A stretch of 64,000 nucleotides of DNA, taken from Coriaria nepalensis. Taxonomy: Eukaryota; Streptophyta; Magnoliopsida; Cucurbitales; Coriariaceae. A program made the position numbers and the translations under genes. The notes beneath the pieces are model-generated. The model did not search any database. It had not been told where the DNA came from and was given only the letters and a program-made list of their open reading frames with translations. Numbering within the stretch: the stretch's first letter is position 1; each line of letters begins with the position of its first letter. Location: the NCBI GenBank assembly GCA_027186245.1, contig CP114482.1:32507209-32571208 (forward strand). Reading direction: 5' to 3'. Below are positions 1 through 64,000 of this stretch, piece by piece.

Positions 1-3000
1 CATGGGAACCCAAGTCATTCCTGTTTGTGGCACAAGATCATCACCCATAAACATATAACCACCACTGTTTAGATCACTGCTCAGGCAATGACCAACCACA
101 TGATTGATAACCCCCTTCATCGCCAGTTGGGAAGGTAAGCTGATTTTAGCACGGCTTAGTCCAAGAATGCCATCTGTTTTTGACATAGTGTTTAAGAGCA
201 AGCCTTGCTGATCATAAGCACACCTTCAAGCAAGTAGAATTCCAAATATTAGATGTTAAGACCTCTGCAAGAATTTATAATACACTCTACTCGAAACCAT
301 AAAATTTAGATCTGAATTCTCATGTTTCGTATGCATGAAGTTTTAAAAGTTAATGGAATTTAGTTTCATTTAGAATTATCCTTTAACTTGTAAATCATGG
401 ATATAATATAGATGGTCCCACCACGTTTACAATACATAGTTTCTTAAACTCCCTTTTAATCCTTCACTTGTTAGTTTAATAAGCAAGTACAAAGGACATC
501 TGTAAGTACTTGAATTCCGAATAACAGAATGGAATTAATCCTTTGAAAATAACCTTTCAAGGTATTTTTTTCCCCTTCCAGCCCATGTCAATGGATTAAG
601 ATAACCAATTTGATTGAATTCTTTTGTGATTTCCACTTGAATCCTTCAATGGAATTGGTTCCAAATGCAGAGAAAAGCTTGAAGGGGGGATGCGTACCCA
701 AAAATGATATCTGATTTGGTTAGTGATCCATTCGCAAGTACTAGATGAAGTTTGTCTTTTGCAAGAACCCCTAAGGAGGAACTTTTATCAGCATACTCGA
801 TCTCGTAGTTGCACTGGTGGCAAGTTTCACAATTTCCATTGTCGTTATTTCTCTGAACTTCCTTGCAAAATGAGTCCTTGAAAGGCACTACATTGTTTCT
901 GGTTGGCTTGTATAATGGACTCCTTCCCTATAACAATTGCATGTATTAGAGAGAAGTAAATGGAAATTTCAAGTAAATTTGACAAGAATTTCAGATCTAT
1001 CTATTCGCTAGAAAAGGAGCATAATGGACTGGTGGAAATTGCATTTATTAGAGGGAAGTTAATATCATAATAGAATCCTTCACTGCATTCATAATATATT
1101 TGAAACATTTGTGACCATGTGTATTATTATGATCTTTAGATGGAGTTCTTAGTTTGTGTAATAGAAGTTTCTTATCCTGACAAGTCCGGTCGATAATCAA
1201 TCCTAGACATTCCTTTTCAATTTGGAAAAGGGTAATTTACTATAACTTTCTTTTTTAGTATTTAGAAATTATATAAGCTTGACATGCGAACAAAATTGAG
1301 CTTACAGCAATGAAAAATTCAGTAACATTTGCTTTCTTTTAAAGATATAACTCCAGTAAAATCTAAGGAAGTTTCTTAGGGTTCATACTTTGTTTCTTCC
1401 CTCATTCCTTTTCTTTCATCTCCTAAATTTCTAAAACTATCAAACTTACGTTTCCTGCTAATTACATAACAAGGCAATTGATATAATAAAGAGGCAATAG
1501 CTAATTACTTGAAATAGCTTCTTTGCAAAACATACGGCTTCAAATATAGAAGGGATAACACCTTGTAAATTTGTTTAAACATCAGACCAATTCAACAACT
1601 GTCATATAAAACTCCTACCTTGGCACAACTACTGCATGGAGCATCACACTGAATCCATGTTAAATCACTTCCAGTATCCACATCAAGAAAATAAGGTCTT
1701 GGAGGATTCCCGACAAGAATAAATGTGTAATACAACCTGTATTCAAAGATCAAAGCAACTAGTAGTTAGTGGTGGTACTAAAAATCCTGTAACTATGACA
1801 ATCAACATAAAATTTGCAGTATATAAGAGAAGATGTCTCGATATTCCAAACGTGTTCACTCATCTACATCTTTGCAAATCAGTGCTGCAAAATGGCCCTC
1901 ATTTCTGAACTATTATAGGCTCATGTTAATAACATGATTGACAAAAATACTATCGTAACTTCACAGATCCTTTTTCATATATATATATTTTCTCTTTGCG
2001 CGAGGTCTTCAAAATAATATGATCTTAGCAGTGCCTGAAAACTTGCCTTTAAATTTGATAATCAATAACACAGTTGTATATATATATCTCGCTCAAGTAG
2101 CACATAATTCTTCCTTTTCAGATGGAGGAAGAATCTGTGTACGATACTAAAAAAAAAAAAAAGAAAAAAAGTTATATGCAGATTCAGCCTTTCTACTTTG
2201 GATGAAGACAAGCAGATCACTTATGTTAAAAAAGGGTGCGAATAATCTGTTTCAGGATAGATCATAGCCCAAACAGTGCATTCTGGAGCTTACTTGCCAT
2301 CTTATCAACTCAAAATCAGTGAGCCATAATTACCTCAATTATAACTATCTCTACCCAGTACATAGTGCAAGAGATTATATATAATAAATTATTCATCTAT
2401 ACGAGCAGAGCAGATGCTAAATTAATTGAAAAGAAGAAAAACTACACACGTAACACACCCATCTGGATAGATATTCCCCCTCACAGGTAAAATAGTGGAA
2501 GAACCAAGATTGGCACCGGAAGAAGAAGAAGTAGAGACCTTCAGATTTTCTTTAAGCCCATCATCGATTGCTACCACCAATTTTTCCTTGTCTACATCCA
2601 TAAATCTTCCTAATTTAAGCTGAACATCTTTTACCCCCAAAAAGACACCAGATTTGGGATACAACGGAAAGAGAAAAGTTTTCGGACCCTCATCGTCATC
2701 ATCATCGGAACGACGTAGTTCGTCAAAGGTCTGAGGAAATATAGAAGAAGCGGAGTAAAGAATTATGGCAAAAAGACAGATACCCAGAAACAGAAAAGTA
2801 TTTTTTCGAAAGAGTCTTCTGGAAGAAAATTGAAGATGAGAAGGGTTTATTGCAGACTGAACAGGAGGAAAGTTCTCTCGTTGATTCTCGTACAAGTGGG
2901 GTTGTTCTTGTATGGAGGTTTGGTGAAATTGCGGAGGGTTAAAGAGTGTGAACGCAGTGATGGTTTTGCCTATGGAGGGATTGTTTGACGGTGGAAGAGT

Positions 3001-3054
3001 GATTATAACAACCCCTTTCACCGGCGGAGATGGACGCTGATCGGATCCCATCAC
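1..3054 (-). CDS. APCB1: APCB1-like aspartyl protease, 3' end outside window
   Basis: Pepsin-type (A1) aspartyl protease with an N-terminal membrane anchor. The exons, read on the minus strand, are 2459-3054, 1619-1736, 698-927 and 1-223. All junctions are GT-AG and the phases agree, giving 389 codons inside the window. Exon 1 opens with a segment containing PPVKGVVIITLPP, as in Arabidopsis APCB1. It then has one hydrophobic segment near residues 85-105 (FLFLGICLFAIILYSAS) and an acidic DDDDD stretch. Exon 2 carries the first catalytic motif, DTGSDLTWIQC. Exons 3 and 4 carry CHQCNYEIEYAD, TDGILGLSRAKISLPSQL and VVGHCL. The second catalytic Asp and the stop lie beyond base 1. In Arabidopsis, APCB1 processes the co-chaperone BAG6 in defence against fungi; that role here is inferred from family identity. 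No frame damage is seen. Confidence 0.93.
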
Positions 3055-3135
3055 TCACCTCCTTCCTACAAGTCAACCCTGTGGAGTCATATGAACATGA
3101 GAATGAATGTTATTTTACATCCATTTTCGATTCGA

Positions 3136-3143
3136 TATTTATA
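3136..3143 (-). promoter_or_regulatory. TATA box candidate of the aspartyl protease gene
   Basis: On the minus strand this reads TATAAATA, about 80 bases upstream of the protease ATG at 3054. That spacing leaves room for a short 5' UTR. No transcription start is known, so this rests on motif and position only. The bases from 3055 to about 3430 otherwise hold no gene and probably form the promoter. Confidence 0.4.
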
Positions 3144-3439
3144 CATCCATTTTTGGGCTAAAGGCAAAAGTCCTTTATTTTTTAGAAAAATAAGAAAATC
3201 TAAAGGCTATTCTCTGACCGTTTACGTTTATATTAATGTGTCAATCCGTTGATTTGAACTGATAGTTTTCTTTACACTTTTGATTTTTAAGAATTGACGT
3301 GTTTATGATATATAATGTTTACCTGTTAGATTTATAATTTAATATTCTTATTTTTGTAGGTTTTATCTCGAATTTTGAAATCGGTTAATATTCTGGATAT
3401 CTGATTATGTCACGGTTAAGATATTTCATTTTGATAGGG

Positions 3440-4258
3440 GAAATGAAAAGGTATTTTGAAGAAGAACTGGTAAACAAATTTAGAGAATTATGTTTCTGGC
3501 ACTTTATTGATGGTGCCTCCAATATTCTACTAAGTTAATTGTAACATTTCTAATTTGTCAGTTGATTGTAAAAGAGAAGGAGAGATGACTTTACATTAAT
3601 GAGCAACTTCTATGTTTCTTCTCGCAATAGTTTGCTTTAATTACTGGCCGAAAATGTGGAAAACTACCGAATGACATCCGTCTTAAAATTAAGCGGAATA
3701 AAGTTATAAGAAAGAAATATTAAATATTTCCTGATAAAGGAAGAAAAGTTATATGCAGCGAGTTATGTGAGGTGTTTGATAGTCTACGCTCCAAGAGAAT
3801 ATATTTTTTGAATTGTGTTTTTCCGAATGATATGAATATTGTGAAGTTGTCAATTGTATATTTCTTGAAGAACGTCCTCTTAGGTAAAAAGAAGAAAAAT
3901 AACATTGTGATCAAGCATTTATAGATGGTCTCAGATCTTGATTATTTCAGTAGTCACCCTTGGGGTAGTTTAGTCTACAAAAAAACAATCGAATCTTACA
4001 AGAAGAATAACCTCAAGATGAGGGCCGGAACTGTAAGTATAAGAAAAGGAAAACATACTTATTCCGTCAACAGATTTTTGTTAGATATCCAGGTAAATTA
4101 TTTATTTATTCTCAATTAGTATTAATTAATTTTTTAACAATTCTAATAGGTATATATTAATAGTACTTTGCAGGTATGGGCTCTTGAGGCAATTTCCACT
4201 CTTGGAAGGATATTTGGGAGGCATTTGGAAACTACAAGAATGCCTCGGATACTGAAGT
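3440..4258 (+). pseudogene. DUF1985 domain relic of a Ulp1-type Mutator-like element
   Basis: Decayed coding sequence for DUF1985, the domain that precedes the Ulp1-like C48 peptidase in plant Ulp1-bearing Mutator-like elements. One frame, with two or three stops, shows in order FRELCFWHFIDG near 3478, FALITGRKCGKLPNDIRLK near 3635, VKLSIVYFLKNVLLGK near 3850, and MVSDLDYFSSHPWGSLVY from 3925. The last two match the family pattern of an LALIYFLEGVLLG-like segment followed by VDDLxxFxSYPWG. An intron seems to follow near 4092. The next exon near 4173 reads VWALEAISTLGRIFG, the usual continuation. The frame is interrupted and cannot be functional. The longest uninterrupted stretch starts at 3925. 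Confidence 0.72.
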
Positions 4259-5140
4259 AGGCAATGAAGCACGACCATTTGCATATAAACCAGATGTCAT
4301 TGTTTTAGAAATTCAATGACGCTCTCAATGATCCAACAGTTACTTTTGAGCTCAAACTTTTTTATTTTTCCTTTTTTACTCTTATCAGTAAAAAGAGACC
4401 CGTTGAGCTCAAAGGACAGTTGATAATTACAGGTGCTAGTTGAGAACTATGGGTCAGTGATAACTTGATTGTGTTGATGAAGCGGGTCTTCACTGACATG
4501 TTGTTCTCAACGGGTCTTTTACTCTTAGTATTTAGGATTGTCAAGTGAAGAAAAGGCCTAGGGATATATGTCAAGTGAGGAATATATTGAATAACCGATA
4601 GCTCAATAGCATGGAGATGGTGACTGTGTTGATGAAGTGGGTGAGCAGGGGGAGAACATTGGGTACTGCTCCACCTATAATAGAAATCCATCTAGCTAGG
4701 AGCTTAGAGAAATAGCAGACTCGATCCTTCTTAGGTGCTGGACTTCATTCTTAACTTACGGGGGATGTTGGATGGGTTTGGTGAATAGTTGGAGTAGATG
4801 GAGCATACCCTTTCTAAGTTCAACGAATTCGATCGGAGATTGATGTGGGATGAGCAAACCATTAATCAATTGAACGCTCAATCCCTGAGGCGATGGAGTG
4901 GATGATGTACATGTAAATATGTATGGTAAGAATATTCATTTTCATTTTCATTTTTGTTATGTATATTGATAGGTATAACTGGATTAAATACTAATATGAT
5001 TTTACATTATAATGGAAGATGATGATACGACAATGATGAGGTCTCTAACTTGTGAGTGCGGTCCAATCCGAGGATCATGATAACTTTTAGAAGGAGGTCG
5101 GTGTCCAATAAAGGTAATTTGCTTCAGAAGAAATAAACTT
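4259..5140 (+). mobile_element. Degenerate internal part of composite Ulp1 element, copy 1
   Basis: No intact gene. From about 4345 (GAGCTCAAAC) to about 4625 the sequence aligns by eye with 59095-59400 at the other end of the window, including a shared stretch around GATAACTTGATTGTGTTGATGAAGC. It therefore belongs to the repeated element. Coding remnants may exist (near 4700-4900) but I cannot assign them. The 109-codon open frame on the minus strand (4362-4691) shows no recognisable domain and lies in this repeat. Confidence 0.5.
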
Positions 5141-5640
5141 CTAGTTTTATGACCAGTTGATATCAACTGATTAGTTTTTTCTGACCCATTGACATCAACT
5201 AGTCAGTTGTTTATGGACCATTGATATCAATGGGCCAATTTTATGTGATACTAATATTTCAACGGATCTATTATTTCTAACTTGTTGAATCAATGGATCG
5301 GTGCTTTATAGCCCGTTGAAATTAACATGTCAGATGTCTTTACCCATTGACATCAACAAGTCATTTATTTATAGATCATTGATATCAACAACCAATTTTA
5401 TCTAACTCTAATATGTCAACAGGTCAAAAATAATAGATCCTTTGAAATATTAGAGTCAGATAAAATTGGCTAGTTGATATCAACGGTTCAGAAACAACTG
5501 ACTAGTTGATGTCAATGAGTCATAAACAACTAACTAGTTGATATCAACGGTTCCATAAACAACTGACTCATTGACGTCAATGGGTTAGAAAAAACTGACA
5601 CATTGATTTGAATGGGTCAGAAACAATTGACACCATACAA
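5140..5640. repeat. Palindromic minisatellite with large inverted repeat
   Basis: Many short self-complementary units of the type GTTGATATCAAC and CCATTGACATCAATGG occur every 30-50 bases. The left part (about 5150-5290) reappears as the reverse complement in the right part (about 5400-5610). Both contain a block reading TAATATTTCAACGGATCTATTATTTCT or its close variant. The whole could fold into a long imperfect hairpin centred near 5370-5420. Similar units recur at 7060-8830, 12560-13080, 59700-60450 and 63325-63620. Confidence 0.75.
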
Positions 5641-5669
5641 TGTTTAATTTATCTCTTATATGTTATTTT

Positions 5670-6720
5670 GTAGTGAGAGCCAGTATGCCGCAACTAGTCG
5701 TGTTTAAGAGAAGGCCATAAATAACTAAAAAGAGGCAAACAAAGTGGAGTAAACATGTTTGATCTCCATTCTTTGCTGAAATAAATAAGAGATCGGCCAT
5801 GGAAGTTAGAAATATTTTTTGTACTCCCGACCCGTAAATATTACACAAGATAATAAAGAGGTCAGATCGCAAAAACCTTAATAAAGATAAAGAGTAAGTA
5901 TCCTTACTATGTTTAATTTATGTTGTTTTCCATCTTTTCTTCTATCTTATTTTGTCATATTTTATAATTTTTCTCTTATAGTTATCTTTCTTTTCAATCA
6001 TAAAAGAAAAAATGTCGTGTACTTTGAAATATAGTGGGTATCTTGACGATCATGACTTTTAGTCCGAGTGCAAAACGAAAGGACAGTGGCTTCAATCTAC
6101 CATGAGTAATTTTTAAATCCATAAGTTATCTTTGTATTATGTTATTGTGCTATTAAGTTTGTTCATATAGCTTAATTGATTTTGGCAGCATATAAATGAA
6201 GCATTGTTCCTCCTCATATGGGGTCGATTACAAAAAAACCCTTATCTTGCGAACGAACGGGTGACATTCCTAAATGACCAGTTTAGTTATTAGCTAACTC
6301 TTATGTATAGGAAAGTTATTGAGTTTGAGGATCCACTCTTGAAAGAGTAATTATAAACCTTATGACTTTATGTTATTATAATTTATCTAATTTGTACATT
6401 TGAAACCAATCTAAAATAGACTACACCTATTGTCTTTTATACCAGTTACTTATCTGGAAAGTTCTCAAAATTGCATGGTATTTCTTTGGTTGGTGCGGAG
6501 ACTATATACTTCCCATTAAATATCTAAGATGTGCATTGGTTAGCACTTGCCTTGGACCTCGAGGAATGGAAGTTGTACACCATGATTCAAATGTAAATTT
6601 GGAGAGGAACCTAGCGCCAGATTGGGAGAAACATACTGCTAATTTAGTTTGTGGTTTATAGCCCATACACTATCGAATATCATGAAGCAAAGAGCCCATT
6701 GAAAAAATGAATATGGCAAC
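5670..6720 (+). pseudogene. Ulp1-like (C48) peptidase relic, His half
   Basis: Interrupted coding remnant of the SUMO-protease-like C48 domain carried by these elements. Near 5685 a basic linker reads VFKRRP, then TKKRQTKWSKHV. Near 6190 comes HINEALFLLIWGRLQKNPYL followed by NERVTFLNDQFSY, the usual start of the domain. Near 6470-6570 comes GISLVGAETIYFPLNI, a stop, then VHWLALALDLEEWKLYT. The family's catalytic His-Trp pair is visible in VHWLAL, while the expected YDS segment has decayed to YTMIQ. The GDCG segment with the catalytic Cys is not found downstream before the next repeat, so the copy is truncated as well as stop-ridden. AT-rich spacer lies between the two coding parts. Confidence 0.65.
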
Positions 6721-7560
6721 AAACTTATTATCTCTCAAAATAAGGTAGTATGTGGGGGTGGGGGGGAGAGGGGAGGGATTATGGATTGTGGGTTGTGAAA
6801 TGCATAGAACTTCACATTAATGGGTATTGACTTGAAACAAGTGAATGATAATAATTGTATACTTTTTCGGGAACAAATTTATTTTAATATTTATAGGGGT
6901 GAAGGGGCCTATAATTGAATGTATCATGGATATACTTTATTTCAAATTTAATTTAATAATCAATATACCTTCTGATTTTCTTCTATAATTAAGTTTGTTG
7001 AGATAAACGAGTTAGTTTGTAACATCAAAAGGGTAAAAAAAAAAAAAAACTGTAATTCAAATCAACGATCATTAACAACTGACACGTTGATATAAATGTG
7101 ACTTGTTTCTGACCCATTAAGACTCGATATAAATGTATTATTTTTTTATAACCCATTGATCTCAACGAGCCAGATAAAATATACAAATTGGTCTCAATGG
7201 GTAGTCAATCTCCCATCGAGCTATTGGCGTTAAAGGTCAGAGACATAAACAAATGACGCAAGGGGAGATCTAAATACCAATCAAGCAATTAGTTTTGGAA
7301 GTCAATACTCCTATCAAAACATCAGTTTTAGAGGTCATTGCTTAAGACTCTAACCTCCAAAACAGATGACTCGATAGGTAGTCATATTTCCTATTGAGCC
7401 ATCGGTTTAAGTCTCTGACTTTTAAAATCGATAGATCGATGAGAGATGTAACTACCCATCGAACCATCGGTTTTGAAGATCGATGGAAAAATGTCCAAAA
7501 TTATGTGTCAACGAGTTTTAAGTAAATTACTCATTGACATTTATAGTCAAAATTTTTATT
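6720..7560. repeat. Subterminal non-coding part of the Ulp1 element with palindromic units
   Basis: Non-coding. From about 6740 (TCTCAAAATAAGG) to 7180 it aligns with 59420-59800. It includes the shared phrase TTGACTTGAAACAAGTGAATGATAAT, a short inverted repeat in itself. From 7060 onward palindromic units return. At 7300-7470 a second unit type appears (CTCGATxGGxAGTC with a CCATCGGTTTT partner), the same type as at 63325-63620. Confidence 0.6.
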
Positions 7561-8830
7561 ACCCATTGATATATAAATTCCATATCTTTTTTATTCAAAG
7601 ACACTTTTATTCAAACACATTAGTATCCACAATGATATGTCCTAGCTAAATCTTTGTAAAAATGATGTGTTTTAACTAAATCTTTGTAATCATTTTCACA
7701 TTTGTTCAAATTACAACATATCATATAAGAAGTGTAAGTAATATTTATTTTAAGTATAGGACACATATTAGGAAATAACATGTTATATATAATAACATGT
7801 GGAAAAGGGTTTCTTGATGTAAATTTTAATACGTAGATGGAAAAAAATCCAAAATTATTTGTCAACATGTTTTAAGCAAGTTACTAGTTGACATCACCTA
7901 TCAAATTTTTTATTACCCATTGATGTCAACGATTATGAACAAACAGCTCATTTATATCAACGATCCAGTATGTTACTTCTCGTTGATATATAAATTTCAT
8001 GTCTTTTTTGTTCAAATACATTATTATCCACAATGATGTGTCTTAGCTAAATCTTTGTAAAAATGATGTGTCTTTGCTAAATTTTTGTAATCATTTTCAT
8101 ATTTGTTCAAATTACAACATATCATATAGGAAGTTGAAGTAATGCTCATTTTAAGTATAGGACACATGTTAGGAAATCCATATTATATATAATAATAATT
8201 GTTGTGCACATGCAATGAAAGATAACATGTGGAAAATAGTTTATTGATGTAAACTTTAATATGGTAGATGGAAAAAATCCAAAATTATTTGTCAATGGGT
8301 TTTAAACGAGTTACCCATTAACATCAATGGTCGAATTTTGTATTACCCAACATCAATGTTTCTGAACAAACAGCCCATTGACATCAATGGTCCAATATCT
8401 TATTACCTGTTGATATATAAATTCCATGTCTTTTTTGTTCAAACAAATTAATATCCACAATTATGTATCTTAGCTAAATCTTTATAATTGTTTTCACATT
8501 GGTTCAAATTACAACATGTCACATAGGAAGTTGAAGTAATGTTCATTTTAAGTGTAGGACACATGTTAGGAATATAGGAAGTTGAAATAATGTTCATTTT
8601 AAGTATAGGACATTTGTTAGGAAACAACATGGTATATATAGTAATAATTGTTGTGCACATAAAAAAATAGGAAGATAACATGTGAAAAATTGTTTGGATG
8701 TAAATTTTAATACATAGATGGAAATAAATCCAAAATTATTTGTCAACGGGTTTTAAGAAATTTACCCGTTGACATCAATGATCAAAGTTTTTATAACCTG
8801 TTGATGTTAAAGGTTCTAAAAGTTTTGAGT
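7560..8830. repeat. Tandem repeat, three copies of about 415-430 bp
   Basis: Three successive units begin near 7560, 7975 and 8405, each with GTTGATATATAAATTxCATxTCTTTTTT or a close variant. Each unit continues through ATTATCCACAATGATGTG and AAATTACAACATATCATAT, then GTATAGGACACATGTTAGGAAA, and ends with TCCAAAATTATTTGTCAA and palindromic units. The second copy of the composite element keeps two such units (from about 60055 and 60440). On the minus strand the units share a short open frame, discussed as a finding. Confidence 0.75.
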
Positions 8831-8869
8831 GATTATATGCATTTTGAATTAATAATTTGGAGGATTTAC

Positions 8870-9010
8870 AGTCCCTGAGACCATCGAGCAGGTTATATGA
8901 ACTGCTCGATGGCTCGATGGGCATATGAATGGACATCGAGCAATCAAGCAATTCCTATAATCTGCTTGATTATCTTAGAGGACCATTCATATTCCAATCG
9001 AGCCATCAAG
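8870..9010. repeat. Short inverted repeat cluster (CTCGATGG type)
   Basis: Non-coding segment with several inverted copies built on CATCGAGCAG / CTGCTCGATGGCTCGATGGG and ATCGAGCCATCAAG. It sits directly before the DUF1985 exon and uses the same unit type as the arrays at 7300-7470 and 63325-63620. Confidence 0.5.
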
Positions 9011-9058
9011 TATTATAGTCTATTTTTCTTATTTTTTTTAATTTAGTTTTGTATAGTT

Positions 9059-10195
9059 GTGTTTAATTATTTTTCATTTCAGGGGGAACAAATTTCAATT
9101 TGTTGTGAGCTAGAACCTATTATTAATCAAGGTATTCGTTTCAAGATACGCACTATTTTGATAGGAAAGCATGAAGTGGTGATTGCTGACATAAGGAAGA
9201 AGTTGACCCTAATACAGTTGGAGCCTTTTAGGCCTACTTGCTTGGGTCATTTTCTGGATGTACCTGGTCATCTTAAGAATTCAGTCTAAATTATTAATGT
9301 TTTCATTCTCCGACGAGTGGATTTCAAGAAGAAGTATGAGTTGTGGTTTATGCACCATGGGAAGCCTATGCAGTTTGGTTTGAGAGAGTTTGTATTAGTG
9401 ATGGAGTTGAAATGTCATAAATATCTTTTGGACAATGTAATTAAGCGGATAGAAAAAGACGACCACCTATTGAAGAAGTACCGTGGTGGAAAGCTTGTCA
9501 ATGTGTCAAAGTTAGCAAAGAAGCTTAGAAGTGATGATGAGCCATAGAGTAAGAAGGATGGTGAAATTGTAAAGATGGCTTGTGTCTACTTTATTGAGGC
9601 AGTAATTTTGGTATAGGGAGGAGGAATAAGATCCGGCCATTGACCTTGTCCATAGCCAATAATTTAGTCTGGCTCGAGTAATACTATTGGGGTAGACTTA
9701 ATTATAAAGCTATAGTTTAATCTCTTAAGAAGTATATTAAGATGAAGGCCACTGCACATAAGGACCGGCCAGAGGGGACGAAACTGAAAGAGGAAGCCTA
9801 TAACTTATACAGATTTTAACTATGACTAGTTTTTAGTTTATGTTTGCTAATAGTTAATCCATTAACTGTATAAGTATATTTACGAAACTATTCCTTATCT
9901 TGGGAGAAGAGCCGGAGTATAGGGTAATGAGAATCTCATGCGTCGAATTTAAAATTTGTCATCTGTGGATCTGTCCGTGAGTCATGAAATTGTCGAGTTG
10001 TAGACCAGGAAAAAAAAGGTTTCATTTTATTAGTTAAAACTATTTTAGTTCATACTTATTGAATTTTAACTAACTTTGATTTTTATTTAATACAGCTCGT
10101 TGTCCGTGGAATCCTACAGCAAACCAAGGGAGAATCCACTTAGAAGTATTTGACTATCGTGCAACCTTTCGTGAGGATGAAGAAGATATGCCCAA
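9059..10195 (+). pseudogene. Second DUF1985 domain of composite Ulp1 element, copy 1
   Basis: The first exon probably starts after the acceptor TTCATTTCAG at 9080. It reads through PFRPTCLGHFLDVPGHLKNSV (the FGHFLD-like start of DUF1985), a stop, then KKKYELWFMHHGKPMQFGL and REFVLVMELKCHKYL, matching the family's WFxxxGKPxRFSLREFALxTGLxC. It continues to 9547. Further remnants are YYWGRLNYKAIVxSLKKY near 9685, IYETIPYLGRRAGV near 9870, and RCPWNPTANQGRIHLEVFDY near 10097 after the acceptor TTTAATACAG. Stops and frame slips make it non-functional. The same exon series recurs at 60711-61600. Beyond about 10195 the element sequence gives way to a PHD-finger gene. Confidence 0.75.
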
Positions 10196-11250
10196 TCTTA
10201 ATTTACACTCTCATATAGGGTATAGAAAAGCCAAAGCAGTCACAAAGGACAAGAACAATTCCAACGGCCCGTGCTCCTCAAATTGAAGTAGAGGACAGTG
10301 GGGAATGCTCTTCGTCTAATGTACCAACTATGGACCATGAAGTGGCTAATCTATCAGGACGGGATCTTTGCATCATCATTCTTAGAAGCCATGGACTTCT
10401 TAGCGGGTTTGAATCTTCTGTTAAAGACATGAGCAATAATGGTGGACAACGTAACTGTTTCTGGTCGTGTAAGACATGCTCTCATCGAGAACCTGCTCTC
10501 AAAATTATCTGCGATCATTGTGAAGACGCATTTCATTATTCTTGTTGCATCCCCCGTATAAATAAAGTCCCAGTTGAGGAATTGTTTTGTTCTTCATGTG
10601 TGAAAAACAAGCATATTATTTTGAAGGAGAAAGCCTCTCAAAGGAGTAAATGTGGCAGTTCTTCATTCGAGAGGGAATTAAATCCCATAGGATTAATGTT
10701 GAAGAATACTGAGCCTTATACAATTAGTGTTCGGATTGGTAAAAAGTTTCAAGTAAAAGTTCTTGTTGGTCAGGTTCCATGACTAAGTAAGATGTCTTTC
10801 GAACACGTTTGCCAATTTGAACTCATTCAAACTGAGAGACATTATTTTTGGAGAACCAAACTATATGGTGGCTAAAGCTTTGGTTGTGTCTACTTGATAC
10901 AGCGATGTTGATACAGTTGCAGAACCAATTGAAATGGGTTCTACAAAATCTAATGTACATGTAAGGACTAGTTCTACAAATTTTTGTTCATTTCCTTTTC
11001 TAAAATTATTCTTTAATTGTTAAGATGGAAGAAGTAATCCTTACTCCTGCCCCAACCTCGACAATTATAAGTAGAATAGCAAAAAGCTATCAATACATAT
11101 GACTCTGTTGGTAATTGTTTTCAATGTCAAAGGCTTATAGATGACATGGGAAAAGGTTATGATGACTTTATTTGTGGAAAGTCGCGGAGGTAAGGGAAAA
11201 TTATGTGTTACTCTTCGTGTGTGATACTCTAATTTAGGTTTATTTATTTA
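10196..11250 (+). pseudogene. Captured, truncated EHD3-like PHD-finger gene
   Basis: One open frame from about 10240 to 10782 reads RTIPTARAPQIEVEDSGECS, then DLCIIILRSHGLL, then a PHD zinc finger with Cys/His spacing in CKTC, CDHCEDAFHYSC and CSSC. It ends in a segment like the conserved PxGLMLxxTEPYTxxVRIGKxFQ of EHD3-type plant proteins. The Trp normally just before the last Cys pair is replaced (VEELFCSSC). After a stop at 10780 the homology resumes out of frame near 11113 as NCFQCQRLIDDMGKGYDDFICGKSRR and is lost by 11250. EHD3 is a rice flowering-time regulator; whether this copy is expressed is unknown. Upstream it joins directly to Ulp1-element coding sequence, so it looks like a gene fragment carried by, or inserted in, that element. 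Confidence 0.65.
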
Positions 11251-12140
11251 TATGTGCATCTTGTTGCAATCCTTGAATTAGAGAAACTTTGTTTAGTAGA
11301 CCTTGTTTTTCACCTTTAACTGTCAAGCACTTATCAAGGTCTTTCTAGAGAACCTATAGCATCGAGAACCTATAGCAAAGTTAGCAAATTTGTAATGTTA
11401 CTCTTGATTTGCTTATAGGAATTATAAATTCTTGCTTTGCCCTTAGTTACTAAAAACCAATTACTTACGAAGTTAGGAACTATATCGTGATAAGAATCTT
11501 GTATGAATCGTAACACTTATTAGAAAATTTCGACTTTACTTTCTTGTGTATAGCACAAACTACTTTACATGAAGATGTTAATTAAGTTAACCTATGGTCC
11601 CAAAAGCTGGAGCTATTAGGTAAGGAGCCCAACAATGTATATCAAGTATCGTGGTCCCTAATGTTCCCCTCATTGCCAAACATTTGGAAGAAATTTGGAC
11701 CTTGCATATGTAATTAGATGACAAATAAGTAAAGGCAGAAGCATATAATCTGCATATAAAAGAAATGAGGAGCTATATTATTTGAACTTGAGACCTATGC
11801 GAAGACTATATTAAGTACTGATTGTCCTAGAAGCTCAAGCTGTTAGGAAGCCGGTCAAACAATATATATCAAGCATTGAGAAAACTAACAATGTTGTTAC
11901 TTCAAATCACAAAGAGAACATGGAAGTAAAGTGTGAGGGATATGTAGGATTTTGAATAGTAATCAGTTATCTTAAATCTTTCTCTGTATAAGCCTATATA
12001 ATTTCATTGTTATCTTGACCTTTACAGATTGGAAATCTTTTTTACATGTTTGCGGTAACCAAACTCTAAATTTTCATTATTTTCTCCATCTCTATGAACA
12101 TTACCAATATTACGAGCATCGGCGAGTCTAAAATTTGAAA
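11251..12140. other. No recognisable gene
   Basis: No supported coding sequence. Two related copies of a short motif are present: AAAAGCTGGAGCTATTAGG-AAGGAGCCCAACAATGTATATCAAG near 11600 and AGAAGCTCAAGCTGTTAGGAAGCCGGTCAAACAATATATATCAAG near 11830. This is a type of dispersed repeat I cannot classify. The block lies between the PHD pseudogene and the minus-strand open frame, still inside the composite element. Confidence 0.4.
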
Positions 12141-12150
12141 GATTAAGTAG

Positions 12151-12540
12151 TCAACTAGTCTCTTGGACATACGTAGCATTTATACTTTTAAGAATCAACC
12201 TCACATATAATGGAGATCTACTAGTATCGGAATGCAAGTGGACTAAGAAGAGCTTCACATCAAAGTCCTTCTTCATAAAGATAGGACACTCATATAAAGG
12301 GGATGCTAGCTTGTATGATTGTTCCAAACCAATTTCATTTCTATCAACTTCGATGGCTTCATAAACGACATCCGACTGTTCAGTATAACTTACGTTAGTT
12401 TCAATTGCAGAACCTATCATTACTGCCGAGTCCTTTAGACACCACCAATACTTTAAGCTGGTCTCATCCATTTCCCATTCCATATCATAGTATAAGCCTA
12501 TAAACATTCCAGGAAAAATCACTCCTGAAAAATAAGAATA
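12151..12540 (-). CDS. Unidentified exon-like open frame inside the Ulp1 element
   Basis: A minus-strand frame of about 125 codons. Its upstream end looks like a spliced exon: TTATTTTTCAG followed by GAGTGATTTTTCCTGG near 12535. The protein starts VIFPGMFIGLYYDMEWEMDE, has SLKYWWCLKDSAVMIG in the middle and ends near SINATYVQETS and a stop. I recognise no domain, signal peptide or transmembrane helix. Its amino-acid composition is more protein-like than that of the AT-rich surroundings. It is flanked by the palindromic array at 12560-13080, so any upstream exon would lie across that array. It may be a gene fragment captured by the element. Function unknown. Confidence 0.3.
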   Translation of the reverse strand, partial: YSYFSGVIFPGMFIGLYYDMEWEMDETSLKYWWCLKDSAVMIGSAIETNVSYTEQSDVVYEAIEVDRNEIGLEQSYKLASPLYECPIFMKKDFDVKLFLVHLHSDTSRSPLYVRLILKSINATYVQETS

Positions 12541-12559
12541 ATTCTAAATCAGTATCTTA

Positions 12560-13080
12560 ATTATATTAACATACCTGAAACAAATGACCCGTTGATATAT
12601 TAATATTCAAAGCGTCATAAAAGATAGACCCTTAGAGCATAATGAGTTAATTGTTTATATCAATGGGTCGGATAAAAATGAACCATTGACATCAATGGTT
12701 GATTATTTTATGACCCGTTAATATATCAATAGTTCAATCTAGCCATCGATTTTGGAGGTCAGAAACTTAAACCAATGACTCAATGGGAGATCTGACTACC
12801 CATCAAGCGATCATATTTGGAGGTTAGAGATTACTTTAGGTAAGTTTTATGACCCGTTGATATCAATGGTCCATAATGTATGAGACCGTTGATATCAGCA
12901 GGTAAGTGTTATGAACTGTTGATATCAATGATCCATAATGTACTGAACCGTTAACTTCAACATGTAAGTTTTCTAAGCCGTTGATTTCAACGGTCTTTAA
13001 TGTAAGGAACTGCTGATATCCATGGTCTATAATGTAAGGAACTATTGATATCAACAGGTATCATGTTTGAAAAAATGAGT
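12560..13080. repeat. Palindromic tandem array, about 30-32 bp units
   Basis: From about 12845 to 13070 some seven units follow one another. Each opens with CCGTTGATATCAA or a variant and alternates between a 32-base form ending GGTCCATAATGTAxxxAA and a 30-base form ending in AGGTAAGTxTTATGAA, so the higher-order period is about 62. The core GTTGATATCAAC is a perfect palindrome. The 12570-12840 part has looser units including the CCATCGATTTTGGAGGTC type. This probably marks the right part of the composite Ulp1 element. Confidence 0.7.
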
Positions 13081-15394
13081 CAAGAGTAAAGTACCGATGC
13101 AATATTTGTTTAAATATCTAATGAAGTGAATGTTTGTAGATGAATGATCTGAAGAAGGATCCACAGAAAAATGATGAAGAATCAAAACAATATAGAATAA
13201 GTAATGCAGAAGAAGAAAATTTCCATTAAAGAGAAAGGTAGACTCATGATTTCAATAGAAAGATATGTAGGAAATAAGTAACATGTTTGGATATCTCCCA
13301 AAAAATTATCCCAATCCTTTATCAAATCACCCCTTCCCAAAATACTCGGCCATTAATTTTAGCCTAAAACATCGTTATCACTGCCATACACTTTTGGCAC
13401 CAACTCACCAAATAATTATCTCTCTCCCCCGAACTATACATCTAAACGGTTTCGATCGGAATAATGAGCAGGAGAGATGAAGCAATCACCATCTGGCGGC
13501 CATTCCCTTCTCCGCTTCATTCCTCCTCTTCCACCAACTTCTCTATACTATGATCACGTTACACATCAACAGTGTAGTTATCCTGAATCATTCTCAACTT
13601 TCTGTTAGTCTTCTTATGACGACTTCCGATAGATATGGTGATAGCGATGGGGTGATCTCCTCAACGACTATCTCTAAGCTCCTCTCTTTGTTTCAGGTCG
13701 TCCTTATTTGCCTCTCTTCACTCACATCTAAAGTTGTTTGCCATTTCGCTGAAATTTGGTTTTTGTTCTGCTTCAGTTTGTACATTCGATGATTATAATT
13801 TGATAACTATATACAAAATGCTTTAATTAGGATTGCTTCCCTCTTAATGGTGTATGAGCTATGACCATTTCATTTCATTCATTTAATGTTGACTTAAGTA
13901 TAATCAATCGGTCTTTATTACTTAGAATGACTTGAAATGATTAAAAATTTGTAGATTTTGAAATTTATACTTATTATTCTCATGTATTCACTTGTCTATG
14001 AATTTAGAAAATTATAGGGTTTGGTGTTGAGTTTTAAGGCTAGGTTTATCAAACTCCAACTCTTTGCATTTTCTAGAAAGAAAATGATTGCTTAAAATAT
14101 GTTCTATCTAGTTGTTTGCTGGAATATGTAGTTGTGTTGCAAAAATTTATCCAATTGCACGCCACTTCAAATTAATTATCTGAATCTCTTGATGTTCTTA
14201 CCGATATGAGTGATGGGAAAGTATATATCCATGTTTGCTTCCATCTCTATCGGGAAATCCTTGGAAGGACGACTACTTCTTGCCATGTTCAACTTGACTC
14301 ACATTGGTAAGCATTTTTAGGATTGTGGCATTTTTCTCTTGGGGTTTATATATAAGTTTTACAATTTGAGTTGTATCATGCCTGCGACTAAAGAGTATTC
14401 CACGAGCAAGTCAGTGATTGATGTCAAAGAGTTGATTATAAGAAAACAATCCAGAGTTCCCCCTTCTTCTGGATATGGATGTTGTTTAACTTCCTAATAC
14501 TTCAGATGTGGCATAGAAAAGGGTCCATGTGCATGACGTAGAAGTGGGTTCATATCTCTTGGTTGGAGTTTGTGAGGTATGTGATGACAATTTTATACCT
14601 TCTTTTTACCATGGTTTTGTAGATATTAGACACGATAAAAAAAACAAGTGATTATTGTATCTAGTACTTTGTTCAAAGCATTTGGCCCATTGTATATGAG
14701 TTGCTTTCTTGTTAGGTTTAGCCATGATATAATTTGATAGTTAATCGAAGTGTTATTGAATTAATAGAGCTTGTAAATATAAATATATTATTAATACTTC
14801 TTAAAGTACCAATACATGAGATTCTTCAGAGATTTGTTCTATTTTTCTCTCTTAAACCTCTACAGTTCTTGAAAAAATATATAATAGAATATGTGCGCAT
14901 CATAACAAGGGCTTATATTGTGTTAGTTTGTTCCTATAGATTGTAAGGCTTACCACGGTTTGACATTGTATTTCTTTCATTATCAATTAATATCTATGTC
15001 TAAAATATTTTATTATATGGAAGATGCTATTTAATAGTTGTCTGATGCTAAAATTTTCATTTTTAACACATGGCAGAGGAATATTATAAAGATAGATTAA
15101 AGGCATTAAAATCTGCTAAAGTTAGAGCCGTTCACTTGTTGAATCATCTGCATAAAGCTTGAATCAACTAAGTGATCAGTTAGCTATCTAGGAAAAAATC
15201 AGCCAAGAGAAGACGATTAGGGGGAGGAGGCACACCAATTGGCATGCAGCCGGTGCTGGACGAGCACAAAATGGCACTCATCCACCCAAAAGGTCCATCT
15301 TTTAATTGTGCTAAGGGTTTTCCTTTAAATGGGGCTAGTTCCACATTTTTTTTCTAGACCTTTTAAATGTATAATGCCCATCATACCCAATAGG
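13081..15394. other. No clear gene; possible degraded coding bits
   Basis: Two open frames on the plus strand (13283-13480 and 13550-13792) show no domain. Stretches that look protein-like are near 14176-14310 (LDVLTDMSDGKVYIHVCFHL, then REILGRTTTSCHVQLDSHW) and near 15073-15165 (AEEYYKDRLKALKSAKVRA, then VHLLNHLHKA). They are too short and interrupted to assign. A relic of an ordinary plant gene is possible. I see no transposon hallmark in this stretch. Confidence 0.3.
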
Positions 15395-15911
15395 TATGAC
15401 TTGATATCACAATTTGATATGATTAGAAGTGACAGTAGTTAAGAGTTCTAAAAAAGGTGAATCATTGGGTATTTATTAATACAGAAAGTTTGTAGAGTTT
15501 AGGGTGATAAGTTTTAGAAAATGTAGGCATACAAATAAAAGATAAATGTAGCGGAAGTAATATTTAAAATTTATTCACATCATATCCTAGCATACATAGT
15601 TTCTAACAAGATTTATTATCCAAAAATTATATCATAGATAATTGTTTTTTTTACAAAAAGCACATTAAATCCCATCAATATTAACATCAAGATTGGGTTA
15701 AAATGGATACCTTTCTTCTTGAATAATTTGACACAAAACTCTTCTTAAATGAGATGAGAAGAGACCACATCTTCGGTATCTAACCTTAATCCACATAATT
15801 TATTTTACATAGTTAAGATTCTACTTAAGGTTTCAACTCATGAAATAATAAGTTCAGAAAAATGGATGGGAGAAAACATTTTTTTCTCTTTCATGAATTT
15901 TGGCCAAGGAT
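15395..15911. repeat. Duplicate of the C1-LTR / C0-LTR junction
   Basis: About 518 bp that repeats 16160-16680 at a distance of about 768 bp. Both copies join the same two unrelated repeats at the same point. The left part is plus-orientation C1 LTR sequence (AAAAAGGTGAAxCATTGGGTA to GTTxAGGGTGAxAAG). The right part is the minus-orientation C0 LTR end (TTAGxAAAxGTAGxCATxCAAATAAAAGATAAATG). The shared junction shows that this piece arose by duplication after C0 had inserted into C1. Confidence 0.65.
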
Positions 15912-16288
15912 GCTAATAGTCATATAATTGTCATAGTGAGATATGACAATTCGGAAAGAATATTACATGCGCTATCATTGAGAGAGAATAATGATATTCT
16001 CATAATCATCGATACTAGAAAATATTAGAATAGGCTTTTAAGTAATTAGTAGAGACTTAGTAACTAAAAGTGATCACTTAAAAAATCTCATTGATAATTA
16101 TATTGATTGTTAGTAGGATTTGTCCGACGACTATGGTACTTGTAATTCTCAAACCCGAGATCACAACCGGGAAGTAATGTACCTAATATCATGATTTGAT
16201 TTGATTAGATATGATAGTAGTTAGTTAGGAGTTTTGAAAAAGGTGAACCATTGGGTAATAATTATTAGACAGAAAGTCTGTAGAGTTC
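15912..16288 (+). mobile_element. First part of the C1 5' LTR, left of the nested C0 element
   Basis: Aligns by eye with 32012-32376 in the intact C1 3' LTR, for example ATGATxTTCTCATAATCATCGATA and AATTATATTxATTGTTAGTxxGATTT. The remainder of the same LTR continues at 25303, on the far side of C0. Roughly the first 350 bases of the LTR are missing here and are replaced by the duplicated junction piece. Confidence 0.65.
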
Positions 16289-18070
16289 AGGGTGACAAGT
16301 GTTAGGAAACGTAGACATGCAAATAAAAGATAAATGAGTGGAAGTAATATTTAGAATTTATTCAGATCGTATCCTAACATGCATAATTTCTAACAAGATC
16401 GATTATACAACAATTATATCTTAGATAATGTTTTTTTTTAATAGAAAATATAGTAAATCCCATCAATATTAATGTCAATATTATTAGGTTAAAATGGATA
16501 CATTTCTTCTTGAATAATTTGACACACAACTCTTCTTAAATGAGATGGGAGGATAGCACATCTTCGTTCTCTAACCTTAGTCCACACGATTGGTTTTGCA
16601 TAGTTGAGATTCTACTTAAAATTTCAACTTATGAAATAATAAGTTCAAGGAAAAGGATGGGAGAAAACATTTTTTTTCTCTCTTATGAATTTTGGCCAAA
16701 GGTGCTAATAAGGAAGCTTTTTTTGGGCTAAGCCCGTAGGTGATATTTATAGGCACAACTAGATTATAGTTTCCTAATCACATTTGGTTTCCTAGTTGCC
16801 TAAAACATCTTATCACCTTAAGTTGTAATTTCTCTTAAAACTCCTGAGAGATAAAATAGGTCAAAGCCACATATATGGCTAGAAACCCTTATGGATTATA
16901 CCCGTATTTAATCAACAATTTGATTAATTTGTCTCATACAAATCCAATTAATAATCAAACTCATTAACCCTTTAATGTCTGATTATTAATACAAATATTT
17001 TGGACACTTTTATAATTAAATTAAAGTCATCTATAACTTATTAATTTCTAATTAAATTAATGCCACAATTAGTTGTGCTAGCAGAGCTACATAACATTAA
17101 ATGAAAAAATTAATAATTAACAGTTTACCCTTATAATCAAACTATAAGTGAAATTATAATTTTACTCCTAAAATTGTTTTGGTCTATTTTTCCATTTTCT
17201 CCAACGAAACTTAAACTGAGTTACTATGAATCTTATGTGTGTGACCAATTAGATTCTACATCAGGCCGATAGCAAGATTTCATAAACACGTAATTATTTT
17301 ATTTTATTTCAAATTAAATTTTTTTAATTTAGGACAACCTTTTAAATTAAATAGTTAAATTAATCACCTCATGATTCAATAACTTCAAACCTCTCTAAGT
17401 CAAGATTGACATCTAGTAAAGTGTCAAGATTACTAAGAAGATGAGAAGTATCATCTTCTGAAAGAACATGTTATGACTATAGTATGCTTATAATAACAAT
17501 CCCTCCATCTTACCAATATCCTAATTCGTTCTAGAAAATGATTTAACTGTTAAACCCTAATTGACAAATCATGGTGTCTTAGGTCTAAGGATGACATTGA
17601 AAATAGTCACTTGATAATTCTTATTAACAATTAGTATTAATTACCATTGATCATTATCTAATTATGACCTTCAGCACCTTTCATCTTTACTGAGCCTCCA
17701 CACAATCATCATGGTGTTTTACTAACACCACCGAATGTGAGATTGGCCACCCTAACAATTAGGTGATGGACTGCATGATTATCTATTTGGATTAATCGAT
17801 GTCTATTCACAAGATCGTACGACAATGAATCGTGTATATCTTTAAAGCTTTTATCGACTCGAGTCTCTACTAGCATGATCTTTATCATGGTCTCTAGAGT
17901 ACATAACTCAAAATATTAAACTATATCATGATATGCATTTATAGAGCATATAATTTTAATTCCAACAGAATTAATAAATATGATAATAACAACTGACTTT
18001 CATTAATGATAATAAATAATGTCGTACTAATATATGCTCAAAGATATTAACATCAATATCTTACTAGAAA
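16289..18070 (-). mobile_element. 3' LTR of minus-strand copia element C0
   Basis: In forward orientation it opens with TGTTAGGAAACGTAG, the complement of an LTR end in CTAACA. It matches 23233-25294 (the 5' LTR of C0) and, reverse-complemented, the isolated LTR at 45165-47167. Shared landmarks include AAATAAAAGATAAATG, ATTTxGGTTAAAAxGGATA, CTCTACTAGCATGATC and CTTTCATTAATGATAATAAATAATGTC. The inner end is truncated: the expected LTR start is missing and near 18070 the LTR joins pol sequence directly. Confidence 0.75.
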
Positions 18071-18074
18071 CTAG

Positions 18075-21000
18075 AGTTTTTGAAACTCTCAATTTTCAAG
18101 TTAGAACCTCCATAAAGTAATAACATCTCTTTAGTCCTTCTCAAGTGCCTAAGAATGCTCTTGACAACAATCAAATACTTTTTGACTCGGATTTCCTTGA
18201 AACCTCCTTATAACACTTAGAGCATAAGCAACATTTGGTCTCGTACATAGCATATCATACATGATGGTTCCTATTGCCGAAGAATAAGGGATTCATCTCA
18301 TCTCATCTCATCTCTCTCTGATTGTGTCTTGGGAGACATATTCTTGGAGAGGTAGATTCCATGACTCATTGGCAGGAGTCTTCTCTTAGTATCTTTCATT
18401 CTAAACCTCTTTAGCACTTTATCTATGTATTTCGACTAGGTCAAGCATAGTAGTCTTCTCGATCTATCTCTATAGATCTTTATTCCTAGAATATAAGCTG
18501 CTTCACCCAAATCTTTCATTGAAAAGTTCTTTAATAGCCATAACTTTATAGATTGTAACATACCAACATCATCCTCAATGAGTAGTATCTCATCCACGTA
18601 TAGAATTATGAAAGCAACAGAGCTCCTAGTAACTTTCTTGCAAACACATAAATCATCTTGATTCTTAATATAATCAAACAATTTGATCGTTTCATCGAAA
18701 TAAATGTTCTAACTCCGAGATTCTTATTTAAGGCCAGATATGGACCTTTGTAACTTACACAACTTCTTTTTGTTTTTTTGGTCCGTGAAGCCCTCGGGTT
18801 GTATCATATACACATCCTCCTGGAGGAAGCCATTTAGGAAGGCTATTTTTACATCCATTTGTTAGGTCATAATCATGGTATGTTGTAATGGCAAATAATA
18901 TTTGAATGGATTTAGTCATTGTAATGGGTGAGATTATTTCCTTATAATTGATTCCTTCTCTTTGTCTATAACACTTTGCAACTAATCTAGCCTTATAGGT
19001 TTCTTTCCATCTACCTTGATTTTCTTCTTACAGACCCACTTGCATCCTATAGAAACTACTCATTTAGGTACATCCACCAAGTCCCATACTTTGTTGGCAT
19101 ACATGGAATCCATTTCAAATCTCATGGCTATACTTATAGCCATTTCTCAAAATCTAAGCTATTAATAGCCTCAGATTAAATCGTAGGATTATTATCTATG
19201 ATCGGCACATTACTAGGATTTTCTACTAGAAATCCATAACGCTTTGGCCACCTAGGTATTGTATTAGATCTATGAACATTCTATATATTCTAAGGTATAA
19301 CAACATCATCTTTTGGAGGTACCACAACTGAAAGTTGTGGGGTAACAGGATCATCGATCCAAAAATTATTTTGTGTACATAAACTTCATTCAGTTCAATC
19401 TCGCCCCCACTATTCTTTTCGAAAAGGAATTCCTTCTCTAAGAAGTTGATGTGTTTGTCAACAAACACCTTCTTCTCAGTGGGATGATAAAAGTATTATC
19501 CCAAAATTTCATTTAGATACCCCACAAAATAACATTTCTCGGATCTCGCCTCCAACTTTTCTGCTTCTTGCTTCTTGGCATAAGCATGGAAACCCCATAC
19601 GTGAATATGGTTAAAGCTTGCTCTTCTGCCTTTCCATATTTCATATAGTGTTGAAGAAAGAGACTTTGAAGGTATCATGTTAATTATGTAATCAGAGGTT
19701 TTTAGGGCATTTGATAAAGGTAGATCGATAAAACTCCTCATGGACCTAATGATCCCTAAGAGGGTTTAATTTCTCCTCTCAGACATGTCATTCAACTTTG
19801 TTGTTCTGAGAGGGGTCCATTATAAGATCATACAATTCTCTTTCAGGTAGCCAAGAAATTTGTGGCTCAAGTATTTACCACTTCAATCTGATCAAAGTAT
19901 ATTAATAGTTTTGCTTAATTATTTTTCTACTTCATTCTTATGTTCCTTGAATTTCTCAAATGATTCACAAGTTGGCATTGATTCCAAATCAAACGGATTT
20001 AAGTATCCATTTTTATGCAACTTTTGAATCATTGTTTCATTGGCATGACCTAATCAACAATGTTATAGGTATGTTTGATTCAGATCAAACTTTCTTTTCT
20101 TTACTTGTTTATATTGAGGAAAGTTTCATGTTTTCCCTAAAATAAACTATCCATATGGAAAACTAAAATATTGTCATTGATGGAAAAGGAAAACTCTTCC
20201 TTATCAGGTTTAGAGACGGATATAATATTTCAAATTAAAGAAAGTGCATAATAACAATGTCTTAAATCCAAAACTAATCCCGAAGGATAAACTAAACTAT
20301 AAGTGCCTATAGCTAAAACACCAACTCATGCTCTATTTCCAACTTATAGGTCCACTTCACATTTCTTTATAATTCACCTACTTCTTAGGTTTTGCACATT
20401 ATTACAAATATGAGAGCCACAATGGGTATCTAATACCCAAGTAGATAAATCACTACAAGAAAGGTTAACTTCAATCATGAATATATCTGAAGTGGCATCA
20501 CTATGCCTTTTGAGATGTGCAAGACACTTCTTGCAATCTCTCTTCCAATGTTCGGGTTCTTCACTATGGAAACACTTTTTGTCCTTGCTTTTATTGATTA
20601 ACTCCTCTATTATTTGTATGCAATTATGCAATTCTTACAAGTTCATGTCAACTTTAACCATTTAACAATTGCGTACAAATGGAGTAAACGAATTAGGAAG
20701 TGATTGTAATACTAAGTCAATCATCAGTTTAGTATCTATTTCCAAGCCTAGAGTCTCTAGCTTGTCAATGTACACAATCCTCTCATGCACATATTCACTA
20801 AAAGAGGTGCTTACGATCATCTTTAGGTGAAATAATATCTTGGATAACTCATAGATATCCCTTCAACTATCATCCCTATATATTGCTTTAAGGTTATTGA
20901 TAATCTCAATAGCGTGGAATATGCCATAATGGACATGGAGCTCAACAATCATTATCGCAAGCATAATGATTTGCACTTTATTGTCTTGCTTCAGCTATTT

Positions 21001-21110
21001 GTTCCATGACCGCTTGATTTAGAACATCCTACAAGTGCTCATATATGAGAATGATTCTAATACTTCTATACCAGTCTGTAAAATTGGTTCCATCCAATTT
21101 ATTTTATTTA
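18075..21110 (-). pseudogene. gag-pol of copia element C0, multiply broken
   Basis: Ty1/copia polyprotein read right to left, with many stops. Gag starts near 21095 with KLDGTNFTDWYRSIRIIL and continues with LMIDLVLQSLPNSFTPFV near 20710. A zinc-knuckle remnant (CFHSEEPEHWKRDCKKC) and the protease motif STWVLDTHCGSHICN near 20430 follow; DTGCGSHIC is usual, so the Gly is replaced by His. Integrase C-terminal sequence is at 19496-19741 (FNHIHVWGFHAY). Reverse transcriptase is at 18436-18681 with YVDEILLIED (YVDD is usual) and FSMKDLGEAAYILGIKIY. Near 18170 an RNase H-region remnant (ILRHLRRTKEMLLLYGG) abuts the LTR. The element cannot move by itself. Confidence 0.85.
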
Positions 21111-22560
21111 AGAATCAATTTCATTTATCAGACATTACAAACTACATAACACATAAAAACAAAACACAACAACATAAGCAAATATGCATAAAATACTAAC
21201 TATCAAAAATTTCAAAAGTCGCATAAAATTTTCGGTATCTCCCATTATTTTATTTCGAATTATATTTACCTCTTTAATATAAGATGAGAGAAAAAAAATT
21301 TCTTTGTGGGAAAAAGATCCAACCATCTTATTATAACTCCTATATATTCGTTGCCAATCATAATAAAATGAAAGGTAGCAAATTTCTTTGCAGTTACATC
21401 TTATGTAAATTTTTTTTTTTACCTCTAAGAAAATATAATCTTACGTGTTCATAGCCAATTATATTTTTCTATTGGAGCTTAACTGAATCACTCTTAGTAC
21501 ATGCATATGCATGGGTCCACATTTAGAAAGAAGTATTACTCAATCACGCATCTCGTGCTAAGATAATACACATGCATACCGAAAAATATATTAGTCCCCA
21601 CATGTCCATGGCCTTCCTATATCCATGAAAATATGACATATATTATAATATTCGGAAGGTAAGTTATGAAACAATCTTACAACCAATTTCAGCTCAATAT
21701 AATCAAAAGAAGGATTTCAAGAAGTCTCATCACAACAACCATATATATATCCTGCTCTATCTTGTAGTATTTAAATATGATGTGATAACATATTTAACTA
21801 AGCATATATATATATATATATATTTCATGATGCATGTACATTTAACACCTTAAATTATATACATCTAATGCATGAACATGTTAAAATAATTTTAATTATT
21901 CATATATTATTTCTTATTTTATTTCGTAATGCATGTTTATGGAATTTAAAAAATTCAACTCTTTTTTAATTCATTCTAATCATTCAATAGCACAATTAAA
22001 CAATCAAAATTTAATTTCTTAACTCTTTAAGGATACTTGCCAAAAACATCAACTTTTTGTATTTGGAAAGTTTCCTAATTAAGTCATTTTCAAAATGATA
22101 TTTATTATTTTGAAAAATTTCCTATTTTAGATCCACTTCTAAACTTAATAAGCATACCAAACGAGTTTTTTCCAATTAAATGCCCCAAAAACTATTTATG
22201 ATAATTTAATTCCATGTTTGATAAATATTAAAAAATACATATAAATAATTTATATTATTTTATCATACATTATCATTAAACATATTATCCAATCATAATT
22301 TATCCAATTAAAATAAAATTTTAGTCAATTAATTAAAATATTAGATTTTAAGAAAGTAACCAAAATAAAACCTAATCCAATTAAGGTATCCACGGCGACA
22401 CTTGCCACCGCTAGCACGAACGCACATAACAGCTTGTGGGGAGCCACGAGTAGCAGTGTTGCCATGTGTGAGAAGGCTCACATGCGTGGCGATGTTAAGC
22501 TACATCTGCAGTCTCAAAGATTTTTTTTTTTTTTTTTGGTTATATTAGTATCTTAGGAAA
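21111..22560 (-). mobile_element. 5' leader of copia element C0
   Basis: AT-rich non-coding leader between gag and the captured carboxypeptidase piece. Reverse-complemented, it resembles the leaders of C1 and C2, for example the TTTGGAAAGTTTCC and AGTTAAGGAAAATG blocks at 37660-37720 and the CATGAACATGTTAA and ATGCATGTACAT blocks. A GC-richer stretch at 22385-22510 matches the kind of sequence seen near the primer site of C2 (36640-36890). A (TA)n run lies at 21802-21822. Confidence 0.6.
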
Positions 22561-22599
22561 ATTTCTTACTACACCACTGATTTTCGATATAAATTACAG

Positions 22600-23051
22600 A
22601 TATATAGGAGTCGGAACCGACAATGCGTCGCAATTGTTTTATTACTTTGTGGAGTCGGAGAGGAGTCCATCTGAAGACCCATTCATGCTCTGGCTAACCG
22701 GAGGGCCTGGTTGCTCCGTTCTGTCTGCCTTCTTTTATGAAAGCGGTACCTTCCTTTCTCTCTAGCTAGCTAGTCTCTTCTTCTACTTCTAAGTTCTAAC
22801 TACCTTTCCTCTTATATGTTTGACTTGACCCATGCCATTATATCAAATCTATGTTGTCCCAGACCGTCAATTTAGACAATTCAAACGATACTTTAAATCC
22901 AAGTTCAAATTCATTCATTAGATTAATTAACTAAATAGTTATCTCGTCGTAACTAAGTTACGTCATTAATGCAGGTCCTATAATGTTTGATTATGTAAAC
23001 TTCAACGGCAGCTTTCCGACTCTAATTGATAACCCTTATACATGGACGAAG
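22600..23051 (+). pseudogene. Serine carboxypeptidase-like gene fragment (two exons)
   Basis: Two adjacent exons of an SCPL (peptidase S10) gene of the clade that includes acyltransferases. Exon a, 22600-22745, follows AAATTACAG and reads [16 protein letters not shown], then [25 protein letters not shown] is the oxyanion-hole motif. It is followed by GT. Exon b, 22975-23051, follows ATGCAG and reads GPIMFDYVNFNGSFPTL and NPYTWTK before GT. The phases join correctly across the 229-bp intron. The upstream exon with the signal peptide and all downstream exons, including the catalytic Ser, Asp and His, are absent. The piece lies on the opposite strand to C0, between its leader and its 5' LTR. No stop interrupts the exons. 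Confidence 0.88.
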
Positions 23052-23232
23052 GTTAGGAAAAAATAAATAAATATATATAATTATAAAGTAAAGTTTTGAA
23101 ACAATCAATTTTTATATTTTGCAAATTTCATCCTAATTCACTTTTAGGCAACTTTGAAATTCCAAGAACAAACTTTTAAATGCATCAAAATCATAAAAAA
23201 AAAATATTTTTTTCAATAAGACTTTTGCTCTT

Positions 23233-25294
23233 ATACGAGGAAATATAGGTATGTAAATAAAAGATAAATACAATGGAAATAATATTTAAAATTTATTCAA
23301 ATTGTATTCTAGCATTCATAGTTTTTAGCAAAATCAATCATAAAACATTTATATCATATGTAATTTTCTACAGAAAACATAATAAATTCCATCGATATTA
23401 AAATCAATATTAGGTTAAAAGGGATATCTTTCTTTTTAAAATATGATACAATTCTTCTTTGATGAGATGGGAGGCGCCCACGTGTTCGCCTTTTAACCTT
23501 TGTCTACATGATTCATTTCCCATAGTTAAGCTTCTACTTAAAATTTCAACTCATGAAACAATAAACTTAGGGAAAGGAATCAGAGAAAACACTTTTTTTT
23601 CTCTCTCTTATGAACTTCGGCCAAGGGTGCTAATGCGGAATCTCTTTTTCGGCCAAGTTCGTAGGTGATATATAGGCATAACTAGGTTATAGTTTCGTAA
23701 TCATATTAAATTTCCTAGTTGCCTAAAAACTCTTATCACCTTAAGTTACATTTTTTACCTAAAACTCTAAAGAGATAAAATGGGTCAAACCCATATGTAT
23801 GACCGGCCACCTATATGGGTTATACCTATAGATATTTAATCAAATATTTGATTAATTTGGCATATAAAAATTGAATTAATAATCTGACCCATTAACTTTT
23901 TAATGTTCGATTATTAATATAAACCTTTAGGATACTCTTATAATTATATAAATGTTGCTATGTAACTTATTAATTTTTAATTAAATTAATTTCATATTTT
24001 GTTGTGCTAGCAGAGCTGCATGATATTAAATTAACAAATTACTAATTAACATTTTCCCGAATAGTCAAACTATAAATCAAATTACAATTTTACCCCTAAA
24101 ATATTTTTGGTATGTTTTTCCTTTTTCTTTCACGAAATTTTAACTGAGTTACTATGAACCTTATGTGTGTGACCAGTTATGTTCTACATCTTGTTGGAAA
24201 GAGAATTTCATAAACACAATGATTTTATTTAATTTCAAATTAAATTTGTTTCTTTAAAAAATTAAATTAAATAGTTAACTCAATCACCTCATGATAAAAT
24301 AATTTTAAACTTTTAAGTCAAGATTGACTTCTAGTAAAGTGCCAATACTACCCTGGAGATAAGAAATACTGTCTTGTAAAAGAACATGTTGTGACTATAG
24401 TATTCGTACAATAACAATCCTTCCATCTTGCCAATATCCTGATTCGTCCTAAGACATTGTTTAACTTTTAAATCCTAATAGACAAATCATTTGGATCATT
24501 ATATGTTTATTGAACATTGTTAATAGATTTGTAAAAACTTCTTTCATACCCTACTACTTTGCGGATATTCCTTATTCAATAAAGTATATAATTCATACAC
24601 CTTTTGCCAAACATGAAAGCGATAGCTTCTCTCTTGACCACTCACAACTTTCTCACACAACACTTCATGCCTAATGGTTCACCCCTTATTCACCCATGGC
24701 TAGGGCTAATTGGAATGATGTCAAAATATAAAGCTTTGTATTCAAAGAACTATGGTGTCTAAAGTTTGAGGATCACATATAAAATAGTCACGGGATAATT
24801 CTCATTAATAGTCAATCTTAATTAATCATTCAGAATTTTTTAATTATCGTGTTCAATACCCTTAGTCTCTACTAAGCACTCACACACACAATCATCATGG
24901 TGTTTAACTAACTCCACTAGCTATGACATTGGCTACCCTAACAATTAGGTGATGAACTGCATGATTGTCTATTAGGATTAATCTATGTCCATTCTCGAGA
25001 TCCTATATGATAACGAATTGTTTGTAGCTTTGGAGCTTGTAATGACTCGAGTCTCTATTAGCATGATCCTTATCATGGTCTCTAGAGTGCATAGCTCAAG
25101 ATACTAGAGTTTACTATGATATGCACTTATAAAACATATAATATTAATTCAAACAAAATTAATGAACATCATAAATAACAATTGACTTTCAATAATGATA
25201 GTAAATAATGTCTTGCTAATATTCACACAAAGATAATATCATATAAAGTATTTGTCCCATCAAATCAAAATCTAATTGGCTTGTCGGACATACA
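23233..25294 (-). mobile_element. 5' LTR of minus-strand copia element C0
   Basis: About 2.06 kb, matching 16289-18070 throughout and extending further at the right. On the minus strand it starts TGTATGTCCGACAAGCC at 25294 and ends near 23233 in a degraded form of CTAACA. The expected tRNA primer-binding site is not found next to 23233; the carboxypeptidase intron is there instead. To the right it abuts the second part of the C1 5' LTR. Confidence 0.7.
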
Positions 25295-25302
25295 CATTCA
25301 AT

Positions 25303-26675
25303 AAAATGGGATCTACCACCTCTATATTTGAAGAAGAGTCCTATGAGTCATGTATCTTTATACAACGAAGAAACCCTTGTGCAAGGTTGTTTGGTATGAA
25401 AATAGTTTTTGTAAATCTATTATCTAGTTGCATATGGACTCACATGATTCATATGGTCAGTCTAATAGGTTTAACAGTTAAACCATGCCATAGCATTTAC
25501 CGGAACTGAGGAATAGATTGAATGACTAGTCTAGTACAATAATAGTCATCAAAAGTTCATTTTGAGGTTTCAAACTACTTATCATTTCACGAGTAGTCTA
25601 TGCGCCTTGCTAGAGGCCAACTTAGGCTTAGTTTAAGTTAATTGATCATGTAGAAGATCAAATTAGTTGTTGAACTTAAAAGTTGTTTTAAGGGCTATTT
25701 AGATTGGATAAAACTTGCAAGTGGTTATGGGGCCACCTACCTACAAAATATAGAACATGTTCGATCACACATATAAGGACAAAGGATTTTAGTTGAAATC
25801 ATATTTTCACAATTTTGACTTATTCTTGTAGAACTTGATTTAAGAGTTAAATCATTATTTATTTTAATTTATTAAGTCTATATCACACTTGCACTGATAA
25901 CATATCCAAAATATAATTTAGATTCAATTTGAAATTCAATAATTAATAAGAAAAATATTTAATTGACTTAAAGTCAAAATATATTTGTCGGGTCAAATAA
26001 AAAACTCGCTTGGCCATTAAATAATTAATTGCCGAATTAGGCTATTAGGCCATGGCCCAAATTAAGAACAATTTAGATAATTAGATATTAAATAAATCCG
26101 TAAAAAATCTGAATAATTAGTCGAACCAGTTTTATTTTCCAAGAGTTCATTAAATCAACATGTTTTTTGTGGCCCATGGGAAAATACCTAATGACCATTT
26201 ATCTAAGAAAGAAGAAACCACCTTTCCCTTTCCTTAACCTAGCCACCATTCAACTCGAAGAGAGAAAAAGTGTTTTTCTCTCATTATTTTCCGCTTCTCC
26301 AAGTTATGCCCTCTAACTCATGTGTTGAATATGAGACTTAGAAAATTGAACCAAAATTCCTAATCCTTGTTGATTAAGATTAGAGGTAGGGTGACGACTC
26401 TTGAAACAGAAGATAAATTGGTGGTCGTGGCAGTTTCTAGTAGCGGCAATGGAGAATGAGTGTGGTAGCCGATCAACGCCATTGGAGAAGTTGAGGCTTC
26501 AGATCATTTTTTCTCTTTCTCTTTTATCCCCTCTCTCTCCTTTTCTCTTTAATCTAATGTTTTCTTGATTACATGTGTAATTAGGATTTTTGGTTTGAAG
26601 AAAAGTTTTCAAGAACCTTAAAAATTGAAATTTTGAATATCGCTTGCCTGGGATCGAGAAGATTGGTTAACTTAT
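25303..26675 (+). mobile_element. Second part of the C1 5' LTR and degenerate primer site
   Basis: Aligns with 32379-33745, for example GGGATCTACCACCTCTATATTTGAAGAAGAGTCCTATGAG against its partner in the 3' LTR, and TTGAAATTTTGAATATCGCTTxxCC near the end. Just after it, AGGATATCAAAGCTT near 26680 is a decayed form of the initiator-Met primer-binding site TGGTATCAGAGC. The plus-strand open frame at 25276-25509 is part of the LTR and not a gene. Confidence 0.65.
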
Positions 26676-28290
26676 AGGATATCAAAGCTTCATGTTATAT
26701 TTCGGTTTTTTGATTGTATATTTCATAGTTCTTAAGTTATATTTCGGTTCTGGAAATTAAACCAAAAGAGGGGCGGTGGTGGGGCTATCCAGTAGTAGCA
26801 GGAGTAGTTGTTGCTTGCTATCCACATGTCATTGTTGAGGCCCGATGCATTATGACATGTTGTGTCGCCACCATGTCATGCGTAAGAGTGGGCTTGCAAT
26901 TGTTTAAGTTCCTCCATTGTCTGGAAAACTATGTTTTGCTTGTGCGTAAGAGTGGGCTTGCGTAAGAGTGCGTAGAATCTTCAAAATCATTTCAAGATTA
27001 AAACGTTTAAAATTAAAATTATGAGACATGAAAAATTAAATATGTTAAAATATTTGCAAATTTTTATTTTTTCCATGAGTTTAAAAATCATTTAACTTGA
27101 CTAATTAAATGTTGTAAAGTGATAGTGAAGTGTCAATTTTTCACGAAAATGAAAATTTTGAAATATTCAAAGATTACTAATTTAGAAACATAGAAAAATA
27201 TTAATTTATGAAAGTATTCCTGGAATTAAAATTTTCTTATATGATTGACAATTTTGAATTAAAATGAGTTTTAAATTAAGAGAAATTTTTAGAACACTAA
27301 ATATTTTTTTACATTGGAAGAGTTCAAACTTGAAAATTCGTATGACTTGAAAAATATTCTTTAATTTGTTATTGAATTATTTCAATTGATTGATATGCTA
27401 GTTTGATCACTGAAACATGGACATAACGTGTTAGATTAATAGTTAATTATACAAGTTAGATCTAATGTATGTTTAGGTGAACACAAAATGAGCATCATAA
27501 GATATTGAATACAATTGGTGGATAAAATACATGTTAAATAAATTATTTAATTTAAACATGTATGATTGATATGATGCATGCATGATAGATTCAATATAGA
27601 ATCCCATTATACTGTAAAGGATATTGATTGTGTGTATATGAACATATCATGATGAGACTCTAAAATAATAAAGCTCTTTTATATTATATTAAACTTGTAA
27701 ACTATGTAAGCATGTTTTACATATTGCCTTCTAAATGTTACAATAAATTTGAGAATAATAATTTATTTAATTAGTTATGGACACATTGAATTAGTGATTT
27801 ATTAATCTATGAATTCATTTATTATTTAAATGCATTCATTTATTATTTAAATGCATACGATATATGTGATTGTAATATTTCAACTATATTCAGCTAAGGA
27901 TAAATATGAAATATTAGTTCATGTAGTTGGTATGTCACAACAACATTTTGGTTTAAATTTAACTAGGGAACATGATTGGCTACAGACATGTGGGACTATG
28001 GTCTTCTAGAGGCAAGTATAGAAATTACATTTGATGTAGTTATGAATGTCGTTTTGGTAGCTTGCATGTTTATTATGGTTGACTACAGACACATGGGATC
28101 ATAATATTCGATATTGGGGTCCATTACCTAGTAGAAGAAAATAGTTGTTCCCAGTTCATATAAAAGGGTAATATTAATTGTAATAAAATAATAGGATTTT
28201 AACTAAGATGCAAAAGATTCTTAAATTTAATAGTTGATATAATTTACAAAATTACGTATATTATTATTTGCTATTCTCTTATGAAAGCAT
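26676..28290 (+). mobile_element. 5' leader of copia element C1
   Basis: Non-coding, mostly AT-rich. Near 26765-26960 it has a GC-richer block in which CGTAAGAGTGGGCTTGC is repeated. The remainder holds long A/T runs and motifs shared with the C2 leader, such as GGCTACAGACACATGGGATCATAATATT near 28080 against the related phrase near 38410. No gene is seen. Confidence 0.55.
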
Positions 28291-31200
28291 GCAATGATAA
28301 GTAGTTCATTGAGATCGATTCTTTAACATACAAGTTAGTAGAGACTATATTCAAGAATTGAGAAAGATAGTTGAGAATTATTCTCAAACATGAACACCTT
28401 GCAAGTATCTAGAATTAAGGAGTTATGATCTCTCTCTTAGAAAGAGTAACTGCCGAATAAAAGCTATTTGGGATGAAGTGTTGTTCCAATGTAATTAGCC
28501 TTAGTGCATTATGCTTGTATCTATATCAAAAGGCTTTAAAGGCTATAAGAATATAAATATGCTTTTGACATTATTGATCACCTAAATATGATTTGGGATA
28601 AAGGTAATTGATATGAGAGGTATGATACCTCAAGTGCATAATTTCGTATGAACCTGATTGAAGGCAAATTCGTTGGAGAACATGTACTAAAATGATTAGG
28701 TATATCGAAAAGTTAGATTGTTTATGTTTTTATATGAATCTAAGCTAAGTATTGACTTAGTAAGGTCACAGACAGGTAAGGATGGAAAGTATTTCCATTG
28801 TTGTTTGAATGGGACATTGGAAAGCAAATTTATTAGACTTACAGTTTATTCTGCCGAAGTATGATGACACGTCGCTCATGTTAATTATGAAAGAGAATCA
28901 CTTTTCTAATGATTTATCTACTCCTGTATTTGATACCATGTTTAGATCTCATATTGTAAGTGATATGAAGAAACTAAAGGGTAGAGGAAATTAGAAAAGG
29001 GATGAAGTCAGTCTTAAATAGAAAGAAAGCAAGAGTTGTAATGTTAATCGTAGGGACTTATGTTTTATTTTTTTAGACATGGTTCAAAAAGATTGCTTTA
29101 GTATGTCTTGAACTTAAATGATAAGACTTGCGTTAAAATTGAACATGTTAAGAAACAAAGATTTGATATGAATCAAACTTACCTTTCACATTATCAATTG
29201 GGTTATACCAATAAGATAAGAATAATTAAGTTATTAAGTTACATAAGGGTGGATATCAAAATCCATTCGATTGTGAATCAATGCCAACTTAGAAATCTTG
29301 TATACTTGGAGATGATCGAACTCCATTTAGTAGGATTGAAGATAAATAGACCAAGTTGTTGGGCCTACTACATGCCGATGTTTATGAGCCCATGACAACA
29401 CATACTCGAGGCATTTGTTCTTACTTCATTACTTCTGTTGATGATCTCTATAGATTCTGATTTATTTATCTAATGAAGCATAAATCCAATTCTTGTGAGA
29501 AATTCAAAAAGTACATGTATAATCTAGAAAAATGATAAAAGCAAAAGTATTTTGATTATCTGATGAGACCAAGGAGGTGAATACTTGAATTATGAGTTTC
29601 CTAACTGCATTAAAGAGAATGAGATTCTCACTCATTGAAGTCCTAGTAGAACATCATAGTTAAGTGGTGCTTCAAAACAGAGAAATCAGACATTCTTTGA
29701 CATGGTATGCTATGACACACACTGAGCTTTCTATGACTGTCTAAGTATGACATAGAAATTACCACATACGTGCAGAACATAATTCTTTTTAAATCCACAT
29801 CAACTGCTCCACATGAGATATGGAACGGTGTAATGACATCATTCTACCATATAAGATATCGAGACGTTCAGTTCATGCTAAAAGCAAGATACAAAAAGAT
29901 TAGAGGCAAAATATTATAGATGTTACTTTGTCGGACATCTTAAGGAGACATTAAGATGTTAATTTTCTATAATCATGTTGGGCTCACAATGTTTGTAACT
30001 GAACATGCTACCTTCTTAGGGAGAGTATAACTTTCCCAAAGGATAGTGGAGTAAGAAAATATTTGAAGTAATACAAGACCCACAAAATTGACAATCAAAT
30101 TAAATATTGTAGTCCGCTAAATACCCACTTTTAAGGAACCTTTAAAAGAAGGAACGGTGATTCCTCAACTTACACCACTACTCTGTAGATTTGGAAGAGT
30201 ACTCGTTGAACCAGAACAATACGAATTTCATATAGAAAATCTTACTAATGATTCGATTATAGATGATAACCATACGAGTAATTTTGAGGCCATGTAGAGC
30301 TCGAGTTATGAGAAATGGCTTAGAGGCATCAAAACTGAAAATGATTCTATATATGCCAACAAAGTGTTGATCTTGGAGGTTACACTAGAAGGAAATGTTC
30401 CAGTGGGATGCAAATGTGTCTTTAAGAGAAACATTGGGAATTATAGGAATATCGAGATCTTTAATTCTTAATTAATGGTCAAGGGCTATAGGTAATGTAA
30501 AGGAACCGATTAAAAGAGACCTTCTTGCCCATGGTTATGACCATATCCATCCGAATTATGTTGGCCATTGCAACATACCATGATCATAAGATGTTATAAA
30601 TAGATGTGAGAACTGATTCCTTAAATGGAAATTAGAAAGAAGAGGTGTATGTGATACAACCTGGAGGTTTCACATAAAATGCACAAAGCAGTTGTGTAGA
30701 CTACTTAGGTCAATCTATGACCTATGTGTGTGTAAAAAAAGGTTAGTGAGAGTAAGATTACATTCATTGTCGATATAAATTGATAATATAATAGTCATTG
30801 ATAATGATGTAGATTTGTTACAAACTATCTAGTTGTGATTATTGAAAAATATCTATATAATTAAAATGGGTAACAACATCTCTTAGCTTAGGCATAAAGA
30901 TCTATAGATATAGATTCAAAAGGATTGCTAGGCTTCCTAGGCTGAACCCATTCATGTACATAAAACACAAGTGGATATAGAATGCCTGAATTGAATAACC
31001 TATGCTTGCATATAGGTTCTATCATGTATGTCATGCTATGTATGAGGTGAGATGTTACCTACTGCTCTAAGTGTTACGAGCATGATCAAAGCAATTTGAA
31101 TGAACAATATTAAAATGTGGTCAAGAATATTATTACATTCTTGAGAAAAATGAAGGGTATGTTCTTTATTTTTGGACATTCTCAATTAAAATAAATATTA

Positions 31201-31656
31201 TCATAGACTCTATGGTGAATCCACATCATGTATTATTTATCCTAATTGTTGAGTAGGTTAGTTGGAGAAGTTCCAAGCAGGAAACAATCGAGAATACAAT
31301 TAACAATAATGAATACATTAATGCTTGCGAAAATAAGTGTATTAGATGAAAAGGTTCATAACTGAACTTATAATGGTTCCTAGTATCATTGATCACTTGG
31401 TAATGTACTACACTTACAATGTTGCACAGTGAAAGCGAAGGAAATAAGGTCTCATCAGAAATCTAGAATATGTATTGCTTCTTTATGACTTTATCAGAGG
31501 GAATGTTGGAAATGTTCAATTGAATATAAGAGATTAGATAAAAATTATAATATAGTGGATCCACACACTAAGGTAATTTCTCGCGGAAATTTTGTTCGCC
31601 ATCTTAACAAGATGAGAATTAGATTGAGAAGCAATTGAATTTGGTGCAAATGGGAG
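28290..31656 (+). pseudogene. gag-pol of copia element C1, multiply broken
   Basis: Ty1/copia polyprotein remnant on the plus strand. Gag-like sequence near 28500-28650 is barely recognisable. The gag/protease boundary is at 28809-28994, with a decayed protease motif STPVFDTMFRSHIVSD (DTGCGSHI is usual). Integrase starts at 29108 with KKQRFDMNQTYLSHYQLGYT. Reverse transcriptase starts near 30310 (EKWLRGIKTENDS, then VPVGCKCVFKRNIGNYRNIEI). Near 30530-30660 it continues with TISIRIMLAIATYHDHK and EEVYVIQPGGF. Near 31500-31630 the RNase H end reads LDKNYNIVDPHTKVIS. At 31645-31656 a purine-rich GTGCAAATGGGAGA is the likely polypurine tract. It is non-functional. Confidence 0.8.
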
Positions 31657-33745
31657 ATTAAAAGTATAATCCCTCTCAAGCCCATCGGATATGATCCGAT
31701 AAAGTCAAATACGTATGAGAGTCAATCTTAACATGTATAAGTTATCAATATAATTAAACATGCAATTATCTATCATGATGTTACTATGTTGGAAATAATA
31801 ATTGCTTGCATGATTAATTATACGACATCCTTGATATATTCCCAGGTCTTAGACTATTCTATACACATTTTAAATCATGATAGTGATCATACTCGAGGAG
31901 ATTAAATGGTTAAAGTCTAATCCAAACCGTTCCTAATGAGATTTAAGGTAGCCTAAACTCTAAGATTCAAACTGTTCATAATGGCATACTTGATAGATTC
32001 TCAAAAGTCATAATATCATGATGGGATAATGACAATCAAGAAAGACTATTTCATGGGCTATCATTATCAAGAGAAGAATGATTTTCTCATAATCATCGAT
32101 ATTAAAGAATATCGGGATATACATGTAGGTGATTGGTAGACTTAATCATTGAACATGATCATTTGACAAATCTCATTAGTAATTATATTAATTGTTAGTG
32201 AGATTTTTCTGGTGACTATTGTACTTTTGATTCTAAGATTTTAGATCACCATAGTACTAACGCATAATATATCATTCTTTGATATCACTAAACATAACCT
32301 TAGCTAAGAGTTACGAAGAAGGTGAACCATTTCGCATGTAATCTTGTATGGAAAGTATGTAGATTGTAGGGTTATAAAATGTGATCCATCACCTCTATAT
32401 TAGAGGAAGAATCCTATGAGTAATGTATCTTTATGCAATGAAGAAATCTTTGTGCCAGGTAGTATGGTATGAAAAGAGTTTTTGTGAATCCATTGTCTAA
32501 TTACATAAGGACTCACATGATTCATATAGTCAATCTAGTAGGATTTTATAGTTAAACCATGCTCTAGGATTGACTGAGACTTTGAAATAGATAGAAGGAT
32601 CATATGGTACTATAATAGTTACAACAGGTTCTTTTGGTGGTTCAAAACTACCTTTTATTTCATGGGTCATATGCGCATTGCTCTTAGGCTTGGTTGTTTA
32701 AATTAATTAATTATGCAGATGATCAAATTAACTATTTAACTTAAAAGTTATTTTAAGGGTAAATAGTCCAATCTTTAGATTAGATAAAACTCACAAGTAA
32801 TTGTAGGGCCAACCTACTGGTAAAATGTAGAATTTATTCGGTCACACTTATAAGGTAAATGATCTCGGTTGAAATTATATTTGGAAAAATTTGACTTGTT
32901 CTTAGAAACTTGATTTAAAAGATATCATTAATTAGGTTAATTTTTTAAGTTTATATGACACTTGTAATACTAACATATTCAAAGTGTGATTTATATTTAA
33001 TTTGAAATTAAATAATCAACAAGACAAAATTGGATAAACAATTTTACTAGGTAAAATTGTTTATATAATTTTACCGGGTAAAAATTGAATGAACAATTAG
33101 GAATACTAGATAATAACTAGATTCGTGAAAAATTGGAATAGTTATTGAGCCCAATTTTATTTCTTGAGCATTCATTAAATAGACCGGACTTTCAAGGCCC
33201 GTGGGAAAATACCCAATGTCAATTTTCCCATAAGAGGAAGTTGAAACCTTTCTCTTTCCTTAACCTAGCAACCCACTTCAATTATGAGAAAAAGTGTGTT
33301 TCTTTCATCATTTGCCCTTTTGACTAAGTTATGTTCTCAAACTCATGAGTTGAGTATGAGATTTAGAAACGTAAAGCCAAATTCTAGTCTATGTCGGTTA
33401 AGATTAGAGGTCAGGTGACGGCTATTGGAATATAAGAGGAATTAGAGGTTGTGGTGGTTTCCAGACGAAGCAGCACTATTCCCACAACAATGAAGCACAA
33501 ATGTGGTGGCTGATCAAGGCCATTTGAGGAGTTAGGGCTAGGTATCATTTCTTCTTTTTCTCTCCTCTTTTCTTTAATCTAATAAAAATTTGTTAGATGT
33601 GTAACCGGGATTTCTGATTTGGAGAAAATTTCTTCAAATGCATGACCACGGATCTTTAGGTTTAGTCCAAACCAAGAACTGGAGAAATTAAAATTTTGAA
33701 TATCGCTTATGCCCGTGTTCGAGGAGGTTCATTGAATTACATCTT
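31657..33745 (+). mobile_element. 3' LTR of copia element C1
   Basis: Starts right after the polypurine tract as TTAAAAGTATAATCCCTCTCAAGCCCATC, a degraded TGTTAGAGTATG-type LTR start. It ends near 33745 after TTGAATATCGCTTATGCC. The middle part (32012-32376) matches 15912-16288 and the later part matches 25303-26675, so it supplies the undivided version of the LTR that C0 split. The open frame 33145-33327 is part of it. Confidence 0.7.
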
Positions 33746-33885
33746 TAAATGAGTAAAAATAAGTGAATCCAAACACAATGAAGACCAAATGTGATTAATT
33801 ATGAGAGAGGATGATTGAAGGATGAAGAATTACCCATGCTTCCTCATCAAGGAATTTCCACCATGCACTTAGTTTCCCATCAAGA

Positions 33886-36275
33886 ATGCTTAATCATCAA
33901 GGAATTAACTTGGTCAAATACCTAAACTTGCTCACCAAGTATATTTTCTTGGCAAGTATTTTTACTTGGCTTCCAAGTATATTTCATCTATAAACAGCAT
34001 GCTCCACCAAATAGGAATAGAACACTCAGTTATAATATTGATTCAACTTCAATTTCTTGGCCTAATGCCATTATTTGACATCCCTCAATTAATTTTTCTA
34101 GGTTTTAAATAAAATATTTTCCATTCTAAGTCCTACATATGTGAATTTATTTAGTTTTAAGCAATGTTTATTGCTCCGTGGGCTCATGACTTTCGTGATT
34201 CATCTAAGCATTCTCAATATTTATTTCTTCTCTACAAGTGTATGCTCATCAAGCCAATCAGGTTGGACCCGATGAGTATAAATTTTGTGAGATACAATCT
34301 TATTTTTAAATATTAATGATATCATTGTTTATTAATTACTCATTCAATAATAGTGACGACATTCATCTATTTAACATGTTTATTAATTATGTTGAAATCA
34401 ATATTATATGGTCATTTATTACATATCATTATAAAGTCCAATATCTTAGGTTATACACTTGAGACCATGATAAAGATCATGCCAGTAGAGATGCAAATTG
34501 CTTAAAGCCTAAGATACAAATTTTTCATAGTCAAAAGATTATCAAGAGCGACATTGATAATCCGGATACACTATCACATAAGTTATCTCTTAAAATATTT
34601 AGGATGATTGTTTTCATTACCATTGATGTTAGTGAAATATTATGATAAGTATGTGGGTTGTTACTGGAAATAAGGGTACCAAACATGATACTTATACAAT
34701 TCTCAATGGTAATAATATTAACTATTTTTAAATATTAATGATATCATTGTGTATTAATTACTCATTCAATAATAGTGATGACATTCATCTATTTAACATG
34801 TTTATTAATTATGTTGAAATCAATATTATATGGTCATTTATTACATATTATTATAAAGTCCAATATCTTAGGTTATACACTTGAGACAATGATAAAGATC
34901 ATGTCAGTAGATATGCAAATTGCTTAAAGCCTAAGATACAAATTTTTCATAGTCAAAAGATTATCAAGAGCGACATTGATAATCCGGATACACTATCACA
35001 TAAGTTATCTCTTAAAATATTTAGGATGATTATTTTCATGACCATTGATGTTAGTGAAATATTATGATAAGTATGTGGATTGTTACTGGAAATAAGGGTA
35101 CCAAACATGATACTTATACAATTCTCAATGGTAATAATATTAACTATTATTGAGAATTATCTAGTAACTATTTTACATATGGTCCTTAAACCCGAGATCA
35201 TTATGGAATCTTATGTGTTGGGTTTTAGACTTTGATATCATTCCAATAAACCCTAAGAAAGGGTGAAATGGGGTGAAACGTTGGGTATAAAATGTTGCAC
35301 ATGAGGGTTGTGAGTGATCAAGATGGAATCCATCACTTTTGTATTTGGAAATAAGTCTTATGAGTTGTATACTTTATTGAACTATAAATTCCTTGTAAGG
35401 TAGTATGGTATGAAAAGAGTTTAAGTAAATTCATTATCTATATTCATATGATTTGTCAATTAGGTTATAATAGTTAAACCATGCCTTATGATGAATCGAG
35501 ACATTGGCTAGATGGAAAGATCATTATTACACAATTGTTAGTCACAATAGGGTTTTTTGGAAGATGCTTAATTTGCATCTCTTAGGTAGCCTTGACACTT
35601 TGCGTGAAGTCAGTCTTGTCTTGGTGGTTTATGTTAATTAATCATGAGATGATTGAATTAATTGTTTAGTTTAAAAAAATTTTAATGCTAAATGGATCTA
35701 ATTATGAATTAGATAAAATAATCAAGTGTTATGAGATTCTCCTACTGGTATGATGTAGAAGTAACTAATTTTAGTTGTTTACAAGAATAAAGAAAATATA
35801 CTATTTTGATTGCAGGGGTAAAATCGTAATGTGTATTATAGTATGCAAATAAGGGTAAAATGGTAAATTATTAATTTATTAAATCTAATGTCATGCAGCT
35901 CTGCTTCTTAAACTCCTTTCTACGAGCTTTTTGAATCATGTGATGAATTTAAAAGTAGAGAATATATCATGTAAATTGAACTATATGGATTAGGGTTAGA
36001 GGGTGAACACTTAGGCACCTTATACTTCCTATTGAATTTGGCCATGATGAAAGAGCAAGGAGATCCGTTCAGTTCTGTATTAAGATTAGTAAGTTTTCTT
36101 AGATCTTAATCTTTTTAATTTCCTGAAACTTTTATGTGCTTTCAATTAAATATATATGTGATATATGTTTGTATGATCGATCTTGGTATATGTCTATGAG
36201 TTAATCCTTGTTTCAGATTATTTGAAAAAAATTTAAACTACTGCTTCTACTTAATGGACTACGTGTAGACTAACA
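33886..36275 (+). mobile_element. 5' LTR region of copia element C2
   Basis: Matches 42066-43926. By comparison with C1 and C0 the LTR proper should start at TGTATGCTCATCAAGCC (34239). But about 350 bases before it (33886-34238, with a TATA-like CTATAAACAGCATGC near 33990) also have a partner before the 3' LTR (42066-42416). The LTR ends at TAACA (36275), directly before a primer-site sequence. It contains the 422-bp tandem duplication listed separately. Confidence 0.65.
34301..35144 (+). repeat. Two tandem copies of a 422-bp unit in the C2 5' LTR
   Basis: 34301-34722 and 34723-35144 are head-to-tail copies beginning TATTTTTAAATATTAATGAT. They differ at about ten positions by eye, for example GTGACGAC/GTGATGAC, GAGACCATG/GAGACAATG and TTCATTACC/TTCATGACC. 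The C2 3' LTR (42480-42915) has only one, much more diverged copy, so the duplication is private to this LTR and younger than the element. Confidence 0.9.
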
Positions 36276-36276
36276 G

Positions 36277-36289
36277 TGGTATTAGTGTC
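36277..36289 (+). promoter_or_regulatory. Degenerate tRNA primer-binding site of C2
   Basis: TGGTATTAGTGTC resembles TGGTATCAGAGCC, the copia primer site complementary to initiator Met tRNA. It lies one base after the LTR end TAACA, the position expected for a primer site. Confidence 0.55.
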
Positions 36290-38600
36290 TATATCGTACC
36301 AGTAAGCATAGAAATTATTGTTCTAATTTTATATCTGATATGCCATTGTTCATCGATATTCTTGAGTGATTCTTGAGTATTTTTTCATGTTCGAAACCCA
36401 AATGGAGGAATCTGAAGTCATTCGTGCGATTGGATCGGCAAAAGGGCACCATTCGCGGCGGTGAACTATTTTATGGCTATTGTACAATGAGTTAGATTCA
36501 CTGCGCTGGCAAGCCATTTGATATATCTGAAGATCAAACCATTAGATAGTTTTGGAATCGTTAAAATAAGTAGATAAGATAATTTCCTAGAAAACCCAAC
36601 CAACAAATACTTGAAGCAGCGACGATGGGCACACAAGTAGCACCAGCGTTGATATATTGCTTAGGCAGATTCTTAATGCATAGAGACACAACATTTGAAA
36701 TATTTGGAGTTCGAACCGTTTGATCATCTTGAAATTTTTAGAACAAGTAGATAAGACAATTTCCTAGAAAACTCAACAAACGGATTGCCGATGGAAATCC
36801 AAGGCGGCAGTACCATGCAACGTAAGTAGCGCTAATGTTGCAGCCGTGCACGGGGCATATTACACTGGCAATGGCGGCACCATGATGTTGATGCAACCCT
36901 AGTTTGACTAGAGTTCTATGGGTTTTGAAATAAACGAATAAAAATTGAATATTTAATTTGATAATTATAATTTGATTTTTTGATTATAGAAATTATTGAT
37001 TATATTTTTATTTGATAAGTATTAATATGGTAAGTAAAGTTACAAATACAATTTTTTTATATGGAACTTTATTAATATATTAAAATATAAAATCAATTAA
37101 TTACCTTAAATTATTTATGATAAGTTTTGATGTGATTGGTAAAATTTATATAAAGTGTTCATACGAAAATTTTCCAATCATCTGAAATTTGGTAATTTCT
37201 TCCATTAATAAAAAATTATTTTTGATAAGATTTAATATGATTAATAGAATTAATAATGTAAAATTGTTTATATGGAATTTCTATGATCATATTAAATAAG
37301 GAAATTGATTCATTAATTGCCTACCTAAAAGTTTTTATGGTAACTAACCTATTTTAGAAGTGTTCTAAGTTAGGAAAACTTTTCATTTAGATAATTAACC
37401 AATTTTAGAAAGAGTTCTAATTAAGCAATTTTAATTATCTAATTATGGAAAGAGTTCCAAAAAAAGACATGTATTATAATTGTGAAAAAAATTCCAAATT
37501 AAGAAACTTTGTTAAGATAATTAATTTAAATTAGATAGTTATAAATTAGAAACCTTTCCGGTTTTAGAAAATTTTCCTATTTTAGAAAGAGTTCTAAATT
37601 AGGAAATTTTCTTAAGATAGCACCTTTTCTTTTTTGGAAACTTTCCTTGAAAGGAAACTTTCCAAATTTGGAAAGTTAATATTTTTGGAAAGTTTCCTTA
37701 AGGAGTTAAGGAAAATGTTTAAATTTTTTGTTGTACTTTTCATTAAATAAAACATACTTAATGAACTTAATTAAATTAGATAACCAAGAATCTAAACTAA
37801 TAAAATCATGAACATTACATTATCACATATTAAAAGATAAAACAATATAATGTATGAAAATTAAATTGTTTAACATGTTCATGCATTATTAGATGTATGT
37901 GATTTAAGTTTTTAAATATACATACATCATGTTTCACATATATATACCATGTTTAAAAACTTTGAGATAGTACATGCATAACATATATATATATATATTT
38001 CTTGTTGTGATCATGGTTGTTTCAAATCTCTCATTTGATAAGATTAAGCTGAAATCGCTCATAAAATTATCTTATGGCTTACCTTCCAAACATTATAATG
38101 TATATGATGCATATATTAATTATGAGTTGGCTATGAAAACGTGAGACTTATAGTTGGTGTAACTATATGCATTTATAATCCTAGCATATGATATGTGACT
38201 GAGTAGTGCTATCATCCTAAATGTGGATAGGGACACATGCATGAGCTGGTTTAAGACATTACATCTATAAAAAAAATGTTTGTGTTAAGCATAATTAAGA
38301 TAATATAATTGGCTACAAACACGTAGGATTATGTTTTTTTAGAGGTAAGAAAAAGGAATTACATGAGATATAATTGCAATGACATTTGCCACCTTTCATG
38401 CTTATTATAATTGGCTATGGATACGTGAGATTATAATATTTGATGATTGGATCATTTTCCCACTACCGAAAATTAATAATTTCTCATTTTATATAAGAGG
38501 GTAATATAAATTCGTTAGAAAATACATGGAGATACCAAAATTGTAAAGTCCTTTGATTTTAGGAGTTAATATTATATGCAAATTTATGTATGTTGTTTTT
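36290..38600 (+). mobile_element. 5' leader of copia element C2
   Basis: Non-coding. A GC-richer block (36420-36900) is followed by AT-rich sequence with a run of related phrases such as TTTTAGAAAGAGTTCTAAATTAGGAAA, repeated with variation between 37350 and 37720, and GGAAACTTTCCAAATTTGGAAAG near 37660. A (TA)n run is at 37984-37998. No open frame is supported. Confidence 0.5.
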
Positions 38601-40520
38601 TATATTTATATTCATATAATGTGCAAGAACCAACTACGTTCTAAAGTCCATTCAAAACTTGAATAAATTAGTTAGACAAAAATTTCCCAAGAGAATGGCT
38701 TTAGGAATCTAAGAATTCTTCTTAGAGATGAAAAAATTACTGTTATCCGAAATCAAACACTTAAGACATTTTGACTAAAAAATACTTTGTTGGAACAATA
38801 ATCACTTGATTGAAGTGATTGAAGCGAATTAATGAGATGAGTGTATTGTACTTGCATTAATGAATAGCTAGCTTTAAAAGCATTATGAGAAGTTACATGT
38901 TAAGATTATCGATGACCTTAAATTTGCTAATGGTAGAAATATTCAAAACGACATGTATGAAATCTCTGAAGGCTTGTTTCATTTAATGATGTCCAAAAGG
39001 CACTTTTGTAAGAGGATACGTGCCGAAAAATATTTTGACATTTAGAAGTGAAGTGAAAGGAACAAGTTTTACAATTGTTAAAATTCAAAGTAGTGACTTA
39101 GTTGATTAACAATTACTTGTTTTCAAATTAACTAACTCTCTAAGTTTGACTTAGCAATCTACCAATTATTTGATTCGATTTCATAATTTGTAAAGTAGTT
39201 ACAAAGCTTGGATTTCCATTAAGATTGAAGAAATAAAGAAATTAGAAAGGAGTTTTTGCCATAGTAGTAAAGAAAATTGGAAGACAAATATGAGAGGCTA
39301 ACCAAGCCTATTTTATGATGCATAATGATATTTCATTATTGTTCAATGTTTGAAAATAATTTTTCATTTAAATTATTCTACGAAATATGTGAGATACTGG
39401 ATGTGATTTCATATATATATGATAAATGATTAACCTCAAAAGTAGTTTAAATTTAAGAAAGACGAAATACACCTAAAGACAATAAATGAACAAAGAGTTG
39501 TTACTTTAGCCGTTTCATTCTATACTTTCTTTTACCTAAAGTGTTGTTTCCATTTTTGACAATGAAAGTTTATCTTCAAAGTAACAGAATAATACTTTTA
39601 GGATCTCATTAAATGAGATCTTTTATAGTAACAATTAAAGTGTATATTCTAAATTTTAATAGGATAAAACTTATTTCAATATTGAATATATTAAGAAAAG
39701 AAATGTTTGATGTGATTCAAAAAAGTCTTGGCATTATCGATTAAATCTTGCCAATAAAACAAGAAATTCACATGGTTTTTTTTTAGGTCTAATTCACTCT
39801 CTAAATCAATAACAACTTGTGAACTATTGTTGATTAGGCATAACACTCGGATTTCTTTAAATTGAAAAGATGAACCCAATTTTGTCTTAATGGAAACCTC
39901 CTAAAATATTGAATGGAGAAATCGTAACTGATTAGATTTAGTTCGATTAGTCATATTAATCTTCCATAAAATATTCATGGGTTATACCTAAGAATATTAT
40001 TGTTACGTACGAAATTGAATTCCCTCCAATTATTTTTTTTTCCACTTCATATGAGACATCAAGTGGTAGAAAAATATCATTAAACCATATTATGACATGG
40101 AGATATAATTGGAGGCAAAGTTTGAAATGTAATATTTTTGTGAGATATCTTAATTGGATGTTAAGATATTATTTCCATATACTCTATACCAAAAGATATT
40201 TGTTATTTTAACCACTACCTTCTCATAGAGGAATTTCCTTTTTGAAAGAACTAGTGGGAGTATGAAGAACTTGAAGAAATTAAACAACCACAAAGAGATT
40301 AAAAACAGAGAACTCTATACTCAATGAACCGTCAAGTAAGACACCCTCGAAAGAGGCAATGGTGAAACCTAACAGTGCACAATGGATTCAAACTTCTAGT
40401 AATTTTCTGGTGTGCCCAAATGATAGATATTTAGTAGAAAATCCTAGTAAGGATTACGTTATAGAGTGAAATAGAAGCGAAGTTGTATTGAAATTCTTGA
40501 TTTTAGAGGACTTAGAAATT
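38600..40520 (+). pseudogene. gag and partial pol of C2; reverse transcriptase absent
   Basis: Heavily decayed copia coding sequence. The best-supported part is integrase: near 39715 SKKSWHYRLNLANKTRN (compare xxYLWHYRLGHINKxR). Near 40140-40250 come FVRYLNWMLRYYFHILYTKR, then SHRGISFLKELV, the usual region after the catalytic core. Near 40330-40470 NEPSSKTPSKEA and LVENPSKDYVIE resemble the integrase-to-RT linker. After about 40520 no RT or RNase H follows before the 3' LTR region, so the coding part is truncated. The 62-codon minus-strand frame at 39691 lies opposite the integrase remnant. Confidence 0.6.
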
Positions 40521-40539
40521 TAGATGAGAAGGAAAATGA

Positions 40540-42065
40540 TGAAACCACTCCTTGCTGCATGTCAAGCATTTCCACACCTCCTCCTTAACATTTTCAGACC
40601 TCCTCCTTAGCATTTCCACACCTATTTCTTACTATATGTTTCATCTTATCTTCTTTCACACTTTAAATCTCTTACCATTTCCACACCACTTTCTCTATAC
40701 ATTTCACTTCCAATGTTTTGCAAGTTTTGATCAATAACAAGGGGATCACTTGATTGAAGGAAGCTTGACTCTAGGTAAGATCATCTAATGGTTTAATAAG
40801 CCTTGTAAGCATGTTGTTGTAGAATTGAAGATGAAACAGTTGTGTGTTATGTTTTAGTAGTTGAATTCTAAAATCATACACTCTAAAATCCTTAAAAATT
40901 GACCCAGTGTTCATCTATGGAAAGTTAAGCTCTTATTAACTTAAATTCTTGATTGGATAGGTTAACAATTGATCTAGTGTTTGGGAAGTACTTGAAACCT
41001 TTAAGAAAAAGCACTAAATTCAAGTAAGTAACTCCCCACCTATAACATGGAAACTATTTTTAAGACTCGATGAGTTGTTTCTAATGATTGCATGGTTATT
41101 CATGTTATTAATTAATTTATAGTTATGAAATAATTAACTGTTATGAGTGTTATAATTGTTATAGTTGTTACTTATAAAACATTCTTGAACAATATATGCA
41201 CTCATGAGAATCATGCAAGGTTTTGCATCATATTTCATCTTAAGAAATTAAGAGATTTAAGAAATATATGAAAATAAAAAGAAATGAGTTAGAATAGTTT
41301 ACTATCATACCAACCTCTCGAAGGAAGAGTTGAGGCCGAATGAAGAGAGAACTATTTAAAGTTATGCAAATACATGCTAAAGCATGCAATGACTATGGGA
41401 AAGTTTGGATCAGGTCGCTCTCCTGTCTTTCCATTGATCGAGCGCTCATCTAGTACGTACACAAGACCCAATAAAAGAAAAAAAATTAAGGAAGAGTAAG
41501 ATAGAAATATGTAATAATCCTTATGAAGAATATGGGTTGAATATTATTAAATATTACATGTTTCATATATCATATGCATTTATATCTATAACTGTTTTAT
41601 GAGTTATATTTGTACTTACTGGGCGAAAGCTCATGTCTTACTTTCCATGTTGTAGGCACTAAAGATAAGCAACTAGTCCAGTGAAAGGGTGTGATGTATG
41701 CGGAGGAGGTAGTGGTATTAATACTAAACTACGTTGTAAACGTCCACTTTAATATCGTAAATAATGATAGTTATAAATATTTTGGTGCATCGTAAATACT
41801 CGACCAATATTTTGAGAACTTTCTTATAAACATTTTGAAATCTCCTAGTGGAACATTCAAGTTTAGTAGTAGGATTATAATAAACTCTCTTTTTCTGTAT
41901 GATTGATTTTGCTACTAATCAAGAAACCCCTTTTAATGATGAAATTTTTAAGAAGCTTCTTTGGAACTAAGTTCTTACTAAAGCAATTTTAAAAAAAAAT
42001 TACTTTGATTTTAAGAGGAAAGTTTAAGTAAAGTAATGATACGAACAACGTGAGTCGTTGTACTT
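40540..42065. other. Unassigned sequence replacing the end of C2
   Basis: No gene recognised. At 40555-40695 a short imperfect repeat built on GCATTTCCACACCTCCTCCTTA occurs three to four times. From about 40950 to 41760 the sequence does not resemble the other copia elements here. It includes ACTGGGCGAAAGCTCATGTCTTACTTTCCATGTTGTAGGCACTAAAG, a phrase of a type often seen in plant repeats, and may be part of another element. I cannot classify it. Confidence 0.4.
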
Positions 42066-43926
42066 GATCATCGAGTAATTAACTTGGTCCAACTTTCTAA
42101 ACTTGCTCACAAAGTATACTTGCTTGGAAAGTGTTTTTACCTGGATTTCAAGCATATTTCCTCTATAAATAGCATGCTACACCAAAGAGGAAGACAACAC
42201 TCAAGAATCTTATTGATCAAACATCAATTTCTTAGCCTAATGCAATTATTTATCATCATTTAATGGATTTTTCTTTGTTTTTATTAAAGTCTTTTCCATT
42301 CCAAGAAGTCCTACATTTGTGAATTTGTTTAGTTTTAAGCAATGTTTGTCTTTTCGTAGGCTAATGGCTTGCGTAATTCATTTAAGCATTCTTAATATTT
42401 ATTTCTTTTATGAAAGTGTATGCTTGTCAAGCTAGTCATGCCAGTCAAGTTAGACCCGACGGGTATATTTTATGAGATATAATCTTATTTGTAAATATTA
42501 AAGATATTATTGTTTGTTATTTAATACTAATTCAATGAAAGTAAATGCATTCATTAATTTATTTTGTTTATTAATTATGTTGGAATTAATATTATATATT
42601 CATTTATTACAGATCATGATAAAGTCCAGTATCTTGAGTTATGTATTTGTCACCATGATAGAGATCATGCTAGTTGACATGCAAGCTATTTAAATCCTAA
42701 GATATGAATTTTTCATAGTCATAGGATTATTAAGAGGGACATTGATAATCCAGATAGATTATCACATAAGTTATCTCCTAAAATTTATAGGATGATTGTT
42801 CTCATGATCATTGATGTTAGTGAAACATGAGGATAAATAGGTAGATGGTTAATGGAGACTAAGGGTATCAAATGTGACATTTAGATAATTCTCAATGGTA
42901 ATAATACTAACTGTTAATGAGAATTATCTCGTGAATATTTTACATGTGGTCCTTTGACCTGGATCACTATGATATCTTATATGCCAGGTCTTAGATTTTG
43001 ACATCATTCCAATAAACTCTAGGAATGGATGAAAAGGGGTGAAACATTGGGTATAAAATATTGTACATGAAGGTTGTGAGTGATCAAGATTGAATCCATC
43101 ACTTTGGTATTTTGAAATAAGTCTCAAGAGTTGTATACTTTATTCAACAATGAAATTCTTGCAAGGTAGTTGATATGAAAAAAGTTTCAGTGAATCTATT
43201 ACGTATGGTCATTAAAGATATAACAGTTTATATAATTTATCTATTAGGGTTTAACACCTAAACTAGCCCTAGGATGAATTGAGATATTAGCTACATGGAA
43301 GGATCAATATTGTACAATTGTTAGTCATAAGAAGTTCTTTTGGAAGATGTTTACTTCTCATCTCTCGGGTAGCCTTGACATTGTACTAGAAGTCAATCTC
43401 ATGTTGAAAGTTTAAGTTAACTAATCATGATATTATTGAATTAACTATTTAGTTTAAGATGTGTCTTAAAGATAAATGAATCTAATTTTGAATTAGATAA
43501 AATCATAAAATGTCATGAGATCCTCTTGGCTGAAATCACTAACTGTGAGAAAAGTGAGACTTTTCTCTTTCTTTTCCTCAAGCTCTTTGAACCAAGTGAT
43601 GAATCTTAGACTTGAAAATATACCAAGCCAACTGTGTGGATTACAATTAGAGGGTGAACACTTTGGTACCTTATTCTTCATACTGAATAAGCCTTGATGA
43701 AGGAGTAAGGAGATCTAGTCATTTCTATATTAAGATCAATAAATTTTCATATATCTTACTCTTTTTAGTTTCCTAGAAATTTTCTATAATTTCCATTAAA
43801 TATATATGTGATATATTTTTGTATGGTTGATCCTGGTGTATGACTATGTTTTTAATCATGTTTCAGATTAGATCTGAAAACTTTTAAATTACTGCTTCTC
43901 CTTTACGGATTACTTGTAGGGTACAA
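42066..43926 (+). mobile_element. 3' LTR region of copia element C2
   Basis: Matches 33886-36275 without the 422-bp duplication. The LTR proper starts at TGTATGCTTGTCAAGC (42417). The preceding 350 bases contain TATA-like CTATAAATAGCATGC near 42160 and match the sequence before the 5' LTR. The end near 43926 is decayed (GTAGGGTACAA against GTAGACTAACA). The open frames at 42924, 43493 and 43515 lie inside it and show no domain. Confidence 0.65.
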
Positions 43927-45160
43927 TTTTCACCATCGCAATTGTTGTTAATTTAATTTTCTTCGTCGCTCAGTAGATTCATAATCTAAGAATAGTGTAA
44001 TCCTTTTAATTTTCTATTTATTTCAATCACTTTCCATTTAATTCAAGTTAGATTTTGTTCCCACTCATTTACATTTTCCACTTATTTACTTTATCACGAT
44101 TTACAATGCTTTCATTTACATTATCATCAATTAAAAATCTTTCCTCTAATTTATTGTCATTGAAAAAAGCTTTCTTGTGATAGGATAATTTAATTCGAGG
44201 TATCGTCATACGTGCATGCCCGCATTTACCGGAATAGAATGACGCAACTCGATTGCAACTTTAGCACATATCCAGGTACGTTTCTAAAATTTTACCTTAG
44301 TTTGTCATTTATTAAATGACATCATCCCCATTCGGGTAAGAAACAAGTTTCCATGTTAACAAAATCGCATGCCCGGTGGGACCTATCGCGATGATTCTAA
44401 TGTCTACATGTTATTTGTGTAGTCATAGCCTCAACAAACATTGAGTGGAAGATGATTAACCGGAATTGTTGCCTTCTCAACAGCCGCTTTGCCTAGTACA
44501 AGAGAGGCTTGAGATGGATGGCTACCTAGTAAAAATAAACCAACCTCATTCAGACGATCATTAGACCGACTTGGATGGTTAGGATGGTTAATTGGCTAAC
44601 CCGGTCGATTTTACTTCATAACCATCCAATGTTTGGCCTACCCATGTTAGTTAATGGAAGCCTAAGACGAAGTTCTATCAATTCCCTAATTGCTTGACTT
44701 CTCAAATGAATGGAGAATATAGATGAACATGCGGCAGCAAATTCAGCCTGCTAGGCCAAATTCCTTGAAACACAAATATGAATTTATTGAGTAAGAATTT
44801 CCATGAATATTGTTGAGTAAGAATTTCCATGGATATCAAGAACTTTCTCAACAACAAGATTGTCGTGGTAGGTAAAAAGCTAGATATTCTCACTCCAATA
44901 TTTGTGACATTTAGTAGCACGTCTATGAATCCACCGTTGGTTAATATGCTGATAATATCCCTTATGCGTACACTGAACCCACCAAGGGTCATTGGACAAA
45001 CCTAGCAAGCAGTTAGATAGCCACAATCGGCCAACAGGCCACTGCCGCCCCATAGAAACCTGGTCAAGAGGGACTGAGGCCTAACCACGATAGTCGACTT
45101 AAATCTACCGCTTTATCCCCAAGGATGGATGATGTATGGAGAACCAACGATTGCTGCTGG
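43927..45160. other. Unassigned sequence between C2 and the isolated LTR
   Basis: No gene identified. GC content is higher at 44200-45160 than in the copia leaders. Two copies of GAGTAAGAATTTCCATG lie at about 44790 and 44816. A 96-codon frame is open on the minus strand (44702-44992), and the plus strand also reads open for about 50 codons near 44865-45000. Neither gives a domain I recognise. Confidence 0.35.
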
Positions 45161-45164
45161 CATG

Positions 45165-47167
45165 CTGCCCATAATTCATGAAAGTAGAGATACCATCTTT
45201 GTGGATATATTGGAAAGACATTATTTACTATCATTGATAAAAGTCAGTTGTTATTTATTATATTTATTCATTTTGTTAGAGTTAACATTGTATGTTATAT
45301 AAATACATATCCAGATAAAGTTCAATATCTTGAGTTATACACTAGAGAGACCATGATAGAGATTATGCTAGTAGAGATTCGAGTCGCTAAAAACTCTGTA
45401 GATATATATGGTTTGTTGTCATAGGATGTTGAAAATGGATACTGATTGATCCAGATAGACAATCATATAGTTTATCACCTAAATGTTAGGGTGGCTAATC
45501 TCACAGTCAATGGTAATAGTGGAACACAATGATGATTGCATGGGGGCTTAATAGAGTCTAAGGGTGTTTAACGTGATATTTAGATAATTCTCAATGGTAA
45601 TTAACACTAACTATTAATGAAAATTATCTAGTGACTATTTTACATGTGATCCTTAGACCTGAGACACCATGGTTCCTCGAGTACAAGGCTTCTTGCTTTG
45701 ACACCATTTCCATTAGCCGTAGCCTTTGGTGAACTCGGGGTGAACCATTGGGCATGAAGTGTTGTGTGAGAAGGTTGTTAATGATCAAGAGGGACTTCAT
45801 CGCTTCTGTGTTTAGAAAAGGTCTTATGGATTATATAATTTATTGAACAAGGTATCTCTGTAAAATAGTATGGTATAAAAGGAGTTTAGGTAAATTTATT
45901 GTTAATGTTCAATAAATATATAATAGTCTATATGATTTGTCTATTAGAGTTTAACAGTTAAAGTACGCCATAGGACGAATCAGGACATTAGCAAGAAGAA
46001 ATGATTGTTATTGTAAGCTTACTATAGTCATAACATGTTCTTTTGAAAGATGGTACTTCTCATCTCCCTGGTAGTCTTGATACTTTTAGAAAAGTTAATC
46101 TTAACTTGGAGGCTTATAGTTATTAAATCCTAAAATGATTAAGTTAATTGTTTAATTTCAAATTAAACGAATTTAATTTGGAATTAAATATAATTATAAA
46201 GTGTTTATGAAATTCTCATGCGGGCGTGAAGTTTCGGTCACGCACATAAGATTTTTACTAACTTAGTTAAAGTTTCGTCGAAGAAAAGGGAAAAACGGGC
46301 CAAACCATTTTAAGGGTAAAATGATAATTTGATTTATAATTTGACTATAAGGGTAAAATAATATTATTAATTTGTTAATTTAATATCATATACTTCTGTT
46401 AGCACAAGTAAGTATGGCATTATTTCATTTAAAAATTAATAAGCTACATGAAAACTTTTATTTAATTATAAAAGTATCATAAATGATAGTATTAATAATC
46501 AACCATTAAAGGTTGATGGGCCAAATAGTAATTAGATTTTTATGGGCCAAATTAGTGAAAAGGTTGCTTAAATATCTATGGGTATAACTTATATAGGTGA
46601 CCAGCCATACATGTGGGTTTGAACCATTTTATCTCTTATGAGTTGAAAAGACAACCGAAGGTAATAAGAGTTCTTTGGTAACTAAAAAACCTAATGTAAT
46701 TAGGAAACTATAACTTAATTGTGCTTATAAATATCACTTAAGGGCTTTGCCAAAATCAAGCTTACCCATGAGTATTCTTGGCCAAAATTACATAGAGAGA
46801 AAATAGTCTTTTCCTTTTCCTTTCTCCGAACTTATAGTTTTATACAGTGAAACTTTATGTGGAAACTTAACTATGTGAAATGAAGCATGTGGACTAAAGT
46901 TAGAGGGCCAACATGTGGGCACCTCCCATCTCATCAAAAAAGAGTTTTGTATCAAATTATTCAATAAGAAATGTATCTCTTTTAACCAATCTTGATTTTA
47001 ATATTGATGAAATTTATTATATTTTCTATAGAAATATTATATTTAATATAATTAATGTATGATTAATCTTGCTAGAAAATATGCATACCATGACATAATC
47101 TAAATAAATTTTAAATATTACCTTCTGCCGCATTTATCTTTTAGTTGCACGGCTATGTTTTCTAACA
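45165..47167 (+). mobile_element. Isolated copia LTR of the C0 family
   Basis: Reverse complement of the C0 LTRs over nearly its full length. It ends at 47167 with TTTTCTAACA, the intact LTR end. The start is decayed, probably near TGCTGCCC at 45164. No primer site follows 47167 and no polypurine tract or coding sequence precedes the start, so this is a solo or truncated LTR. Reading toward its end it has the family landmarks CATTTTACCC-like, CTTTxTGTAATTAGGAAAC and GCATTTATCTTTTAG. Confidence 0.65.
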
Positions 47168-47594
47168 ATTCATTCTAAGTTGGCAAGCCACAAACGAACA
47201 TTCCAATTTAAATACCACATGTGGCAACCCCTCGGCCGCCAAGACTGCTCATTCCCATGATGAGAACAATCACGAAAATGCGTAGATAATTTAGATTCTT
47301 AGTTAATATAGCTGGTGGGTTACAATTTATCACAGGAGCGAATTCATGTAGTTTTATATGTGGTCATCTTTCCTATCGAAAAATATATTAATGAAATGGA
47401 AGTTGAAATATAATGACATTAAATTATTTAAATGAGACTCATCAAGTATTGAAAGGTTGTAATTATAACTCAATGTCACAAAAAGGCCAACAAAACAAAA
47501 ATCACAGTTAAGGTATATGAGATATGACAGAGATCGGCACGTATATAACTTTATAATCAGTTAATAGAATAACAAAACTATAGTACTATATGAA
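47168..47594 (-). other. Displaced downstream flank / 3' UTR of the IDD gene
   Basis: Before element R inserted, this sequence followed the IDD coding region directly. Joining the two flanks across the target duplication gives an in-frame stop at 47595-47597. Nothing here resembles a gene or a repeat. It is unrelated to the LTR that ends at 47167. Whether it is still transcribed with IDD is unknown. Confidence 0.5.
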
Positions 47595-47602
47595 TCACTC
47601 TT

Positions 47603-47607
47603 TAGTT
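47603..47607. repeat. Target-site duplication of element R, left copy
   Basis: TAGTT directly outside the left LTR, identical to 52668-52672 outside the right LTR. Five bases is the usual size for copia integration. Confidence 0.85.
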
Positions 47608-48143
47608 TGTTAATAATATGATATATTTTGGTGGAGTGAAGAGACAAAATTCTCAAAACTCTTTTATTATTCAAACTATCTTCTGTATTTTCTCTCTCAC
47701 TTCTTTTTCACAACAAAATACAACTCTATTTATAGACTTTTAAAACTTTTGAAATTCGTATACAACATAAATGTAAAAACATAATTCTAAATAGCAATAG
47801 TTAAATCTGACCATTGGTTCATAAGATTGCAATAACTTATTATAGGGAACTCCAAAGGACTTAAAACTTGAACCATCAGAACTAGACTTAAAAACATAAT
47901 TCTAAACAGCAATAGTTAAATATGACCATTGGTTACTAAGACTACAATAACTTATTATAAAGAACTCCAAAGGACTTAAAACTTGAACTATCAGAAACTA
48001 GACTCCAAGACACGTCAAATAGACTCCTCATTTTCTCATAATGATCTAGAATTGCTCTTTCAAATTCGCTCATTAATCAGCCTCAAAAAATTGTGCAATG
48101 TGCAGTCACGAATTTAATGGCAAATTAAGTTTATTCATCAACA
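47608..48143 (-). repeat. 3' LTR of R with a private 115-bp tandem duplication
   Basis: 536 bp against 421 bp for the partner. The whole difference is a head-to-tail duplication with unit 47774-47888 repeated as 47889-48003, each starting TAAAAACATAATTCTAAA. On the minus strand TATAAATA (47727-47734) is the LTR TATA box. Confidence 0.92.
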
Positions 48144-48153
48144 CCCCTCCTTA
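48144..48153 (-). promoter_or_regulatory. Polypurine tract of R
   Basis: On the element strand TAAGGAGGGG lies immediately before the 3' LTR start TGTTGATG. This purine run is where plus-strand DNA synthesis would be primed. Confidence 0.85.
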
Positions 48154-50950
48154 AACTTAATTCTCTTTTTTCTTTCATGCCAAGTAGATTTCTCATTTTC
48201 TTAAATTGTCTTGTGGACACTGGCTTTGTAAAGATGTTAGCTGCTTGGTCCTCGCTTATCACATGCACCAGTTCTATCTCCTTTTCCTTCACGTCCTCTC
48301 GGATGAAATGAAACTTCAAGTCAATATACTTGCTTCTTTCATGATGGACAGGATTCTTTGCCAATTCGATCGCTGATCTACTATCCAAGTAAATTTGTAT
48401 GGCCTTCTCTTAAGCAAAATTTAGCTCCTTCAGTAATCTTCTCAACCAGATCACATGACACACACAACCTCTTGCTGCCACATACTATGCTTCGCACATA
48501 GAGAGTGTCACGACTACTTATTTCTTCGACAGTTAAGTGAATGCCATGTCCTCCAAAAAGAACACATATCCCGATGTACTCTTTCGATCATCCTCATCAC
48601 CACACCAATCGCTATCGGAATATCCCACTAGCATGAAATCTTCGGCTTTGGTGTAGAATAACCCAAGGGATTCGGTTCCCCGAATATACCGCAAAATTCT
48701 CTTTACCGCTTTTAAATGCGTATAGACCGGCTCCTCCATGAATTGACTTACAACTCCTACGCTATAAGAAATGTCTGACCTTGTGCATGTGAGATAGCGA
48801 AGACTCCTAACTAGACTTTGGTATTTGGTCGCATCTACTATTTCTTGATTGTCAAACTTAGAAACCCCGGGTTCCATTGGTGTCAATACTAGGTTGCAAT
48901 CCGCCATTTTGTTCATTTTCAGAACTTCTTTTGCATATGTTTCTTTTGACACAAAAATCCCAGTCTTTTCTTGTCTAACCTCCAGACCAAGGAAGTACTT
49001 CATCAAACCCAAGTCCGTCATCTCGAACTCCCGAGTCATGACTCTTTTAAATTCCTCTATCATCTCACTATTGTTCCCCATAAAGATGAGGCCATCAACA
49101 TAAAGAGCAACAAGGAGCAAATTACCTTCATTCTTTTTCACATGTAGTTCATACTCGTATGGGCCTCATATGGGCATTGAGTAAATTCGTTCTTCTTGAA
49201 GTAAGTGTCGATGCGGGTATTCCAAGCTCGAGGTTCTTGTTTCAATCTATAAAGTGCTTTCTTCAATTTCAGCATCTTCTGTTCTTCCCCAATTTTCATG
49301 TATCTAGGTGGTTGCTCCACATACACCTCTTCTTCTAGTACTCCATTCAAAAATGTTGACTTGACATCCATTTGAAAAATTTTCCATTTGAATTGAGTTG
49401 CTTGAGCAATGAGAAGGCGAATCGTCTCCATTCTTGTAACCGGGGCAAAGGCTTCATCATAGTTTATCCCCACCTTTTGTCGATAGCCCTTTGTAACTAG
49501 CCTTGTCTTATACTGCTCTATCTCGCCTTGAGTGTTCATCTTCTTTTTGTATACCCATTTTACTCCTATGGGTTGACTTCCTTTTGGCAATTCAACTAGC
49601 TCCCAAGTTTGGTTTCGCTCGATTGGTTTTATTTCTTCATTCATGGCTGCTTGCCACTTCTCATTTCGTACTGCTTCCTCAAATGTAATTGTTTTGGCAT
49701 CCGCCAAAAGACAAATTAAAAGTACCTCACTTGTCGAGTCATACAAATCTTGCATGCTTCGCATCCTTGGTTATCTTGGCTCATCTTCATCATCAATTAT
49801 TGGTGGATTTACCGGTGTGTTTGTTGGTGTAGTGATTGTACCGGTAGATGATTCTTCTTTCTCAAATATCACCTCCGTTGATTTTTCTTAATCCCACGAA
49901 CTTGACTCGTTTACATGCACATCTCGGCTGACCACTACTTTCTTCTCTATTGGATCAAACAACTTGAAACCTTTTGTCTTTTCATCATAACCGATAAAGA
50001 TGTACCTTTTGCTTTTGTCATCGAGCTTGGTCCTTTTTTGATCCGGTACATGCGCGTAGGCTACACTACCGAACACCTTTAAGTGAGACATGATTGGTTT
50101 TTGTCCGCTCCATGCTTCTTGCGGTGTTTGATCTTCCAACATCACATGAGGGCATTGATTTTGCACATAGATTGCATATAGCACTGCTTCCGCCCAAAAT
50201 TCCTTCGGCATTTTCTTGCTCTTCATCATTGACCGGACCATATCGAGAATGGTCTGATTCTTTCTCTCGGCCACACCATTTTGTTAAGGCGAATATGGTG
50301 TAGTCAAGAATCGTTTGATGCCTTGTTCCTCGCAAAAATTCGTGAAGATGGTTGACGTGTACTCCCCCGCCTCTATATGACCTAACGGCTTTGATGAACA
50401 TGCTGGTGGTTTTTTCTACCTACACTTTGAACTTCTTGAATGAATTTAGAGCTTCAAAATTTTCTTTTAGAAAGTAAACCCACATTTTCCGAGTGTAGTC
50501 ATCAATAAATGTAATAAAGTACCTTTTTTCACCGAAAGATTTTGGAGTGATCGGTCCGTAAATGTCGGTATGTATGAGCTCGAGTAGTTTTTCCGCACGG
50601 TATTCTACCTTTTTCAGAAATGAGGTCCTTACTTTCTTGCCGAGTAAACATCCTTCACAAAACTTGGTGGTGTAGTCCATGTCCGGTAGCCCATGGACCA
50701 TGTTCTTCTTGGCCAATTCCTTTAGGCCACAGTAATGAAGGTGACCGAACCTTAAATGCCACAACTGTGATTTGTCTACATTGTCAACTTGTAGACATTT
50801 TTCCTGCATGTTCCACAAGTTGAGCTTGTACATGCGATTTTTGGCCATTTCGACTTGTGCTACCAAATGCCCTCCATTGCCATTTAATTGTAGTACCCGG
50901 TTTTTCATGAATACTGAGTATCCCTTCTCCATGAGTTGCCCCATACTCAA
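48149..50950 (-). pseudogene. pol of element R: integrase, reverse transcriptase, RNase H (broken)
   Basis: Integrase at 50420-50950 has the zinc-binding LWHLRFGHL and FCEGCLLGK (HHCC). The first two acidic residues are in LIHTDIYGP and FIDDYTRKMWV, and the third in NGVAERKNQT near 50270. Just before that a CAA codon has become TAA, and 50290-50400 is frame-shifted. Integrase end sequence at 49888-50274 includes LKVFGSVAYAHVP. RT spans 48533-49764 in two open frames joined near 49140. It has WVYKKKMNTQGEIEQYKTRL, APVTRMETIRLLIA, QMDVKSTFLNG and, at the active site, YVDGLIFMG. The second catalytic Asp of YVDD is replaced by Gly, which should abolish polymerase activity. RNase H (48149-48670) shows GYSDSDWCGDEDDRKSTSGY and SRSAIELAKNP. 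The 500-residue-scale core is otherwise well conserved. Confidence 0.92.
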
Positions 50951-51034
50951 AATATTGCTCTTAAGATCAGGTACGTAATAAACATCCTCGATTGACCCTT
51001 CTGTACCACCTTTTTATAAATAGTGAACCGTACC

Positions 51035-52190
51035 TTAGCCTTTTACTTGGATCTTTGACACGTCTCCGAATGACATGTGTCCAACTTCAACCTCTCGCAT
51101 CTCCTTGAATAGGTGCTTGTGCCCGCACATGTGGTTGCTTGCACCGGTGTCGAGGTACCAAACTGTGTCGCTATCAGTACTGATATCATTGTATCCCATC
51201 ATGAGAAACCCTTCTTTCATCTCATCCTTCGTGACAAGGTTGGTGTTCTTCTCCACTTTCTTCTCGACATAGCAATCTTTTGCGTAATGTCTGACCTTGC
51301 CACAACTGTAACATTTGTCGAAGTTGCAGCCCTTCGCATAGTAACCGTATTTGCCACACTTATAACACTTGACATTCGAGTTATTTGACCGGCTGCCTCT
51401 CCCATGACCACATCCTCTAGCTCGCCAATTTTGTTGGCTTGACTGCCCCTTCTCCTCATAGTATCCACCTCGATCGCAGCCTCCACCACCATGACCATTG
51501 CTGCGACCTCCATGGCCGCGTCCTCTACCACAAAAGTTTTGAGTATAGAGTACATTTTCGTCTTTGATAGACACCTTGGCTTGCAGCGCTTCCTCAAGCG
51601 ACTCGTTCTTTTTCTTCTTGCATTGCTCGTGTGCCTTTAGCGACCTAGTGAGATCATCAATAGTTAGCTTCTCTAGGTCCTTTGACTCTTCGATGGCGTA
51701 TACGACATTCTCAAAATTGTCGGTTAGCGACCGCATAATTTTCTCCACGACCCTTGAGTCCTTTAGAATTTCACTACTGCACTTGACCTGATTTACCACG
51801 GTTTGCACACGCATGATGTAGTCAGATACACCTTCCGACTCCTTCATCTTCATACCCTCCAACTCGCCACCTAGAGTTTGGAGTCTTACTTGCTTTACTC
51901 GGTTGGCCTCCTTGAAGATTTTTGCAATGTATCCCATGCTTCCTTGGCAGTTGTTGCGCTCGTTATCTTTTCAAAATCCAACTCGTCAACCACTTGGAAC
52001 AACATGTATAACGCTGTCTTGTCTTTCATTCACGTTCTTTTAACGCCTTTATATGATTCGCCGTCTGAACTGTGTTTGCAGCCAGCTCTTCAAAACCGTC
52101 TTTGACTACTTCCCATGCGTCTTGGGCCCCAAGTAGTGTTCGCATTTGGATGCTTCAGTTGTTGTAACTGGCTTTCGTCAATCGTGGCAG
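51035..52190 (-). pseudogene. gag and protease of element R (broken at the N-terminus)
   Basis: The open part is 51035-51937 (300 codons). It runs from a Gag core (SDYIMRVQTVVNQVK), through a Gly/Arg-rich stretch, to two zinc knuckles: CYKCGKYGYYAKGC, in which the His is replaced by Tyr, and CYSCGKVRHYAKDC, which is intact. The protease motif VWYLDTGASNHMCG lies at the end. Upstream, 51938-52190 carries the rest of Gag in shifting frames (MRTLLGAQDAWEVVKDGF, then MKDKTALYMLFQVVDELDFE). A small deletion lies near 52150, where the NYxxWSxxMRTLLG segment has lost its start. Gag would coat the element RNA and the protease would cut the polyprotein. Confidence 0.88.
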
Positions 52191-52231
52191 TGGCGTACCC
52201 CCCACCGACATTCTTTCGGAATTTGCTATTA

Positions 52232-52243
52232 GCTTTGATACCA
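52232..52243 (-). promoter_or_regulatory. tRNA primer-binding site of R
   Basis: On the element strand TGGTATCAAAGC, three bases after the 5' LTR end. It matches the initiator Met tRNA type TGGTATCAGAGC with one difference. Confidence 0.88.
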
Positions 52244-52246
52244 ATT

Positions 52247-52667
52247 TGTTAATAATATGATATATTTCGGTGGAGAGAAGAGATAAAATTCTCAAAACTC
52301 TTTTATTATTCAAACTATCTTTTGTATTTTCTCTCTCACTTCTTTCTCACAACAGAATACAACCCTATTTATAGACGCTTAAGACTCTTGAAATTTGTAT
52401 ACAACATAAATGTAAAAATAGAATTCTAAACAGCAATAGTTAAATCTGACCCTTGGTTATTAAGACTGTAATAACTTATTATAAAGAACTTCAAACGACT
52501 TGAAACTTGAACCATCAGAAACTATACTCCAAGACACGTCAAATAAACTACTAATTTGCCTAGAATGATCTAGAATTGCCCTTTCAAATTCGCTCATTAA
52601 TCAGCTACAAAAAATTGTTCACTGTGCAATCACGAATTTAATGGCAAATTAAGTTTATTCATCAGCA
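52247..52667 (-). repeat. 5' LTR of R, encoding the new C-terminus of IDD
   Basis: 421 bp. On the element strand it starts TGCTGATGAATAAAC at 52667 and ends ATTATTAACA at 52247. A TATAAATA (52366-52373) is the likely LTR promoter, reading leftward into the element. Its first 38 bases continue the IDD reading frame to a TGA at 52630-52632. Confidence 0.92.
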
Positions 52668-53744
52668 TAGTTGATGTATGTAGCAGTAGAACTCTTTTAT
52701 CTATTTCATGACCTTCTGTTTGTTGATCAATTACTTTTCTGATTTGAAATTGTTGTTGGCACGCCCGGCAAGTAATTTGTAAGATGGTGGAGTTCATTTG
52801 TCTAATAGCATGGTCTTTCAAGGCCTGAGCCTTATCTAACTCGGCTTGCGCTTGCTGTCTCATTAGCTTAGCATTCGCAAACTCCTTCTCGGCTAGTTCA
52901 ATCTGCCTCTTTGCCTCCTGCCTTACCTCTTCAGCACGTGCTTTTTCTGCCATGGCAATGTTTAGTTGCTCGTGCGCTCGTTCTTTAATCTTCGAAGCAG
53001 CCATGAACCCAGATCGCTCAGTATCGCTATCACTATGATCGCATGACGATGAGCCAATTGATAGATGCAAATTGGTTGAATGTTGGGTTTCATCTGTTTT
53101 CGGAGAAACTGAAAATTGTTCATAATTCATAGGATTTATATTTGATGATGTAGTAGAGAGTTTAAGATCCAAGTTATGCGAAACGAGGGCTGTGATGGTG
53201 TGAGCGGGCTTAGTCGGTCGAGGAATTGGTGCCAGAGAATGAGGCCAGATAGGAGCAGCTGCGCTGCGGTTGGTGTCTTTGGACGGGGTCGGACTGGAAG
53301 CTGTTCGGGACAAACATGGAGTGGAAGTAGCTGACTGCTTTATTTGTGGTTCTGGATTGAGACGCGCTCCATTATTATTAACATTGCAAGCATCTTGATG
53401 TTCTATAAAGCTCTCCATCCTATAAGACAATGTACGTACAAGATCAATAATTCAAAATATTGTCTCAGATCATCTTCCAACCTATGTACGTACTACAGAC
53501 AATGCTCATAATGAATGAGGAAGAGTCACTTTGCCACTTTACCAAATTCTGTCTATACAATATGCTAAAATGTTCTATAAAGCTCTCCAACCTATGTACG
53601 TACTACTGTTCATTTCGTTTTTAGTATTACCCAGGAAAAAATACATACATTTTGACTAATAAATTTTTTGTAAAAATTACCGATACCTATCTTATTAATT
53701 TTAATAAGACCCCTTAAGTCGTGAAAAGAAAAAAAAATAATATC

Positions 53745-53805
<61 letters not shown>

Positions 53806-54499
53806 GTTATGTTTGCCTTGCAGAGAATAACGTAACACATTGCTTCGTTCCAAGCAACCACCATCGAAAAATAAATCAATCAACTAACCTCGAGAAAACA
53901 CGGCCGCAATCGCAAGAATGACCTCTAGTCCCACAGGTCTTGAGATGTGCTTTGTAGTCTGATTGAACTGCATAACCCTTGGAGCATCTCTCACAAACCC
54001 ACTGCTTACGGTCGCTGTGTTTCCTCCTGAAGTGCTTCTTGATCCCGACAAGATCGCCGAGTGCATGGAACGGGGAGTGGTGCAAGCAGCTTGGCTCGGG
54101 GCATACAAACACGCGCTTCTTCACCGATGCGCTCTCTCTCTTCAGAAACTTCCATGGCACTTTGTGCCTTCGCCGATGCATCTGCAGATTCTGATCTCTC
54201 TGGAATCCCTGCTTGCAGATCTCGCAGACGTAACGGTCCGATTCTAGTAATGTCTTTGGCGAGAGAGACACCACCTCTGCATCCGGATCTGTCAATTGTA
54301 TGCAGTACGTATATCATAAAACTAATCAAGAATTATTTATTCGGACAATAATTAATGTATTAATTAATTGATTCATTTATATACCAGGAGTTCCGGCAGG
54401 CCTTCGTCTTCTCTTGTTGTTTCCATTTTCCGAGCAAGAAAAGGGCTCGGAAGAAATCGGATGGGAGGTGGAGGAAGAAGAGTAGTTATTGGCTAACAT
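52630..54499 (-). CDS. IDD14/15/16: INDETERMINATE-DOMAIN zinc-finger transcription factor (SGR5/IDD14-16 group), LTR-derived end
   Basis: The exons are 54385-54499, 53889-54288 and 52630-53419, with GT-AG introns and matching phases; 1305 bp, 434 residues. Exon 1 ends in the basic KRRRRPAGTP nuclear signal. Exon 2 holds the INDETERMINATE domain: finger 1 (CEICKQGFQRDQNLQMHRRRH), finger 2 (CPEPSC with a distal HFRRKH), finger 3 (CERCSKGYAVQSDYKAHLKTC) and the start of finger 4, completed in exon 3 by MESFIEHQDAC. Exon 3 also has LDLKLS, an EAR-like motif, and a long Ala/Glu/Lys-rich coiled coil (MAEKARAEEVRQEAKRQ) ending QITCRACQQQFQ, typical of the SGR5/IDD14-16 group, which acts in gravitropism and starch or auxin responses. 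Retrotransposon R sits in the last codons: after HTST the frame reads 12 LTR-encoded residues (MLMNKLNLPLNS) and stops. The native ending was two residues (KE) and a stop, now 5 kb away at 47595. No other damage is seen. Confidence 0.93.
52668..52672. repeat. Target-site duplication of element R, right copy
   Basis: TAGTT directly outside the right LTR, identical to the left copy at 47603-47607. It is part of the IDD coding sequence (AACTA on the coding strand). Confidence 0.85.
53460..53610. repeat. Small repeats in IDD intron 2, including a copy of the exon 3 start
   Basis: CAACCTATGTACGTACTAC occurs at about 53478 and again at about 53588. Next to the second, GTTCTATAAAGCTCTCCA (53572-53589) repeats the bases that begin exon 3 (53399-53417). 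The intron therefore carries an extra 35-bp copy of its own 3' junction, including an ATAG acceptor-like sequence on the coding strand. Confidence 0.7.
53748..53806. repeat. (TAT)n microsatellite in IDD intron 2
   Basis: About 19-20 uninterrupted trinucleotides, just inside the second intron and about 80 bases from its 5' splice site. The open frames across it that encode only Tyr or Ile are artefacts. Confidence 0.95.
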
Positions 54500-56180
54500 G
54501 GGAGAAAACTCTTTGTTTATTCAAGCTTTCTGTGTAATTATATCTTCTCCAGTAATAATCTCTCTCTAAGTTACGAGCAGGAAGAGAGAGAGAGAGAAAG
54601 AGAGAGACAGAGACAGAGACAGAGAGAAGGGCTTGTAGGCTTTCGATTAGAACATCAACTTTCTTTTAGAAAGCTTTAAAACTTTCATCAGCTTTTTCTA
54701 CAACCTGTCATCTTAAGAAGGTGGTGGTATGCAGTACTGTCTACTGTCCCCCGGTAGCTCCTCGATGAAAAGAACTTGTTCGAAAAGTGATAGAGAGAGA
54801 GACAGAGAGAGAGACAGAGAGAGAGGAGACAAACAGCCAATGACAAAGCTGGGAACTTAATCCCACAAGGCAATCACAGCAGCTGGGGGCTCCAGAAGAA
54901 AAAACATACTCGTCACAAAGAAACAAAAAAACGCATAATTCATTTAAACAGTAAAAGTCTTTTGCCTTGCATGCATAAAATACAGGGGCCAAGCTTCAAA
55001 ATACACATGATAATCATAATCTTGACAGCAGAAATAATATCAACTCTTTGACCAAATCATCCTCTACCCCTACTGATTACATCGACGTACAGGGGAACTC
55101 TGAATACATATATTTTTTAAACAACTTCAATTAAGGAAAAAAAAAAGTGATTAGGGAAGATGTAAAGTCACCTTCAAAGGGGCGTGGTAGTCAATGAAAT
55201 CATTATCTTTCTCTGTGCAAGATGCTTGCTTTTTGGTAAACCAGGTGCGTCACCATATGAAACAGTGATCAGTTAAAATTTTGCCTGGATTGTCTCAAAA
55301 ATCAACTTCTTTATTTCATTTATATTTGAAGACATGCACCGGTGCTTAACATTTTCTTTTGTTCTTTTCCGAAGAAGGGAATAAAGTAGTGATTTGGATC
55401 ATTTAAGAAATCATGAGTCTTGATTTAGATTTATAATTGGATTGAGCGAATAAAAATCAATTTTAACTAATCTTTTTTGACATAATATTTATTATAAAAT
55501 TTAAATAACTTATTTTTTGGTATATTTTTATTTTAAAATTATTTAAGGATGTATTAAAACAATATTAATTAAATAATTTTTATTTAATTTTAATAGTTGG
55601 TTTAAATCAGTATAGATCTATATAATTTCGACAGAATCTAAATTTATCAACTTGATGAACTACCATTACATCTGAAAATATAAATAAATTTTACTTTTAT
55701 ATATTAATCTATATAAAATTACAAATTTTTAGGTCCTCTTCTACATGAAATTTTTTTTTTCACCTTAATAAATATTTATTTTTACTCTTTTATCCGACCA
55801 AAATGAAATCATAAAGTCTGTTAAATTAGCATTAACTTCATTATTTTCTTTTTCCAATTTATTAAAAATATCAAAATCAATCACAAGTTCACAATAATTA
55901 CAATTATTATTCAGAATTCAATAAAACAACATATTATAATTCATAATCCAACAACATAACATATAATTTCATCATAGTTGCATAATCTAACAACACAACA
56001 CAATAGATAAAATGGACTTCTAGTTCTAAAGGACGAAATTCTCTACATGATTCTTCTGGTGGATCTGTAAATTTTCAAATATTTAAGGAAATAAATATAA
56101 ATATAAAAGCAAACATGACAAAATGAAAGAAGTTAATAATAAAAAAAAAGTAGGAAAGAATGTACCATCATCCTCATGGA
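54500..56180. other. IDD 5' UTR and upstream region; no gene
   Basis: On the coding strand the leader is CT-rich. Simple GA/CA-type runs are at 54580-54628 and 54789-54831 (GAGAGAGACAGAGA), a common feature of plant 5' UTRs. From 55330 the sequence becomes very AT-rich and featureless. No convincing TATA box was found. Open frames here are low-complexity or antisense. Confidence 0.5.
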
Positions 56181-56189
56181 AGTCTTCTA

Positions 56190-58500
56190 AGGCATCCACC
56201 GTTCCAACTAAAGAGGATGACAAACTCGAAATTCAACTCTGCACACACATAAGCATATCAAAAGTAGACGGCTTAAACTTGCTACGGAAGTCACTTAACG
56301 TATGCCCACTAGTGCTAAATATTGATTTCAAAGCAACAATAGATACTGGGATGGTAAGAATATCTTGAGCAATCAACGCTAGTGTCGGATACTTTTATCG
56401 ATTCAATGTCCACCATCCTAGGATATTAAAGCCATCATGATATGAAATATGACAATCCTTAAACAAATATTATTCTATCTCTGTAACCTGTTGAGTATTG
56501 TCGTCCTTGAACAAACCCTTAAATAGAGGCGCTCTCTATTAGGCATATGAATAGATTCTTCAGTCAAAGACGACTGCTGATATGCTTCTGGTTATGTTAG
56601 TGTAGACTCAGATTGCCATTGTGATTGTGCACCATAAGAAGCTGAATAAACATCATAGAATTGCTCCAACAACACTCATGTGTCTCTTGTTATTGACTCA
56701 GCTTCTCCCTCCAACTGACTATCCTCGTAAATAATTTTGATCATAGAGGCAGTCCCTCGCATCTTGCTTCAGGGATCCAATAACATGGCTATGCAACTTA
56801 GCAAATTCATATGATTCAATTAATGCCAATATTTTGTGATCTTAGTTTGCATCAGCATTGCTGCTTTAACCAAATAAGCATCTTCGCTAAGCATTGTATT
56901 TTTGACCAACTTTATTATATGAAACATGTGCTGACAAAAAAGGTGGATAGTAAGATACAAAGTACCAAACAACTTTTCTACGGATTCTAAAAAACCATGC
57001 ATAAATGATATATATTTTTCTGCCATTTCCCAATCAACCTCTTAAGGATCGCCTGAGAGATCCTTGTCCTCTCTTTACATCCTGCACAAATTTAAACATA
57101 CATAATCCTCAATTTCATGAATATGTAAGAAAATTTAAAAGCTAACTAGCGTTGAAAATTGAAAATCAAAATACCTCATAAATGCCTTACTAAATGGAGA
57201 AACTTTCACAAGCATGAGATACGTGGAGTTCCACTAGGGGTATTCATCCACAACTTTTGGTAAGAAAATAAGTCGTCCTTTTCTGTGAAATATCTTGAAA
57301 ATTTTCTCTCGACCATATGTTAATTGGATATATTTCACAACTCTTCGAATCTTATCAATCGAGTCGATCGATGGTGACGAACTCTCTTTTATGATTACAT
57401 TCATAATAGGACAAGCACACCTATCATTAAGAAAGAAAAAAATCGTCAATTAGTAAGTGTACACCAAACATGAACAATCTAAAATAAAAAGGACTACAAA
57501 GTGAATATCAAAGACGTACCTAGAATGAATGAAATTCCTTTCAAGTAACAAATGTGAATGCGAAAGCGCAGGCCTTAAGTAATCAACGCCTATATCATTT
57601 GCTAATGCATTGTCCACAGTCACACATCCGAGACGAAACCCCACTCAAGAATAGTGTCATCCATAATTTTCCCAATTATCACACCCTTGTGGTCTTTAGT
57701 GGTCTTAAAAAAACAAATCACCTTCTTATATAAATACTAAGACTCATCGATGTAGTGAGTTGTAACACACATGTAATTTTAATTATGCACTGACATCCAA
57801 GTGCTGGTGGTGAGGGAGACCCCACCATTAAACTTAAAAACCTTTTTCAACTTCACTTTCTCTTCTCTAAACATCTTAATTGCATCACGTGCTTAACGTT
57901 ACGGTATGGGCATATGTGGATCCACTAAGTAGATCGTCTGCTTGAACAAAGGGTGATCCACTGTGTTGAAGGAATGCTATGTTCCAATCATCCACCACAT
58001 ACTGCCTGCTCTGTTGGTGGTCATATCAAATTTGAACATAAATTTTAAGATCGAATTAAATTACATGTGGGTAACCAACATTTTCTTGCATCACAGTTTT
58101 CATAGATATTAGGAGGTTATCCTTCGATTTATTTTGCACCAAACCCAGACACTTTGGTATGTGGTCATTCATTGTAGAGGTCCTAGTCTTGGGACCCCTA
58201 TACGTAGTAGAGTATCGACAATGTTGATAGAAGACATGTTCTTTTTCACGATTCCTAACGAAGATATTCCAAGTTAGACTCCTCTTAGATCTCTTTACAG
58301 GACCCTTAACATCTAGATTTGCACCTTCACTTTCATTCTCAATAACATCTCTAGGAGGACTACTACCATGAGTATCCTTACGATCGCCACTTGAATGAGG
58401 TGGCAATTCAGTACTATCATCGCTGTCAATTATTTCTGGTGCTGTAATTAAATCTTCTAGTCTAGTAGTTCACATATGTATAGGTCGATGAGTTCCAGTT
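56190..58500 (-). pseudogene. hAT-family transposase with BED zinc finger (broken)
   Basis: Reads right to left. The N-terminal acidic region precedes a BED finger near 58180-58300 (SLTWNIFVRNREKEHVFYQHC, ending STMNDHIPKC). Then VKLKKVFKFNGGVSLTTSTWM near 57820 (the family's RISLTTDxW). Then WGF and TVDNALANDIGVDYLR at 57560-57640, the conserved VDNASAND segment. Then DSIDKIRRVVKYIQLTYGRE near 57350, MLMQTKITKYWH at 56820, and near 56380 FNILGWWTLN followed by LTIPVSIVALKSIFSTSGHTL, the C-terminal dimerisation region. Stops and shifts separate these pieces. It is similar to RICESLEEPER/DAYSLEEPER-type proteins but is clearly a dead transposase copy. Terminal inverted repeats were not located. 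Confidence 0.85.
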
Positions 58501-59090
58501 GGAAATCCTACATACTAATTGAAAAATAAGTAATAAATAATATAGTCAAAAAGAAAAAAAAATATGAAGTATACACTTGGGTAAAAACATTAAGATCACA
58601 TATTCCTCTTCTTATTCTGCTCCTTATCTTCCTCTTTTTCCTATTTTATTTGTTGAAAGTATCCTGTATAATCCATTTCACAAAATCACAAAATCGAAAT
58701 CTGCTAATTTTTTCTCTAATCTGCTCTGTTAAGTGACTAATCATATTCACAAAATCACAAAATCCAATTCAATCACAAAATCAAAATCAAACATGAACCC
58801 CTAAATCAAAATCAAAATCAAACCTTAAACCCTAAATAAAAATCAAGAAAGTATACAATATAGAGGGGAAAATATATATATTGTGGACAATTTAATTCAT
58901 TATCTATAATCTTAATCCTCTCGTACTAGTACAAGATTATAACTACATAAATGAATTTGGAATTTTCTGATATTAATACACATTATTCAATAATAACATA
59001 TTCAAAAAATTATATAGAAAAATATAACTTTCATTAATTTCATAAAAATATACTTATCATATGTTTTTAGGGTACAATGTACTTTTACAA
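58501..59090. other. No gene; AT-rich spacer
   Basis: Contains the repeated phrase TCACAAAATC / AATCAAAATCAAA between 58680 and 58830 and otherwise low-complexity sequence. It may include the end of the hAT element. Confidence 0.45.
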
Positions 59091-60710
59091 TGTTTTGAGC
59101 TCAAACGATTTTTTTTTCTTTTTCACTCTAATCAATAACAAGGGACCCCTCAAGCTCAAAGGACCAATTGAGAACAACGATGTCAATGATAACTTGATCA
59201 TGTTGATGAAGCGAGTCTTTTATTGACCTGTGTTCTTAATGGTTAGCATTTCATTAATAGATAGACCCCAATCTATCAACCTTTAAGATATAGGTAAATG
59301 TACATGCATATTTAGGGTCGTCAAGTGAAGAAAAGAGCCAAGGCTATTTGTCAAGCGCGGAATACGTTGAGCCGACGACCTCTCAACATAACAGAGATGG
59401 TGATATCCCTTCGTGTCCCTCAAAATAAGGCAGGATGTGGTGGGGATTGTGGTTGTTGGTTGTCAAATGCATAGTATTTCACAAAATTGGTATTGACTTG
59501 AAACAAGTGAATGATAATGCTTGTAAGCATTTTTAGGAACAAATTTGTTTTGATATTTATAAGGGCGAACGAGGCATATAGTTGAATGTATTATGTATAC
59601 ACTTTAATTTAATAATTAATGTACCTTTTGATTTTCTTTCGATATAATAATTAAGTTCATTGAGATAAACAGGTCAATTCATAAAATCAAAAGGGTAAAA
59701 AATACTACTAGTTCAGATCAACGAGTCATAAACAATTGACACATTGATATAAACGTATTAGTTGTTTTTTACCCGTTGATCTCAACGAGCCATATAAAAT
59801 ATACCTGGTGATATCAATGGATAGGCATATCTCCCATCAAACCATTGACTTAGAGGTCAAAGACTTAAGCTGATGGCTTGGAGGTCAAAGACTTAAGCCG
59901 ATGGCTTGGAAATAGATGGAAAAAAAGTCAAGATTATTTGTCAATGGGATTTAAGCAAGTTACCCATTAGCATCGGCTGTCTAATGTTTTAATACTAGTT
60001 GATGTCAATGGTTATAAACAAACAGACTGTTTGTAATGATGTGTATTAATACTAGTTAATAGGTATAAATTCTTTATCTTTTTTGTTCAAACACATTAAT
60101 ATCTGTAATGATGTGTATTAGCTAATTCTTCGTAATTATTTTCACATTTTTTCAAATTACAACGTATCATATATGAAGTTAAAGTAATGTTCATTTTAAG
60201 TATAGGATGCATGTTAGGAAACAACATGTTATATATAATAATAATTGTTGTGCACATGCAAAAGTAGGAAGATAACATGTGAAAAATGGTTTCTTTATAT
60301 GGAAAAAAAATACAAAATTATTTGTCAACATGTTTTAAGCAAGTTATCCATTGACATCAACGGTCTAATGTTTTATTACCCATTTATGTCAACAGTTTTG
60401 AACAAATAGTCCATTGATGTCAATGGTCTAGTATGTTACTACCTATTGATAGATAAATTATATGTCTTTTTTTTTCAAAAAAATTAATATCCACAATGAT
60501 GTCTCTTAGCTAAATCTTTGTAAAAATTATGTGTCTTAGCTAAATATTTTTAATCATTTTCACAACTGTTCAAATTACAACATATCATATAGGAAGTGGA
60601 AGTAATATTCATTTTAAGTATAAGACACATGTTAGGAAACAACATGTTATATATAGTAATAATTGTTGTTCACATGCAAAATTTGGAAGATAAGATGTCG
60701 AAAAGGGTTT
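59091..60710. mobile_element. Composite Ulp1 element, copy 2: left non-coding part
   Basis: Aligns with two separate parts of copy 1: 59095-59400 with 4345-4625, then 59420-59900 with 6735-7200. The 2.1 kb between them in copy 1 (the palindromic array at 5140-5640 and the C48 His half) is deleted here. Palindromic units follow (59710-59830), then two tandem units of the repeat type found three times at 7560-8830, starting near 60055 and 60440. Near 60735 the sequence jumps straight into DUF1985 coding sequence. Confidence 0.7.
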
Positions 60711-61600
60711 CATGATGTATATTTTAATATGTAGGAAGCCTATGCGGTTTGGTCTGAGGGAGTTTGCATTAGTGATGGGGTTGAAATGCCATGAATATCT
60801 TCCGAACTATGTAATTAAATGGATAGAAAAAGACAACGACCTATTGAAGAAGTATCTTGGTGGAAAGCTTGTTAATGTGTCAGAGCTAGTAGAGAAGTTT
60901 AGAAGCAATAATGTGCCACAGAGTAACAAGGATGGTGAAATGTGAAGATGGCTTGTCTCTACTTCATTAAGGCAGTTCTTTCAGCATAAGGGAGAAGGAA
61001 TAAGATCAAGCTATTGACCTTGTCCATACCCAATAATTTAGTCCGACTTGAGCAATACCCTTGGGATTGATTAAGTTATAAGGCTACAATTCAATCTCTT
61101 AAGAAGGATACTAAGAAGAAGGGCATTACACATAAGGACCGGTAGGAGGTGATGAAGCCGAAAGATGAAACTTATGACTTATATGGATTTTCGCTTTTTT
61201 TACAGGTTAGAGTTTATATTTAAATTTGACCATTTCTTAGTTTGTTTTTGCTAATAATCCATTAACTGTATAGGTCTATAGTTACAAAGCCATTCCTTAT
61301 CTTGGAAGGCAAGCTAGAGTACAGGGTAATTAGAATCTCATGCCTCAAATTTTAAATTTATTATCTATGAATCCACCCGTGAGTCATGAAAATGTCGAGT
61401 TGTGAACTAGGAAAAATAAGTATGGTTGAATTTCTTTATTTAAACTATTTTAGTTCATCGTACTTACTGAAACTAAATTGACTTTAATTTTTGTTTAATA
61501 CAGCTCATGATCCATGGAATCCTAAAGCTAACAAAGGAAGAATTAACTTAGGAGTATTTGACCACTATGCAACCTTTCGTGGATAAGGATCACGAAGATG
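60711..61600 (+). pseudogene. DUF1985 domain of composite Ulp1 element, copy 2
   Basis: The open part, 60712-60945, reads KPMRFGLREFALVMGLKC and ends near PQSNKDGEM. It is closer to the family consensus than copy 1 and aligns with 9360-9550. It then shows the same exon series with stops: SYKATIQSLKKDTKKK near 61070, YSYKAIPYLGRQARVQGN near 61270, and DPWNPKANKGRINLGVFDHY near 61510 after the acceptor TTTAATACAG. The first part of DUF1985 (9081-9358 in copy 1) is missing, replaced by the junction at 60735. Confidence 0.75.
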
Positions 61601-61619
61601 TGAAACATAGGACAAGGTT

Positions 61620-62163
61620 GTTGGAGAAAGAAGAAGACAGAGTAGAAAATTAGAAAGTTGAAGAAAGAGTAGAAGAAAAAGTAGAAGAAAAAGTAGAAGA
61701 TGAAGATGAAGAAGAAGAAAGAGAAGAAGTAGATGAGGAAGAAGCAGAAGGTGATGAAGTTGAGCTGAAAAGGAAAAAGGCGTCGAGGTTGGAAGATCTT
61801 ATTATAGACTTAGAGAAGAACATTATGGGAGGGATAGAGAAGATGTTTAGAGAATTGAGAGATGATGTGAACAGGCGGATGAGGGAGATTGAGAAATTGT
61901 TTATAAATATTAGAGAGGGGATGGATCCCACGAAATCTCCCTCATTCTCACCATCATCTGTCACAACCCTGATATTACTTCACTTGTCAACACCTCCTAT
62001 ATTTGTTGCTCTGATTAAACCACTACCACCCATCGAGATAAATGCAGAGGATTCGGCGGATATGTATGTGACCCCGCCTATCATTGAGACAAAACTAGGT
62101 CAAACAATGAAGAAGCGTGCTTTTGCTCTCACATCTCCTGTTATAGACACCAGGACGAAGTGA
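61620..62163 (+). pseudogene. Acidic coiled-coil linker of the Ulp1 element protein
   Basis: One long open frame from about 61650 to 62160. It is a Glu/Lys/Val-rich stretch of repeated VEEKVEE units and a run of Asp/Glu, followed by a likely amphipathic coiled coil (DLIIDLEKNIMGGIEKMFRE and onward). A Ser/Pro/Thr-rich tail then ends at a stop at 62161. It lies between DUF1985 and the C48 peptidase, where these element proteins carry a variable, charged linker. No stop interrupts it. In copy 1 this place is occupied by the PHD-finger gene fragment. Confidence 0.6.
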
Positions 62164-62529
62164 AAATATAAAAAGAAAAAGGAATTATTGGTGACACCAC
62201 TTCTTACCCTAAATAAGGCTAACGATATAGCGATGCAAAAATGGCTAGAGACCAACACGGCGAAGTAATTTTTTTTTTTCTTAACTTAATTTCAAAGTTA
62301 TTTTATTTCTTACATTATTTACTTGTGAGATCTTGATTTTCCTCTGTTAGGGACCCGATCATAAGATTCGAAGGCCATAAGTACAAGAAAGACTTTTTTT
62401 GAGAGGATATTGCATCCTTCGTCATGGCTAGATAGTTTTGTAAGCATTCAAACCTATTTCTGAAACCTATTTTTGTATACATGAATAAATATATGAAAAA
62501 GTACTTAAGTTAATTGATTGTCTTAATTG

Positions 62530-63198
62530 ACTACTTTTTTTTTTTTTGCTTTATAGTTGCAACATGTAGATGAGTATATGTTTCTACTACAAATGAGACA
62601 ACATAAGTTTAATGACTTGCTTGACTAATCCACCACTTTTTTAGATCAACTATTCCCTCACTTCCTAGATATATATTGGAAGGACACATTAAAGAACTTG
62701 AAGGAGGAAGATTGAGAAAGACATGTATTTAGAGACAGCTCTCTAATGAAGTTGTACGTCGATGGTGAGGCACCTGTCACCGGAATCGTATGAAGCCACG
62801 TAGACCGGCTTTACATCCCTTACAACATCAATGATGAATATTTGGCATCCTTGGTGATGGATATTCCTAAACACAATATCAATGTCATGGATCGCCTCTC
62901 AAGTAGCAAATAGTATACAAAGAAGCTTTGAGATTTGCTAATTCCAATGAGCATGATGCTCCCATACTTGTTAAGGAGTGGTGGGTCTAAGTGCAGCTCT
63001 AAACCAATCAAGATCCTCATAGTCATCAGATTGCATGAGAACACGTCTATAGTAAAAGGGGATTGTGGTGTGTATATGTTGAAATATCTACAATATCACC
63101 ATGCATATTTAGATGTAAAGCTCATTTGTGATAACCGTATGGCTCTTTTTCGCTGTCAGATAGCATGCGACATTTATCAAAGATATATAAACATTTGA
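62530..63198 (+). pseudogene. Ulp1-like (C48) peptidase relic, Cys half
   Basis: Coding remnant with a few stops. VDRLYIPYNINDEYLASLVMD near 62797 corresponds to the family's VDxVYIPxNxxxxHWxxxVxD, but the His-Trp pair is gone (YLAS in its place). At 62935-63198 an open frame ends with TSIVKGDCGVYMLKYLQYHH, in which GDCG holds the catalytic Cys, then NRMALFRCQIACDIYQRYI, the typical C-terminal end. With the His lost and stops present it is not an active protease. The upstream 62240-62500 part is an intron-like, T-rich stretch. Confidence 0.75.
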
Positions 63199-63324
63199 CA
63201 CTAAAAGTATATAAGTTAGTTTATATGCAGTTGTAATTTGATATATTAATATATGATATTTTGATTTATAAGTTTGATATATTTTATAAGCTTTATATAT
63301 ATGATAGTTTGATTAATAAAGATC

Positions 63325-63620
63325 TCTCACCTCCAAAACCGATGGCTCGATGGGTAGTTCTATCTCCCATCGAGCCATCGGTTTTAGAGGTCAGAGACTT
63401 AAACCTTAATTGTTAGCTGACCTCTAAAATTGATGGCTTGATATGAGATCCGGCTACCCATCGAGCCATTGGTTTAAGTCTCTAACCTTCAAAATCGATG
63501 GCTCGATGGATAGTCAAATCTCCCATCATGCCATCAATTTTTGAGGTCAGAGACTTAAGCTGATGCTCGATGGGATATCTGACCACCCATCAAGATTCAT
63601 TAAGATTTTGACTTTGATGG
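63325..63620. repeat. Array of perfect and near-perfect hairpins (CGATGGCTCGATGGG type)
   Basis: The first hairpin has 20-bp perfect arms, 63335-63354 and 63366-63385 (AAAACCGATGGCTCGATGGG and its complement), with an 11-base loop. The pairing extends about 5-6 bases further with one mismatch. Variants follow at 63420-63480 and 63490-63550, all spaced by GAGGTCAGAGACTTAA. The same units occur at 7300-7470 and 12720-12840 in copy 1. The array probably forms the right subterminal end of the composite element. Confidence 0.85.
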
Positions 63621-63794
63621 CTCTACAGTCCAATTTTTTCATCAAGATTCAATTCAGAATTAGAAAAATAGAAGTGTCATAATGTAACAAGAAAAATAAG
63701 TAATTTATTAATTTACCCAAAAGACAAAACTCAGATGTAATTTATTCATCAAGATTACAATGACAAGAGGAAACATGATTACCTATAACCCAAA

Positions 63795-64000
63795 TTACAA
63801 CGTATTTTCAACGAGTGGTATTGAAATCAGATTCTGAAAAGTCAGCCTGTTGTGTCCAAGACTACCATAAAACTCCACACTTTCTTCTCCTTCGTGTTTG
63901 TTTTCCAGTCGAAGGTATACGTTTATTCCTGGGCCTTCCACCCGGTCAATGCATGTTAGGTGGTAGAATAACAATTGATTAGAGCCTCTTGTCACATTCC
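63795..64000 (-). CDS. C-terminal end of an unidentified open frame, running off the window
   Basis: The minus-strand frame is open from the right edge to a stop at 63795, at least 67 codons. It reads CIDRVEGPGINVYLRLENK, then EFYGSLGHNRLTFQNLISI, ending VENTL. The composition is gene-like and richer in G+C than its surroundings, and it lies just outside the composite element. I recognise no domain. It could be the last exon of a gene to the right, or chance. Confidence 0.35.
   Translation of the reverse strand, partial: NVTRGSNQLLFYHLTCIDRVEGPGINVYLRLENKHEGEESVEFYGSLGHNRLTFQNLISIPLVENTL

Follow-up and report, generated by a model that had tools for sequence, protein, structure and literature searches.

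The IDD gene and the element at its 3′ end

The window, a stretch of 64,000 nucleotides of the Coriaria nepalensis genome belonging to contig C2, carries on its minus strand a gene of three exons with intact splice sites. Exon 1 lies at 54385..54499, with its ATG at 54499; exon 2, which holds the bulk of the zinc-finger (ID) domain, at 53889..54288; and the native portion of exon 3, as far as a retrotransposon LTR, at 52668..53419. All three were placed by translation, supplemented by the exon join (exon 1), by the Pfam BIRD-IDD fingers (exon 2) and by alignment to a sister copy on contig C16 (exons 1 and 3). Translation across the joined exons confirmed that all of them are open, as the first-pass annotation of the window had claimed. 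The product is an INDETERMINATE DOMAIN (IDD) factor in which Pfam recognizes, above cut-off, BIRD-IDD fingers two to four together with a zf-C2H2 finger (PF22996, PF22995, PF22992, PF00096). Of the best 120 of 3,545 matches, none above 70% identity, those that are named are mostly SHOOT GRAVITROPISM 5 or indeterminate-domain 14/16 proteins from flowering plants; judged by these closest matches, the protein is of the SGR5/IDD14-16 type. No protein more than 71% identical was found among the best 120 of 3,545 matches to the C2 protein or the best 120 of 779 matches to the C16 protein, a result without bearing on expression either way. A PDB search was uninformative, its matches being limited to generic zinc fingers and a portion of JACKDAW (5b3h).

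The four-finger ID domain and the coiled C-terminal region of SGR5/IDD14-16 proteins are both present in the C2 copy. Across the 120 homologues the C-terminal tails are free to vary, and no other part of the protein is so poorly conserved in this clade. Many of the homologues, as well as a second, more distant IDD pair of the same genome (contigs C13 and C19), have a DENSLVLSYMSSA-like block near the C-terminus, whereas the C2 and C16 copies are both without it; its loss would therefore be older than their split. Within intron 2 (53420-53888), the start of exon 3 is repeated as a short stretch (AGGTTGGAGAGCTTTATAGAACAT) near 53600, preceded by a possible splice acceptor; a (TAA)n tract also lies in this intron, near 53750-53805.

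The minus strand of the window was read from 56500 to 47000 and the junctions were then computed. The IDD frame runs through a 5-bp target-site duplication, AACTA (52668..52672, minus strand), into the 5′ LTR of a Ty1-copia element; a perfect match to this duplication lies on the far side of the element (47603..47607, minus strand). The new end of the protein is HTST-MLMNKLNLPLNS, followed by the stop TGA at 52632-52630. This LTR-derived end of the frame (52630..52668, minus strand), established by sequence reading and the computed junction, begins with a codon made up of one duplication base and two LTR bases, and its stop corresponds to bases 36-38 of the LTR; the protein is today 434 residues long. 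When the flanks are joined over one copy of AACTA, the frame has 424 residues and ends in HTST-K-E, the remainder of the K codon, the E codon and the TGA (47597-47595) being found at 47595..47602 on the minus strand. The insertion point is two codons ahead of the original stop. The earlier proposal that the gene owes its last 12 codons and its stop to the LTR holds to the base, and the shared orientation of gene and element that it described is likewise correct, both being on the minus strand.

The element itself, which is classed as a Ty1-copia LTR retrotransposon, extends on the minus strand from a 5′ LTR of 421 bp (52247..52667, sense to the gene, with TATAAATA at 52373), delimited by LTR comparison and sequence reading, through an internal region (48144..52246) to a 3′ LTR of 536 bp (47608..48143), delimited by LTR comparison. 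Both LTRs are bounded by TG..CA. The primer-binding site TTGGTATCAAAGC, which we take to resemble initiator tRNA-Met, follows the 5′ LTR, and the purine tract AAGGAGGGG precedes the 3′ LTR. Pfam pieces occur in the order gag_2, Pol_BBD, gag_pre-integrs, SH3_retrovirus and RVT_2, that is, with the integrase side before the reverse transcriptase; no Pfam match to the integrase core was found in the five element pieces searched. As traced from these and from three-frame pieces, gag-pol is broken by 11 in-frame stops and 4 frame changes, about 15 disruptions in total over about 4,062 nt, counted by eye. The 3′ LTR includes a tandem duplication of 115 bp (47774-48012), which the 5′ LTR is without; its copies are 89.5% alike over 124 bp, and thus about as diverged from one another as the two LTRs are. 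Other elements also appear to be present in the window: pieces resembling a relic of a hAT-type transposase lie upstream of the IDD gene (56200-58470, minus strand), and minus-strand ORF pieces at 18436-20634 resemble another, more broken copia-type element, both as judged by eye.

At least 40 copies of the LTR were scored in the genome and 30 LTR loci were fetched. Host or unassigned DNA lies upstream of the LTR in 16 of the 30 fetched copies, the window's included. The window copy is alone among these 16 in that a long protein frame enters the LTR (261 aa upstream); the next longest entering frame is one of 74 aa, of low complexity, at locus L020. The 12-codon LTR frame is entered at four of the 16 junctions (L008, which is the window copy, L020, L028 and L034), and the start of the LTR shows little variation among 31 aligned LTRs. 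The 12-codon frame thereby reads as a feature of the LTR family and not of the window copy alone. The 36-bp tail in the window has one silent change relative to most family members, and is too short for a test of selection. At L020 (G000:C13:6482223-6482647) the LTR closes the 74-aa frame with the same LMNKLNLPLNS; the low-complexity frame upstream is probably no gene.

An empty site in the sister copy and the age of the insertion

The genome (316 Mb, 20 contigs) was searched with the IDD protein. A close paralogue is located on contig C16, 94% identical over residues 38-177 and 84% over residues 167-421. It has no element at the site and ends in ...DTSAKE-stop, the codons being TCA GCT AAA GAG TGA in C16 and TCA ACT A[element]AA GAG TGA in C2. 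The old ending HTST-KE-stop that had been deduced from the flank join is thus also present in the paralogue, and a chance reading of the IDD-LTR frame can be dismissed because this uninterrupted copy has its KE-stop at the equivalent place. The C16 paralogue is a natural empty site for the insertion within the same genome and is decisive: the coding end of one of two duplicates has truly been replaced by the LTR. Shortly before its end, the C16 copy also contains 18 bp, in frame, that are absent from the C2 copy.

Upstream DNA can be aligned between C2 and C16 from the gene to about 55296. Silent divergence is 0.248 between the C2 and C16 copies and 0.203 between the C13 and C19 copies, which have the longer tail usual in the clade; such similar values would fit a single duplication episode for both pairs, to which gene order around C2 and C16 adds little. 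A PHD-finger-like ORF in the window (10219-10779) has its best paralogue (75%) at C16:3888891, 0.9 Mb from the IDD sister and in an orientation flipped like that of the IDD gene. A comparison of 30 kb of C16 with the window gave six further DNA matches, 65-70% alike. For the ORF at 2425-3054 of the window, a second copy was sought in the genome and none was found.

Across 421 aligned sites the two LTRs of the window element show 38 differences (K2P 0.097). For seven LTR pairs, both ends were present in the set of 30 fetched loci, and these were dated; the window pair is the most diverged, the others ranging from 0.022 to 0.095, in agreement with the earlier view that the insertion is old. With plant substitution rates taken as 7e-9 to 1.5e-8, the insertion would be about 3-7 million years old. 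As LTR divergence per lineage amounts to 39% of the silent divergence between C2 and C16, the insertion is younger than the duplication, an order that the empty C16 sister also requires. Neither intron 2 nor the 3′ flank aligns well enough between C2 and C16 to be used as a clock. In the family tree the two LTRs of the window are not sisters, the support of the intervening nodes being 0.10-0.78; an origin of the pair by recombination between elements was considered, and is opposed by the perfect target duplication.

Selection on the C2 copy

We propose the following history. A duplication gave rise to two genes of the SGR5/IDD14-16 type, the C2 copy and its C16 sister; afterwards, a Ty1-copia element inserted in sense orientation two codons ahead of the C2 stop, and 12 LTR codons took the place of KE in the C2 frame. 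The insertion is established by the target duplication, by the divergence of the LTRs and by the uninterrupted C16 copy. Transcripts of the C2 copy, if made, would stop at the poly(A) signal of the LTR. The exchange of tails was probably near-neutral, conservation within the clade being lowest at the very end of the protein, and the C2 copy would be a redundant duplicate under relaxed constraint, not one refined around its new end. We give this account as a whole a probability of roughly 60%.

The strongest alternative, a substantial possibility even if the less probable one, is that the C2 copy is decaying: it would be silenced together with the element, or its RNA degraded because the 3′ UTR is very long, and the frame would be open merely for want of time. 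The state of the frame speaks against this, as no stop or frameshift is found in 1,266 nt and the splice sites are intact. With the gag-pol of the element as a yardstick, 4.7 disruptions would be expected over this length (P 0.009 for none) or 3.4 if stops alone are considered (P 0.03); this yardstick, counted by eye, may be too fast because some breaks may predate the insertion. The LTR clock alone is kinder to decay: it predicts 2.2 stops (P 0.10 for none), and a slower clock 1.4 (P 0.25).

Conserved positions were compared across the best 120 of 3,545 homologues. Conservation reaches at least 95% in 190 columns, and the C2 copy deviates at 10 of them, the maximum among 121 proteins (next highest 9, median 1). 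At five of these 10 columns the C16 sister deviates too, four times with the identical residue. The remaining five changes are private to C2 (L86F, D110S, C112F, V173M and A337V), whereas the sister has no such change of its own (p 0.06 for five versus none). Two of the private changes are located in the LHHDPC motif of finger 2 (HHSPF in C2 versus HHDPC in C16). Such departures from near-invariant positions are what a decaying copy would show; together with the LTR tail, they set the C2 copy apart from the other SGR5/IDD14-16 proteins. From the 48 amino-acid differences between C2 and C16, 9 in gappy columns were set aside and 23 were unassignable; 12 fell to C2 and 4 to C16 (p 0.077).

Under a codon model of the whole gene, omega is 0.49 on the C2 branch versus 0.21 in the rest of the tree (p 0.038, uncorrected). 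For exons 1-2 the values are 0.96 versus 0.06 (p 0.012, uncorrected), and for exon 3 alone, 0.52 versus 0.30, no difference was found (p 0.22). Fixing omega at 1 on the C2 branch costs nothing, so that neutrality of this branch is not rejected, as decay would have it. Silent changes are poorly assigned to branches because the C13 and C19 outgroups are near saturation. If equal silent rates are assumed instead, a clock-based omega of 0.36 (interval 0.24-0.44) is obtained for C2 and of 0.12 for C16; the value for C2 is clearly below 1, which speaks against decay. Nevertheless, a copy that evolved like C16 before the insertion and neutrally after it would be expected at 0.46, or at 0.29 if LTRs mutate twice as fast, close to the estimate. 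The first-pass annotation had suggested that the gene has lived with an LTR-derived end. The exons that stayed open while gag-pol was broken lend this some support; the departures at conserved sites, more numerous than in the sister, and the raised omega weaken it. The evidence is mixed and the counts are small, and it leans towards a relaxed duplicate.

The end of the RNA and LTR-terminated genes

A candidate poly(A) signal, AATAAA, lies in the 5′ LTR at 52302..52307 (minus strand), 323 nt after the new stop. RNA of the C2 gene probably ends in this LTR, at a point that would be about 340-370 nt past the new stop, as in RPP4/COPIA4; termination there would provide a complete new 3′ end and avoid a 3′ UTR of about 5 kb. 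A second AATAAA, at 52659, is found inside the 12 LTR codons; if this signal were used, the RNA would be cut near or ahead of the stop. Alternatively, transcripts might retain their former 3′ end in the native flank, either by traversing the entire element or by having it removed through splicing, which we regard as improbable. That flank does still align with the sister just past the 3′ LTR, in two pieces at 84-85% down to 47260; however, read-through alone would still leave an LTR-coded end, and the 3′ UTR would exceed 5 kb; to restore KE, the final bases of exon 3 would have to be spliced to a point just past the 3′ LTR. An artefact of assembly at the IDD-LTR junction, in favour of which nothing was found, is least probable of all, given the perfect 5-bp duplication, the TG..CA ends, the complete element and the collinearity of the two flanks with C16 on either side of the empty site.

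Plant genes that end in the 5′ LTRs of copia elements are already known. In Arabidopsis, RPP4 transcripts have poly(A) sites in the 5′ LTR of COPIA4, and the 5′ LTR of COPIA-R7 terminates a short transcript of RPP7 (PMC7529245). The C2 gene shares with them a copia element in a host gene, with a 5′ LTR that serves them as polyadenylation site and here offers a candidate signal; with RPP4/COPIA4 and genes like it, it also shares a sense LTR at the 3′ side of the gene. The positions differ: the LTR lies in the 3′ UTR of RPP4 and in an intron of RPP7, whereas in the C2 gene it lies within the last codons and adds amino acids and a stop. Use of the LTR by RPP4 and RPP7 has been shown by RNA, while the C2 case is known from DNA alone.

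Termination of transcripts within transposable elements is described as frequent in Arabidopsis, with LTR/Copia over-represented in one class of such events (PMC10241880). Poly(A) signals in elements 3′ of genes are common to those sites and to ours; those sites were defined by direct RNA reads, ours by genomic sequence. In human genes, 256 cases of LTR sequence in protein-coding regions are reported (PMC2008291). The C2 gene resembles them in having LTR sequence inside its coding region; however, the human cases include exons born by splicing, whereas here the element inserted directly into the coding end and the empty site is kept in a paralogue. No IDD gene ended by an LTR was found in the titles and abstract openings of the open literature, from which absence from print is not claimed. 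Beside RPP4 and RPP7, the C2 gene is a further clean case.

A more far-reaching reading, which we consider unlikely, takes the C2 copy for a functional but changed regulator: its SGR5-type fingers would be shifted at near-invariant positions, its last 12 residues, its stop and its mRNA end would all come from one copia LTR, and its expression would depend on termination there that is sensitive to silencing. At present, the locus is a well-documented example of a mechanism that has been described in plants before. It also amounts to a natural experiment: of two duplicates in the same genome, one ends as before and an LTR caps the other, and the insertion has been dated and can be compared with an empty site. 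If transcripts of the C2 copy end in the LTR, the pair would show the one-step replacement of coding end, stop and terminator by a retrotransposon, and whether such a replacement relaxes or redirects a developmental regulator.
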